DNA of 64,000 nt, taken from contig CALSLK010000004.1 in assembly GCA_943787175.1 (NCBI GenBank), forward strand, positions 1-64,000, in the 5' to 3' direction. The translations under genes were made by a program, and so were the position numbers. The notes below the pieces were generated by a model. It was not told the origin of the DNA. It worked only from the letters and a program-made list of their open reading frames with translations, and searched no databases. Below, piece after piece: positions 1 to 64,000 of the stretch (within the stretch, counting starts at the first letter, position 1; every line of letters begins with the position of its first letter). Source of the DNA: an uncultured Alphaproteobacteria bacterium (GTDB lineage Bacteria; Pseudomonadota; Alphaproteobacteria; SP197).

Positions 1-1038
1 CTCGAGGCGCTGGAGGAGGCCCGGCCGGATATTGTGCTTTTCTCTGGCGGCACCGATGGCGGCCAACAAAAGCAGATTCTCGAAAGCGCCGAAGCCCTCG
101 CCAAAGCCCGGTTCCGGGCTCATGTCATTGTCGCCTGCAACAATACGATTGCCGATCAAGTGGCAGACAAGCTGATCACCAGCGGTCACCAGGCCCGTGT
201 GGTCGCCAATGTTCTCCCCGAGATCGACAGGCTGGATATCGAACCGGCACGTGCCGCAATCCGCGATCTCTTCATCGAACATGTCATCATGGGCAAGGGT
301 CTGTCGGACACCGACGAATTCGGCGCGGCTGTCATCATGCCCACGCCCGAAGCCGTTCTGATTGCCACCCAGCTTCTCTCGACCGGGCCCCACAACAACG
401 GCCAGGGCAATGTCATGGTGGCTGATATCGGCGGCGCAACAACCGATGTGCATTCCGCCATCAAGCTCGACCGGCTGGGACCGGGCATCACAGCAAAAGG
501 CCTCCCGCCCCTGCCCCTCGCCCGCTCGGTTCAGGGTGACCTTGGCATGCGCTGGAGCGCACCCACCGTGATGGAGGCAGACCACGACTGGCTGTTGGCG
601 GAATCGGGATATGACGAAAATCAAATGGGCGAAGCCTGCAACGCCCGACGCGCGAACCCGGCCTTTCTTGCACGCCAGGGGGATGAACCACGCCTCGACC
701 GCCTGCTCGCGACCGCCTGTCTCACCCACGCAATCCATCGCCACTGCGGCAGCATTTCAACCGTCTACATTCCCGGTCAGGGCTCCAGGTTCGTACAGGA
801 GGGCCTGGATCTGCGCGAGATGCCGCTGATCGTTGGAACTGGCGGCATGCTTGCGCGCGATGGTGAGGGCGAAAACACCCTGGCTCAATCCCTGCAACGT
901 CGTGAAAAAGGCACCCTGACACCCCAACATGCGCAAGTCGTGCTCGACAGCAGCTATGTGCTTGCGGCAGCCGGCCTGCTGGCCAGCATTGACCAGGAAG
1001 CGGCTTATCACCTGATGATTTCAGAACTGGGTCTGTGA
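1..1038 (+). CDS. MutL/GlmL-family ATPase (cobalamin mutase reactivation type), 5'-truncated
   Basis: The frame is open from base 1, so the N-terminus lies outside the window; 345 residues are visible. It has the actin/Hsp70-like ATPase signature of the MutL (GlmL) family: SGGTDGG about residue 15 of the visible part, a phosphate-binding DIGGATTDVHS near residue 140, and GTGGML near residue 275. GlmL-type proteins accompany adenosylcobalamin-dependent aminomutases or glutamate mutase and are thought to act as chaperones or reactivases. No mutase subunit is visible here, so the partner would have to be upstream. The family call is firm; the specific mutase is unknown. Confidence 0.8.
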   Translation, partial: LEALEEARPDIVLFSGGTDGGQQKQILESAEALAKARFRAHVIVACNNTIADQVADKLITSGHQARVVANVLPEIDRLDIEPARAAIRDLFIEHVIMGKGLSDTDEFGAAVIMPTPEAVLIATQLLSTGPHNNGQGNVMVADIGGATTDVHSAIKLDRLGPGITAKGLPPLPLARSVQGDLGMRWSAPTVMEADHDWLLAESGYDENQMGEACNARRANPAFLARQGDEPRLDRLLATACLTHAIHRHCGSISTVYIPGQGSRFVQEGLDLREMPLIVGTGGMLARDGEGENTLAQSLQRREKGTLTPQHAQVVLDSSYVLAAAGLLASIDQEAAYHLMISELGL

Positions 1039-1053
1039 CAAACCCAAGATTTC

Positions 1054-1076
1054 AGGCCTGCGGAAAACGGCCTTTT
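1054..1076 (+). terminator. possible weak intrinsic terminator
   Basis: A 5-bp stem (AGGCC/GGCCT) with a 10-nt loop is followed by TTTT, 16 nt after the stop of the upstream ATPase gene. The stem is short and the T-run is only four bases, so this is a weak candidate. Confidence 0.3.
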
Positions 1077-1191
1077 GGCGGGCCGCACAATCAAACGATC
1101 TGAATCGTGATTCTTGCTTTGATTGGGTAAGATGCTGTTAGATTCGCACTCTGCACTGATCAGAAGTGCACCAAACCGGGGGAAGCCAGCC

Positions 1192-1659
1192 ATGAAACAC
1201 AACAAATCCATCGCGTTCGTGGCAACGCTTTTCTGGGCGGGCATCGCTGCTGCATGTCCCAACTGGGAGGCACAGCCTTCGTTTGGTGCCATCGAGTTGA
1301 TTGAGGGTTTTCCCAACGACCCCTACCAGCGCCGCATTATGGCTGGCGGGCGATACAATGTGGGCAACTGCCTGCGTGACCGGAATCTGGTCGGAACCGT
1401 GGCCAGTGCGCCGGACTTCGACCTTTACTACACAACATCGGGCAACACACCGCTCACCATCTATGTGCGCTCCTCCTATGACACTGTCCTGCTGATCTCC
1501 GACCCCTATGGAAACTGGTGGTTCGACGATGACAGCGGTGGTGGCCATGATCCCCTGTTGTATTTCCCCAATGCCGCCGATGGCCTCTACAACATCTGGA
1601 TCGGTTCGTTCGAAAGCAGGAGCGGTCTGCCCGGAACCCTGATCTTCACCGAGCGGTAA
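1192..1659 (+). CDS. secreted beta-sandwich protein, PPC-like
   Basis: This 155-residue protein has a signal peptide at about residues 1-21 (basic start, hydrophobic core, cleavage near AAA-C). The ATG at 1192 is chosen because it follows a GGGGAAG ribosome-binding site and begins the signal peptide. The mature part is rich in aromatic residues, Asp and Gly (DFDLYY, IYVRSSYDTVLL, YNIWIGSF), a pattern seen in bacterial pre-peptidase C-terminal-like beta domains that are exported and often bind polymers. No catalytic motif is visible. It stands alone between the MutL-type gene and the kinase. The function is unknown. Confidence 0.6.
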   Translation: MKHNKSIAFVATLFWAGIAAACPNWEAQPSFGAIELIEGFPNDPYQRRIMAGGRYNVGNCLRDRNLVGTVASAPDFDLYYTTSGNTPLTIYVRSSYDTVLLISDPYGNWWFDDDSGGGHDPLLYFPNAADGLYNIWIGSFESRSGLPGTLIFTER

Positions 1660-1734
1660 CCCGGTCAGGAGTACAACCTCCAGGCGCACGCGCACTCGCA
1701 TCGCACGCGATGAACGTGTAGCCTTGCCGACGCA

Positions 1735-3380
1735 ATGTCAGGCTCCAGACCAGATTCGGAACCGGATTTCAAAGCGCTCTTCGAAGCGTTGATCGCCAGT
1801 CATGCCGATCTGGTCAGCCGCTATGATCACGACGGCCGGCTGATCTTTGTGTCGGATGCCTATGCAACATTCTTTGGCATGGCCGCCAGCGACCTTGTCG
1901 GCACCTCGATCTATTCGCTGATCACGTCCGAAGAACGGAAAGGCACGCGGCAACGTCTGGAACGCGTCTCGCCGGCTACGCCATCGGTATCGGGACGCAA
2001 CAAGGTTTCGGTTCAGGGTGGCATGGTTCGCCATGTTGAATGGGTCACGACAGGCATATTTGACCCGCACGGCAACCTGCTCGAGTTCATGTCGGTCGGC
2101 CGTGACGTCACATCGTTCCGTGACGTTCGTGAACGCCTCACCGAATCCGAAACCCGCTATGCCCAGGCGGTCAAGATTGCCCAGATCGGCTACTGGATGT
2201 GGGACGAACATAACGACCGACTCGACCATTGCTCCGCCGAAGCTGCCGCAATCTATGGCGTCACCGTGGAACAGGCCATGCAGCGATCGGCCTCGCTGGA
2301 CGGCAACATGGCATCGGTCCACGACCAGGACCGGCAGCGATACCGGGAAGTCATCGACAATGCCTTTGACGACAGGAAAGGTTACGATGTTACATTCCGG
2401 TGTTATCGGCCCAATGGCGAATTGCGCTATCTGCGCGAGGTGGCTGAACCCCTGTTCGAAGAGGACGGCTCCTTCAACCAGACCATCGGCACGATCCAGG
2501 ACGTCACCGAACAGAAGCTCGTGGAACAGGAACTGCATGCCAAGCAGGCACTTCTCCACGAGCAGGTTCAGGCCTTGCAGGAGAACGAGAAACGCCTGCA
2601 GGCACAATCGCAGGTCTCTCACAGGAACTCGCCGAGAGCCTGGACCGGACCCGCCGCGACCTCGAGATCGCGAACCAGCAGAAGAACCGCCTCTTCTCGA
2701 TCATCGCCCATGACCTGAAGAGCCCGTTCACACCCTTGCTCGGCTTTTCCGAGCTGCTTGGCCAGGGCTACCGATGATGACCTGCCCCGCGAGACCATGC
2801 GCGACTATGCCCAATCCATTCACCAGACAGCGCAGCAGGCAAACACCCTGCTCAGCGACCTGCTCGACTGGTCACGCCTGCAGCTCGAGCGCATGGTCGT
2901 GGAGCCCACGCACGCTCGAGCTGCGGGCCCTCGCGCTTCAGCAGGTTCCGCCCAGTTCGAGGCACTGGGCCAAGAGCAATGCGCAATCAACCTGACGGTC
3001 GGCGCGCGCCGATCGGCCCGCTTCAGGCCTTCGCCGACGGTCGCATCGTCGAAACCGTCCTGCGCAATCTTGTTTCAAATGCCATCAAGTTCACGCCGGA
3101 AGGCGGCAGTGTCTCCATCGGCTTTGAAAACCATGGCACCCTGGTTGAGCTTCATGTCCATGATTCCGGAGCAGGAATTCCCGATGACGTTCTCAACGAT
3201 CTGTTCACGCCCGGCCCGATCACGTCACACAAGGGCACACACGGCGAGAAGGGAACTGGTCTAGGCTTGATGTTATGCAAGGATCTTGTCGAACGACACG
3301 GTAGCGAACTTTGCGTCACGCAAAATGCAGGAGGCGGCAGCCGTGTGGCGTTTTCCCTGCCTGCGATCAGGCAGGGCTGA
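1735..3380 (+). CDS. PAS-domain sensor histidine kinase, interrupted by about four frameshifts
   Basis: Two PAS domains lie at about residues 12-125 and 140-265, followed by a short coiled linker. The H-box (FSIIAHDLKSP) is at about 2697-2730, the N-box (NLVSNAIKF) near 3070, G1 (DSGAGIP) near 3165 and G2 (GTGLGLMLC) near 3255. The reading frame moves near 2615, 2770, 2910 and 2985, yet every kinase box survives in some frame, so the gene was intact recently or is intact and misread. No transmembrane segment is visible, which suggests a cytosolic sensor. No receiver domain or cognate regulator gene is adjacent, so this is an orphan kinase with an unknown signal. Confidence 0.8.
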
Positions 3381-3420
3381 GGCCTCCACGGTCTGCAATC
3401 AGACGCCGCATGCTGATCGA

Positions 3421-5337
3421 TCAGCAAAGGTCAATAACCGTGCGAAACCCGATCGTGCCGCAGCGATCCAGGCCAGGCCACAACAGCAGATAACGGGAAG
3501 AAAACGCCGGTGATTGGTGCCCACCGTCGGGATACCAGATTGTGCCTTCAGGCTCGTATTCACAGCCCCCTTTCAGAATACAGAAGCGCGTGCGACCGTC
3601 GCTGGCCTCACTTTCGGTCAGGTTCCAAACGCGTGTTTCCTCCTCGAACAGGCCGAGCTCTCCTGCCCTCTGCCATTCGGCCTCCTGCGGCAGACGGCGG
3701 CCAGACCAGGTGGCATAGGCGCGGGCATCCTCCAGATCGATCCAGGTCACGGGTGCATTCTCAGCCCCTGGAACCGGTTGCCCTCCGCGCCAGTGCTCAA
3801 GAAAGGCCTCTCCGTGGCGTGGCACATAGCCGCTGGCCTGCAGAAAGGCCTGATAGTCTCGATTGGAAACACAGCGACCATCAATCGCGAACGCCGTGAG
3901 TTGCTCTTCCACCACGGCGGAAGCCATTTCATGCAGCCCGGGCAAGGTGTGGCTTTCACAGGCTGGCGCAGACTCACGTTCGTACAATCCGCACTCGCGC
4001 CGCCGATAGCGCACATCGCGGCTGTAACGCTGGGCCGGGACCAGAGACATCCCTTTGGGCACCGATGCCGCAGGGTTTGTGATCACAGCCGGGCGAACGA
4101 TCACCGGCCGTTCCGTTGACTGGCCCGAACACGATTCGAGGCCTGCCCAAAGTGCCGCCTGCGCAGAGAGGAATTCAGCATCCGGTTTTCTGGGGTCCCG
4201 CTCAGACACTTCCAGGATAGCTGCTAGTCCATGTGGTGGGATCAAAACGACCATCTCGTTTCCCTCACCTGAGCAAGGGACACCAGAGATCAGGTCAAGG
4301 CAGACACGATCAGACGAAGGCTTAAAGACCACGTCAGACTGCCAGGTGTCGTTGCGGTTGATCAGAGTCCACAACCGCATTCCGTCCTGTTCCCAACAGG
4401 ACGCATAAACGCCGTCAGCCGGATTGCTGGCAAGCGGTGTCCAAACGCCGTCGCAGAACACCCTGTGATAGCGGTGCTGCACCGCGCTCATCAGCCGCAG
4501 CCAAACGGCATCACGGTCACACCAGCCATTCCAGGAGCCAAAGATATTCTCCCACACGACCATGCCGGCACCGTTCATCCAGGCCAGCTGTAACTCACCC
4601 CGGTGATCCGCGATCCAGCGGTGCACCACATGCATGCGGTGCCAGCGCTCGAACCAGGCATTGCGCAAAACCCCGGGCACTTCGGTATCCTGGTAGACCT
4701 CGGCCCAACTCATGTGGTGATCGGAAACGCGCTCGAGCGGCGTGAAGGCCTGAGATTCAAACACGACCCCCGGCTTGACCACATCCAGAACTGCCCGAAG
4801 CTCCGCAGCGGCCTCTGCCATCGTATCGAGGTAGAGCCCGTCCGCATCAAGCGCGCCAACAAGATCGGCCAGCACCAGGTGGTCAGGTTGGTCCTCGCGC
4901 CGTGTCGCCCTGTCCCAGGGATTGAAATCCAGCAGCACACGGATGCCACGAGCATGGAACCGGTCGACAGCGCTGCGCAGCGCCTTAAGGCCGCCGGGCA
5001 TGCGCCGGTAGAAATCGAACTGATTGCGCTGATCAAACCCCAGGTTGGGATAGGCATGCCACAGGATCACGCCATCGAGTTTGCCAAAGCGCTGCTCGAA
5101 TGCATCGACATAGTCATCGACGCGGAAAGCATGCGCCTGTCGGTCATAAAACCGCTCATCCCAAAGCAGGATCTTGTGGGTGATGATGCAATCGTTGACC
5201 CAGGCAAAGGCCGAATGCCGAAAGCGCGCCTCATCGTGGCGAAGCTCCGCCTGCGCCGCATTGCGCCACGCATGCAGTTCCTCGCGCCATGCCGGCCAGG
5301 CTGCGGGATCGACGGGTGCCGGTATCAGGTTTTCCAA
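3421..5337 (-). CDS. fusion: glycoside-hydrolase-like TIM barrel + SUMF1/FGE-like domain
   Basis: 638 residues. Residues about 30-370 look like a glycosidase-type (alpha/beta)8 barrel (LDGVILWHAYP, GIRVLLDFNPWD, DADGLYLDTM), followed by a short beta region. Residues about 475-635 match the SUMF1/formylglycine-generating fold (APVTWIDLEDARAYATWSG, RRLPQEAEW, a C-terminal GFR). The catalytic Cys pair of true FGEs is not obvious, so this domain may be structural or ligand-binding. The start is a TTG 21 nt after the stop of the enolase-superfamily gene, and the two are probably co-transcribed. The substrate is unknown; a sugar or sugar acid is inferred from context. Confidence 0.6.
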   Translation of the reverse strand: MENLIPAPVDPAAWPAWREELHAWRNAAQAELRHDEARFRHSAFAWVNDCIITHKILLWDERFYDRQAHAFRVDDYVDAFEQRFGKLDGVILWHAYPNLGFDQRNQFDFYRRMPGGLKALRSAVDRFHARGIRVLLDFNPWDRATRREDQPDHLVLADLVGALDADGLYLDTMAEAAAELRAVLDVVKPGVVFESQAFTPLERVSDHHMSWAEVYQDTEVPGVLRNAWFERWHRMHVVHRWIADHRGELQLAWMNGAGMVVWENIFGSWNGWCDRDAVWLRLMSAVQHRYHRVFCDGVWTPLASNPADGVYASCWEQDGMRLWTLINRNDTWQSDVVFKPSSDRVCLDLISGVPCSGEGNEMVVLIPPHGLAAILEVSERDPRKPDAEFLSAQAALWAGLESCSGQSTERPVIVRPAVITNPAASVPKGMSLVPAQRYSRDVRYRRRECGLYERESAPACESHTLPGLHEMASAVVEEQLTAFAIDGRCVSNRDYQAFLQASGYVPRHGEAFLEHWRGGQPVPGAENAPVTWIDLEDARAYATWSGRRLPQEAEWQRAGELGLFEEETRVWNLTESEASDGRTRFCILKGGCEYEPEGTIWYPDGGHQSPAFSSRYLLLWPGLDRCGTIGFRTVIDLC

Positions 5338-5358
5338 AGTAATCTCAATGAAACACGG

Positions 5359-6476
5359 TCACGAAGCGCCCTCGCCAATGACGAACAGGGGCTCACCAAA
5401 GGTCTCCTGCAATGCCCGCACTCCCAGGCCGGGTGTGCGTGGCGCAGCCATGCGGCCATCAACAACTTCGGGAAAACCCTCAGCATTGGCGACGCTCATC
5501 CAGTTATGAAAATCGACGGTGTGGGTGCGCATGACCTGGGGCGTGGAAAGGCACATATGCGCGATTGCCGCAGATATGATCTGAGCGCCTCCGATACATT
5601 CCACAGTCACCTTGAGCCCGGCATCAACCGCCAGATCACGCGCCAGACGTGACCGTGTGATCCCGCCAAAGCGCGACATCTTGATCGTGACGCCATCGGC
5701 CGCACCGTCGTTACGGATGCGGATCAGTGCGTCCAGACTGTCGCAGGATTCATCAAGCACCATGGGTTTGGAGCACGCCCGCCTCACGATCAGGTTCTCC
5801 TGGTAACGCGCGCAGGGTTGTTCCAGCACATAGTCGATCGACCGCGTGGCATCGAGAAACCGCAAGGCGTCGTGGCTGGACCATGCGCCGTTGGCATCGC
5901 AGTAAAGCACCACATCAGGACCAGCCAGAGAGGCGACACGTTCCAGCCGTTCGGCATCCAATAGTGGATCTTCACCCACCTTGACCTGCAGCCGGCGGTA
6001 ACCAGCATCAAGATGCCGCTTTGCCGTCGCCAACATGACGTCAGGCGTGTCCTGGGAAACCGAACGGTAAAGCGCCACATCGTCGCCATCGCGCCCGCCC
6101 AGGCATTCGGCCAAGGGCAGACCGCAGGCCTGACCGAACAGATCCCACAACGCGATGTCGATGGGTGTCTTGGCATCCATCTGTCCGAACATGGCCGCAT
6201 CCATGGACGCGGTTCAGCTTTTCGATCTCTCGCGGGTCAGCGCCCAGCAAACTCCGGCGCCAACACGGCAATCCCCGCGCGCACGCCACCGGCAAAGGCC
6301 TCGGAATAGAATGCCCCCAGCGGTGCGATCTCTCCCCCATCCCGTCAAACCGGCATCTGTCGAGATAGCGACCATCGTGCTGGTCTGGCCGTTTTTCCGT
6401 GTGGTTGCGGCAGCGATAGGGCCCCTTCCCTGAACAGAAGCTCCAGGCCATAGGCCGCAATGCGCGTGATCTTCAT
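5359..6476 (-). CDS. mandelate racemase/muconate lactonizing enzyme family (cis-3-hydroxyproline dehydratase-like), frameshifted N-terminus
   Basis: This is an enolase-superfamily enzyme that abstracts an alpha proton using Mg2+. From 6204 down the frame is clean and carries the first Lys motif (QVKVGEDP), metal ligands in [13 protein letters not shown] and VLDES, and a second Lys in TIKMSRFGG. The N-terminal capping domain begins [13 protein letters not shown] at 6476, and [15 protein letters not shown] is readable before 6205, but at least three indels separate these pieces (near 6205, 6285 and 6410). The overall pattern resembles hydroxyproline dehydratase or betaine epimerase subfamilies, but specificity cannot be fixed from sequence. 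It is divergent from the SDR and followed by the glycosidase-like fusion. Confidence 0.75.
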
Positions 6477-6538
6477 GGCGTGTCCTTTGGCGTCATTCCT
6501 GAACCCTGCCGGATGGGAAGGCTATATGGCAACCATGC

Positions 6539-6559
6539 ACAAGGCTTGACCAGCCTTGT
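6539..6559. repeat. inverted repeat in divergent promoter region, possible operator
   Basis: ACAAGGCT and AGCCTTGT form a perfect 8-bp inverted repeat around a 5-nt centre. It lies in the 126-bp gap between the divergent enolase-superfamily gene and the SDR gene, a position suitable for a shared operator. No regulator gene is adjacent. Confidence 0.35.
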
Positions 6560-6602
6560 CCCCACGCGCCCAAAAAGGGGCTCCAGCAAGCAGGAGGTCA
6601 GC

Positions 6603-7366
6603 ATGGCAGACAGTAAGGGTGTGGCCCTGATTACGGGCGCAGGAAGCGGAATCGGCAAGGCGGTCGCGCTGGGCCTCCTTGATGACGGCTTTGATGTCGT
6701 CCTGACCGGCCGGCGCCTGGAAAAGCTGGAAGCCGTCATGGCCGAGCGCCCCGATGACGCCCGGCGCATGCATGCCTTCAGTTGCGATGTCGGCGACCCC
6801 GATTCGGTCGATTCCCTGTTTGCTGCCGTCACAGACCAGTGCGGTCGTCTGGACCTGTTATTCAACAACGCCGGCATCGGCGCGCCCGACATCCCCATGG
6901 AAGACCTGACCTTTGTGCAATGGCAAAAGGTGATTGATACCAACCTGACCGGCCCGTTTCTGTGCACCCAGCACGCCATGCGCATGATGAAGGCCCAGTC
7001 ACCCAAAGGCGGACGCATCATCAACAACGGTTTCGATATCGGCCCACGTTTCCGCGCCCCGAATTCAGCGCCTTACACTGCAACCAAACACGCCATTACC
7101 GGGCTGACGCGTTCAACTTCGCTGGACGGGGCGCAGCCACAACATCTGTTGTGGTCAGATCGATATCGGCAATGCACTGACCGACATGACCGGTGAAAAT
7201 GGGTGCCGGCATGCCCCAGGCCGATGGGCGAGTCGTTCCCGAATCGACTATGGGCGTCGATAATGTCGTGAAATCGATCGTCATGATGGCGGATCTGCCG
7301 TTGGATGCCAACGTTCCCTTCCTGACCGTCATGTCGAACACGATGCCCTTTATCGGGCGCGGCTAA
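6603..7366 (+). CDS. short-chain dehydrogenase/reductase, with five homopolymer insertions
   Basis: Classical SDR of about 252 residues after correction. It has a TGAGSGIG nucleotide-binding motif, NNAG, and YTATK with the catalytic Tyr and Lys. The ATG at 6603 follows an AGGAGG Shine-Dalgarno. Removing one extra base from each of three runs between about 7030 and 7066 turns NGFDIG into NGSISA and restores the expected catalytic Ser. Two further insertions, in GACGGGG near 7130 and GAAAATG near 7196, restore the C-terminal part (CGQIDIGNA to the stop at 7364). It is an NAD(P)-dependent oxidoreductase of unknown substrate, divergent from the enolase-superfamily gene and probably in the same catabolic route. 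Confidence 0.8.
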
Positions 7367-7383
7367 TCCTTGTCAGGTGACAG

Positions 7384-7413
7384 TTGCGCCAAGCGGCCAG
7401 CCAACCCTATAAT
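7384..7413 (+). promoter_or_regulatory. sigma70-like promoter
   Basis: A TTGCGC -35 and a perfect TATAAT -10, separated by 18 bp, lie 35 bp upstream of the small membrane protein start and after the SDR stop. Confidence 0.5.
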
Positions 7414-7447
7414 CCACCCACGCCAAAGGGGCGGCGTTTTACAACAG

Positions 7448-7916
7448 ATGAATGGCGAAAAAAGCATGGAACTGATTGGTATCGGGCTGGCCGATCTGGA
7501 TTTTTTCTCGGGTTTGTCCTGGCATCCGTCATTGCCATGCTGTGCCGGGGATTGGGCAAAGCCACCGAGATGAACCCGGAATTCCCTCGCAACCATGGGC
7601 TTCTTCTGGTCTATACTGCCAGCTGCGATGTTCGGGGCAACTGCTTACTTCCCGTGGTTCGACATCAGCGTCCTGGCACCCTTCGGCTTCCTTGGTGGAC
7701 TCATTCCGCTTGTGATGGTCATGACCATTCGCGGCAAGAAGGAAGGCGAAAACGCCCTTTTCGGTCGCGACAGCCAGAATCGTCTCTCGCTTTTCGGCTG
7801 CAGCCCGTTCGAAGTGGTGGACCACGCTGCTCTACGGTCTCCTCTGCTTCGAGATTGCTACAATCTTCCTGTGGGATGAATTTTTACCGCGCTTGATCGC
7901 GGCAAAGTCCCGCTAA
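7448..7916 (+). CDS. small four-helix integral membrane protein, frameshifted
   Basis: Four hydrophobic segments can be read across three frames: FFLGFVLASVIAMLC, FWSILPAAMFGATAYFPW, LAPFGFLGGLIPLVMVM and LLYGLLCFEIATIFLW. The chain ends LIAAKSR at a TAA at 7914. Frame changes are near 7505, 7595 and 7790. A start at 7448 (or ATG 7466) follows a good promoter. The corrected length is about 155 residues. I do not recognise the family. It lies just upstream of the rplU promoter in the same direction. The segments are only coherent if the frame changes are errors, so the exact sequence is uncertain. Confidence 0.5.
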
Positions 7917-7973
7917 AACCATAAAAGTTCGCACATCGGCGGAAATTCCGCCACAAATGGCTGCGGAGTCGTG

Positions 7974-8001
7974 TTGACAAGGCTTCGCTGATGCCTATAG
8001 T
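7974..8001 (+). promoter_or_regulatory. strong sigma70-like promoter for rplU-rpmA
   Basis: A perfect TTGACA -35 and a TATAGT -10, separated by 16 bp, start about 65 bp before the rplU ATG once the leader is counted. This is the strength expected for a ribosomal protein operon. Confidence 0.7.
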
Positions 8002-8071
8002 CCGGCGGTCCGCGCGGGAAGCGCTTATCGCTCCCCCTGCCAGGCGGGCCAGAACACAAGGTTGCATTACG

Positions 8072-8475
8072 ATGTTCGCAGTCATTCATACCGGCGGCAA
8101 AACAATACCGCGTCCGCCCAGAACGATGTCCTTTCGGTGGAAACGCCTGACAGGTGAACCCGGTGATTCGATCGATTTCGATCGTGTCCTGATGGTTGCC
8201 GATGGTGAAGACATTTCCATTGGCGTTGATGGTGCTGTGGTCAAGGCCGAGATCCTTGAGCACAACCGCAACGACAAGGTGCTGATCTTCAAGAAAAAGC
8301 GCCGCAAACATTATCGTCGCCGCGGCGGTCACCGCCCAGCAGCAGACGGTGGTGAAGATCACCGAGATCATGGCCGCTGGTGCCAAGCCAGCAGCAAAGA
8401 AGCCTGCCAAAAAAGGCAGCATCGACCGAAGCTGAGGGCCGCTCCGGCCCAAAGCCGAAGCCTGAGGAGATCTGA
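8072..8475 (+). CDS. rplU: 50S ribosomal protein L21, five single-base insertions
   Basis: L21 binds 23S rRNA in the large subunit together with L20. The start MFAVIHTGGKQYRV is recovered by removing one A from GGCAAAACAA and one C from CGTCCGCC. Removing single bases near 8149, 8337 and 8415 restores LTGEPGDSIDFDRV, KKKRRKHYRRRGGHR and a Lys/Ala-rich tail ending PKPKPEEI at TGA 8473. The corrected length is about 132 residues, longer than E. coli L21 because of the C-terminal tail that is usual in alphaproteobacteria. It is followed 3 nt later by rpmA, the standard L21-L27 pair. Confidence 0.93.
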
Positions 8476-8478
8476 TCA

Positions 8479-8746
8479 ATGGCTCATAAAAAAGCAGGCG
8501 GCAGTTCACGTAACGGGCGCGACTCACCGGGTCAGCGACTGGGCGTGAAGAAATTCGGCGGCGAGGAAGTCATTTCCGGCAACATCATTGTGCGTCAGCG
8601 CGGTACCAAATGGCATCCCGGCCACAATGTCGGCATCGGCAAGGATCACACCTTGTTTGCGACCGGCGATGGCCGCGTCCCAGTTCCGTCGTGCAAACGA
8701 AAAGCGGACCTATATCGACGTGGTTCCGGCGGAGGCTGCTGAATAG
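8479..8746 (+). CDS. rpmA: 50S ribosomal protein L27, one insertion
   Basis: L27 reaches the peptidyl-transferase centre of the ribosome. It begins [16 protein letters not shown] and contains [15 protein letters not shown], both diagnostic. A single extra C in GTCCCAG at 8679-8681 shifts the frame; without it the protein continues [12 protein letters not shown] to VVPAEAAE and a TAG at 8744, 88 residues, the normal length. It is the second gene of the rplU-rpmA operon and is followed by a strong terminator. Confidence 0.95.
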
Positions 8747-8772
8747 GCGCCGACCCCCAAATACATTCGAAG

Positions 8773-8806
8773 AAGGGGAATGGCGCGCCATTCCCCTTTT
8801 TTCTTT
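8773..8806 (+). terminator. rho-independent terminator of rplU-rpmA
   Basis: A perfect 26-bp palindrome (8773-8798, centred on GCGC) gives an 11-bp stem with a tight loop, followed by TTTTTTCTTT. It lies 26 bp after the rpmA stop. This is the clearest terminator in the window. Confidence 0.92.
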
Positions 8807-8827
8807 GCCTGATTTCAGGAGACTTCG

Positions 8828-9295
8828 TTGACCGATCGCAACCTCGATTTTGCCCCTCTGGTGCCCGAACTGCTCTGCATGAACGTGGCAGACAGCCTGG
8901 ACTTCTATTGCGGCATCCTGGGGTTCACCAGACTCTATGGGCCGCGACAATCCGCCGTTTGCCTATCTGGATCGTGAAGGTGCCCAGCTCATGCTCGAGC
9001 AGTTCGAATCTGATGGCTTGGCTGGACCGGAGAGATGCAACGTCCTTTCGGGCCGCGGTATCAACTTCCAGATTGAGGTGAGTGATCTGGCTCCCCTGCT
9101 CCAGGCGCTCGAAAATGCCGGAACAGCCCTGTTCCGTGAACCTGAAGAAGCCTGGTATGGCGGCGAAGACCCGGCTTTACGGCCAACAACAGTTCCTCGT
9201 GCAGGACCCCGATGGTTACCTGCTCAGATTCTGTCAGGGACCTGGGAGAGCGCATGCAGGGCAATCTTCCGGAAACAGGAAGGATTCGGGCATGA
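8828..9295 (+). CDS. VOC-superfamily (glyoxalase/bleomycin-resistance-like) protein, three frameshifts
   Basis: A vicinal-oxygen-chelate fold protein of about 154 residues after correction. Visible motifs are [10 protein letters not shown] near residue 22, [13 protein letters not shown], and [15 protein letters not shown] near the C-terminus, typical of the bleomycin-resistance-like branch. The TTG start at 8828 follows CAGGAGA. Frame changes are near 8938, 9172 and 9239; the last is an extra G and its removal gives a TGA at 9293-9295 overlapping the obgE ATG. The ligand is unknown. The ATGA overlap suggests translational coupling with obgE. Confidence 0.75.
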
Positions 9296-10322
9296 AGTTC
9301 CTCGATCAGGCGAGAATCTATCTCAAGAGCGGTGATGGTGGTGCGGGTTGCATCAGCTTCCGCAGGGTGAAGTATGTCGAATTTTGGTGGTCCCGATGGC
9401 GGCGACGGAGGGACGTGGCGGCGATATCATTCTTGAATGCGTGAACAATCTCAACACGCTAATCGACTACCGGTTCCAGCAGCACATCAAGGCTAAGAAC
9501 GGACGGCCCGGAGAAGGGCTCCCAACGCACAGGCGCAGGTGCCGATGACGTGATCGTGCCGATTCCGCCGGGCACACAGGTCCTTTGCCGAAGACCAGAT
9601 GACCATGCTTGCCGACCTCACCGTGCCTGGCCAGCGGATGACCCTGCTGAAAGGCGGCGACGGCGGGCGCGGCAACATGCGCTTCCAAAACTTCTACGAA
9701 CCGGGCGCCCCGCAGGGCCGATTCGGGCTGGCCGGGAGAAGAACGCTGGGTCTGGCTGCGGCTCAAGCTCATTGCCGATGTCGGCCTTGTCGGCCTGCCC
9801 AATGCCGGCAAATCCACCCTGCTTTCGAGCGTTTCCCACGCAAAACCAAAGATTGCCGATTATCCCTTCACCACACTGCACCCCAATCTGGGCGTGGTGG
9901 GTGTCGATGACGATGAGTTTGTCCATGGCCGACCTTCCCGGCATGATCGAAGGCGCGCATGAAAGGTGTTTGGCCTGGGCGACCGCTTCCTGGGCCATGC
10001 CGAACGTTGTGCGGCCCTGCTGCATCTTGTGGACGGTACCAGTGAGAACATCGCCGAGGACTATCAGACCATCTTCCGGGAGCTCGAAGCCTATGGCGGC
10101 GGCCTGACGGAAAAGCCGGTGGTTCTTGTCCTCAACAAGATCGATGCGCTAGACGATGAACTAAGGGCCGAAGCGCTGGAAACCCTGACCCAGGCTTCCG
10201 GCCTGCCGGTCATGCTCATGTCAGGCGCCTCCCATGAAGGAATCGAGCAGGTCAGCCGCAAGCTGATGGGATATGTCCGTGCCGTACGCGAGCAGCGGGC
10301 CGAGGCCGAGCGGGAAAAATGA
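9292..10322 (+). CDS. obgE: GTPase Obg/CgtA, several homopolymer insertions
   Basis: Obg is an essential GTPase in 50S maturation and stress signalling. The Gly-rich Obg fold begins [19 protein letters not shown] and continues [10 protein letters not shown] after removing a T near 9384 and a G near 9413. The GTPase domain shows [12 protein letters not shown] (P-loop), [10 protein letters not shown] (G3) and NKIDAL (G4). Other shifts are near 9517, 9582, 9740 and 9925-9965. It overlaps the VOC gene upstream and proB downstream, each by an ATGA, in the common alphaproteobacterial order rplU-rpmA-obgE-proB-proA. Confidence 0.93.
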
Positions 10323-11434
10323 CGTCCCGACTTGATCAGGCCCGGCGCATTGTCGTGAAGATTGGCTCTGCCCTCCTGGTTGAAGGTCAGCAGGGCCACC
10401 TGCGCCGCGCCTGGTTGAATGCACTGGCCGATGACCTTGCAGCGCTGCGACACGACGGTCATGAAGTCCTCATTGTCACCTCCGGAGCGATTGCCATTGG
10501 CAGGCGTCACCTGGGCCTTGCATCGGGGCCCCTGCGTCTTGAGGAAAGTCAGGCAGCCGCAGCATGCGGACAGATCCGCCTTGCCCATGCCTATCAGGAA
10601 GCGCTTGGCCGTCACGAAATCGGTGTTGCCCAGGTCCTGCTCACGCTCGACGACACAGAGGGGCGCCGTCGTTACCTCAATGCACTCTCCACGCTCAACA
10701 CCCTGTTGCGGCTGGGTGCTGTTCCCGTCGTCAACGAGAACGACACCGTGGCAACCGGTGAAATCCGCTTTGGCGACAACGACCGCCTTGCCGCGCGCGT
10801 GGCCATGATGGCCAGTGCCGATGCTCTGGTGCTGCTTTCAGACATCGATGGGCTCTATGACCAGGATCCGCGCAAGGCACCCGACGCAAAGCTGATCCCC
10901 GAAGTCACCGCCATCACACCTGAAATCATTGCCATGGGCGGCAAGGCACCGGCAGGAGATTCCTCTGGCGGCATGGAAACCAAACTGATCGCGGCACAGA
11001 TTGCGACGCGCGCAGGCTGCGACATGGTGATCGCCGATGGTCGAATCGAGCACCCCCTCCAGGCCATTCGCAATGGCAGTGCCTGTACCTGGTTCACCGC
11101 AGACGAAAACCCGGCAGGTGCGCGCAAACGCTGGATCGCCGGTTCCCTCAAAGCTGCTGGAACCCTGACCGTCGATGATGGCGCCCTGGCAGCACTCGAG
11201 CGTGGTCGCAGCCTGCTGCCAGCAGGCGTAACGGCAGTCGACGGCCGATTCGAACGTGGCGATGCGGTTCTGGTCAAGGGACCTGACGGTCAGGAGATCG
11301 GCCGCGGGCTGGTTGCCTATTCTTGTGATGACGCGCGGACCATTGCCGGGCACAAAAGCGGTGAAATCGAGGGTTTGCTGGGCTACCGTGGACGTGAAGA
11401 GTTGATCCACCGCGATGATCTGGTGATGTCATGA
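10319..11434 (+). CDS. proB: glutamate 5-kinase
   Basis: Catalyses ATP-dependent phosphorylation of glutamate, the first step of proline synthesis. 371 residues, normal for the two-domain form. The amino-acid-kinase domain starts [10 protein letters not shown] at residue 12 and includes VTSGAIAIG and [10 protein letters not shown]-terminal PUA domain covers about residues 280-360. The frame is uninterrupted. ATG 10319 overlaps the obgE stop and the proB stop overlaps the proA start, so the three genes form one translationally coupled unit. Confidence 0.97.
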
Positions 11435-12726
11435 ACGCCGCCCTGGCACAGGAAACAACGCAGACTGACGATGTCGTGACCGTGATGGATTCGCTTGGAC
11501 GCCGCGCGCGACAAGCTGCAAGCGAACTCGTCCACGCCACAACAGACACCAAAAACGCCGCGTTGCTTGCCGCCGCCCAGGCACTGCGCGCCGGAACGGG
11601 CGACCTGATGGAAGCCAACGCGCGCGATCTGGAACGCGCGCGTGAAAAGGGCCTCTCCGGACCGATGCTCGACCGCCTGGCTCTCGACGACAAGCGAATC
11701 GAATCGATGGCATCCGGGCTTGAGGCCATTGCCCAGCTTGCCGACCCGGTGGGCGCCGAACAGGCGCGCTGGACAGTACCAAGCGGCCTCGATATCGCGC
11801 GCATCTGCGTTCCCCCTGGGCGTCATCGGCATCATCTATGAATCACGGCCCAACGTGACGGCAGATGCCGGTGCGTTGTGTCTGAAATCAGGCAATGCCG
11901 TCATCCTGCGTGGCGGATCAGAAAGCTTCCATTCTTCCCGCGCCGTCGTCGCCTGCATGCACAACGGGCTGGCACAGGCAGGCCTGCCGCTCGATGCCAT
12001 TCAGTTGGTGCCCACAACAGACCGGGCGGCGGTAGGCGAAATGCTGACCATGACACGCTGGATCGACATCCTTGTTCCCCGCGGTGGGGCATCGCTGGTT
12101 GAACGTGTTCAGAGAGAAAGCCGCGTGCCGGTCATCGCGCACCTGATGGGTCTTTGTCATGTCTTTGTTGACCATCAGGCTGACCCCATGATGGCCCGCG
12201 ATCTCGTCGTGAACGCCAAGCTGCGCAGGACCAGCATCTGCGGCGCGGCAGAAACCCTGCTGCTGGACCGCCGCCTGCCCGATGATACGACATCGATGAT
12301 CGTGACCGCCCTGATCGATGCGGGCTGCGAGGTGCGTGGCGACAAGGCCGTTCAGGCCCTTGTTGACCGTGTCATCCCAGCTGCCGACAACGATTGGGAC
12401 ACCGAACACCTCGATGCCGTCATCTCAGCACGCCTGGTCGATGACGTGGACGATGCCCTGGCCCATATCTGCCGCCATGGTTCCGACCACACCGACTGCA
12501 TTGTCACCGGCAATACGCCGGGACGGCCGAGCATTTCCTGGCCCGCACCCCCAGCGCCATTGCGATGTGGAATGCCTCCACCCAGTTCGCCGATGGCGGA
12601 GAGTTCGGCATGGGCGCGGAAATCGGCATTTCCACCAACCGTCTGCACGCGCGCGGGCCCGTGGGCGTCGAACAGCTCACGACCATGAAATACGTCGTGC
12701 GCGGCACCGGACAAACCAGGCCCTGA
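11431..12726 (+). CDS. proA: gamma-glutamyl phosphate reductase, three insertions
   Basis: Second step of proline synthesis: NADPH-dependent reduction of glutamyl 5-phosphate. An ALDH-superfamily protein of about 430 residues after correction. An extra C in GTTCCCCCTGG at about 11812 breaks [15 protein letters not shown]. Two extra Gs near 12521-12527 break TPDAEHFLA. The catalytic Cys region reads [13 protein letters not shown], and the C-terminus reads [18 protein letters not shown] to TGA 12724. It overlaps proB by ATGA. Confidence 0.95.
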
Positions 12727-12740
12727 CCGCCCATCTGCCG

Positions 12741-13368
12741 TTGCTGAACCACGCCGCCGGGCGCCGTATTGGCCTGCTGGGCGGTTCGTTCAATCCGGCC
12801 CATGACGGCCACCGGTTCATCAGCCGGCTTGCTCTCGAGCACCTGGGCCTCGACGAAGTCTGGTGGATGGTCGCGCCGCAGAACCCGCTCAAGCCCGTCG
12901 CCGGCATGGCCCCGTTCAGGGAGCGCCTCGACTGCGGCCCGCCGTTTTGCGAACGTCTTCGGCCATCGTCGTGACCGGTATCGAGCAGGAGCTCGGCACG
13001 CGCTACACCGCCGACACCATCAAACGCCTGCAGACCCGTGCGCCCGTCTGCCCGGTTTGTCTGGCTGATGGGGGCCGACAATCTCTCCACTGTGCACCGA
13101 CTGGCGTCACTGGCAGTCGATCTTCGAGCGGGTTCCGGTTGCGGTGTTTGACCGTTCTCCGTATTCTTTCTCCTGTCTGGCAAGCCGGGCTGCGGTCCGG
13201 TATCGCCGTCATCGACTACCCGCATGGCGGGCCAAGTCCCTGGCGGTTCAGGCGCCACCGGTCTGGACCTTTGTTCTGGGTCCCAGACACCCTGCTTCGG
13301 CTACGGCCATACGGCAGGGAGATCGGCGTTTCGGCTTCGCTGGACAAGACGACGGCACAACATCCTGA
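12741..13368 (+). CDS. nadD: nicotinate-nucleotide adenylyltransferase, frameshifted
   Basis: NadD adenylates nicotinate mononucleotide in NAD synthesis. The nucleotidyltransferase signature [16 protein letters not shown] is intact, followed by [13 protein letters not shown]. Later pieces ([16 protein letters not shown], then the MGADN region near 13068, and [13 protein letters not shown]) are spread over three frames with breaks near 12930, 12965, 13050 and 13165. The start is uncertain; a TTG at 12741, 15 nt after proA, is the first good candidate in frame. The stop at 13366 is followed directly by the rsfS ribosome-binding site. Confidence 0.85.
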
Positions 13369-13383
13369 TCAAGGAGGGGATCC

Positions 13384-13764
13384 ATTCCTCGTAAAACAGC
13401 CTCCAGGCAACATGCTCTGGACCTCGTCGCGCTCGTAACGAGTGCTTTGGAAGACGGCAAGGCAGACAACGTGGTCGATATCGACCTTGTCGGAAAAACC
13501 TCATTTGCGGACCGGATGGTCATTTGCAGCGGGCAGTCACACCGCCAGGTGCTGGCGCTTGCTGACCGCATGATCGACGTCCTGAAGGAAGCCGGGCAGA
13601 AGGCCATGGGCGTCGAAGGCCGTGACTCTGCCGAATGGGTGCTGGTCGATCTGGGTGACGTTATCGTCCACATCTTCCATGCCGAGACCCGCGATCTCTA
13701 CAATCTCGAAAAGATGTGGTCGATGCCCATGCCCCAATCCCAACCCATGGAAGCGCGGGCCTGA
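13384..13764 (+). CDS. rsfS: ribosomal silencing factor RsfS, apparently with an ATT start
   Basis: RsfS (Iojap/DUF143) binds L14 on the 50S subunit and blocks subunit joining. The core reads KADNVVDIDLVGKTSFADRM and HIFHAETRDLYNLEKMW, at normal length. The conserved first helix (ALDLVALVTSALEDGKAD) extends upstream of the first ATG/GTG/TTG codon (TTG 13447). The frame opens at an ATT at 13384 placed 6 nt after a strong AAGGAGG, giving IPRKTASRQ as the N-terminus and 126 residues. ATT initiation is an inference; a base error in an ATG is the alternative. Confidence 0.88.
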   Translation: MPRKTASRQHALDLVALVTSALEDGKADNVVDIDLVGKTSFADRMVICSGQSHRQVLALADRMIDVLKEAGQKAMGVEGRDSAEWVLVDLGDVIVHIFHAETRDLYNLEKMWSMPMPQSQPMEARA

Positions 13765-13780
13765 TTTCCAGGATGCATCC

Positions 13781-14230
13781 ATGCGCCTGACGATCGCCGC
13801 AGTGGGCCGTGCACGCGAAGGCCCCATGCGTGCCCTTTATGACGACTACATCGCCCGGATTCCCTGGCAGGTCACCCTGCGCGAGATTGCCGAAGTTGAC
13901 GGCCCGCAACGCAGTGAGCGTGAAGCTGAGAAACTGCTTGCCGCGATTCCTGATGGCGCCGCTGTCGTTGCGCTCGATGAAACCGGCAAGACCATGGACA
14001 GCCGAAAAATCGCAGCCTGGATCGGACGCCAGCGCGACGAAGGCAGCAGAGACCTGGCGATCGTGATCGGTGGCGCAGACGGGCTCACAGGCACAATCCG
14101 CAAACGCGCCGATCTCATCCTTTCGTTCGGTGCCATGACGTGGCCCCACATGATGGTGCGCGCCATGCTTGCCGAACAGCTCTACCGTGCCCACACCATC
14201 CTGACCGGGCATCCCTACCACAGGGGCTGA
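13781..14230 (+). CDS. rlmH: 23S rRNA pseudouridine-1915 N3-methyltransferase
   Basis: RlmH (SPOUT family) methylates pseudouridine 1915 in helix 69 of 23S rRNA. 149 residues, close to the usual 155. Motifs are MRLTIAAVGRAREGP at the start, the SAM-binding knot IGGADGL near residue 103 and the C-terminal LAEQLYRAHTILTGHPYH. It is 16 nt after rsfS, the usual nadD-rsfS-rlmH order. Confidence 0.96.
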   Translation: MRLTIAAVGRAREGPMRALYDDYIARIPWQVTLREIAEVDGPQRSEREAEKLLAAIPDGAAVVALDETGKTMDSRKIAAWIGRQRDEGSRDLAIVIGGADGLTGTIRKRADLILSFGAMTWPHMMVRAMLAEQLYRAHTILTGHPYHRG

Positions 14231-14319
14231 GCGATCTGTTGCCTTGCCCGGAACCAGCCGTTAGAGCGGATCAAGCGTGATATGCTCTTTACCGAACCAG
14301 ACCACACAACGAGTTTTCC

Positions 14320-15855
14320 ATGACCTCTGCAACAAAACCCGGCCCCCTCGTGCTCTGCATTCTGGACGGCTGGGGTTTGGCGGCTGCAGGGCCCGACAAT
14401 GCGATTCTGTCGGCCAAAACACCGGTTTGGCGCCAGATGCTCGAAACCTGTGCTGTCACCTCACTCGACACATCAGGTGAAGCCGTCGGCCTGCCCTGTG
14501 GCCAGATGGGCAATTCCGAAGTCGGGCATCTCACCATGGGTGCCGGACGCATCATGGTGCAGGACCTGCCGCGCATCGATCAGGCCATAGGCGATGGCAC
14601 CATCGCTGATAAAGCCGCCCTGACCGATCTCATCACGGCCCTGAAAGCCAGTGGCGGGCGTTGCCACATGATGGGTCTGCTTTCGCCCGGCGGTGTGCAC
14701 AGCCATCAACGCCACATGGCCGCACTTGCCAACATCCTGGCAAAGCAGGGCATCACCGTTCTGGTCCATGCTTTCCTGGACGGGCGCGACACGCCACCCT
14801 CAAGCGCGCGCGACTACCTGCAGACGTTCCTGAACGAAGCACCCGATGCGACCATCGCAACAGTAAGTGGCCGTTACTATGCGATGGATCGCGACAACCG
14901 CTGGGAACGCGTGGAAAAGGCAGTCAGCGCCATGGTTGGGGCAAACGGCGCCGCCAGCGAGACTGCCGATGACGCCATTGCCCGGGCCTATGCCGACAAC
15001 ATCACCGACGAATTCGTCGAACCCGCACCCATCGGTGACTATGACGGCATGCAGCCTGGCGACGGTCTGCTCATGGCAAACTTCCGTGCCGACCGTGCAC
15101 GTCAGCTCCTGACCGCCCTGCTCGACCCGGCCTTCGACAGCTATGTCATGGACCAGAAGCCGGAATTTGCCGGAGTTGCTGGCATGGTCTCCTATTCCAA
15201 CGCTCTGGACCCGTTCCTGCCTGCGTTGTTCCAACCCCAGAACATGACCAAGAGCTTGGGCAGCCTGGTTTCACAGGCCGGCCTGACGCAGCTGCGTATC
15301 GCTGAGACCGAGAAATACGCCCATGTGACCTATTTCTTTAACGGCGGCGAAGAAAAGGTCTTCGAGGGCGAAGATCGTATTCTTGTGCCTTCTCCCAAGG
15401 TCGCGACTTATGACCTGAAACCGGAAATGTCCGCCCAGGAAGTAACCGACAAGCTGGTCGCAGCAATTCGAAGCCGCAGCTTCGACGTCGTCATCTGCAA
15501 CTTCGCCAATCCAGACATGGTCGGTCACACCGGAATCTTTGAAGCAGCGTTAAAGGCAGTCGAGACCGTCGATGCTTGCCTGGGCCAAATTGCCGACGCC
15601 GTCACAGATGCAGGCGGCCACATGGTCGTTACGGCTGATCACGGCAACATCGAATCCATGCGAGACCCCAAAACCGGCGGTGTGCATACCGCACATACTA
15701 CCAACCCGGTGCCGCTCGTCATCGTCAATGCCGCACAGGGCCTGCACCTTGAACATGGTGGACTTGCCGACCTCGCTCCAACCCTGCTCGACCTGCTGAA
15801 ACTGCCGCAGCCTGCAGAAATGACTGGCCACTCCCTGATCCGGCATTCCCGCTGA
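14320..15855 (+). CDS. gpmI: cofactor-independent phosphoglycerate mutase
   Basis: Interconverts 3- and 2-phosphoglycerate in glycolysis and gluconeogenesis using two Mn2+. 511 residues, normal length, with an unbroken frame. The metal-binding DGWG is at about residues 16-19, the phosphoserine nucleophile is Ser66 in GNSEVGH, and later ligands are seen in TADHGNIE and HTAHTTNPVP. The stop is 1 nt before the envC start, so these genes are likely co-transcribed. Confidence 0.97.
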   Translation: MTSATKPGPLVLCILDGWGLAAAGPDNAILSAKTPVWRQMLETCAVTSLDTSGEAVGLPCGQMGNSEVGHLTMGAGRIMVQDLPRIDQAIGDGTIADKAALTDLITALKASGGRCHMMGLLSPGGVHSHQRHMAALANILAKQGITVLVHAFLDGRDTPPSSARDYLQTFLNEAPDATIATVSGRYYAMDRDNRWERVEKAVSAMVGANGAASETADDAIARAYADNITDEFVEPAPIGDYDGMQPGDGLLMANFRADRARQLLTALLDPAFDSYVMDQKPEFAGVAGMVSYSNALDPFLPALFQPQNMTKSLGSLVSQAGLTQLRIAETEKYAHVTYFFNGGEEKVFEGEDRILVPSPKVATYDLKPEMSAQEVTDKLVAAIRSRSFDVVICNFANPDMVGHTGIFEAALKAVETVDACLGQIADAVTDAGGHMVVTADHGNIESMRDPKTGGVHTAHTTNPVPLVIVNAAQGLHLEHGGLADLAPTLLDLLKLPQPAEMTGHSLIRHSR

Positions 15856-15856
15856 C

Positions 15857-17050
15857 ATGGTCCTGCGTGGCACATTCCTTGGCTTGACGCTGGCGGCTCT
15901 GCTGGCCGCTACAACCGCCGTATCGGGCGATGACGAGAATTCCGAGCGGCTGGATGCTCTCGAAACAGAGTTGCGGGAGACCGCTGACGCCCGCAACTCA
16001 CTTGGCGCGGAAGCTGCCGCCATTGCTGACGAACTGGACCTGTTGCGCGCACGTATGCTGGCAAGTGAGCAGGAAATTCGTGACCTTGAAGACGGTCTTG
16101 AGGAAAGCTCCGAAACACTGATCGTCCTCCGGGAAGAACTTGCCGCGCAGGAGCTGGCGTTTGCCCAACAGCGCGAGCAATTGGGCGACGTTCTGGCCTC
16201 TCTGCAACGCATTGCGCGCCAGCCTGCCGAAATGCTGATCGCCATGCCGACTTCACCGACCGATACCCACCGCACCGCCATGCTGCTGGCCGCAATCACG
16301 CCGGAGCTCGACCGGCGCGCCGCCGAGCTGGAGCACACCATGCGCTCTCTCGCCGAACTGCATGACGGCATGGCCTATCAGGAGGCTCAGCGCCTGGCTG
16401 GCCTCTCAGCCATTCAAGAGGAACAGGCGTCGGCTGCCGAGACGGCTCTGCGCAAAAGTGAGCTTCTGGCCTCCATCCGGCGCGATGATGAAACACTTGC
16501 GCAACGTCAGGACAAACTGATGCGCGAGGCTGAATCCCTCAAGGAGCTGCTGGCAGGCCTGCAGAATGACGCCGATCACGCCTCAGAGGTCCGCGACACG
16601 GCCATGTCAGCGGCCATCGAAGCGCTCGCTGCGACCAGCTTCAGCGCCCAGAAAGGGTCGCTTCCGCTGCCCACTCAAGGCGAAATTGTGGTGAGTTTTC
16701 GGCAAGATACAGGCAATGGCGTGCTAAGCGACGGAATTGCGCTCAATACCCCGTCAGGTAGCCGACTTGTGACTCCTTATGATGGCCAAGTGGTCTATGC
16801 TGGCCCCTTCAGTGATTACGGGCACTTGTTGATCATTGATCACGGTGAAGGCTACCATACTGTGTTAGCTGGATTTGCGCGCGCCGACGTGGTGCTTGGC
16901 CAGTGGCTGCTGGCCGGCGAGCCTGTCGGCGTTATGGCGACCGAGGAATCGGGTGAACAACTTCTTTACGTCGAACTTCGGCGTAATGGTGATCCAATCA
17001 ATCCCATGCCGTGGATCGCGGCCAGGGACAACGAGGTGAGCGGCGGATGA
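15857..17050 (+). CDS. envC: EnvC-like murein hydrolase activator
   Basis: 397 residues: a signal peptide at about 1-24, a long coiled coil (about 28-255), and a C-terminal LytM/M23 domain (about 275-390). In active M23 peptidases the zinc site needs an HxGxD-type motif; here the equivalent reads LSDGIAL with no His, and the later site reads YHTVLAG. The domain is therefore probably non-catalytic, as in E. coli EnvC, which activates cell-division amidases. The ATGA overlap with ctpA and the gpmI-envC-ctpA-rppH order are common in alphaproteobacteria. Confidence 0.9.
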   Translation: MVLRGTFLGLTLAALLAATTAVSGDDENSERLDALETELRETADARNSLGAEAAAIADELDLLRARMLASEQEIRDLEDGLEESSETLIVLREELAAQELAFAQQREQLGDVLASLQRIARQPAEMLIAMPTSPTDTHRTAMLLAAITPELDRRAAELEHTMRSLAELHDGMAYQEAQRLAGLSAIQEEQASAAETALRKSELLASIRRDDETLAQRQDKLMREAESLKELLAGLQNDADHASEVRDTAMSAAIEALAATSFSAQKGSLPLPTQGEIVVSFRQDTGNGVLSDGIALNTPSGSRLVTPYDGQVVYAGPFSDYGHLLIIDHGEGYHTVLAGFARADVVLGQWLLAGEPVGVMATEESGEQLLYVELRRNGDPINPMPWIAARDNEVSGG

Positions 17051-18312
17051 AAAAAGCGTTCCTATTGACGGTTCTGGTTCTGGCTTTGATGTCGCCTGGC
17101 ACAGGCCAGGTCGATGCAGCCAGCAGTGAAACCTATCGCCAGCTCAACCTGTTCGGTGATGTCTTCGAGCGCGTCCGCGCGGAGTATGTCGAGGATGTCA
17201 CGGACGAGGAGCTGATCGAGGCCGCCATCCGCGGCATGCTGACCTCACTCGACCCTCATTCGAGCTATCTGAGCCCTGAAAATTTCGACGAGATGCAGGT
17301 GCAGACCCGCGGTGAGTTCGGCGGTCTGGGTATCGAAGTCACCATGGAAGAAGGCTTCGTCAAAGTCGTCTCCCCGATCGATGACACGCCCGCAGACCGC
17401 GCAGGCATCATGGCCGGCGACTACATCACCCATCTCGATGGCGAAGGCGTACTGGGCCTGACCCTTGGCGACGCGGTCGAGAAGATGCGCGGCCCGGTGA
17501 ATACCGACATCGTGCTGACCGTGGTGCGTGAAGGCGCCGATGAGCCGTTGGAAATCACCGTCACCCGCGACATCATCACCATCAAGTCGGTGCGCTGGAG
17601 TATTGAAGACAAGGTCGGTTACGTCCGCCTCTCTTCCTTCACCGAGAATTCCGAAGACGGCCTGATCGAAGCTCTTGAGGCCATGGATGCCGAACTGGGT
17701 GACGAGTTGCAGGGTATCGTTCTTGACCTGCGCAACAACCCAGGCGGCCTGCTGGACCAGGCAATTGCCGTGTCGGATGTCTTCCTGGACAAGGGCGAGA
17801 TCGTCTCGACCCGCGGCCGTCGCGAAGACAGCACACAACGCTTCAATGCGCGTCCCGGCGATCTGGCCCACGGCCTGCCCGTCGTGGTGCTGATCAACAG
17901 TGGATCGGCTTCGGCCTCCGAGATTGTTGCAGGCGCCCTGCAGGATCATCAGCGCGCGATCATCATGGGCACGCAGTCCTTCGGCAAGGGTTCGGTCCAG
18001 ACCATCATTCCCCTGCCTGGCCATGGCGCCATGCGCCTGACCACGGCGCGTTACTACACGCCGTCAGGCGTCTCGATCCAGGCGACCGGTATTTCGCCTG
18101 ACATCATTGTTGAAGCTGCGCTGATCGAGGCTGAAGACGAAGATGCCATGACAAGCGAAGCCGACCTGCGCAACAGCCTGGGCGGCGACGAGCACGAGGA
18201 ATCAGAAGCGACCCGCAGCGAAGAAGCCCTGGCTGATTACCAGCTGGGTCGCGCTCTGGATCTGCTGCAGGGCCTTGCCCTGATCAGCGCCATGGCACCT
18301 TCCGACGGCTGA
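17047..18312 (+). CDS. ctpA: S41 C-terminal processing protease
   Basis: Periplasmic serine protease of the CtpA/Prc family, 421 residues. The ATG at 17047 overlaps the envC stop and starts a signal peptide (MKKAFLLTVLVLAL). A PDZ domain lies at about residues 85-165 (GGLGIEV). The catalytic Ser is in SGSASASEIVAGA, about residue 288, and the Lys in GTQSFGKGS, about residue 313, forming the Ser-Lys dyad. The acidic tail after about residue 365 is low-complexity. It probably trims envelope proteins or cell-wall enzymes together with EnvC. Confidence 0.95.
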   Translation: MKKAFLLTVLVLALMSPGTGQVDAASSETYRQLNLFGDVFERVRAEYVEDVTDEELIEAAIRGMLTSLDPHSSYLSPENFDEMQVQTRGEFGGLGIEVTMEEGFVKVVSPIDDTPADRAGIMAGDYITHLDGEGVLGLTLGDAVEKMRGPVNTDIVLTVVREGADEPLEITVTRDIITIKSVRWSIEDKVGYVRLSSFTENSEDGLIEALEAMDAELGDELQGIVLDLRNNPGGLLDQAIAVSDVFLDKGEIVSTRGRREDSTQRFNARPGDLAHGLPVVVLINSGSASASEIVAGALQDHQRAIIMGTQSFGKGSVQTIIPLPGHGAMRLTTARYYTPSGVSIQATGISPDIIVEAALIEAEDEDAMTSEADLRNSLGGDEHEESEATRSEEALADYQLGRALDLLQGLALISAMAPSDG

Positions 18313-18343
18313 TCTGACCAAAGCCAGCCACCAGACCGGATCC

Positions 18344-18811
18344 ATGCCGACGCAGCTTCCCTATCGGGACTGCGTCGGCATTGTTCTTTTGAACACCGAT
18401 GGTCTGATCCTCGCCGGTGAGCGCCTTGGTTTACCCGGTTCCTGGCAGATGCCGCAGGGCGGAATCGACAAGGGCGAGACACCACGCGATGCCGCCCTGC
18501 GCGAACTGGAAGAAGAGACCGGCACTGCCAAAGCTCGGATCATCAAGCAGACCACGGAATGGCTTACCTATGACTTGCCGCCAGAGTTGCTCGGCAAGGC
18601 CTGGAAAGGCCGCTACCGGGGCCAGCGCCAGTTGTGGTTTGCCATGGCCTTTGATGGATCAGACGACGAAATCGATATTCACGGTGTCGACCATCCTGAA
18701 TTTGCGTCCTGGAAATGGATGTCAGCCGCCGACATCCTGAAGGCCATTGTTCCGTTCAAACGGGACGTCTACTCAGAGGTGTTCGAAGCGTTTGCGGACC
18801 TTACGGCCTAG
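18344..18811 (+). CDS. rppH: RNA pyrophosphohydrolase (Nudix)
   Basis: Removes pyrophosphate from 5'-triphosphate RNA ends to start mRNA decay. 155 residues, the normal size. The Nudix box reads GGIDKGETPRDAALRELEEE at about residues 38-57, followed by LTYDLPPEL and KYRGQ-type features (GRYRGQRQLWF) typical of RppH. It is last in the gpmI-envC-ctpA-rppH run. Its stop codon overlaps the stop of the convergent ferritin-like gene. Confidence 0.95.
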   Translation: MPTQLPYRDCVGIVLLNTDGLILAGERLGLPGSWQMPQGGIDKGETPRDAALRELEEETGTAKARIIKQTTEWLTYDLPPELLGKAWKGRYRGQRQLWFAMAFDGSDDEIDIHGVDHPEFASWKWMSAADILKAIVPFKRDVYSEVFEAFADLTA

Positions 18812-19632
18812 AACGCGGGAGCCTGCTTGACCATGCGGCCGCGGCGCCAGTCGAACAGACGCCAGACAACGCGCCCGAACCAACCACCCATGCGGCTTTG
18901 AGGTTTGAGACCCACAGCCTTCATGGTCATGTTGGTCGCAAGCTTGATGTGACCGGGCTGATAGCGGGTCAGCGCCTTGCTGCCATGCGCTGCCGAGCAG
19001 GCCTTGCGGTCATAGGGACCGGGAATCTCGTTGGCCGCATAATAGGCAAAGGCAAGCTCGTCATCTTCACCTTCGGCCATACGTCCTAGAGCGACCTTGA
19101 TGCGTGCAACCATGTTGAGACTTTCATCAGCCTCATAACGCTTCATGTGTTCATAGAAGAGTTTGTAGTGACGGAACTCGTCTGCCGCGATCAGTTTGCA
19201 GATCTGCTTCAGGGTAGGCTCATCGATCGAATCAGCCAGTGCGGAATAATAGGATGAGGTTCCCACCTCAACGATGCAGCGCGCGATCAGTTCGGCACAG
19301 CGCGAGCCGCGCACGGATGCCGAGGCCGCCATGTCGACCTGCTGGTAGCCATCGTTGAACCGCTGGCGCGAGGCCTCGAAATCCCAGGCGGGATCAGCCA
19401 TGTTTGCCCAGCGCGCCAGGGCAACGCCGTGCTGGACCTCTTCGGTTGCCCATTGATGCGCAGCGGCAACAAAGACCTCATCACCGTCGAAGACGTTGGC
19501 AAGGTATTGCCCGTAAATATCGCCATTGTGCTCCACCAGGGAAGCAGCTTTGATGAGACGCAACGTATCCTGATCAACCTTTGACGAATCGAAGGCGTCC
19601 CAGCTCACGTCGTCCAGCGTCCAATGTCCCAT
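18808..19632 (-). CDS. ferritin-like diiron-fold protein
   Basis: 274 residues. The predicted four-helix bundle has two ExxH motifs (EEVQH at about residue 68 and DEFRH at about residue 153) and further helix Glu residues (ELIARCIVEVG), the layout of rubrerythrin-like or acyl-desaturase-like diiron proteins. ATG 19632 is chosen because an AAGGGTGAG site precedes it. The basic C-terminal segment (GWFGRVVWRLFDWRRGRM) could contact membrane or nucleic acid. The fold is well supported; the reaction is unknown. It is convergent with rppH, overlapping by 4 nt. Confidence 0.65.
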   Translation of the reverse strand: MGHWTLDDVSWDAFDSSKVDQDTLRLIKAASLVEHNGDIYGQYLANVFDGDEVFVAAAHQWATEEVQHGVALARWANMADPAWDFEASRQRFNDGYQQVDMAASASVRGSRCAELIARCIVEVGTSSYYSALADSIDEPTLKQICKLIAADEFRHYKLFYEHMKRYEADESLNMVARIKVALGRMAEGEDDELAFAYYAANEIPGPYDRKACSAAHGSKALTRYQPGHIKLATNMTMKAVGLKPQSRMGGWFGRVVWRLFDWRRGRMVKQAPAF

Positions 19633-19781
19633 GAAACTCACCCTTTGAACCAATCAACGCTTACGGCCTTCGCCCCCTATGTAGTGTAGCCAGGCGATCT
19701 CGGCAAGATCAGCGCCTGGGGACGCATTAGGCCAGATAGAATACAATACCTGACGGAAAGCCCCAAATATGGCGAGGAATC

Positions 19782-20626
19782 ATGCTTGAACTGGTCGATT
19801 GGCACACTCACTGCTTTCTTCATGAACATCGCACGGATGAAGATCGTGCGCTTTGGTCCCAGCGTGGCGTTCTGGGCTCCGGTGAGGCCCTGCCAGAGCA
19901 GCACGATGCCATGATCGACGAGGCCGGGGTTTCCCGGTTTGTCGTGGTCGCGATCCCCAAACATTCCGGCAACCACACGCCGCCGGAGTTCATCGCCGAC
20001 TATGTCGGCCGCTTCCCCGGCCGGGCCGTGGGCTTCTGCTCGGTCCACCCCGATGATGAGGACGCACCTCAAGAGTTCGAGCACGGGCGCTCGGCCTGGG
20101 CCTCAAGGGCATCAAGCTGTCGCCGACCTACCAGCATGTCGACCCGCGCGGCAAGGCAAGCTGGCCGCTCTACGAAATCGCCAGCCACCACAAGGTGCCG
20201 GTGATGTTCCACTGCGGCGGCGCCTATACCGGCAACCTGGAGTTCTCCGATCCGGTCCTGCTCGACACCGTCGCCATGGCCTTCCCCGACCTCAAGATCA
20301 TCGTGGCCCATTACGGTCAGCCCTATATGGAACAGACCGCCATTCTGATGCGCAAGAACGAGAACGTCTTTGCTGATCTCTCCGCGCGCTTTCACCGCCC
20401 CTGGCAACTCTATAACGGCCTGATGATTGCCGAAGAGTACCGGGTGACCGAGCGCCTACTGTTCGGGTCGGACTTTCCGGTGCGCACGACCGCGGCCGCG
20501 ATTGCGGAGTTCCGCGGGCTCAACGACTGGGGTGCGGGTCTGGCCATGCCGCGCATCCCCGAAGAGACGATCGAAGCCATTCTGTTCGAACGTCCGCTCT
20601 CCCTGCTGGGTATCGACCCCGCGTGA
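19782..20626 (+). CDS. amidohydrolase-2 family metal-dependent hydrolase, frameshifted
   Basis: TIM-barrel hydrolase or decarboxylase of the ACMSD/amidohydrolase-2 type. Metal ligands are seen in VDWHTHCF (residue about 8), VMFHCGGAY, IIVAHYG and LLFGSDFP. Two extra Gs in CACGGGCGC near 20085-20088 break the frame and removing them gives ALGLGLKGIKLSPTY; the frame then runs clean to TGA 20624. The corrected length is about 280 residues. It overlaps the CobW-type GTPase start, which suggests a metal-loading partnership. The substrate is unknown. Confidence 0.8.
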
Positions 20627-21640
20627 TGCTGCCCGTCACCGTCATCACCGGCTTTCTGGGCAGCGGGAAGACGACCCTGATCAACCATCTGGTGCGCGAT
20701 CCCGCCATGGCCAACACGGCCGTGCTGGTCAACGAGTTCGGCGAAATCGGCCTCGATCACCTGCTCGTCGAACATGTTGATGCCGCCACAATTCTGGTCG
20801 GTGCCGGTTGCCTGTGCTGCGAGGTTCGCGGCGAACTCGTGGTGGGGATCAAGGCACTGCAGCAGCGCGTCCTTGCGGGCGAACTTCCCGCCTTCAACCA
20901 CCTCCTGATCGAAACGACGGGCCTCGCCGACCCTGCCCCGGTTCTCCATACCCTGCTTTCCGACGACAGCCTGAAGCAGTCCTGTCGTGTGGCGGGGGTC
21001 GTGACCGTGGTGGATGCCTTGCACGGTCAGGAGCATCTGTCGCGTCACAGCGAAGCCCTGCACCAGATCACGGCGGCTGACCGCCTGGTGCTGACCAAAA
21101 CGGACCTCGCCAGCGCGCAGGACCTCCAGACGCTTCAGAAACGTCTGGCCGACCTCAACCCCGGTGCCAGGCTCCTGGCAGGCACCATCGATGGCGCCGA
21201 CCTGCTTATGGCATGCGGAGAGCGCTTGATCCCGGCTCGCTGGCTGCACAGCGCGCCTCGACAGGTCACCGCCACGATCCTTCAAACATCGGCTCCGTCA
21301 GTCTGGAGACGCCAGCACCCCTGGAGACCCACCGGGTGGTCGCCTGGATCGAACAGTGTCATGGCCCAATGCGGGGATCGGACTGCTGCGCTTCAAGGGC
21401 GTCCTGGACCTCGCAGGGAGCTGACGCGCCCGTGGCTCGTGCACGGCGTGCAGCATGTCTTTCACCCTCTGGAGCGCCTCGCAGCGCTGGGGCGACGCAC
21501 AACCGCACCACACGGTCTGGTCCTGATCGGGCACGACCTTGCCGGAATCCACCCTGCAGCGAGAGCTTCGCGGCCTTGGTGCGCACGCTGCCGTCATTGA
21601 CAGGGCAGCGCCGAAGAGGCCTCAATCGCTCCTGACATGA
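20626..21640 (+). CDS. CobW/COG0523 G3E-family GTPase (metallochaperone type), C-terminus frameshifted
   Basis: G3E GTPases deliver metals, often zinc, to client enzymes. The P-loop GFLGSGKTTL is at about residue 8, the metal-binding GCLCC at about residue 65, Walker B-type ETTGLADP near 106, and the guanine motif TKTD near 153. After about 21.21 kb the frame changes several times; SVSLETPAPLETHRVVAWIE, then QHVFHPLERLAALG and the terminal VIDRAAPKRPQSLLT are all readable. ATG 20626 shares its A with the hydrolase stop (TGATG), so the two are translationally coupled. Confidence 0.85.
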
Positions 21641-21662
21641 ACACGATCTGGATGGGAGCCCA

Positions 21663-22570
21663 ATGATGGACGAGATGAACAACGAGGTGGTCATCACCTG
21701 CGCCGTCACCGGCGGCGGCGATACCGCCGGCAAGAGCCCGCATGTGCCCGTCACGCCCAAGCAGATCGCCGCAGCCGCCATCCAGGCCGCCAAGGAGGGC
21801 GCTGCCATCGTCCATTGCCACGTCCGCGACCCCGAAACCGGCCAGAATGCCTTCAAGACCGAGCTGTTCGCCGAGGTCGTCGCGCGCATCCGCGAAAGCG
21901 AGACCGATGTCGTGATCAACCTGACCGGCGGCAACGGCGGCGCCATCTTCATCGACGACGACAAGCCCGGCGAATGGCTGCCCGAAGGCAGCGACCTCAC
22001 CACGCCGGAGGGTCGCGTGGCCCACGCCCTGGAGCTGCTGCCCGAAATCTGCACCCTCGATCTGGGCCTGATCAACTTCGGCGCAAGACGTTGCCTATCT
22101 GGGCAACGACTCGGCGGTCCGCGAGGATGGCCAAACGCTTATGCAGGCCGCCGGCGTGAAGCCAGAGCTGGAGGTGTTCGACGTCGGCCCGATCATGCAG
22201 GCGCGAACACTGCTGATCGAAGAGGGCGTGCTCGATGCTCCGCCCATGTTCCAGCTCTGCCTGGGCATCGGCCACGAACGCGCCAACCGACACCAGGGTC
22301 ATGCTGGCCATGCGCGATATCCTGCCCGAAGGCGCATTCTGGTCGTCTTTCGGTATCTCGCGCCATCAGATGCCCATGGTTGCGAAATCGGTCGCGCTGG
22401 GCGGCAACGTCCGTGTTGGCCTGGAGGACAATCTTTATCTCTCGCGCGGCGTGCTCGCATCCAATGGCCAACTGGTCGAGAAGGCCCGTACCATCATCGA
22501 GGCCATGGGTGCGCGCATCCTGACGCCTGAGGAAGCACGCAAGAAGCTGAACCTGCGCAAACATGTCTGA
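21663..22570 (+). CDS. beta-keto acid cleavage enzyme (BKACE, DUF849), frameshifted
   Basis: BKACE enzymes are Zn-dependent and condense a beta-keto acid with acetyl-CoA to give acetoacetate plus a new CoA ester. [20 protein letters not shown] opens the protein and the zinc-binding [10 protein letters not shown] is near residue 46. The frame breaks near 22083 and again at about 22265-22290, then runs clean through [19 protein letters not shown] to the C-terminus. The N-terminal pattern resembles members acting on dehydrocarnitine, but this is not decisive. It follows the CobW GTPase by 22 nt and precedes a LysR gene by 4 nt. Confidence 0.85.
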
Positions 22571-22573
22571 TTC

Positions 22574-23479
22574 TTGAGTAAACCAACGCCTATCTCGCAC
22601 CTGCCGCTGGGTGCGTTGCGTGGTTTCGAGGCGGCGGCGCGGTTGAAGAGTTTCACCGCCGCCGCCGAGGAACTGCACCTGACCCAATCGGCGGTGAGCC
22701 ACCAGATCCGCACGCTGGAAGAGGCCCTGGGCCAACCGTTGTTCCATCGCGAACACCGCAAAGTTGCGCTGACCGACGCCGGGTTCGAGTTCTGGCGTGT
22801 CGTGCGCGAAACGCTCAAACGGTTGGACCATGGTATCCTGCGTGTGCGGGCTTACGGCAAGCCTGCTTCGTTGATCGTGGCGGTGGAACCGGCCTTTGCC
22901 AGCCGCTGGCTGGTGCCGCGCCTGCACGACTTCCGCACGTTGCATCCCGAGATCGACCTGTGGCTCTACAGTACGGATCGCGACATCGATTGGGACACCG
23001 ACGAAGTTGATATCGTGATCGCACGCGGCACACCCGATACCGAGCCTGATGCCCGGTGGCTGGTGCCGGGCGATCATGTCACACCCCACGCCCATCCCGA
23101 TCTGATCAAGGACCTGGGCGAGCCGGCCATGCTCGCTGAATGCACCCTTCTGCATGACGAAATGGATGAGGACTGGCCCGCCTGGTTCGCCGCTGCTGAC
23201 CTGGGGGAACTCGACCCCACGCCGGGGCCCAGCTTCTCTGACAGCCACCACAGTCTTGTCACGGCCGAAGGTGGCCACGGCGTCGTTCTGGCAAGCTGGT
23301 TTCTGGCCTCTGATGCGCGCAGACAAGGAACGCTTGTCGCGCCCTTCCCCGAACTTGTTGTCGAGGCGCCGGGATATGCAATGACCGTGGTTGAGGAGCC
23401 AACGACATCGGTCATGGTCAAGGCGTTTGCGGCATGGATCGAAGAGCAGTTACAGGACATTCAAAAGCCAGGTTCCTGA
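22574..23479 (+). CDS. LysR-family regulator, GcvA-like
   Basis: 301 residues. The N-terminal winged helix-turn-helix reads ALRGFEAAARLKSFTAAAEE and TQSAVSHQIRTLEE (about residues 10-60), the GcvA/AmpR-like branch. A periplasmic-binding-like effector domain covers about residues 90-295. The TTG start at 22574 lies 4 nt after the BKACE stop with no strong ribosome-binding site, so it is probably translated by coupling. It is likely the local regulator of the amidohydrolase-CobW-BKACE unit; co-directional placement at the end of the unit is unusual for LysR, which is often divergent. Confidence 0.88.
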   Translation: MSKPTPISHLPLGALRGFEAAARLKSFTAAAEELHLTQSAVSHQIRTLEEALGQPLFHREHRKVALTDAGFEFWRVVRETLKRLDHGILRVRAYGKPASLIVAVEPAFASRWLVPRLHDFRTLHPEIDLWLYSTDRDIDWDTDEVDIVIARGTPDTEPDARWLVPGDHVTPHAHPDLIKDLGEPAMLAECTLLHDEMDEDWPAWFAAADLGELDPTPGPSFSDSHHSLVTAEGGHGVVLASWFLASDARRQGTLVAPFPELVVEAPGYAMTVVEEPTTSVMVKAFAAWIEEQLQDIQKPGS

Positions 23480-23783
23480 ACCATCCATGGCATTTCGCAC
23501 CCGCACGGACGGGTGAGAGGGGGTGGATGTTCATTTTTCTGGTTCAACCCCATGCAAAGTAGCTTCTTGTTGATTGCTGGTCGGTTCTGATGCGTGTTTG
23601 AATTGAGCGGTGAGCAACGCAGTGGTTTGAGCCAGTTTGGCCGCAAGTGTCCAAATGCACCAGGATATATTCTTGTTTTGTTCCTATTTTGAATATTGGG
23701 CTTTAGCAAGCTGAGACCAGAGCATCACCGCATGCTGGATCGATTGGAGAGCTGTGAAAGCGGCCTCAGAGGCCACGCGCCGC
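23480..23783. other. 304-bp non-coding gap between convergent LysR and atpC
   Basis: No credible gene is seen on either strand. It holds a small hairpin (CACCCG/CGGGTG, 23498-23515, 6-nt loop) without a T-run, so it is a weak terminator candidate for the LysR gene. AT content is higher at 23560-23700 than in neighbouring genes. No clear terminator follows atpC on the minus strand. Confidence 0.5.
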
Positions 23784-24191
23784 CTAGTTGGCGCGGGAGG
23801 CCTCGAGCATGGCACCGAGCCTTGCGACATTGCCTTCGGCGCGGCGGCGATCGTGATCGCTTTCGGCGTCACGCAGGGTCAGTTCGGCTTCTGCCAGGTC
23901 TGCTTCAACCTGGGCACGGTCGATATCGGTGACCATCACGGCGTCTTCAGCCAGGACGGTGCAGCGATCAGGCAGAACTTCGACAAATCCACCACCAACG
24001 AAGATGCGGTGGGCGATGCTGGCGCCGTCATGCACGTCGATGATGCCGGGGCGGATGGTCGAGATCAGCGGTGCGTGATCCGGCAGCACGCCGAATTCGC
24101 CGTCACCGCCTGGAATCACGACCATATCGAAGGCATCCGAGACCAAAAGGCGCTCGGGACTGACCAGTTCGAAGTTGACCTTGTCCGCCAT
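23784..24191 (-). CDS. atpC: ATP synthase F1 epsilon subunit
   Basis: Central-stalk subunit that couples and can inhibit F1. 135 residues with an intact frame. It begins MADKVNFELVSPERLLVS and contains VVIPGGDGEFGVLPDHAPLI, the diagnostic beta-sandwich motif. The C-terminal helical part is short and Arg/Ala-rich. Last gene of atpHAGDC. Confidence 0.96.
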   Translation of the reverse strand: MADKVNFELVSPERLLVSDAFDMVVIPGGDGEFGVLPDHAPLISTIRPGIIDVHDGASIAHRIFVGGGFVEVLPDRCTVLAEDAVMVTDIDRAQVEADLAEAELTLRDAESDHDRRRAEGNVARLGAMLEASRAN

Positions 24192-24206
24192 GTCTAGTGT
24201 TCCCTA

Positions 24207-26548
<2,342 letters not shown>

Positions 26549-26577
26549 GGGCTATTCCGTACCGGTTCCGACGATCA

Positions 26578-28111
<1,534 letters not shown>

Positions 28112-28112
<1 letters not shown>

Positions 28113-28672
28113 CAGCCAGCCCCTTTCATCGCAAGCTCAAGGCGTTCAAGTTTGGTGCGGATCGAGCTGTCGAGCATGCGCGATCCAATACGGACGACAA
28201 GGCCGCCCAGAAGGCCGGGATCGACCTTTGTTTCGACCGCAACGTCGCGGCCGACAATTTCCTTCAAGGTGCCGCGCAACTTCTCGAGCTCATCGCTCTT
28301 GAGTTCACGTGCCGAAGTCACCTCCGCCGTGGTTTCGCCTCTGTGGGCGGCCAGCAGGCGCAGATAATCTGAAATGACATCATCAAGGACGAACAGGCGG
28401 CGCTGCTGTGCGATCAGGCCAATGGCCCGCTGCGTCAATTCGCTGGCCTTCATGGCGTCAAGAATGGCCGCCATGGCCTTGCCCTGCTCTTCGCGAGACA
28501 GCACGGGGCTGTTCACGAGCCGGCGCATATCGTCCGATTCGGTGAGTGCGGTCAACAAGCCGCGCAAATCCTCAGCAACTGCATCCAGCTGCTTCGAATC
28601 GTCGGCGAGCTCGTAAAGCGCGCGCGCATAGCGGCCTGATAGGCCCGTGACTACGCTGTTGTCGGTGGCCAA
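28112..28672 (-). CDS. atpH: ATP synthase F1 delta subunit (OSCP)
   Basis: Peripheral-stalk subunit joining F1 to the b subunits. 186 residues, intact. It begins [20 protein letters not shown] and the C-terminal part contains [19 protein letters not shown], both typical. First gene of atpHAGDC; the F0 genes are absent here, as is usual in alphaproteobacteria where they form a separate locus. Confidence 0.95.
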
Positions 28673-28850
28673 GAGAGAAGCCCTCGCGTGTGCCCGTTAA
28701 ACATTTGTCAACGTTGGGTTTTTTGACTTGCCGAAGCGCCCTGAAACAGTGCACTCAACCCTTCATCGTCAAGCCGCGGCGTAGGTAACATAGGGATATG
28801 GCCTATGCAACAAGAGTCCGCCCATTGAAGCGCAGTTTCCGGGGCTGCTT

Positions 28851-31052
28851 CTAGAGAAAACTCAAAGGATCAACATCGATCTGGAGGCGCAAGCTGCCTT
28901 TCAGCTGCACTGGAGCAAGCCATGTGCGCAATGCGGCCTGGATATTGACGTCACGGCCGGCCTTGACCAGCAGGCGCCAGCGAAAGCGGCCGCGCAGCAG
29001 GGATAAGGGTGCTGGTGCGGGGCCAAAGGTGTCGATTCCCGGTCCGCGCGGAGCTCTGCGCGCCAGATCCTGTGCCAGAGCGCGTACCTCACTCTCTTTG
29101 GTACCCGAGATCACGATGCCTGCCAGACGGCCATAAGGCGGCATGCCTGCCTCCTCCCTGCCCTCTTTCTCACGCTCGAGAAACCGCTCACGGTCGCCGC
29201 TGACCAGCGCGTGCATGACGGGATGGGCGGGCTCAAAGGTCTGCAGAAAAACCTGACCGGGCCGTTCCTCGCGCCCTGCCCGGCCGGAAACCTGGTGAAG
29301 AAGCTGCCAGGTGCGCTCCATGGCACGGGGATCGCCGCCATCCAGGCCCAGATCGGCATCAACCACGCCGACAACGGTGAGCATGGGGAAATGGTGGCCC
29401 TTGGCCGCAACCTGGGTACCAATCAGGATGTCGACCTCACCCTTTTCCATGCGCTCGACCAAGGCGGCGACATCGGCGGGGCCCATCAGGGTGTCGGAAG
29501 CCATGATTTCCATCGCCGCATCGGGGAATCGCTCAGCAACTTCTTCGGCGAGTCGCTCGACGCCCGGTCCGCAAGCCACCAGCGAATCGGGGGTCTGGCA
29601 TTCCGGACAGGCTTCGGGGCGGGGCGACCAGATACCGCAATGATGGCATTGCAGGCGACCGCGATGGCGATGCTCCACCAGCCAGGCCGAACAATTGGGA
29701 CAGGCCAGGCGGTGACCGCAGGTCCGGCAAAGAGTGAGCGGGGCATAACCCCGGCGATTGAGATAGAGCAGGCTTTGCTCGCCTGCCTCCAGAGCGGCGG
29801 TGAGCGCATCGGCCAGACGGGGCGAAAGCCACTTTCCCCGTTCAGCACCTTCCTTGGTCATATCGACGGCGCGGACTTCCGGCATGGCGGCACCGGCATG
29901 GCGCACGGGAAGGTCAAGCCTGCGATAACGCCCGCGATCGACATTGACGAGTGTTTCGAGCGACGGCGTAGCCGAACACAGAACAATAGGGACCGATTCG
30001 AGACTGGCACGCAGCACCGCCATGTCGCGGGCGTTGTAACAGACGCCGTCATCCTGCTTGAACGAGCCGTCATGCTCCTCATCGACAACGATCAGGCCCA
30101 GTTCACGGAAAGGCAGAAAGAGGGCCGAGCGGGCGCCGACGACCACCCGCACCTCGCCGGTTGCCACACCGCGCCAGACATCACGACGCTGACGCCGTGC
30201 CACACCGGAATGCCAGACCGCGGGCGGCGCGTTGAAGCGCGCTTCGAATCGGGCCAGGAACTGGGCGCTGAGCGCAATCTCGGGCAGCAGGACCAGAACC
30301 TGCTGCCCGCTGCGCAGGGCTCTGGCAATGGCATCAAAATAGACTTCCGTCTTGCCCGAGCCGGTGACGCCCTCGAGCAGGATGGCTTCGTAAACCTGCT
30401 TGTCGACGGCATCGCCCAGCGAGGCAGCAGCAGTTTCCTGATCGCCGGACAGATTCGGCCCCTCAACCTGGGCATCGGGCGGCGGAACGGCGCGGCGTGC
30501 GGGCAGAATGACTTCTTCAAGCGCACCGGCGTTCTGCAGCCCCTTGGGCACAGAGATGCCGACACCGGCCAGATGCGCGATCTCCTTGGGCGTGCGTGCC
30601 AAACCGTCAGCCATGATCTCGAGCACACGACGGCGGGCCGGAGTCAGGCGCTCCGGCGGCTCGCCCGCCAGACGCAGGGCGCGGATGGGTGCGGGGGGTT
30701 CAAGCGCTTCGGGCATGCGCAGGATCATGCGCAGCACAGAGCTTTCGGCACTGACCGTGTAGCGCGCAACCCAGGAGACAAAGGTGCGCATGGTTTCAGT
30801 CAGCGGCGGCACGTTCTTGATCTCGCTGATAGGGCGCAGCTTGGCGACATCGACGTCGCCGGAGCCTTCTCCCCACACGACGCCGGTGACTTCACGCACG
30901 CCCAACGGCACGCGCACGATCGCACCCAGCGGCACCTCGAGGTCTTCGGGCACGGCATAGTCATAGGGACCCGGCACCGGCAGGGGCAGGAGAACCTGTA
31001 CCGTGCGGGGCGGCGCGAAGAGGCCCGGTGATGTGGTATCGCTGTCTGGCAT
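28851..31052 (-). CDS. priA: primosomal replication helicase N'
   Basis: PriA reloads the replisome at stalled forks. 733 residues, normal length and intact. Walker A is GVTGSGKTEV at about residue 229 and Walker B is VVDEEHDGS. Eight zinc-binding Cys occur in pairs (CRTCG, CPNC, CHHC, CPEC) at about residues 440-490. The helicase C-lobe includes GTQVAAKGHHFPMLT. It lies upstream of atpH on the same strand with a 178-bp gap that probably holds the atp promoter; I could not identify a convincing -35/-10 pair there. Confidence 0.96.
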   Translation of the reverse strand: MPDSDTTSPGLFAPPRTVQVLLPLPVPGPYDYAVPEDLEVPLGAIVRVPLGVREVTGVVWGEGSGDVDVAKLRPISEIKNVPPLTETMRTFVSWVARYTVSAESSVLRMILRMPEALEPPAPIRALRLAGEPPERLTPARRRVLEIMADGLARTPKEIAHLAGVGISVPKGLQNAGALEEVILPARRAVPPPDAQVEGPNLSGDQETAAASLGDAVDKQVYEAILLEGVTGSGKTEVYFDAIARALRSGQQVLVLLPEIALSAQFLARFEARFNAPPAVWHSGVARRQRRDVWRGVATGEVRVVVGARSALFLPFRELGLIVVDEEHDGSFKQDDGVCYNARDMAVLRASLESVPIVLCSATPSLETLVNVDRGRYRRLDLPVRHAGAAMPEVRAVDMTKEGAERGKWLSPRLADALTAALEAGEQSLLYLNRRGYAPLTLCRTCGHRLACPNCSAWLVEHRHRGRLQCHHCGIWSPRPEACPECQTPDSLVACGPGVERLAEEVAERFPDAAMEIMASDTLMGPADVAALVERMEKGEVDILIGTQVAAKGHHFPMLTVVGVVDADLGLDGGDPRAMERTWQLLHQVSGRAGREERPGQVFLQTFEPAHPVMHALVSGDRERFLEREKEGREEAGMPPYGRLAGIVISGTKESEVRALAQDLARRAPRGPGIDTFGPAPAPLSLLRGRFRWRLLVKAGRDVNIQAALRTWLAPVQLKGSLRLQIDVDPLSFL

Positions 31053-31165
31053 CCGCTACACTTTGCCATGGCTTGGCGTCGCCGCAATGCGCGCGGGATA
31101 AAATGGCCAAAACGAATGACCTGTAACGAAACGATGATCAGCAACTCTGGAACGCGGGACCACCC

Positions 31166-31822
31166 ATGAAGTTTTTTGTCGATACAGCCGATACGGACGA
31201 AATCCGCGACCTCGCGGCAACCGGCATGGTGGATGGCGTCACCACCAATCCCTCGCTGGTCGCCAAGAGCGGGCGCGACTTCATGGAAGTCCTGAAGGAA
31301 ATCTGCGAGATCGTGGACGGCCCCGTCAGTGCCGAAGTCACTGCGACCGATCACGAAACCATGCTGGCCGAGGGCCGCAAGCTCGCCAAGGTCGCCTCCA
31401 ATGTAACGGTGAAGGTGCCGCTGACCTGGGATGGCCTGAAAACCTGCCGCGCGTTGAGCGATGCCGGCACGCAGGTCAATGTGACGCTCTGTTTCTCTGC
31501 CAATCAGGCGCTGCTGGCCGCCAAGGCCGGCGCCACGTTCATCTCGCCCTTTGTCGGACGCCTAGACGATCTGGGCCTGGACGGCATGGAACTGATCAGC
31601 GAAATCCGCACGATCTATGACAACTATCCGGCCCTTTCGACCGAAATTCTGGTTGCCTCGATCCGCACGCCGATTCACCTCAAGCAATCGGCCCTGATCG
31701 GCGCGGATGTTGCGACCCTGCCACCTGACGTGCTGCGCAAGCTTGCCAACCACGTGCTGACTGATAAGGGTCTGGAAGCCTTTCTGGCGGACTGGCAGAA
31801 AACCGGCCAGGCGATCCTCTAG
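31166..31822 (+). CDS. fsa: short transaldolase / fructose-6-phosphate aldolase family
   Basis: Class I aldolase fold of 218 residues, the short TalC/FSA type rather than the long TalB type. It begins [17 protein letters not shown]; the Schiff-base lysine is Lys83 in [12 protein letters not shown]. In alphaproteobacteria this type usually acts as transaldolase in the non-oxidative pentose phosphate pathway; aldolase activity cannot be excluded. It is divergent from priA and 14 nt upstream of the DUF484 gene. Confidence 0.92.
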
Positions 31823-31836
31823 GCCCAGGACAAGGC

Positions 31837-32556
31837 ATGGCAACCAAACCCGAATCAGCCGCTGCTCCCCAATCGGACATGCCGTCGGCCGAACGGGTTG
31901 AAGCCTTTCTGCGCGACAACCCTGAGTTCCTGGCCCAACGACCCGAACTGATGGATGTTCTGGCACCGCCGCAGCATGACCACGGCGACAACGTTGCCGA
32001 CTGGCAGGCGTTCCTGATCGAGAGATTGCGCAACGATGCCTGTGATGCGCGCGATCAGGAGAACCATTTGGTCGAGCAGACAAGGCGGGATCGCTCGCTG
32101 CAGGATCGCATCCATGCCGGTGCGCTGGTCATGATCGGCGCTGTGGATCTTGATCACCTGGTCGAAATCGTAACCTCTGATCTTGCCATTCTTCTGGGTG
32201 TGGATGTCGTTATGCTGGCGGTCGAGACGACCTGCCCCGGCGGTCAGGCACAGGTCATCTGTGGCGTGCGATGTGTTGTTGAAGGCACGGTCGAGCGCCT
32301 GATGGAAGCTGACCACGATGTCATTGCGCGGTCACCGGCTGTGGCCGATGAGGGGCTTTTCATGGGTGCCTCCACGCTGGTGCAGTCAGAGCTTCTGGCA
32401 CGCTTTGGCGGTGACGACGGATTGCCGTTTGGTGTCCTGGCGCTGGGCTCGCGCCATGATGATCATTTCCAGCAGGGAGCGCCGGTGGATCTTTACCGGT
32501 TCCTTGCAGCCGTGCTGGAGCGCTGCCTGCGCAAGAAACTTGGGTTGGCGCTCTGA
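31837..32556 (+). CDS. DUF484 family protein
   Basis: 239 residues. The N-terminal motif AERVEAFLRDNPEFLAQRPE is the DUF484 signature (short helical segment followed by a GAF-like domain, about residues 95-235). The family is consistently found next to xerC, and here it precedes xerC by 5 nt. A regulatory or accessory role in recombination has been suggested only from this neighbourhood; no catalytic motif is visible. Confidence 0.88.
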   Translation: MATKPESAAAPQSDMPSAERVEAFLRDNPEFLAQRPELMDVLAPPQHDHGDNVADWQAFLIERLRNDACDARDQENHLVEQTRRDRSLQDRIHAGALVMIGAVDLDHLVEIVTSDLAILLGVDVVMLAVETTCPGGQAQVICGVRCVVEGTVERLMEADHDVIARSPAVADEGLFMGASTLVQSELLARFGGDDGLPFGVLALGSRHDDHFQQGAPVDLYRFLAAVLERCLRKKLGLAL

Positions 32557-32561
32557 CCGCC

Positions 32562-33476
32562 GTGACCACGACACTCGAATCGGCTGTTGCAGCCTGGCGC
32601 GAACAACTCATCAGTGAACGGCGGGCATCCCAACATACGGTGCATGCCTATCAGCGCGATCTCGACGGATTCCTGGTCTTCCTGACTGGACATCTGGGTG
32701 CGGAACCATCGATCGATACCCTGCGCGACCTCAACACCGCCGACTTCCGGTCCTGGCTGGCCAGCCGCACACAGAAGGGCCTGGCCAAGAGTTCGACCGC
32801 GCGGGCGCTGTCGGCGGTCAAAAGCCTGTTTCGCTATCTCGACCGCGAAAACCTGGTATCGAATCCAGCAGCCACCTCCATGCGTGCTCCCAAGCTGCCC
32901 AGGCAGGTGCCGCGCCCGCTGACGACCGACGATACAACCGATGTCCTGGCACTGGCCGATGATTCCGATCAGGCGCCCTGGGTCACGGCACGCGACCTGG
33001 CGTTGCTGCTGCTGCTTTATGGCGGCGGTCTGCGCATCGGTGAGGCACTGAGCCTGGATGTCGGCACCATCCGGCAGGCTGGTGATGCCATGCGTATTCT
33101 GGGCAAAGGCAACAAGGAACGCGTCGTGCCGCTGCTCCCGCGTGTGCGCGATGCGATCGAGACTTATCTGGCGCAACGCCCGGACGGCAGCCCCGCAGCG
33201 TCACCCCTGTTCATCGGTGTGCAGGGCAAACGGCTGAACCCGGGCGTCGTACAACGCAGGTTCCGTGACTTACGTACCATGTTGGGCCTGCCGGAATCAG
33301 CGACACCGCATGCCCTGCGCCACAGCTATGCGACCCACCTGCTGGGGCGCGGCGCGGATTTGCGCACCATTCAGGAACTGCTGGGCCATGCCAGCCTGTC
33401 GACGACACAGCGTTACACCGACGTCGATGCCGAGGGCCTGCTGGAGGTCTATCGCAACGCGCACCCACGCGCCTGA
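32562..33476 (+). CDS. xerC: site-specific tyrosine recombinase XerC
   Basis: Resolves chromosome dimers at dif with XerD. 304 residues. All catalytic residues are present: Arg158 (GGGLRIGE), Lys182 (GKGNKER), His250 and Arg253 (HALRHSYATH), His276 (LGHASLS) and Tyr285 (RYTDVD). It starts with GTG at 32562. Its 3' end overlaps the convergent MFS gene by 28 nt. The priA-fsa-DUF484-xerC context marks it as the housekeeping enzyme, not a mobile-element integrase. Confidence 0.95.
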   Translation: MTTTLESAVAAWREQLISERRASQHTVHAYQRDLDGFLVFLTGHLGAEPSIDTLRDLNTADFRSWLASRTQKGLAKSSTARALSAVKSLFRYLDRENLVSNPAATSMRAPKLPRQVPRPLTTDDTTDVLALADDSDQAPWVTARDLALLLLLYGGGLRIGEALSLDVGTIRQAGDAMRILGKGNKERVVPLLPRVRDAIETYLAQRPDGSPAASPLFIGVQGKRLNPGVVQRRFRDLRTMLGLPESATPHALRHSYATHLLGRGADLRTIQELLGHASLSTTQRYTDVDAEGLLEVYRNAHPRA

Positions 33477-34693
33477 CGTCCAAGCCACACGAGACAGGCA
33501 AGACCAAAGAGGCCGAAGATACCCATCAGAGTGAACGAGAGCCCCCAGGCAAGAACGGAACTTTGCCCGCCTGAGACGTCGAGCATGACGCCCACGATGG
33601 GCGGGCCGATGAGGGCACCACTGAATCCAATGACCGAATGAACCGCAAGGGTGGCGCCACGATGGCCTTTTGGCGCCATGGCGACAGCACCAGCCGTGAT
33701 GGCTGCTGAATCGGCCTGGATCGTCAACGCGTAGAGCAGGCACAGCGTGACCACGATCCAGATTGGCAGGGCAACGGCAAAGCCGGTAATCAGGGCGACA
33801 ACAAACGATAACACCATGGCTGCACCGATAAGCCGGACCCGCCCAAACCGGACGGCCAGTTCTGCGCCGGCCAGGCTGGAAAACACGGCAACAAACGAGA
33901 CCGTTGTGGCAACGACCGCAGCATCCACTTCGTTGGCGACACCGTGAAAGGCAAAGCTGGAAACCACAAAAGGCACCAGCCAGGAGCGCATGGCGAAGAG
34001 TTCAGCCGTGTGACCGGCATAGGCCAGGACGTAAGCCATGGTCCCCGGCGACTTCAGGACCGGACGAACATCAAGGGCGTGGCGTTGCCTGCCTTCCGGC
34101 CTTTCGGGTTGGCGCGGCAGAACCAGCAGAATCACCAGGGCAGCCGATACAACCGGGCCCAGCGCAATGACCGCAAAGACGCTCTGCCAGGACAGATACT
34201 GGAACAGGAAACCCGAGACCAGATAGGATATCCCTGCCCCCACGCTGAAAGAGGCAGTGTAGAACGCAACCGCCCTGGCATGACGTGATGTGTCCAGGCG
34301 ATCCGTCAGCACCTTGAGACCGGGCATGTAGCTTCCGGCCAGACCGGCGCCCGCCAGCGTCCGCCAGAACAGCGCCGGCCAGAAACCATCACCGGCCAGC
34401 GCCATGCCTGCCAGGCCCAGAAACGCCAGAACAAAGCCGATGAGCATGATGCCGCGGGCATCGCGGTGATCCGTCACGGTCACCAGGAAAGGCACGGCAA
34501 GAACGTATCCGCCAAACAGCATGCCCGAGAGCCATCCGGCCTGTTCGTTGGTCATGTCCCAGGCAGGCTGCAGGATCGGGAGGAGCGACCAATAGGTAGA
34601 AAAGCCCATCATAGTCGCGACCTGGATCAGGCACAGCAGCACCAGCAGAACGATGGGTCGCGCCTCGATCGAACGGGCGAGTTCCTTAAACAC
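33449..34693 (-). CDS. MFS transporter
   Basis: 414 residues with about 12 hydrophobic segments. The loop 2-3 motif (SGMLFGGYVLAVPFL, then TVTDHRDARGIML) follows the general MFS motif A pattern. The central loop is basic (PRQPERPEGRQRHALD), as usual between helices 6 and 7. The substrate is not recognisable. It is 21 nt downstream of the asmA-like gene and could be the last gene of the lpd-asmA-MFS run. The 3' end overlaps xerC. Confidence 0.85.
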   Translation of the reverse strand: MFKELARSIEARPIVLLVLLCLIQVATMMGFSTYWSLLPILQPAWDMTNEQAGWLSGMLFGGYVLAVPFLVTVTDHRDARGIMLIGFVLAFLGLAGMALAGDGFWPALFWRTLAGAGLAGSYMPGLKVLTDRLDTSRHARAVAFYTASFSVGAGISYLVSGFLFQYLSWQSVFAVIALGPVVSAALVILLVLPRQPERPEGRQRHALDVRPVLKSPGTMAYVLAYAGHTAELFAMRSWLVPFVVSSFAFHGVANEVDAAVVATTVSFVAVFSSLAGAELAVRFGRVRLIGAAMVLSFVVALITGFAVALPIWIVVTLCLLYALTIQADSAAITAGAVAMAPKGHRGATLAVHSVIGFSGALIGPPIVGVMLDVSGGQSSVLAWGLSFTLMGIFGLFGLACLVWLGRQARGCALR

Positions 34694-34714
34694 AAGAGGT
34701 GCCGTGTGATCGGT

Positions 34715-36601
34715 TTACTGGAGCAGGTCGGATTTTTCTGGCTGGTTGGCATCGGTGCAACCGGTGTCGCCGGAACCGAGATCACCCAGGGACAGGAGCA
34801 TGGCAGGCGGAAAGAGCGTCGCCCCCAGAAGCCCGCCCAGATGGAGGGCAAGCGCGCCTTCATCAGGCGTAAAGGTGGGGTGCAACAAGGTTCCCCGCAC
34901 GTGGATCGGCACAGCAAGGTTCAGCGTAACACCCTTGGAATGGGGCACGACCTTGAGGTCGACGGTTTCCTTGCCAAGATAGATTTCCCCAGAACCGGTC
35001 ACCGTGGAGTACTTGGTGTCGATCAGCATGACTGTCTGGCTGGCAACACCGGCCTTGATGTCCCAACCCAGTGCCAGGCAATAGAGATCACCACTATCGA
35101 CACCCTTGGAGAACAGGCTGCCAATGATGGTGGCAACGCCGCCAACCAGAAGATCGAGTTCATGGGCATCAAGTTTGCCGTTCTCCATGATGACGGATGC
35201 CTTGCCATCAAGCCTTCCGGCAATCGCGGCCAAGGACGCACCGGTACCGGAAACATCAAGAATCACATCGGCTTTGCCGCTGAGACGATCTGGCGCCTGC
35301 AGGGTCTTGAGCAGGTCACCCATCTCGAGGTCGTCAAACTTGAGCGATAGCGCGGCAGCCTGCGTGGCAGCATCAGCGCTTGCCTTGCCCGACACACTTG
35401 CGCCCGAGACGTTAAAACTCAGACCATCGAGCGTGAGGCTGCCGGACTGCAAAGCAACATCGGAACTAAGATCCGTGAAGGTGAGTTCCTGAGCCTTGAA
35501 CTCGCCGATCTTCAGCGTGAGTTTGAGGTCAATCAGCTTCAGCGAATCAAACGGTAGGGATGTTTCCGGGAAAACACGGTTGGCCGCTTCCACCGCATCA
35601 TCGGCCGACTTCGTGATCGCATCCAGATCCAGTTTGTCGAGACTGAGAGAGCCCGAGACAAGCGTTAACCCGCTGGTCAGATCGAGCCTGACATCTCCCT
35701 TGAGTGTGCTGGCATCAGCGGTCGCGACGAGATCCTTGAAGTGCAACGCGCCGGCGCCGCCATCAAATTTGGTGGTGAGTTTGGCGGAATCGAGATGATT
35801 GCCCAGGTCGATACCAAAGGGGGCGAGGCCATCGCTGCTCTTGAGGTCAACATCGAGAATCACCGCGAAGAACCCCTCTGAACCAGGCTCCCCCAAACCA
35901 CCATTGATCTCTACCTTGAGACCATCGGATTCAAGGGTGAGATCAGACTCGGTTGTCTTGCCTTCAATCAAAGACGCAAGGGTTTTGAGCGTACCATTCA
36001 GCGTGAACGTGGTTCCGTTGAGATCAAGGCTTCCAGAGACCTCCAGAGGATCGGAGGGGTGCTCGGCCTTGAGCTCAAGGTCGGTCACGGTGAGTGATTC
36101 TTCTCTGTCGGCTGCTTGCGAATGAAACGTGATCTGCGTGTTCTTGATCGACACCGCCTTGAAGGCAAGTTGATGTGCCTGGCTGGATGAGGCCGCATGT
36201 GACGTTGTAGATTCGAACTTCCAGTTCGCCTGACCGTCGCCTCCGGTCTCCAGCAGGATTTTGCCACCATCGAGCACCAGACGATTGACGACGATACTGC
36301 CTGTCAGCAACGGCAGCAGCTCAACCTCGACTTCCAGACTCTTGATGCTGGCCATGTCAGCCGTCTTGCTCCAGGCCGCATTGGCAATCGATACATCCTG
36401 AATCACCAATGTGGGAGTCAGGGACTTTTCGAGTGTTAGTGCGCCACCAAGTGTGACGGTGCGTCCCGTTGCGTCCTGCAGAGCAATGGCGATGTCATCG
36501 CGGTAATCATTGGGGTCAAGCTGCGAGAGGAAGCCGATGACGGCGCCCACAGCGATGACAACCACAACAGCAGCGAGCTTTACAAAGGTTCTCAGGCGCA
36601 T
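34715..36601 (-). CDS. AsmA-family membrane-anchored periplasmic protein
   Basis: 628 residues. A single N-terminal membrane anchor (about residues 5-25, LAAVVVVIAVGAVIGFL) is followed by PNDYRDDIAIALQDATGRTV, the AsmA opening. The rest is repetitive beta structure rich in L-x-L and G, as in the AsmA/TamB-like bridge proteins implicated in moving lipids to the outer membrane. The DUF490-like C-terminal region is present. 15 nt downstream of lpd. Confidence 0.88.
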   Translation of the reverse strand: MRLRTFVKLAAVVVVIAVGAVIGFLSQLDPNDYRDDIAIALQDATGRTVTLGGALTLEKSLTPTLVIQDVSIANAAWSKTADMASIKSLEVEVELLPLLTGSIVVNRLVLDGGKILLETGGDGQANWKFESTTSHAASSSQAHQLAFKAVSIKNTQITFHSQAADREESLTVTDLELKAEHPSDPLEVSGSLDLNGTTFTLNGTLKTLASLIEGKTTESDLTLESDGLKVEINGGLGEPGSEGFFAVILDVDLKSSDGLAPFGIDLGNHLDSAKLTTKFDGGAGALHFKDLVATADASTLKGDVRLDLTSGLTLVSGSLSLDKLDLDAITKSADDAVEAANRVFPETSLPFDSLKLIDLKLTLKIGEFKAQELTFTDLSSDVALQSGSLTLDGLSFNVSGASVSGKASADAATQAAALSLKFDDLEMGDLLKTLQAPDRLSGKADVILDVSGTGASLAAIAGRLDGKASVIMENGKLDAHELDLLVGGVATIIGSLFSKGVDSGDLYCLALGWDIKAGVASQTVMLIDTKYSTVTGSGEIYLGKETVDLKVVPHSKGVTLNLAVPIHVRGTLLHPTFTPDEGALALHLGGLLGATLFPPAMLLSLGDLGSGDTGCTDANQPEKSDLLQ

Positions 36602-36616
36602 GACGTGGTTCCGCGA

Positions 36617-38011
36617 TCAGAAGTGAATGGCACGTTTTGTAACTGCAAGAGCTGCTTCCTTGACCGCTTCGGAAAAGGTCGGATGAGCATGACAGGTCCG
36701 CGCGATATCTTCCGATGATGCACCAAACTCCATGGCGACGGCGGCCTCGGCGATCAGTTCGCCCGCACCGCTTCCCAGGATGTGCACGCCCAGAACGCGA
36801 TCCGTTTTAGCATCGGCAAGGATCTTCACCATGCCGCCGGTCTGGTCATAGGTTCGCGCGCGACTGTTGGCGAGCATGGGGAAGCTGCCGGAAAGGTAAT
36901 CAACGCCCTCGGCCTTGAGCTCGTCTTCGGTCTTGCCGACCGAGGCTGCCTCAGGATCCGTGTAGACCACCCCTGGAATCACGCCGTAGTTCACATGCCC
37001 GGACTGGCCAGCCAGAATTTCGGCTACGGCCATGCCTTCATCCTCGGCCTTGTGCGCCAGCATGGGCCCGCGAACGCAGTCACCCAGGGCATAGATGCCA
37101 GAGACATTGGTGGCAAAATGATCATCGATGGCAACCCTACCGCGGTCGTCCAGCGCGACGCCTGCATCTTCCAGACCCAGCGCATCCATGTATGGGCGAC
37201 GGCCAACCGAAACCAGCACGACATCACAGGCGATGGTTTCGGCATCGCCACCGGCTGCGGGCTCGAGCGTGACCTTCAGTTCTTTCTTCATCGGCTTTAC
37301 GCCGGTCACCTTGGTACCAAGCTTGAAACCAAGCCCCTGGCGTTTGAGCAGCTTCTGGAATTCCCTGGCGATCTCGCCATCCATACCCGGCGCGATACGA
37401 TCAAGATATTCCACGACCGTGACTTCGGCGCCCAGACGCTTCCAGACCGAACCCATCTCAAGGCCGATGAAACCTGCACCGATCACCAACATGCGTTTGG
37501 GTACCTCTGGCAGAGCAAGCGCGCCGGTGGACGAAACAACCCGTTCCTCATCAATGTCGATGCCTTTCAGGTCAGCAACATCCGACCCGGTCGCAATGAC
37601 GATGTTTTTGGTCGAAACCTTCTTGCCTGCGACCTCAACGGTGTTGGCATCAACAATGCGGCCTTCGCCAGGAAGATGCGTGATCTTGTTCTTCTTGAAG
37701 AGGCCCGCAATGCCCTTGGTCAGCGTATCGACGACTTTGTCCTTGCGTTTCATCATGGTCGGAAGGTCGAGCTCTACGCCCGAGACCTTCACGCCATGTT
37801 TCCCCAGGTGGCCGTTGGCCTGTTCGTAAAGTTCAGAAGACTGCAGCAGAGCCTTGGACGGGATGCAGCCGACATTGAGGCAGGTACCACCCAGGGTTTC
37901 ACGCTTTTCAACGCAAGCTGTCTTCAACCCAAGCTGCGCGCAGCGGATGGCGCAGACATATCCGCCGGGCCCCGCCCCGATAACGACAACGTCAAAATCC
38001 TGATCGGCCAT
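36617..38011 (-). CDS. lpdA: dihydrolipoyl dehydrogenase (E3)
   Basis: FAD disulfide oxidoreductase that reoxidises lipoamide in 2-oxoacid dehydrogenase complexes. 464 residues. The FAD motif is GAGPGGY at about residue 12, redox cysteines are Cys44 and Cys49 in GGTCLNVGCIPSK, the NAD site is VIGAGFIGLEMGS, and the C-terminal active His is in CHAHPTFSE. It has its own strong ribosome-binding site (AGAGGAGA). In most relatives it directly follows sucB; here lodA-lodB are interposed. Confidence 0.97.
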   Translation of the reverse strand: MADQDFDVVVIGAGPGGYVCAIRCAQLGLKTACVEKRETLGGTCLNVGCIPSKALLQSSELYEQANGHLGKHGVKVSGVELDLPTMMKRKDKVVDTLTKGIAGLFKKNKITHLPGEGRIVDANTVEVAGKKVSTKNIVIATGSDVADLKGIDIDEERVVSSTGALALPEVPKRMLVIGAGFIGLEMGSVWKRLGAEVTVVEYLDRIAPGMDGEIAREFQKLLKRQGLGFKLGTKVTGVKPMKKELKVTLEPAAGGDAETIACDVVLVSVGRRPYMDALGLEDAGVALDDRGRVAIDDHFATNVSGIYALGDCVRGPMLAHKAEDEGMAVAEILAGQSGHVNYGVIPGVVYTDPEAASVGKTEDELKAEGVDYLSGSFPMLANSRARTYDQTGGMVKILADAKTDRVLGVHILGSGAGELIAEAAVAMEFGASSEDIARTCHAHPTFSEAVKEAALAVTKRAIHF

Positions 38012-38114
38012 GCTTCATCTCCTCTGCATTAGAGCTTAACGACACAACGCGGCGGGAACGCTCCACGATTCCGCCTCGTCGCGATCTGCTCTTGTCTTTC
38101 AGTCATAGAGCATA

Positions 38115-39221
38115 TCACGGTTGCGTCGAATCCTGCGCTGCCGCCGCACTGCGACGCAGCCAGAAAGGTGCCTCTGCGAAACGCCCTTCAAGGGCGTAGA
38201 TCCGCTGCCGTGCGTCCAGGAACGCCTGCACACCGTCAGCGACACGAGCGGCATAATCAGCCAGTGGCCCATCATCCCCATCGAGCGATGCAAGGGCAGC
38301 TGTGGCACCCCGGGCGCCGGTCCACAATGCGGTCGTCATGCCATGCGAAGAAAGCGGGTCAAACGCCGCGGCAGCGTCGCCTACCGCCAGCCATGCCTTC
38401 CCCGCTGCCGGAGCGATCCAGGTTGTTGCCGCACTTGCCAGAGCCGGTGGCGCATCGATGAGAAAGCCGGCTTCAGCAATCCACCGGCCGACATGGCGCG
38501 TGCTCCCCAGCATGGACGTCAGAACAGAGGCATCACGCGTGGCATGCCGGGGCAACAGATTGGGATCGCTGAAATGGTTGAGGACGAGCCTGCCATCGGC
38601 AAGCAGAGCCGCATACCACCAGCCTTCAGCAACCGTTTCCACGAGGCTTGCCGGTGTGGGCGCAACATCAGACTGCGGGTCCTGATCGAGAAACGTGTAA
38701 AGCGCCGCCAATTGGTCGGCGCGAAACCGTGAAGAATGAAGCGAAGCGACCGTCGCGGCCCGCCCGCTGGCATCGATCAGGAAGCGGGCGGAAAAGCTCT
38801 GACCCCCAGCCTGGAGTTGCCAGAGACCATCACGCCATTGTGCCCGTTCGAGAGGTGCCGCTATCCGGCGGGCTCCCGCAGCCAGCGCGGCAAGATCGGC
38901 ATCGAACACGCTGCGGTCAAGCACAGTCCCAGCCCCTTCCAGGTGCACAACGGCGTCACGCGTGGCCAGCCGGGATTGCCCCCAGGCCGACAGCATGGTC
39001 TGGGCAGGGCGATGGCAGGAACGATCGAGCAGATGGCGCGCGCCCAGATCGTCGAGCAGCGGTCCGGCAGCCGGCGCCAGATGTTCACCAGGTCGCCCGG
39101 CAGGTGTGTCCTCCGGTGCGATCCAGAGAACGTCCGACCCGGATCGGGCCAAACTAAGACAAGCCGCAGAACCTGCAATGCCGCCACCGATGACCGCAAT
39201 CGCGGCAACATCAAAGCTCAT
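38115..39221 (-). CDS. lodB: LodB-like FAD-dependent oxidoreductase (quinone cofactor maturation)
   Basis: 368 residues. It has an N-terminal dinucleotide fold IAVIGGGIAGSAACLSLARS and a second FAD motif GDAAAAFDPLSSHGM near residue 290, the pattern of flavin-dependent monooxygenases and halogenases to which LodB belongs. In known systems LodB is required to build the cysteine tryptophylquinone in LodA. The ATG at 39221 overlaps the lodA stop (ATGA), so the products are made in coordination. It has no signal peptide and so acts in the cytoplasm. The assignment rests mainly on its pairing with lodA. Confidence 0.8.
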   Translation of the reverse strand: MSFDVAAIAVIGGGIAGSAACLSLARSGSDVLWIAPEDTPAGRPGEHLAPAAGPLLDDLGARHLLDRSCHRPAQTMLSAWGQSRLATRDAVVHLEGAGTVLDRSVFDADLAALAAGARRIAAPLERAQWRDGLWQLQAGGQSFSARFLIDASGRAATVASLHSSRFRADQLAALYTFLDQDPQSDVAPTPASLVETVAEGWWYAALLADGRLVLNHFSDPNLLPRHATRDASVLTSMLGSTRHVGRWIAEAGFLIDAPPALASAATTWIAPAAGKAWLAVGDAAAAFDPLSSHGMTTALWTGARGATAALASLDGDDGPLADYAARVADGVQAFLDARQRIYALEGRFAEAPFWLRRSAAAAQDSTQP

Positions 39222-41248
39222 TTGGGCAGGAGACCGTGTTCATCCGACCAATCGAACCGCATTTCCATGGTGTCAGCACGGCCAACCTCGACGAACAGTT
39301 CGTCGGGGATGCCGTCTGGTCGACCGGCATCGTCGGGACCGGGGCGACGCACCACGAAGCCCATGCGTTCCCACAGGGCAATCATGTTGGTGATACCGTC
39401 CCAGTAGCTTCCGCTGGCGTGATAGCCGATGCCCGAAACCCCGCGCGACCAGGCAACCCTGCCGCCAAGGAAACGCTGGCGTTCATGAGCAGGAAGGTCG
39501 GAACGCATGACCTGCTTATAATATGCCTCTGGCAACACATCGACGGGCAGGTGTGCAGGCCACCAAACGGCGGTAGGGAAATCCTCCTGCATGAGAACCT
39601 GCTGACAACTGAAGACATCGCATTGCCAGGGCAGGCCCATCCAGCGGGTGAGATCACCGGCCATCTGCGGCCCGACAGGGGGTGGGACATCGCCATCGCC
39701 TTCAAAGGCCTTTGCCGGCGTGAGCAGACGCCCGACATTCTGAAGCAGTCCGGGCCTTGTGCCGTGAGCGATCCGGAACGGTTCGCTGCTGCTGTCACCG
39801 TTGCGCGCATAAAGTTCTGCCAGGCGCAGGTAATAGGAAAGTTCGACACCGGGGTGGAAGGCCCCGCCCGAGCAGGGCTCCAGCGCAGCCTCGGTGAGTG
39901 CCATGGGCTGGCGTTCCACCGGCAGATCCTCAAGCCGGACAACAGCATTGGCTGTGTCATCCTCAAGATCGTTGACGAAATCTCCAGCGGCCCAGGCACG
40001 CAGGTGTTCGTATTGCCGCGTGGGGAAGCGGAACCACTGCAACGGACTGCCGCTGTAGTTGACGCCGTCTCCCATCATGTAGGGAAGCTTGGCTGCCCCT
40101 GTGACATAGGCATCGGGCGCGTCGTCATAGGGATCGCGGAACATCGCAAAGACCTTCTCGCGGAAGGCGCGGTTTTCCTCCGACGGATCAGCAAGTCGCG
40201 CGATATGGGCAGGATCGGAAAAGTCTCCGGCATCAAGCCAGCCCACACGCAATTGCGCGGCTTCGGTGAGCTAGGTCATGAGACCAAGTCGATGGAACGT
40301 TGGATAGATATGACTGCGGAACGACAGTGGCCCTTCAGGATCGGTCTCCCAACCTTCTTTTTGGTTGAGGTCTGCGATGAGGTCAAAAAGAGTGGTGATC
40401 GAAGGAATGCCAGGCGCAAAATTGGGGCCCACGCAGGCAACCCAGGAGGGCTCGGCTTCCAGTTCCCTACCATCGGCCAGCGTGACCATGGCGTTGACCG
40501 GGCCATCGCACCAGTCATCGAACCAGGCGTCGTTGTCGGCAAAACTCGTGATCCCCGCACCGGTCGGCGAGGACGAAATGCCATCGGCCGGCATGACCAG
40601 CAGACGGCCGGCGTCATCAGTGCGCAACTCGCCCAGCGCCACATCCACCGTGTCCCAGAAACGGCCGGTGAACCCGAGCGAGGCATCACCGCCACCAGCG
40701 TTGACCGACGTTCCTGAAATCTCGCGCTCGCCACCTTCGATCAGCAACATGCGCTCGCGCACGTCATCATCAACAAAGAACTGATTGCGTAACTGTCCCG
40801 GCAGACCCGGCGCAAGTTCGCCGTTATCGAGTGGATTGTTGAAGCCGTACCAGGCTGCTTTGGTGTTGGCCAAACGGACGCGCCAGCTGATCTCGGCCCC
40901 GGCATCCTGGACCTCACCGATAACCCGGTCCTGATCATCGAAGGCACAGACCCGGAACCGCTGGGCCTGTTTCTTGATCTTCAGGTTGCCGTCCTTGAAG
41001 TCGCCATCCTCCGGCTGGGGCGCCAGGCCCGGCACTTCAGGGGCATGGAACCACTTGGCTGAGCCGCCGACCCTGCTGATACCGATGGCCGGATAGATGC
41101 GTACCCGGGCAACGGCCGCACCGACAGGGGCAGGCTCTGCGCTGGCTGAAGCAACCGCAGGGCGGGGCATGAGCGGAAACCCGGAAAGCAGGGAACCTGC
41201 TGCGGCACCGGCCAGAAAATCGCGCCGGGTCGGCTTCGGATTGGCCAT
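39218..41248 (-). CDS. lodA: LodA/GoxA-like CTQ amino-acid oxidase, Tat signal, interrupted by one in-frame TAG
   Basis: One reading frame of 677 codons is split only by a TAG at 40271-40273; the sequence resumes in the same frame (LTEAAQLRVGW). The N-terminus has a twin-arginine signal (TRRDFLAGAAAG, then a hydrophobic stretch to about residue 36). Family blocks are IYPAIGISRVGGS, DGDFKDGNLKIKKQAQRFR, NTKAAWYGF and ELRTDDAGRLLV. Asp544 and Cys548 (PWQCDVFSC) match the Asp-x3-Cys of LodA, whose Cys516 is cross-linked to Trp581; candidate partner Trps here are Trp600 and Trp616. Expected products are an aldehyde or keto acid, NH3 and H2O2. The substrate is unknown. The start is 2 nt after sucB. 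Confidence 0.82.
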
Positions 41249-41250
41249 GA

Positions 41251-42513
41251 TCAGATTTCCAGCAGCAACCGCTGGGGATCCTCAATGGCGTCTTTCAGTC
41301 GGACCAGGAACGTCACGGCCTCGCGACCATCGATGATGCGGTGATCGTAGCTGAGTGCCAGATACATCATGGGGCGGATGACAACCTCGCCATCGACGGC
41401 GATCGGTCGTTCCTGGATCTTGTGCATGCCCAGAATGCCCGATTGCGGCGGATTCAGAATGGGCGTGGACATGAGTGAACCAAAGATGCCGCCATTCGAG
41501 ATCGTGAAGGTGCCACCGGTCAGGTCGTTGGGCGAGAGTTTGCCGTCACGTGCCTTGACGCCAAGGGCTCCGATGTTCTTCTCGATCTCGGCAAAGGACA
41601 GTTTGTCGGCATCACGCAGCACCGGAACCACAAGGCCCGAGGGCGAACTGACAGCCACACCGATATGGTAATAGTGCTTGTAGATGATCTCATCACCGGC
41701 AATCTCGCCGTTGACCGCCGGGATGTCCTGGAGCGCCTGAATGGCGGCGCGCACAAAGAACGACATGAAGCCCAGACGCACGCCATGTTTCTTCTCGAAA
41801 CGCTCCTGGTACTGTTTGCGCGCGGCCATGACCGCGGTCATGTCGACCTCGTTGAAGGTCGTGAGCATCGCTGCGGTGTCTTGTGCTGCCTTGAGGCGTT
41901 CGGCAACACGCTTGCGCAGACGCGTCATCTTCACACGTTCCTCGCGGCCCTCCGGGTCTGGCGCGGTGGGCGCAACGGCAACCCGTTCGCGCGGCGCAGG
42001 CGCTTCGGCCGCAGCTGCAGCAGGTCTCGGCGCTTCTTCCTTGGCACCACCTTCCAAGTGGGCCTGAACGTCGGCCTTGGTCAGGCGGCCATCCTTGCCC
42101 GTACCTGCAATGGCAGAGGCATCGAGGTTGTTTTCATCGACCATCTTGCGCACGGCAGGTGAAAGCGGCAGATCGCTCTTTGCCTCGGCAGCCGGCGCAG
42201 GCGCGGGTGTTTCTTCCTTGGGCGCCGGTGCAGATTCTTCCTCCTGTGCGGGAGCGGCCGTTGCTGCTGGGGCGTCGCCTTCTTCGACCTTGCCCAGGAT
42301 CGTGCCGACCTCGACATCGCTGCCTTCGTCGAACATGACATCGGAAAGCACACCCGATGCCGGGGCGTAGACTTCCATCGTCACCTTGTCGGTTTCGAGC
42401 TCGACGAGCGGTTCATCACGCGTGACAGCATCGCCCTTTTTCTTGAACCAGGTCGCAACCGTGGCCTCCGAAACGGACTCGCCAAGCTGGGGCACCTTGA
42501 TTTCGATTGCCAT
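41251..42513 (-). CDS. sucB: 2-oxoglutarate dehydrogenase E2 (dihydrolipoyl succinyltransferase)
   Basis: 420 residues. The lipoyl domain covers residues 1-77 with the lipoylated Lys43 in ETDKVTMEV. An Ala/Pro/Glu linker (about 80-115) is followed by a peripheral-subunit-binding domain ([14 protein letters not shown]) and the catalytic domain, with DHRIIDG near the C-terminus. [13 protein letters not shown] at 42513 is the true start; an open frame upstream is not part of the protein. It follows sucA by 32 nt and is followed by lodA after 2 nt. Confidence 0.97.
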
Positions 42514-42545
42514 CGTGTTGTTCCGTCCTGTGGTTGTCGTGCGCT

Positions 42546-45482
42546 TCAGCCTGCCAGGGCTTCGTTGACGAGCGCTTCCTGCTCGCGTTCGTGCACACGG
42601 ATAAAGCCGGTTGCGGGAGATGCCGCCTCGTCGCGCCCGACATAGCGCGGCAACACCATCTTGAGTTCGCCCTTTTCCATGGCCTGCTCGATCTTGTCGC
42701 GCACGAAGTTCCAGGCGCCCATGTTGCGGGGTTCTTCCTGACACCAGATGAATTGGGAATTGGGGTAGTAGTCGACGGCCTCCTGCAGGGCATCGAGCGG
42801 GAACGGTGCGAGCTGTTCCAGGCGGATGAATGTGACGCTCTTGAGGCCAAGTTTCTCGCGCGTTTCGAGCAGGTCGTAATAGACCTTGCCGGTGCAGAGC
42901 ACGACCCGTTCCATATCCTTGCCATGGCTGGCGTCATCGAGCTCCCAGAGCGTGCGGTGGAATTGCGTCTCACCGGTGAAGTCTCCGGTCTTGGAGACGC
43001 AACGTTTGTGCCGCAACAGGGATTTGGGTGTCATGACGATGAGCGGCTTGCGGAACTTGCGCTTCATCTGACGCCGAAGCAGGTGGAAATAAGAAGACGG
43101 GGTCGAGCAGTTGGCGACCTGGAGGTTGTCTTCTGCTGCCAGTTGGAGGTAACGCTCCGGCCGGCCCGAGCTGTGCTCAGGCCCCTGCCCTTCATAGCCA
43201 TGGGGCAACAGCATGACGAGGCCCGACATGCGGAACCATTTGCTTTCACCGGCGGTGAGAAACTGATCGACGATGACCTGGGCGCCATTGGCGAAGTCGC
43301 CGAACTGAGCCTCCCAAAGGACCAGCGTGTTGGGGTCAGCAAGGCTGTAACCGTACTCGAAACCAAGAATGCCTGCTTCCGAGAGCATGCTGTCGATGAC
43401 CTCGTAGCGGCCCTGGTCGTCGCTGATGTGGTTAAGCGGGGTGTAACGTTCTTCGGTGATCTGATCGACCAGCACGGAATGGCGCTGGCTGAACGTGCCA
43501 CGCCCACAATCCTGCCCAGACAAGCGCACATTGGCACGCTCGTAGCACAACGTGCCAAAGGCCAGGGCTTCGGCCATGGCCCAGTCGATACCTTCGCCAT
43601 CATCAATCATGGTACGGCGCTGATCGAGAATACGCTTGAGCTTGCGGTGGACGTTCACGTCATCGGGGTAACTGGCAATGGCATGGCCCACAGTCTTGAG
43701 CTCTTCAGCGGGAACCGCGGTCATGCCGCGACGCGCGCCATCACGTTCAGAGACTTCAAGACCGGACCAGACCCCTTCAAGCCAGTCGACCTTATTGGGT
43801 TTGTAGCCCTGCGAGGCTTCCAGATCCTTTTCCAACTGACCGTTGAAGTCCTGGATCATGCGATCGGCCTGCTTGGGCGTGATGACACCTTCCGACACCA
43901 GCCGCTCCGTATAAAGCTGGCGGGTCGTGGGGTGCTTGGCGATGTTGCGATACATGATGGGCTGCGTGAACGCCGGCTCATCACCTTCGTTGTGGCCGTG
44001 GCGGCGATAACAGAAAATATCGATCACCACATCGCGCCCGAATTCCTGGCGGAACTTGGCTGCGACCTTGGCGACATGCACCACGGCTTCAGGGTCATCG
44101 CCATTCACATGGAAAATCGGTGCCGAGACCATCTTGGCGACGTCGCTTGGATAGGGCGAGGAACGCGAGAAGCTGGGATTGGTCGTGAAACCGATCTGGT
44201 TGTTGACGATGATGTGGATCGTGCCGCCGGTCTTGTGACCGCGCAGTTCCGACATGCCCAGAGTTTCAGCAACCAGGCCCTGACCGGCAAAGGCCGCATC
44301 GCCATGGAGCAGGATGGCCAGAACCTTCTTGCGATCCTCGTCCCCCAACATCTCCTGCTTTGCTCGGACCTTGCCCTCGACCACGGGATTAACGGCTTCG
44401 AGATGCGATGGGTTCGCGGTGAGCGAGAGGTGAATCTTGCGTCCATCGGCCACCTGGCGATCCTCGGAGGTACCCAGATGGTACTTCACGTCACCCGAAC
44501 CATGGACTGCATCGGGGTGGCTGGACTCACCCTGGAATTCCGAAAAGACCTGAGCATAGGACTTGCCCATGACGTTGGTCAGGATGTTGAGGCGCCCGCG
44601 ATGGGGCATACCCAGAACAATCTCCTCGACGCCACCGCGCGCGGCCGTACGGATGATGGTCTCCATGGCAGCGATGGTGCTTTCACCGCCTTCCAGCGAG
44701 AACCGCTTGGAGCCTGGATACTTGATGGAGAGAAACTTCTCGAAGCCTTCCGATCGAAAAATTTCCGAAAGCACACGTTTCTTCTCTTCCGGCCCCAGTT
44801 CTGCATCCGAACGGGTGCCTTCGAACTTGCGCTGGATCCAGGACTTTTCATCCGGACTCTGAATGTGCATGAACTCGACGCCGATCGTGCCGCAATAGGT
44901 CTTGCGCACGGCATCGAGAATCTGCTGCAGCGTGGCGCGCTGGAAACCCAGCACACCATCAACAAAAAACTCGCGGCCATAATCGGCATCGGTAAAGCCG
45001 TAGCTCTTGGGGTCAAGCTCGGGATGGTGGCGGCTGCCTTCGATGCCCAGGGGGTCGAGGTTGGCCGCCAGGTGGCCGCGCACACGATAGGCGCGGATCA
45101 TCATCAGGATCCGGATACTGTCGCGCGCAACAGCGTATTCGGCGACAGAATCGCGATGGCCCGGTACCGGTGCCCAATCAGGCGCGCCGCGGTTTGTGCC
45201 GTTGCCATCGTAACCGTGCAAAGGGCGGCCGTTGCCATTGCTGCTGCGGGGTGGAGAGCCAAAGCCTTCGGGTTCGTCCTCGAAATCCTGCACGCGGCGC
45301 GCCGCGCGGGCCGGTTCCAGCTCCGCCAGGATGGAGGCGGCATCATCGTTCAGGTCGTCGAAGACCTCACGCCATTCCTTGCTGACATCATCTGTATCGG
45401 CACGATAACGCGCATAGAGTTCTGCGATGTAATTGGCGTTGGTGCCGTTGAGAAAAGAGAGTTCGTCGATCCGCTGTCCCAT
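42546..45482 (-). CDS. sucA: 2-oxoglutarate dehydrogenase E1
   Basis: Thiamine-diphosphate-dependent decarboxylase of the 2-oxoglutarate dehydrogenase complex. 978 residues and intact, close to the usual 950-990. The N-terminal E2-binding segment ([16 protein letters not shown]) precedes [19 protein letters not shown] (thiamine binding) and the C-terminal [12 protein letters not shown]. It lies between sucD (45 nt) and sucB (32 nt), in one operon. Confidence 0.98.
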
Positions 45483-45527
45483 GGACGCATTCTGCCGCGC
45501 GTTGCGGCCTCCAGATTGGAAAAGTCT

Positions 45528-46403
45528 CTAGCCCTTCATCGCCGCCAGCATGGCTTTGCCCAGGCTTGCGGGTGAATCAGCAATGGTAAAGCCCGCACTC
45601 TGCATGGCTTCGATTTTGTCTTCCGCCTTGCCCTTGCCGCCAGAAATGATGGCACCGGCATGGCCCATGCGTCGGCCCGGAGGCGCGGTGACACCGGCAA
45701 TGAACCCGGCGATGGGCTTCTTGCGTTTGTCCTGCTTGATGAATTCAGCGGCATCTTCTTCGGCCGATCCGCCGATTTCACCGATCATGATGATGCCTTC
45801 GGTTTCGTCATCGCCCAAGAACAGTTCCAGGCAGTCGATGAAGTTGGTGCCGTTGACGGGGTCACCACCAATGCCGATGCAGGTCGTCTGGCCAAGGCCA
45901 ACACCCGTGGTCTGGTGCACCGCTTCATAGGTCAGCGTGCCCGAGCGCGAAACGACGCCGATCTTGCCGCGCTTGTGGATGTGACCCGGCATGATGCCGA
46001 TCTTGCATTCATCAGGCGTGATAATGCCCGGGCAATTGGGGCCGATCAGACGCGAGCCAGAACCCTGCAGCGCGCGTTTGACGCGCACCATGTCGAGGAC
46101 CGGAATACCTTCGGTGATGGCAACGATCAGTTCCACGCCAGCATCAACGGCTTCAAGAATGGCGTCACCGGCAAAGGGCGGCGGCACATAGATGACCGAA
46201 GCATTAGCGCCGGTATGGGTAACGCACTGCTCGACCGTGTCATAGACGGGCCGGTCGAGATGGCTTTCCCCGCCACGTCCGGGCGTGACGCCGCCAACGA
46301 CCTGCGTGCCATAGGCAATTGCCTGTTCGGAATGGAAGGTGCCGGTCTTGCCGGTGAAACCCTGAACCAGAACCTTGGTGTCGCGATTGACGAGAACGGC
46401 CAT
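45528..46403 (-). CDS. sucD: succinyl-CoA synthetase alpha subunit
   Basis: Forms succinate and ATP/GTP from succinyl-CoA with SucC. 291 residues. It begins [21 protein letters not shown] (CoA-binding fold). [14 protein letters not shown] and the phosphohistidine loop [16 protein letters not shown] near residue 245 are present. ATG 46403 overlaps the sucC stop by one base. Confidence 0.98.
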
Positions 46404-47573
46404 CAGGCATCTCCCTTGATGGCGGCCACGGCCTTTGCCGCAGCGTCACTGAGATCATCGGCAGGCGTGAGCGCAAGGCCGGAATCGGCCAGGATCGCCT
46501 TGCCCTGATCCACGTTGGTGCCTTCCAGGCGCACGATCACGGGAATCTGGAGATCCAGTTCCTTGGCCGCTGCGACAATGCCTTCGGCGATGACATCACA
46601 GCGCATGATGCCGCCAAAGATGTTGACCAGAATGACCTGCACGTTCGGGTCCGACACGATGATGCGGAACGCTGACGCTACCTGCTCCTTGGTCGCACCG
46701 CCGCCGACATCAAGGAAATTGGCCGGTTCGCCGCCTGCAAGCTTGCAGATATCCATGGTTGCCATGGCAAGGCCTGCACCGTTCACCATGCAGCCGATCG
46801 TGCCATCGAGCTTGATGTAGTTGAGCCCGACGTCATGGGCTTCGAGCTCTGCCGGGTCTTCCTGGCTATCGTCGCGCATCTCCGCCAGGTCCTTGTGACG
46901 GAACATGGCGTTGTCATCGATGTTGAACTTGCAGTCGAGCACCACCAGATCGCCCGCTTTGGTCACCACCAGCGGATTGATTTCCAGCATGCTGGCGTCG
47001 CTTGACAGGAAGGTGGCGTACATCGCACCCAGCAGTTTGCCTGCCTGCTTGACCTGATCGCCCTCAAGCTCGAGTGCCGCAGCAAGGCGGCGACCGTGGA
47101 ACGGCATCAGGCCGCTTGCAGGATCGATGCTGAGCGAGATGATCTTCTCGGGCGTGGTGGCAGCAACCTCCTCGATATCCATGCCGCCTTCGGTCGAGGC
47201 GATCACGGCGATACGGCTGCTGTCACGATCCACCAGAAGCGCCAGATAAAGCTCACGCGCAATATCGGAGCCTTCCTCGACATAGACCTTGTGGATCGGC
47301 TTTACCGGCAGGGCCGGTCTGATGGTTGATCAGGAGTTCCCCGATCATGCCGTCGGTGGCCTGGCGCACTTCATCATGGGTCTTGCAGACCTTGATGCCG
47401 CCTGCCTTGCCGCGCGCGCCGGCGTGGACCTGCGCCTTGACGACCCAAATGGCGCCGCCGAGTTTTTTGGCTCCGGCGACCGCTTCGTCACCGTTGCCGG
47501 CCACTTCGCCCCGCGGCACGGCAACACCGTGAGACGCGAGGACCTGTTTGGCCTGATATTCGTGCAAATTCAT
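46403..47573 (-). CDS. sucC: succinyl-CoA synthetase beta subunit, one insertion
   Basis: ATP-grasp subunit of succinyl-CoA synthetase. [20 protein letters not shown] starts at ATG 47573. One extra base in the TTT at 47301-47303 (AAA in the gene) breaks [15 protein letters not shown]; removing it gives exactly 389 residues, the usual length. Later motifs are [21 protein letters not shown] and [10 protein letters not shown]. First gene of sucCDAB. Confidence 0.97.
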
Positions 47574-47698
47574 GGATTTGCCCTGAGGACGACGCTCCGA
47601 AACATGGGAAAAAGAACCAGTTCGATCACCATACCATCGGCTCAGACGATAACAACCGGACGAATCCTCAGAATCCAAGCGTTTTCAGGCAACTGGAC

Positions 47699-48163
47699 TC
47701 ATTGAGTCAGATAGACACCACAACCAAAGACGTAACCATCGTAGCGCACCACCCAACTGGCCTTGGGCGTGATGTCTCCGGTTATGGGATCTTCACGCAG
47801 ATACTCGACCCAGACACCGTCCGGGGTGGCGTGATCCACAATCATGGCCCCATAGGCGGTATCGGCAGCATCCCGCAGGGAGCGTGCATCCATCCCGACC
47901 CGTCCGGGATCAGCGACCTGAGCCACAACGGCGCCATCAGCGGCGACAACAAAGACATAGAGGTCACGGTCACGAAATCTCGATTCGCCGGAGTTCATCT
48001 CGGCAAACGCTGCTTCGACGCCAACTTCACGGGTAAAGGCAATGGCATCGGCAACCATGGCCTGGGCTTCTTCAGGCGTACCCCGCTCCTGGGCTATCGC
48101 AGACACCGGAAGGAAAAGAGCCAGTGCCAACAGAGTCATCAGCGCGGTTTTCGGCAGGGTCAT
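47699..48163 (-). CDS. secreted single-Cache-like protein (copy 4 of 4)
   Basis: 154 residues with a signal peptide (about 1-24, ending AIAQ). The mature part shares with its three neighbours an EAQAMV helix, a DLYVFV strand, WVEYLREDPITG and a C-terminal KASWVVRYDGYVFGCGVY. This is the pattern of small single-Cache (sCache_2-like) ligand-binding domains, usually found in chemoreceptors but here as a free periplasmic protein. It lacks the KSS of the other copies (KAS instead). It lies 126 bp upstream of sucC. The ligand is unknown; small carboxylates are typical for the fold. Confidence 0.72.
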   Translation of the reverse strand: MTLPKTALMTLLALALFLPVSAIAQERGTPEEAQAMVADAIAFTREVGVEAAFAEMNSGESRFRDRDLYVFVVAADGAVVAQVADPGRVGMDARSLRDAADTAYGAMIVDHATPDGVWVEYLREDPITGDITPKASWVVRYDGYVFGCGVYLTQ

Positions 48164-48199
48164 AGGTCAGTCCTCTGGATGTGCATCGGTCAATCAGGA

Positions 48200-48673
48200 T
48201 CAGGGTTTGTAGATGCCGACCCCAAAAACATGGTCCTTGTGGCGCACGACCCAACTGGATTTCTGTTCGATTTCTTCGCTGACCGGATCGACCCACTTGT
48301 AGTCGACCCATACGCCCTCGGCGGTGGCCTGATCGGAGATCTCCTGCCCGAAGGCCTTGCCATCGACATCCGTGAACCCGGCGACAGGCAAGCCTACAAG
48401 AGACTGATTGACCGCGTGAGCCGAGATCATGTCTGCAGGGTCATAAGCAAAGACATAGAGGTCGCCGTCCAGGAAGTCCGGTGCAGGATCTTGGTTGATC
48501 GCGTCCATTGTGGCCTGCGCCCCGACCTCATCGAACAGAGCGATGGCACGAGCGACCATGGCCTGGGCTTCCTCTGCGGTTCCGTGATCCTGGGCAGCAG
48601 CGATGGTCGTCGTAAAAACCAACGCCACACACATCACGCCGAGTCTACCTAACCGCTTGAAACTGATTGTCAT
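48200..48673 (-). CDS. secreted single-Cache-like protein (copy 3 of 4)
   Basis: 157 residues with a signal peptide (about 1-27). The same block order as its neighbours: GTAEEAQAMVARAIALFDEV, DGDLYVFAYDP, WVDYKWVDPVSEEIEQKSSW and a terminal HVFGVGIYKP. It is closest in sequence to the mdh-proximal copy (shared WVDYKW.DP and GVGIYKP), suggesting that pair duplicated most recently. The gap to the next copy is 36 nt. Confidence 0.72.
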   Translation of the reverse strand: MTISFKRLGRLGVMCVALVFTTTIAAAQDHGTAEEAQAMVARAIALFDEVGAQATMDAINQDPAPDFLDGDLYVFAYDPADMISAHAVNQSLVGLPVAGFTDVDGKAFGQEISDQATAEGVWVDYKWVDPVSEEIEQKSSWVVRHKDHVFGVGIYKP

Positions 48674-48685
48674 GGTTCTTTCTCT

Positions 48686-49150
48686 CTAAACGCCAAGTTC
48701 CCCGGCATAGATGCCGCAGGCAAACAGGAAGCCATCGTGGAGCACGACCCAGGATGACTTCGGGACGGGAAAGCCCAGGATGGGGTCGTTGAACACGTAA
48801 TCGACCCAGACGCCGGTTTCAGACGCCCGCTCAAGCATCTCGCGCACATAAAACTTGCCCTCTGGGTCACGCGCATTGATGGCACTTTGTCCCACTGCCT
48901 CGGGAAACAGCGCGTGGGCTGCCATGGTTCCGGCACGGTCGATGACAAAGACATAGAAGTCGCGGTCCCGAAAATCGGGCGCGGATGCCCGGGAATACTC
49001 GCGGAAGGCAAGCAGCCCTTCGGTCTCGTAGAGAGCCACGGCGCGTTCGACCATGGCCTGTGCTTCACGTGCTGATCCCCGCTCGTCATCGGCAAGGACC
49101 CCGGCAGGAAGCAGGAGAACACAAAGCGCAATCAGGACACGGCGCATCAT
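48686..49150 (-). CDS. secreted single-Cache-like protein (copy 2 of 4)
   Basis: 154 residues. MMRRVLIALCVLLLPAGVLA is the signal peptide, and ATG 49150 is chosen because it starts it. Shared blocks are SAREAQAMVERAVALYE, DRDFYVFVIDRAG, WVDYVFNDPILG, PKSSWVVLHDGFLFACGIY. The insert before the terminal strand is shorter than in copies 1 and 3. It is 12 nt after copy 3 in genomic order and 7 nt from copy 1, so these genes are tightly packed. Confidence 0.72.
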   Translation of the reverse strand: MMRRVLIALCVLLLPAGVLADDERGSAREAQAMVERAVALYETEGLLAFREYSRASAPDFRDRDFYVFVIDRAGTMAAHALFPEAVGQSAINARDPEGKFYVREMLERASETGVWVDYVFNDPILGFPVPKSSWVVLHDGFLFACGIYAGELGV

Positions 49151-49157
49151 TGTGGAC

Positions 49158-49634
49158 CTATGGTTTGTAAATGCCGACACCGAAGACATAACCATCGTGC
49201 AGGACCACCCAGCTTGATTTGGGTTCGATCTCACCGGTCATGGGGTCTTCCCACTTATAGTCGACCCAGGTGCCATCCATGCTGGCATCGCTCAGCATTT
49301 CCTGGACGAACTTCTTACCATCGACATCCGCAAGCTGCGTTGCGTCAACGCCGATGAGCGACTCATCGACCCCGTGCGACACGATGGTGCCGTCCCCATC
49401 AAAGACAAAGACATAGAGATCGCCATCACGGAACATCGAGGCCTGGTCGTCGCTGAACGTTGCGAAAGCCCTTTCAGCACCGACCTCGTCAAAGTGGGCA
49501 ACGGCTTCGCCCACCATGGCCTGTGCTTCTTCGGCAGTACCGTGATGGTCATCGGCCTGTGCCGCCGGAAGCCAGAAAACAAGCGCCAGCAGTGTTGCCG
49601 AGAACAGCCGTATTCCATTACCTGCGAACGTCAT
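49158..49634 (-). CDS. secreted single-Cache-like protein (copy 1 of 4)
   Basis: 158 residues with a signal peptide (about 1-27, ending AAQA). ATG 49634 follows a strong GGGAGGG site 6 nt upstream, better than the longer open frame. Shared blocks are GTAEEAQAMVGEAVAHFDEV, DGDLYVFVFDGDG, WVDYKWEDPMTGEIEPKSSW and the terminal YVFGVGIYKP. It is first of the four after mdh (85-bp gap) and has the best ribosome-binding site of the group. Confidence 0.74.
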   Translation of the reverse strand: MTFAGNGIRLFSATLLALVFWLPAAQADDHHGTAEEAQAMVGEAVAHFDEVGAERAFATFSDDQASMFRDGDLYVFVFDGDGTIVSHGVDESLIGVDATQLADVDGKKFVQEMLSDASMDGTWVDYKWEDPMTGEIEPKSSWVVLHDGYVFGVGIYKP

Positions 49635-49718
49635 CGCGATCCCTCCCAAGGATTGAGCATTGCCCTTAGCGGACGATACTCCATCCCCGGAGGATGTCAC
49701 GCATGTGCGTCGGGCAGA

Positions 49719-50705
<987 letters not shown>

Positions 50706-50716
50706 TCAGTCCTGGA

Positions 50717-52216
<1,500 letters not shown>

Positions 52217-52449
52217 CGTAAAATCCTCCCAGCGGCATGCACGGCCACCGGTCATCTGTCTGGTGTGGAATGGGCCGCTAAACAACCAGCCTGCCTTCCG
52301 AATCGCAAGGGGATTCTGGCAAAAACTCGGAGTCTGGAGCGACCGGAGGGCTTCAGGCGTATCTGGAACGCTCAATCCATCGCCTGTCTTTGCATGAGCA
52401 GAACAAACTACGCATTGGCGTGGCTCCTCATGCGCCCCATATTGGGCCG

Positions 52450-53700
52450 ATGACCGTTATGTCCGAACCCCTTCGCAATCCCAGCCTCGACGGCGCGCTG
52501 ATCGATGTCGTGGCCGACTGGTTGATGGAACAGGCGCTTGCCAATACCGGTATGGAAGAACTGGTTGATGGTTGCTGCCGTCGTTTGCGTGCTGCGGGGG
52601 TGCCGATCACACGTGCGCTGGTCAGCTACCGCACGCTGCATCCGCTGTTTGAGGCGATCTGGCTGACCTGGAGCCATGGCCAGGGTGTGGGCACGTTCGA
52701 AATGCCGCACGGCGCCACCGGCCACAAGATGTTTCGCGACAGCCCGTTTTTCCACATGGTCGAAAACGACATCCCGTTCATCAGGCGTAAACTGGCCGGC
52801 GAAGATGCGCTGATCGACTTTCCGGTTCTCGAGGAATTCCGCGACGCGGGAACGACGGACTATCTGGCTGCCCATATCCCCTTCGGCATGGCTTCGCCCA
52901 AACAGGAATTCGGCGACGGCATGTTTCTTTCATGGGCAACAGACCGGGAGGGCGGCTTCAGCGAAGCCGACATCCGCACGTTGCGGCGCATCAAAAACAG
53001 GCTGGCGGTGGCCTGCAAGGTTCGGATCAAGGGCGAGATTTCGCGCAACCTGCTGAGCGCCTATGTCGGCGCCGATGCCGGCGCCAAGGTGCTGGGCGGC
53101 AACATCAAGCGCGGCGACACCGAAACCATGCATGCGGTGATCTGGTATTCCGACATGCGCAACTCGACGCGTCTGGCTGAAAAACTGGAGCCCGATGCCT
53201 ATCTGAACGTCCTCAATGACATGTTCGAGGCAACGGCCAGGCCGGTCATTGCCAATGGCGGCGAAGTTCTGTTGCTGATCGGCGATGCCGTTCTGGCCAT
53301 CTTCCCGTGCCTGACCATGGGCGCCCAGGCCGCAGCAGAGGCTGCAAACAAGGCGACCATCGAGGCCATGAGCGCCCTGGAGGTGCTTAACGTTGCGCGC
53401 AGAGAACGCGATGAAGACGCCATCAGCTGCGGCATAGCGCTCCATGTCGGCGACCTGACCTATGGCAATATCGGTGTGCCCCAGCGACTGCAGTTCACAG
53501 CCATCGGACCGGCAGCAAACCAGGTCGCGCGCATTGAAGCGCTGACCAAAGTCTTGCAACGGCCCGTGCTGGCCAGCGCCGCCTTTGCCGGGCTTCTTGA
53601 GGAACCATGGTTGTCGCTTGGCAGCCAGGCCCTGAAAGGCGTGAGCGCGCCGATCGAGGTATTTGCCCCGCCCAAACCCAAATCAAGGCAGCTTTCATGA
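52450..53700 (+). CDS. class III adenylate/guanylate cyclase
   Basis: 416 residues from ATG 52450 (MTVMSEP). The C-terminal cyclase homology domain has the two metal Asp motifs YSDMRNST (about residue 240) and IGDAVLAIF (about residue 281) plus QFTAIGPAANQVARIE near the end. The N-terminal 200 residues form a soluble helical/GAF-like sensory region (GTFEMPHGATGHKMF, AAHIPFGMASP) without membrane segments. It makes cAMP or cGMP; which one is not clear. It is divergent from mmsA and overlaps the methyltransferase gene by ATGA. Confidence 0.88.
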   Translation: MTVMSEPLRNPSLDGALIDVVADWLMEQALANTGMEELVDGCCRRLRAAGVPITRALVSYRTLHPLFEAIWLTWSHGQGVGTFEMPHGATGHKMFRDSPFFHMVENDIPFIRRKLAGEDALIDFPVLEEFRDAGTTDYLAAHIPFGMASPKQEFGDGMFLSWATDREGGFSEADIRTLRRIKNRLAVACKVRIKGEISRNLLSAYVGADAGAKVLGGNIKRGDTETMHAVIWYSDMRNSTRLAEKLEPDAYLNVLNDMFEATARPVIANGGEVLLLIGDAVLAIFPCLTMGAQAAAEAANKATIEAMSALEVLNVARRERDEDAISCGIALHVGDLTYGNIGVPQRLQFTAIGPAANQVARIEALTKVLQRPVLASAAFAGLLEEPWLSLGSQALKGVSAPIEVFAPPKPKSRQLS

Positions 53701-54536
53701 GTGATGCACTCGAACAATCGGTTACCGCCCATTACCAGCGTTCCGGTCTGACTGGGGATATTCTTGCCGGCCTGGAACAACAGGGCATCGATCTCGACGC
53801 GATCAAGCCCCAGGATCTTGCTGCCGTGGACGAGTTTCACATCGGTGGGCGGGAAGCCACGCTGATTGCGCTGGAGTTGTTCGAGGCAGACAAGGACAGC
53901 CACGTCCTTGATATCGGATGCGGCATCGGCGGGGCGGCACGTTGCCTGGCCACGGAACGCGAATGCCGGGTGACGGGTATCGACCTCACACCGGCCTATA
54001 TCGAGGTCGCAGACCTTCTGACCCAACGCATGGGACTGGCGGATCGATGCCACTTTGAAGTTGCCAGCGCCCTGTCCCTGCCCTTTGAGGACGACACGTT
54101 CGATGCTGCGTTCAGTTTTCATGTCGCCATGAACATCGATGATCGCATCGGGTTCCTGCGTGAGGCTGCCCGTGTGTTGCGCCCCGATGCGCCCCTGTGT
54201 CTGTTTGACGTGATGAAGGGGCCGACATCTGGCATGCGCTATCCCGTTCCCTGGGCCGAGACCGCCGATACCAGCGTTCTGAAAACGCGCGATGAAAGCA
54301 TCACCCTGCTGGACGATGCCGGTTTCATCGTGTCCGAAGAAGAGAACCTGCGCGACTTTGCGCTGGATTTCTTCGAGAAGCTCTTTGCCAGGGCAGAACA
54401 GTCAGACGGCCCTCCGCCTCTGGGTCTGCATCTCCTCACCGGTGGCAATGCGCGCGAGAAGTTCTCAAACATCCGACAGGCCCTGATTGATCATCAGGTC
54501 GAGCCGGTCATTCTGGTTGCGCATCCCAGGCTATAG
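53697..54536 (+). CDS. SAM-dependent methyltransferase, sarcosine/dimethylglycine type
   Basis: 279 residues. Class I motif I reads VLDIGCGIGGAARCLA (about residue 70), with motif II TGIDLTPAYIEVA and the post-motif region ASALSLPFEDDTFDAAFSFH. The upstream FHIGGREAT segment is typical of the glycine-betaine-biosynthesis-like methyltransferases (SDMT family), so a small N-methylated amine substrate is possible. It is translationally coupled to the cyclase and convergent with the LysR gene (6-nt overlap). Confidence 0.82.
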   Translation: MSDALEQSVTAHYQRSGLTGDILAGLEQQGIDLDAIKPQDLAAVDEFHIGGREATLIALELFEADKDSHVLDIGCGIGGAARCLATERECRVTGIDLTPAYIEVADLLTQRMGLADRCHFEVASALSLPFEDDTFDAAFSFHVAMNIDDRIGFLREAARVLRPDAPLCLFDVMKGPTSGMRYPVPWAETADTSVLKTRDESITLLDDAGFIVSEEENLRDFALDFFEKLFARAEQSDGPPPLGLHLLTGGNAREKFSNIRQALIDHQVEPVILVAHPRL

Positions 54537-55412
54537 AGCGTCCTGACCGACCACTTCGCGAAGCCAGGCCAGCATGATTTCGACGGGCCGTCGTGCCGTC
54601 GGTGCGGGGATCACCCAATACGTTCCAAAACGCATGGCCGATGTGCCGGGCATGGCAACAAGTGTTCCTGTCTCACATTCGCGACGGACAAAAATTTCCG
54701 GTGCCAGCACCACGCCCATGCCGGCCTGCGCCGCTGCGATTGCCGCATCATCAATATCGAAGCGGTGGCGAAGGTTGAGTTGGGCAAAGTCGAGTTTGTT
54801 GGCCAAAGCCCAAAGCTGCCAGTCCCAGTCATCCTGCGTTGCAGCGATCAACGGAGCCGTCACGAGATCACCGATGCCCCTGGCGGCAGCGGCAATCTCG
54901 GGCGCGCCATAAAGCCCGCACCAATCGGCAAACAGCGGCTGGGCAAGCCGATGGGGTGAAGGTCCGCGTGTGTAGACAATGGCAAGATCGATATCGTCCT
55001 GCAGATGGGGCGCCGGGTCGTTGGTGGTTTCCAGGCGCACGCGGATAGCCGGGTTCTGTTCGCGAAATCCATCCAGGCGCGGGATCAGCCAGCGCATGGC
55101 AAGGGTGGCCGAGACATGCATGTCGAGACCGTTGGCATCACGGGTCAGGCGGTGCGCGGCCTGTGCAATGGTCTCAAGCGCCGGCCCAATGGCTGCCGCG
55201 AATGCCCGTCCCTCCTGGGTCAACGTGACGGCATTGTTGCTGCGATGCACGAGCAGGACACCCAGCGCCTGCTCGAGTTGCTTCAACTGATGGCTGACCG
55301 CGCCTGATGTGACGAACAGGGCCTCTGCGGCAAGCTTGATGCTTTCGCTGCGTGCAACGGCATCAAAGGCACGCACGGCATTGAGGGACACGCCTGCAGG
55401 CAATCGTTGCAT
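54531..55412 (-). CDS. LysR-family regulator, GcvA-like
   Basis: 293 residues. The HTH reads ALFVTSGAVSHQLKQLEQAL and the effector domain follows from about residue 90. It is divergent from arsR across a 162-bp gap, so its target may be itself, the arsR side, or the convergent cyclase/methyltransferase. Nothing in the sequence identifies the effector. Confidence 0.88.
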   Translation of the reverse strand: MQRLPAGVSLNAVRAFDAVARSESIKLAAEALFVTSGAVSHQLKQLEQALGVLLVHRSNNAVTLTQEGRAFAAAIGPALETIAQAAHRLTRDANGLDMHVSATLAMRWLIPRLDGFREQNPAIRVRLETTNDPAPHLQDDIDLAIVYTRGPSPHRLAQPLFADWCGLYGAPEIAAAARGIGDLVTAPLIAATQDDWDWQLWALANKLDFAQLNLRHRFDIDDAAIAAAQAGMGVVLAPEIFVRRECETGTLVAMPGTSAMRFGTYWVIPAPTARRPVEIMLAWLREVVGQDAL

Positions 55413-55516
55413 CAGATTTTCTCAATCAACTTAGGTCCAAGTGCATATCTAGCAATCCATTGGTTAGAGAGTCGATGTGAATATCTGATGCAGGTGATGT
55501 TTCGCTACATTCGAGC

Positions 55517-55551
55517 TTGATTCATTTCGATTAATCTAGTTATATCGAAAT
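55517..55551 (+). promoter_or_regulatory. arsR promoter with ArsR-type operator
   Basis: ATTTCGAT (55524-55531) and ATCGAAAT (55544-55551) form a perfect 8-bp inverted repeat with a 12-nt centre, the usual architecture of ArsR/SmtB operators. It overlaps a TTGATT -35 and a TTATAT -10 with 17-bp spacing, 23 bp before the arsR ATG. This fits autorepression. Confidence 0.65.
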
Positions 55552-55574
55552 AACAGATTGAATGGAGTCGAGCC

Positions 55575-55904
55575 ATGATCGCATTGGAAGAAGCCGCACA
55601 GGGGTTTGCAGCAGCAGGATCAGAACCACGCCTGACCGTGCTTCTGGCCCTGGTGAAGGCCGGGGGTGGCGGATTGAGCGTCGGAGAGATCCAGGAACGG
55701 GTCGGCATTCCCGCTTCAACCCTGGCCCATCACCTGAAGTTTCTGGCGGCCGCAGGTCTGGTCGAACAGGAAAAGCAGGGCCGCACGATCCTGAACCGCG
55801 CGGCCTATGACCGCATTCAGGCTCTGGGCTCTTTCCTGACCCACGAATGCTGTTCGCAACCAGGCCAGGCCGACACCCTGCGCACCCTTCCTCTTTCGGC
55901 GTAA
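55575..55904 (+). CDS. arsR: ArsR/SmtB-family metalloregulator
   Basis: 109 residues. The winged helix reads SVGEIQERVGIPASTLAHHLKFL (recognition helix about residues 45-60, split here by reading), followed by a wing with AGLVEQEKQGR. A C-terminal vicinal Cys pair in HECCSQ (about residues 93-94) matches the metalloid-sensing CC sites of one ArsR subgroup. It probably represses itself and the permease 10 nt downstream, releasing on binding As or Sb. Metal identity is inferred. Confidence 0.85.
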   Translation: MIALEEAAQGFAAAGSEPRLTVLLALVKAGGGGLSVGEIQERVGIPASTLAHHLKFLAAAGLVEQEKQGRTILNRAAYDRIQALGSFLTHECCSQPGQADTLRTLPLSA

Positions 55905-55914
55905 GGAACTTCCC

Positions 55915-56961
55915 ATGACAGATCTCAGCCTTGCCCCGACCGGCGCAACCCTGAAGCGCACCCTGGGATTCCTCACCAGCGTGTGGTTGCTCATCGCGCT
56001 GATCCCCGTCGGCATCCTGGTTTTCGATTCCACCAAGTTCCGCCCGATCCTTGATATCGCCATCCGGTCCCTGATCAGCACCCTGCCCTATATCGCCGTT
56101 GCGGTTGCGCTGATTGCCTATCTCAAGGCCAGCGGCGCCGAAGCGGTCGTGGCGCGGGCCTTCACCGGCCGACCGTCACGCATGATCGTGATGGCCGCGC
56201 TGTTTGGTGGCCTGGCACCGTTCTGTTCCTGTGAAGTCATTCCCTTCATTGCCGGCATGCTGGCCATGGGTGTGCCCCTGCCCGCCGTCATGGCGTTCTG
56301 GCTTGCCTCGCCTCTGATCGACCCGCCGACACTCTTCATCACGGCTGGCGCTCTGGGTTGGGAGTTTGCCGTGGGCAAGGCCGTTGCGGCGGTTTCCATC
56401 GGTCTGATGGGCGGCTTTGCCCTGCAGGCCTTCATGCGCACCGGCGTCTTTGCCGACCCCCTGCGCCCGCGCACCGGCGGTGGTTGCAGCAGTTGCGGCA
56501 CCTCCCCCTTTGACGGGCGCCCGGTCTGGCGTTTCTGGAAAGAAACCGAACGGCGCGAGACGTTCCGTCGTGAAGGCACGGCCAATGCCGTCTTCCTGGT
56601 CAAGTGGCTGGCCTTTGCCTATCTGCTGGAAGGCATGTTGATCACCTATATCCCGGCAGAAGCCATCGGCCCGGTCGTGGGCGGTGACGGCTTGCTCTCG
56701 ATCGTGATCGCAGCCTTTGTCGGCGCGCCGGCTTATCTCAACAGCTATGCCGCGCCGCCGCTTGTCGCGGGCCTGATCGATCAGGGCATGAGTAACGGTG
56801 CAGGCATGGCCTTCATGGTCGGCGGGGCCGTGAGTTCGATCCCCGCCATGGCGGCCGTCTGGTCTCTGGTGAAAGCCCCGGTCTTTGCCGCTTACATGAT
56901 CCTTGGCATTGGCGGCGCCATCATCGTCGGCGTGGTGTTCGGGGCCGTGGTGGGGAGCTGA
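55915..56961 (+). CDS. ArsP/UPF0718-type permease
   Basis: 348 residues with 8-10 membrane segments. The family motif LAPFCSCEVIPF (about residue 100) carries the CxC thought to be important in ArsP, and GAPAYLNSYAAPPL occurs in the second half. A cytoplasmic loop holds GGGCSSCGTSP. ArsP members export trivalent organoarsenicals, while others in the family have unknown substrates. Co-transcription with arsR supports metalloid efflux. Confidence 0.82.
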   Translation: MTDLSLAPTGATLKRTLGFLTSVWLLIALIPVGILVFDSTKFRPILDIAIRSLISTLPYIAVAVALIAYLKASGAEAVVARAFTGRPSRMIVMAALFGGLAPFCSCEVIPFIAGMLAMGVPLPAVMAFWLASPLIDPPTLFITAGALGWEFAVGKAVAAVSIGLMGGFALQAFMRTGVFADPLRPRTGGGCSSCGTSPFDGRPVWRFWKETERRETFRREGTANAVFLVKWLAFAYLLEGMLITYIPAEAIGPVVGGDGLLSIVIAAFVGAPAYLNSYAAPPLVAGLIDQGMSNGAGMAFMVGGAVSSIPAMAAVWSLVKAPVFAAYMILGIGGAIIVGVVFGAVVGS

Positions 56962-57042
56962 CAAAGGCCTTGATCGCCGTACGGCATTCGACGCCACTAT
57001 CGCGCGACCAGAGTCCCACGAAGACAAGGTAGTCCAAGGCAC

Positions 57043-57696
57043 ATGATTCGAAACGCGGCCGCCATGCTCATCGTCGGAATTTTCACCTTTCCGTCCCATG
57101 CCGTTGCCCAGGAAACACCGGGCCCGAGCTATGCCTGCTCCAAGGCCCAGACCGCTACGGAAAAGGCGATTTGCGCAGACCCGCTGCTGTCGATCCTCGA
57201 TCTGGCCATGGCACGCGCCTATCAGGCTCTGACTGCCGCCAAACCGGCGCACGAAACGCAAATACGCAACGCCCAGCGTGACGTCATCACGGCACGTGAT
57301 GCCTGCGGTGCTCAAGGCAGCTGCATTGCTCAGATCATTGAAAAGCGCATCTCGGCAATGCTGTCCATGACAGGCACCTCAGGCGATATCGGCCAGCCCG
57401 GAGCCTACAACCCGATCCCCGCGAACGCTGATGCTTCGCTTCAGGTGACCTGGGTTGATGAGAGCACCATGACCATTGATGCGGCCGTCGTGGACAGCAC
57501 CAGCGCGCACCTTTGCTCCATGAGCGGGCCGGTTCTGGGCAATCCCGACAGTGGCGGCTTTGTCTTTGTCGACAACAACGACCAGCCCATTGCCGGTGCC
57601 CCCGTCATCACCGCACTGGGCGACCTTCTGGTGTTGCGCGGCGGCGGCAGCTTCTGTGGCGTCAACGTCACCTGGCCCATGATATGGAGCCAGTAG
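57043..57696 (+). CDS. secreted LprI/DUF1311-like protein
   Basis: 217 residues with a signal peptide (about 1-23, cleavage at AVAQ). The LprI-like domain at about residues 30-110 has the Cys pattern YACSKAQTATEKAICADPLL and DACGAQGSCIAQI, with LDLAMARAYQAL between. The C-terminal half is a separate beta-rich region (about 125-215) with two further Cys and no known motif. LprI of mycobacteria binds lysozyme, but most members are uncharacterised. It stands alone and is convergent with sdhB. Confidence 0.7.
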   Translation: MIRNAAAMLIVGIFTFPSHAVAQETPGPSYACSKAQTATEKAICADPLLSILDLAMARAYQALTAAKPAHETQIRNAQRDVITARDACGAQGSCIAQIIEKRISAMLSMTGTSGDIGQPGAYNPIPANADASLQVTWVDESTMTIDAAVVDSTSAHLCSMSGPVLGNPDSGGFVFVDNNDQPIAGAPVITALGDLLVLRGGGSFCGVNVTWPMIWSQ

Positions 57697-57754
57697 CGCG
57701 GCGCGATTGTGTTCGCGCCTTAGTGCGGAGCTGAACCACGAACCTCAACAGGTG

Positions 57755-58537
57755 TCATCCCTGGCGTTCGAGCAGCATCTTTTTGGTTTCTGCGATCGCC
57801 TTGGCAGGGTTGAGGTGCTTGGGGCAGGACTTGGCGCAGTTCATGATGGTGTGACAGCGATAAAGCTTGAACGGATCTTCCAGCTCGTCGAGCCGTTCGT
57901 TGGTCGCTTCGTCACGGCTGTCGGCAATCCAGCGATAGGCCTGGAGCAGCACGGCCGGGCCGAGGTAACGATCCGAGTTCCACCAGTAGCTGGGGCAGCT
58001 GGTCTGGCAGCAGAAGCACAGGATGCACTCGTAGAGACCATCAAGTTTTTCCCGATCTTCGGGGCTCTGCAGGCGTTCCTTGTCGGGCGATACCGGCGTG
58101 TCGTTACGCATCCAGGGTTTCACGGAAGCAAGCTGCTCGTAAGCCTTGTTGAGATCGGGCACCAGATCCTTCACCACGCCCATATGGGGCAACGGATAGA
58201 TCTTCACATCGCCTTTGACCTCGTCGATCGGCTTGGTGCAGGCCAGCGTGTTGGTGCCATCGATGTTCATGGCACAGGAACCGCAGATGCCTTCACGGCA
58301 GGAGCGGCGGAACGTGAGCGATGGGTCAACCTCGTTCTTGATCTTGATCAGCGCGTCCAGAACCATCGGACCGCATTTGTCGCGATCAATCTCGAAGGTA
58401 TCGAGCTGCGGGTTTTCACCGCTGTCGGGGTCATAACGGTAAACCTTGAAACGCGCACGGCGCTTGGCGCCTTCCTTGACGGGATGCGCCTTGCCGTTAC
58501 GAATGCGTGAATTCTTGGGCAGTCGAAATTCAGCCAT
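57755..58537 (-). CDS. sdhB: succinate dehydrogenase iron-sulfur subunit
   Basis: 260 residues. [2Fe-2S] ligands are in [15 protein letters not shown], [4Fe-4S] and [3Fe-4S] ligands in [16 protein letters not shown] and [17 protein letters not shown]. Intact. Last gene of the sdh operon, separated from sdhA by a small secreted protein gene; 131 bp lies between that gene's stop and the sdhB start. Confidence 0.98.
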
Positions 58538-58668
58538 GAGACAGGTTTCCTGTTCCTGGAGCAGGGTCGTTTCAGGTTCGCTTAACCTGGAACGTGAATC
58601 CTGCTCCCTCTTAACAAATCAGAGGCCGATTCACGGTACATGTCGATCCGACATGCACCGATCGGACT

Positions 58669-58926
58669 CTAGAGTTCATTGCCCAGCTGTGCGCAATTGG
58701 TCGATTGCTGCACGGCATAGGCACACATCAGCAAGACATTCTGACGCTGCAAAACAAAGACCAGGTGGCCTTCGCTGTTGTGATAGTTGCTGACCACGGT
58801 GTAGCCGGCCACCAGAGCCTGGACGAGGTTGTAACTGCTTTCCTTCCACTGCGTGCTGGCAAGCGCGGCATTGCCGGAGGCCATCAGCACAAGAGCGGCA
58901 AGCAGACCGATCAACAAACGTCGCAT
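58669..58926 (-). CDS. small secreted protein inside the sdh operon
   Basis: 85 residues. ATG 58926 is preceded by GGAGGAT, 6 nt upstream, and starts a signal peptide (MRRLLIGLLAALVLMAS, cleavage near ALAS). The mature 62 residues contain two Cys (MCAYAV and NCAQL) that could form a disulfide, and HLVFVLQRQN. I do not recognise the family. It starts 14 nt after the sdhA stop, so it is surely transcribed with the operon. Confidence 0.7.
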   Translation of the reverse strand: MRRLLIGLLAALVLMASGNAALASTQWKESSYNLVQALVAGYTVVSNYHNSEGHLVFVLQRQNVLLMCAYAVQQSTNCAQLGNEL

Positions 58927-58940
58927 CACAAATCCTCCGA

Positions 58941-60737
58941 TCAATAGACCCGCGCCTTGGGCGGGACTGTTTCAACGTCATCGGTCAGCGTTTCCATATG
59001 CACGGGCCGATAATCGATATTGTGTTTTCCGTCATCGGTGAGCCAGCAGACCGAGTGTTTCATCCAGTTCTCGTCATCACGGTCGGCAAAATCCTCGCGG
59101 GCATGGGCGCCACGGCTTTCCTTGCGGTTTTCCGCGCAGTTGATCGTGACCACAGCCTGACGCAACAGGTTGTCGAGCTCCCAGGTTTCCACCAGGTCGG
59201 TGTTCCAGATCATGGAGCGATCAGACACGCCGACATCGGAGAAGCTGTCGAAGACATCAGCCATCTTGTTACAGCCCTCCGCCAGGGTTTCCTGGGTACG
59301 GAAGACCGCTGCGTCGTTCTGCATCGTGCTCTGCATCTTGGCGCGGATGGCAGCCGTGGGGGTGTCACCCTTGGCATGACGCAGACGGTCGAGACGGTCG
59401 AGCGTTGCTTCGCCGGCATCCTTGGGCATTTCGCGCAGACGCGCACCGGGCTTGACCACCTCGGCAGCGCGTATCGCAGCCGCACGGCCAAAGACGACGA
59501 GGTCGAGCAGCGAGTTGGAACCCAAACGATTGGCGCCGTGGACCGAGACACAGGCCGCCTCGCCCGCAGCCATCAGGCCGGGAACGACCGTGTTTGGATC
59601 GCCATCCTTCGGGATGACGACTTCGCCCTGGTAGTTCGTTGGAACACCGCCCATGTTGTAATGCACGGTGGGCAGGACGGGGATCGGCTCCTTGGTCACA
59701 TCAACACCCGAAAAGATCTGCGCACTTTCGGAAATGCCCGGCAGGCGCTGATGGATGATCGCTGGATCAAGGTGGTCGAGTTTCAGGAAGAGATGGTCCT
59801 TGTCGCCGCCCACGCCACGGCCGTCGCGGATTTCCATGGTCATGGCACGCGAGACAACATCACGGCTGGCAAGATCCTTGGCCGATGGCGCATAACGCTC
59901 CATGAAACGCTCGCCTTCGGAATTGACGAGATACCCGCCCTCGCCGCGCACACCTTCGGTGATCAGCACACCGGCACCGTAAACACCCGTGGGATGGAAC
60001 TGCACGAACTCCATGTCCTGGAGCGGCAGGCCTGCGCGCAACGCCATGCCGCCACCATCACCGGTGCAGGTATGCGCCGAGGTGCAGGAGAAGTAGCAAC
60101 GCCCGTAACCGCCCGTGGCGATGATCGTGGTATGGGCGTTGAAGCGGTGGATTGTGCCGTCATCGAGACACCAGGCCATGACGCCCTGACAACCGCCTTC
60201 GTCGTCCATGATGAGATCAAGGGCGAAGTACTCCAGGAAGAACTGCGCCTGGTTCTTGAGCGACTGCTGGTAAAGCGTGTGCAGGATGGCGTGCCCGGTG
60301 CGGTCGGCAGCCGCGCAGGTGCGCTGGGCCGTGCCCTCACCATAATCGGTCGTCATGCCGCCAAAGGCGCGCTGATAGATCTTGCCCTCTTCGGTGCGCG
60401 AGAACGGAACACCATAGTGTTCCAGCTCGATCACGGCAGCAGGAGCTTCCTTGCACATGTATTCGATGGCGTCCTGGTCACCCAGCCAGTCCGACCCCTT
60501 GATGGTGTCGTACATGTGGAAGCGCCAGTCATCGTGGCCCATGTTGCCCAGCGAGGCTGAGATGCCGCCCTGAGCAGCCACGGTATGGCTTCTGGTTGGG
60601 AAAACCTTGGTGATACAGGCCGTATGTAGCCCCGCTTCAGCAAGGCCCAGCGTGGCGCGCAGACCCGCACCGCCGGCGCCGACGACGATAACGTCATAGG
60701 AATGGTCGATAATCTTGTAGGCAGGCGAAGCTGTCAT
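58941..60737 (-). CDS. sdhA: succinate dehydrogenase flavoprotein subunit
   Basis: 598 residues from ATG 60737 ([20 protein letters not shown]). FAD is covalently linked through His51 in SHTVAAQGG. The active-site region reads [20 protein letters not shown], and the C-terminal part contains the conserved Arg-rich [13 protein letters not shown]. Intact. 20 nt from sdhD. Confidence 0.98.
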
Positions 60738-60757
60738 AGCGTGAAAATCCTTCGCCT

Positions 60758-61111
60758 TCAGGCCGCGAGCATGATGATGGAAACGATGCCGGCGGCGGCA
60801 AGAAAGAACGTGAAAAGCGTAAGCGAAACAACAAGTGCCATCTTGACGCATGCGTTGTGGACATAGTCCTCGATGACGACCTGCAGACCCAGTTTCATGT
60901 GATAGAGGCCCGCAGCCACAAGCAGGATCAACACCACAGGCGTGATCGGAATCTGCATGAGTGCGGTGAATTCACGATGGGTCGCACCGGCCATGTTGGG
61001 CAACAACCCGACCAGAAACAGGATCAGCGGGATGAGCGCGATGGCCGTGAGCCGCTGATGCCACCAGTGGGATGTGCCGGTTTTGGCGGGGCCGAGCTTG
61101 TCTTTACTCAT
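60758..61111 (-). CDS. sdhD: succinate dehydrogenase membrane anchor
   Basis: 117 residues with three hydrophobic helices. [19 protein letters not shown] and the heme-proximal HxxxG region ([16 protein letters not shown]) mark it as the SdhD type of alphaproteobacteria. It contributes to the quinone and heme b sites. 3 nt after sdhC. Confidence 0.93.
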
Positions 61112-61114
61112 GGA

Positions 61115-61513
61115 TCAGATTCTCCCCATAACGGTAAGGCCAAGCACCCAGGCAATGACGGTCAAAAGTACCGTTCCCACCAGAACCGCCCAGCCTGTGC
61201 GCGTGACGGTCTCCAGCTCAAAGCCGTGGCCCGCATCCCAGAAGAGATGCCGGATGCCGTTGAGCAGGTGGTAGAACAGGCAGAGCGAAAAGCCGAACAG
61301 GAAGAGGTATCCCAACCACGACCCGGCGCAGGCCTGGGCCGCCTCGTAGTATTGCGGCCCGGCTGCAGCAGCCATCAGCCACGCAACCAGGAGAACCACG
61401 CCCAGCGACAGCACAATCCCTGTGGCTCGGTGCGTGATCGAAAGAACCGTTGTGATCTGCGGCTTGTAGATCTGCAGATGCGGCGAAAGTGGCCTGTTTG
61501 GCGTCTCAGCCAT
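61115..61513 (-). CDS. sdhC: succinate dehydrogenase cytochrome b556 subunit
   Basis: 132 residues from ATG 61513, preceded by GAGGAGA. RPLSPHLQIYKPQITTVLSI (PHLxIY signature) and the heme ligand region FYHLLNGIRHLFWDAGHG are diagnostic. Three membrane helices. First gene of the sdhCDAB operon. Confidence 0.95.
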   Translation of the reverse strand: MAETPNRPLSPHLQIYKPQITTVLSITHRATGIVLSLGVVLLVAWLMAAAAGPQYYEAAQACAGSWLGYLFLFGFSLCLFYHLLNGIRHLFWDAGHGFELETVTRTGWAVLVGTVLLTVIAWVLGLTVMGRI

Positions 61514-61604
61514 CAAGTAATCTCCTCAACATGCGCTTGTACGCAACGACCTGGAAGCAGGTTCAATGCTGCACTGCAACGACGCAAGCATACACTAGAT
61601 CGGA

Positions 61605-62651
61605 TCATCTGGGCATCAAAGCCCAGTAATCGAGATCCAGCACCTTGTCGGGGTGATCCTTGCCGTCCTCACCCTTGTCGGGCAGGTCTTCGCAGGGGTG
61701 GTTCTTGGCCGCAATTGTGCGGATACGCACCGCGCCGACATCACTTCGGCCGGCAAGTTCGGCCTTTTCGAGGATTTCCGACCAGGCATAGATCGTGTCA
61801 CCCGCAAAGGTCGGTGACGTGTGACGCCCGCCGTTCAGTGCAACGATGCGGCAGGCATTAGCCAGACCGTTGAACGAGAGCGCCCGGGCCAGGCTGATGA
61901 TGTGGCCGCCATAGATGATGCGCCGGCCAAAGCGGGTTTCGGCAGCGCGATGCAGATCAAAATGGACCTTGGCCGTATTCTGATAGAGCCGCGTGGCCAT
62001 CTGGTGTTCGGCTTCCTCGATCGCCATGCCGTCGACATGGTCGATGCGGTCACCCACCTGATAGTCGCCAAAGCCGCGCGGATCGCCCGCAGCCATGCGG
62101 TCATAGCCGGCAAGATCAAGATCAGCGGGAACATGGAGCGAGGCGGCATCAACAGCCTCTGGCAGTTCAGGAACCTGCGGTTCCGCAGTCGGACTTTCTG
62201 GATCGGCCTTGTTCACCATCACCCAGCGCACGTAGTCGAGCACAGTTTCGTCGCGCTGGTTGGTGCCGTTCGAGCGCACCCAGACGACGCCTGCCTTGCC
62301 GTTAGAAAGCTCGCGCTTGCCCAGAACGGTTGAAACGGTTTTCAGCGTATCACCGGGATAGACCGGCACACCAAAACGTCCATCGGCATAACCAAGGTTG
62401 GCAATGGCGTTGAGCGAGACATCGGGCACCGTCTTGCCAAAGACGATGTGGAAGACGAGCACGTCATCAATCGGACTTCCCGAAAGCCCGCAAGCCTGAG
62501 CGAAGGTATCGGCGGAATGAAGCGCGAAACGCGAGCCCGTCAGTGCGGTGTACAGCGCCGTGTCACCAGTCGTGATCGTGCGCGGCGTGGCGTGGTTGAG
62601 AACACCACCGACTTCGAAATCCTCGAAGAAGTTGCCGGGCTGCGCACTCAT
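61605..62651 (-). CDS. mch: mesaconyl-CoA (beta-methylmalyl-CoA) hydratase
   Basis: Double hot-dog MaoC-like enzyme of 348 residues. The N-terminal half starts FFEDFEVGGVLNHATPRTIT and contains DVLVFHIVFGKTVPD; the C-terminal half has TRFGRRIIYGGHIISLARAL. The full-length pattern matches mesaconyl-CoA hydratase of the ethylmalonyl-CoA pathway, which interconverts mesaconyl-CoA and beta-methylmalyl-CoA. It overlaps the CitE-like gene by 4 nt, linking hydration and cleavage steps. Confidence 0.88.
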   Translation of the reverse strand: MSAQPGNFFEDFEVGGVLNHATPRTITTGDTALYTALTGSRFALHSADTFAQACGLSGSPIDDVLVFHIVFGKTVPDVSLNAIANLGYADGRFGVPVYPGDTLKTVSTVLGKRELSNGKAGVVWVRSNGTNQRDETVLDYVRWVMVNKADPESPTAEPQVPELPEAVDAASLHVPADLDLAGYDRMAAGDPRGFGDYQVGDRIDHVDGMAIEEAEHQMATRLYQNTAKVHFDLHRAAETRFGRRIIYGGHIISLARALSFNGLANACRIVALNGGRHTSPTFAGDTIYAWSEILEKAELAGRSDVGAVRIRTIAAKNHPCEDLPDKGEDGKDHPDKVLDLDYWALMPR

Positions 62652-63532
62652 GCCGCTTCACCGCCAAAGCGTTCGATTGCCTCAGCCAGCTGCAGAACGC
62701 GACGCGCTTCCTGAACGTGCAGGTTCTCAATGAGTTGACCATCAACCACCACGACACCCTTGCCATGGGCGGATGCTTCGCTGTGCGCTCCGATGATCCG
62801 TTTGGACCAGGAGACTTCCTCTTCTGTGGGACCAAAGATCGTGTTGGCCGCTTCAATCTGTTTGGGATGGATCAGGGTCTTGCCGTCAAAACCCATGTCA
62901 TGACCTTGGTGGCAGATCGCCTCATAGGCATCCATGTCCTGGAGGTCGAGATGGACCCCATCGAGGATCGAGATATCGAAGGCGCGGGCCGCCAGCATGC
63001 AAATGCCCAGGCTGGTGATCATGGGCAGGCGATCGCGCGTGTGCTGGGCTGCCAGGTCCTTGGTAAGATCCGACGTGCCCATGACCAGCGCACCGATGCG
63101 CGGCGTGGCCGAGGCAATCCGTTCTGCATGGAGCATGGCAAGCGGTGTTTCCATCATGCACCAAACCGCCATGGATTCGGGCGCACCGGCAACATCCATA
63201 ATCGAGAGAACCTCGCGGATGTACCCGGCACCCTGAACCTTGGGCAGAAGCAGCGCGTGGGCGCCAGTCTGGCAGGCCTCGACTATATCCTCGCGGCCCC
63301 AGGGCGTGGACAGACCATTGACGCGAACCACCAGTTCACGCTGGCCGTAACCACCACCATGAATAGCCTCGCATACCTGTTTGCGGGCTGAATCCTTTGC
63401 ATCGGGAGCCACGGCGTCTTCGAGATCAAAGATCAACCCATCGGCTGCAACCGATTTGGACTTTTCCAGTGCCCGGGCGTTGGAGCCGGGCATGTACATC
63501 ACGCTGCGGCGCGGACGGATGGTACGCGGCAT
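62648..63532 (-). CDS. CitE-family malyl-CoA lyase / thioesterase
   Basis: 294 residues of the HpcH/HpaI-CitE fold. RPRRSVMYMPGSNARALEKS, GLIFDLEDAVAPD (metal-binding Glu/Asp) and VMGTSDLTKDL are present, with GKTLIHPKQIE near the end. Coupled to the mesaconyl-CoA hydratase gene, it should act on beta-methylmalyl-CoA or malyl-CoA: lyase (Mcl1-type) or (3S)-malyl-CoA thioesterase (Mcl2-type). The length and N-terminus fit the shorter CitE-like group, so lyase activity is not certain. Confidence 0.82.
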   Translation of the reverse strand: MPRTIRPRRSVMYMPGSNARALEKSKSVAADGLIFDLEDAVAPDAKDSARKQVCEAIHGGGYGQRELVVRVNGLSTPWGREDIVEACQTGAHALLLPKVQGAGYIREVLSIMDVAGAPESMAVWCMMETPLAMLHAERIASATPRIGALVMGTSDLTKDLAAQHTRDRLPMITSLGICMLAARAFDISILDGVHLDLQDMDAYEAICHQGHDMGFDGKTLIHPKQIEAANTIFGPTEEEVSWSKRIIGAHSEASAHGKGVVVVDGQLIENLHVQEARRVLQLAEAIERFGGEAA

Positions 63533-63567
63533 AAATGAGTTCTCCTCTTAATTCTGATTTAGCGCGT

Positions 63568-63595
63568 ACTATAGTCAGGGCTGCACCTTGGACAA
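63568..63595 (-). promoter_or_regulatory. sigma70-like promoter for the mch unit
   Basis: Reading the minus strand, TTGTCC (63595-63590) and TATAGT (63573-63568) are spaced 16 bp, about 36 bp before the CitE-like start, which has a GAGGAGA ribosome-binding site. Confidence 0.5.
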
Positions 63596-63616
63596 CCGCC
63601 CAAAGGCCGAGACGGC

Positions 63617-64000
63617 ATGGATATCCTCACAATTCAATCACACGTCGCCCGGGGCCATGTCGGCCTGAACGCCGCCGTGTTGCCGCTCCAGCTGCTGGGT
63701 TTCGAAGTCGATGCCGTGCCGACCGTGGTGTTCTCCAACCATCTGGGGTGGCCCGAATTCAAAGGCAAAGGGCTCGACCCAGACTGGATCAGCGATGTCA
63801 TTGATGGTGTGGCCTATCGCGGACTTGGCCGTTGCCAATGTCTGCTGACCGGATTCATCGGCGGGCCGGAACTGGGCGAAGTCGTTCTCCATGCCCTTGA
63901 CCTGGTACGAGCAGAAAACCCTGACGCGCTTTATGCCTGCGACCCCGTCATGGGCAACGAAGACGGCTTTTTCGTCAAACCGGGCGTGCCAGAATACCTG
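63617..64000 (+). CDS. pdxY: pyridoxal kinase, 3'-truncated
   Basis: The frame is open to the window end (128 residues). It begins MDILTIQSHVARGHVGLNAA and contains VVFSNHLGWPEFKGKGLD and CDPVMGNEDGFFVKP, the pattern of the PdxK/PdxY ribokinase-like family. The DPVMG motif lies at the ATP/Mg site. It phosphorylates pyridoxal in the PLP salvage route. It is divergent from the mch unit. PdxK versus PdxY cannot be fully separated from this fragment. Confidence 0.88.
   Translation, partial: MDILTIQSHVARGHVGLNAAVLPLQLLGFEVDAVPTVVFSNHLGWPEFKGKGLDPDWISDVIDGVAYRGLGRCQCLLTGFIGGPELGEVVLHALDLVRAENPDALYACDPVMGNEDGFFVKPGVPEYL

Follow-up and report, generated by a model that had tools for sequence, protein, structure and literature searches.

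A GoxA/GoxB-type gene pair, with an in-frame TAG in goxA, located between sucB and lpd of an uncultured alphaproteobacterium

The closest described counterpart of the locus is the goxA-goxB pair of Marinomonas mediterranea (Marme_1655/1654). As far as the portions of PMC3948610 dealing with these genes go, the two loci have in common the gene pair, its order and the Tat signal, and the GoxA and GoxB family models bear the Marinomonas gene names, while the pair in the window (the whole stretch of 64,000 nucleotides from an uncultured alphaproteobacterium that was analysed) differs in lying inside a suc operon and in having goxA broken by a TAG codon. The same portions report a Tat signal in Marinomonas GoxA and enzyme activity in culture supernatants (PMC3948610). 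Group II of the LodA-like proteins, mostly from Alphaproteobacteria, is similar as well; according to the excerpts on this group in PMC4417212, every member except three has a twin-arginine motif, and a lodB-like gene lies downstream; a suc operon context or an early stop codon is not mentioned in the group II description within them. Nisaea denitrificans, a group II member named in these excerpts of PMC4417212, was included in the present comparison as locus L006. An occurrence of goxA with sucB or lpd, or in a suc operon, was not found in the open-licence literature, among the matches listed. The lysine epsilon-oxidase pair LodA/LodB resembles the window pair in superfamily and operon logic, the difference being that the scores of the window proteins with the LodA and LodB models fell well short of the cut-offs. 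Solved relatives of the window protein were GoxA entries such as PDB 6byw, presumably the GoxA of Pseudoalteromonas luteoviolacea, and LodA (2ymw, 3weu) matched far more weakly. The 6byw protein is more distant, with a chain of 816 aa, and matches the window protein both before and after the stop, sharing with it the DxxxC stretch and the Trp at the stop position. Enzymes of the GoxA family, which carry a cysteine tryptophylquinone (CTQ) matured by GoxB, produce glyoxylate, ammonia and H2O2 from glycine, and GoxA-type enzymes have been tied to biofilm dispersal and antagonism.

The original prediction had named the pair LodA/LodB; the family models place it in GoxA/GoxB instead. Read through the stop, goxA scored 1165 bits with the GoxA model NF038173 in a search of the genome (cut-off, 750 bits), and its halves taken separately scored 534 bits (positions 2-318) and 612 bits (positions 321-668), each below 750. 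The gene adjoining goxA scored 471.8 bits with the GoxB model NF038174 (cut-off, 400 bits). The LodA model NF038172 gave 114 and 39 bits on the two goxA halves, the sum of which is also below the cut-off of 600, and the LodB model NF038171 gave 199.1 bits on goxB against a cut-off of 400. As both goxA halves and goxB matched their families at E <= 1.3e-141, these frames are not chance readings. The genome contained a single GoxA match, that of the window, and six GoxB-model matches, of which just the goxB of the window was above the cut-off. Specificity for lysine epsilon-oxidation finds no support in the family identity. On sequence, the pair is GoxA/GoxB, a CTQ-dependent glycine oxidase with its maturase, of predicted activity.

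The residues expected of such an enzyme were present. Each of the four residues listed for the 3' part of goxA in Table 1 is invariant in 51/51 homologs. C548 and W600 align with a Cys and a Trp of 6byw, and we take these two to be the CTQ cofactor pair, the Cys being assigned from the spacing in LodA. The twin-arginine signal at the N terminus scored 20.6 bits with TIGR01409 (cut-off, 16.7), and a twin-arginine pattern occurred within the first 60 residues of all 51 homologs.

Table 1. Positions in the window of the goxA-goxB pair and the genes next to it
Feature	Position	Strand	Remarks
goxA, 5' part	40271..41248	-	325 codons; Tat signal RRDFL at residue 8; LodA_N domain; ends at in-frame TAG
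In-frame TAG, codon 326 of goxA	40271..40273	-	Trp position in 51/51 aligned GoxA homologs
goxA, 3' part	39218..40270	-	350 codons and stop; same frame as 5' part; LodA_C domain; C548, W600, D544 and H465 kept
goxB, flavoprotein maturase of glycine oxidase	38115..39221	-	368 aa, uninterrupted; ATGA overlap with goxA
goxB-lpd spacer	38012..38114	-	103 nt
sucB (E2 of 2-oxoglutarate dehydrogenase)	41251..42522	-	Upstream neighbour; first codon provisional
lpd (E3)	36617..38011	-	Downstream neighbour
sucA (E1 of 2-oxoglutarate dehydrogenase)	42546..45482	-	Same operon

On the minus strand the genes follow one another in the order sucA, sucB, goxA (41248-39218), goxB and lpd. The sucB-goxA junction reads TGA-TC-ATG, with the sucB stop at 41251 and the next ATG at 41248, and the overlap of goxA with goxB lies at 39218-39221; the predicted 2-nt gap and ATGA overlap were thus both borne out. 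The suc genes and lpd had been described as complete, which held for sucD, sucA, sucB and lpd, all full-length relative to the nearest sister genome (G004; SucB 94% identical), and failed for sucC, which as assembled is in two frames. The spacer between goxB and lpd folds at -34.4 kcal/mol (z, -2.1). It is unrelated to the sucB-lpd spacer of the sister, the only significant match being in the nucleotides adjoining the lpd start. The spacer of the sister (L118, 5641-5778) is itself a long, strong hairpin of -68.2 kcal/mol (z, -3.8). A scan for terminator-like sites showed no excess (4 found vs 5.7 in shuffles).

Comparison with relatives showed the pair to be extra in an otherwise ordinary locus. 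Positions 34722-38022 and 41251-48070 of the window align to positions 52067-48767 and 48639-41804 of the sister contig, and between these collinear flanks the sister has 127 nt and the window 3,228 nt. Fifteen other genomes of the family were compared, and a genome was counted as resolvable when one contig held at least the end of sucB and at least the start of lpd. In 14/14 resolvable relatives sucB and lpd were neighbours, the matched ends lying 13-351 nt from each other; in the 15th, G015, the contig ends at sucB. No GoxA match was found in any of the 15. The order sucB-gox-lpd, whose conservation had been proposed as a check, was found only in the window among the genomes examined. As grounds for refutation the original prediction had named the lack of the pair here in close relatives together with an artefactual contig join; the relatives do lack it here, but the join has no appearance of an artefact. 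A chimeric join was rejected because each flank runs collinear with the sister and gene boundaries mark the junctions. Repeats at the insertion were short, chance-like ones only, and neither spacer recurred in the sequences compared. The G+C content of goxAB (0.60-0.64 in 1-kb windows) was barely distinct from that of the surrounding genes (0.58-0.62). From these alignments the insertion looks clean and local, and is likely sporadic.

Among 385 sampled genomes of the class, 4 had GoxA above the cut-off, the genome of the window included, and 13 had a match of any strength. In the GoxA tree the window sequence pairs with one from Microvirga on long branches, the highest identity being 71%. Rows from Actinomycetales, Marinomonas and Alcaligenaceae stand among the alphaproteobacterial ones in this tree, in which 18 of 49 inner branches were unresolved. 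The flanks of 53 goxAB loci were searched (E up to 1e-10, >60 bits) over at most 9 kb on each side, or a shorter stretch where a contig ended, and gave no hit for sucA, sucB, sucD, lpd or the AsmA gene. Suc or lpd neighbours were likewise missing from G030 (about 8 kb a side) and from L140 and L141, whose flanks are short. When the ORFs of 54 goxAB loci were clustered, two large clusters (41 and 38 loci) covered the gox genes and other families comprised 4 loci each; clusters of 9 and 7 loci were taken, from their position, for probable antisense frames of the gox genes. No recurrent neighbour family stood out beyond the gox region in these 54 loci, although a weaker association could be missed by the greedy ORF choice, which favours long spurious frames in G+C-rich DNA. 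Horizontal gain of goxAB is likely from this distribution. Loss of the pair in all sampled relatives is a possible alternative, with which an identity of just 71% to the nearest GoxA and the long branch of the window sequence would be compatible. On the comparisons made, the best reading of the arrangement is that a core operon captured a portable oxidase-maturase cassette in a single event.

The reading preferred here, with a probability of roughly 0.85, is that a goxAB cassette, confined to this lineage as sampled, was most likely inserted into an ordinary sucCDAB-lpd operon, and that it would encode an exported glycine oxidase if goxA were intact and would be inactivated by the TAG. The pair would be transcribed with the suc operon. 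Intact GoxA would be exported by the Tat pathway, would be matured by the flavoprotein GoxB to carry CTQ, and would oxidise glycine outside the cytoplasm to the products known for its family. As assembled, goxA would yield no full-length enzyme; the product would be an exported fragment of 325 residues lacking the cofactor half, presumably inactive. It is unlikely that the cells hold a working goxAB under the suc promoter and that their output of the exported, H2O2-forming glycine oxidase follows respiratory growth under TCA-cycle control; if true, operon capture would have placed such an oxidase under the control of the central pathway. The locus is a clear case of a self-contained two-gene cassette of oxidase and maturase in a core-metabolism operon with sucB and lpd left uninterrupted. 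The gene pair belongs to a known type, its position is unusual and unconserved, and a lone case of this sort has little functional weight.

The goxA gene had been taken for one open frame, the TAG that breaks it having been overlooked. The ORF listing accordingly gave two goxA frames in the same phase, of 325 and 344 aa, and reading the TAG as X gave 676 residues. The distant 6byw sequence has Trp in column 326, as do the aligned homologs. In a leave-one-out comparison the window GoxA departed from 2 of 145 invariant columns (Y101C and the stop), other rows from up to 4, and the window GoxB from 0 of 25; the 3' half is hence undecayed, with no trace of prolonged decay after the stop, and long decay of goxA was rejected. 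From these data, the TAG is about equally likely to be an assembly error or a very recent nonsense mutation, because goxA has suffered a substitution and lies in a less affected part of an assembly that very probably bears errors.

Assembly error, in which case the goxA of the cells would be full-length, functional and transcribed with the suc genes, has close to an even chance. Genes that a cell should keep are broken in the window: atpA (26581-28136) is in three frames and sucC (about 46406-47600) in two, each being a single frame in the sister. Frame breaks or non-triplet gaps were also found near 1.7-3.4, 6.5-7.4, 11.4-13.4, 19.7-20.6 and 24.3-25.7 kb, where the sister again has a single frame; single extra bases are numerous in these broken stretches. 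The aligned window has 98 single extra bases and 17 single missing ones relative to the sister. As a cell is not expected to survive a broken atpA, the assembly very probably contains errors, and the frame-broken stretches point to an error-prone assembly rather than to real pseudogenes. The undecayed state of GoxA, apart from the stop and Y101C, is in favour of the same explanation for the TAG. However, the breaks found are indels and the goxA lesion is a substitution, and goxAB is free of frame breaks. Of the 98 single extra bases, moreover, 86 fall in the 2-28 kb bins and just 3 in the 28-48 kb bins; sucC, roughly 6 kb away from goxA, holds one of these 3. The broken frames of housekeeping genes are in any case to be weighed before claims of pseudogenes or recoding are made. 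The broken genes include ones that look proA- and nadD-like by sequence, and a real gene may lie antisense to the frame near 24.3-25.7 kb. Another metagenome-assembled genome (MAG), Rhodospirillaceae MAG M30B52, has two goxAB loci, L053 and L054; goxA and goxB of L054 and goxB of L053 match in pieces, which suggests that the assembly of this MAG likewise has frame breaks.

A real nonsense mutation of recent date, which would make goxA a young pseudogene with a possible polar loss of goxB, has a chance somewhat short of even. A lone stop at an invariant Trp, together with Y101C at another invariant column, is in its favour, and a stop inside GoxA occurred in the window row only of 17 match rows from the 385 genomes of the class. 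The 350 uninterrupted codons after the stop and the intact goxB mean, however, that little time can have elapsed, and the error-prone assembly also speaks against this explanation.

A conserved metabolic link between the amino-acid oxidase and the 2-oxoglutarate dehydrogenase complex, as put forward in the original prediction, is very improbable. The common strand, the 2-nt and 4-nt junctions inside the operon and the lack of excess terminator-like sites are in its favour. Against it, the arrangement occurred once in all loci examined (0/15 relatives and 0/53 goxAB loci), no neighbour family recurred outside the gox region, and lysine specificity was unsupported by the family models. The Tat motif in all 51 homologs further suggests that the oxidase would act outside the cytoplasm, away from 2-oxoglutarate dehydrogenase. 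Of the two substrates suggested, lysine, via 2-oxoadipate, falls with the LodA assignment; conversion of glycine to glyoxylate fits the GoxA family, as a predicted activity. A connection with malyl-CoA chemistry near 62 kb had also been proposed. A hydratase-like gene and a gene for a CitE-like lyase, the latter below every listed cut-off, lie at 61605-63532, near the succinate dehydrogenase gene sdhA (58941-60851); both are kept in the sister, which has no goxAB, and so are no specific partners of the pair. The locus cautions against taking genes of one operon for partners in metabolism.

Synthesis of full-length GoxA by programmed readthrough or amber recoding is scarcely credible and was rejected as unlikely: although the phase and the conserved sequence continue past the TAG, the homologs hold a plain Trp (51/51), TAG serves as an ordinary stop of other window genes, sucD included, PylS was not found above its cut-off (22.3 bits vs 178), and a CUA anticodon was present in none of the 30 tRNA loci called by ARAGORN and in none of the 31 tRNAs altogether, in a set that is incomplete (tRNA-Trp and tRNA-Tyr are absent from the ARAGORN calls, and the genome is 91.8% complete) and so leaves room for a suppressor. 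The 31st tRNA was uncalled by ARAGORN, and visual inspection of its Rfam alignment gave the anticodon as UAA.
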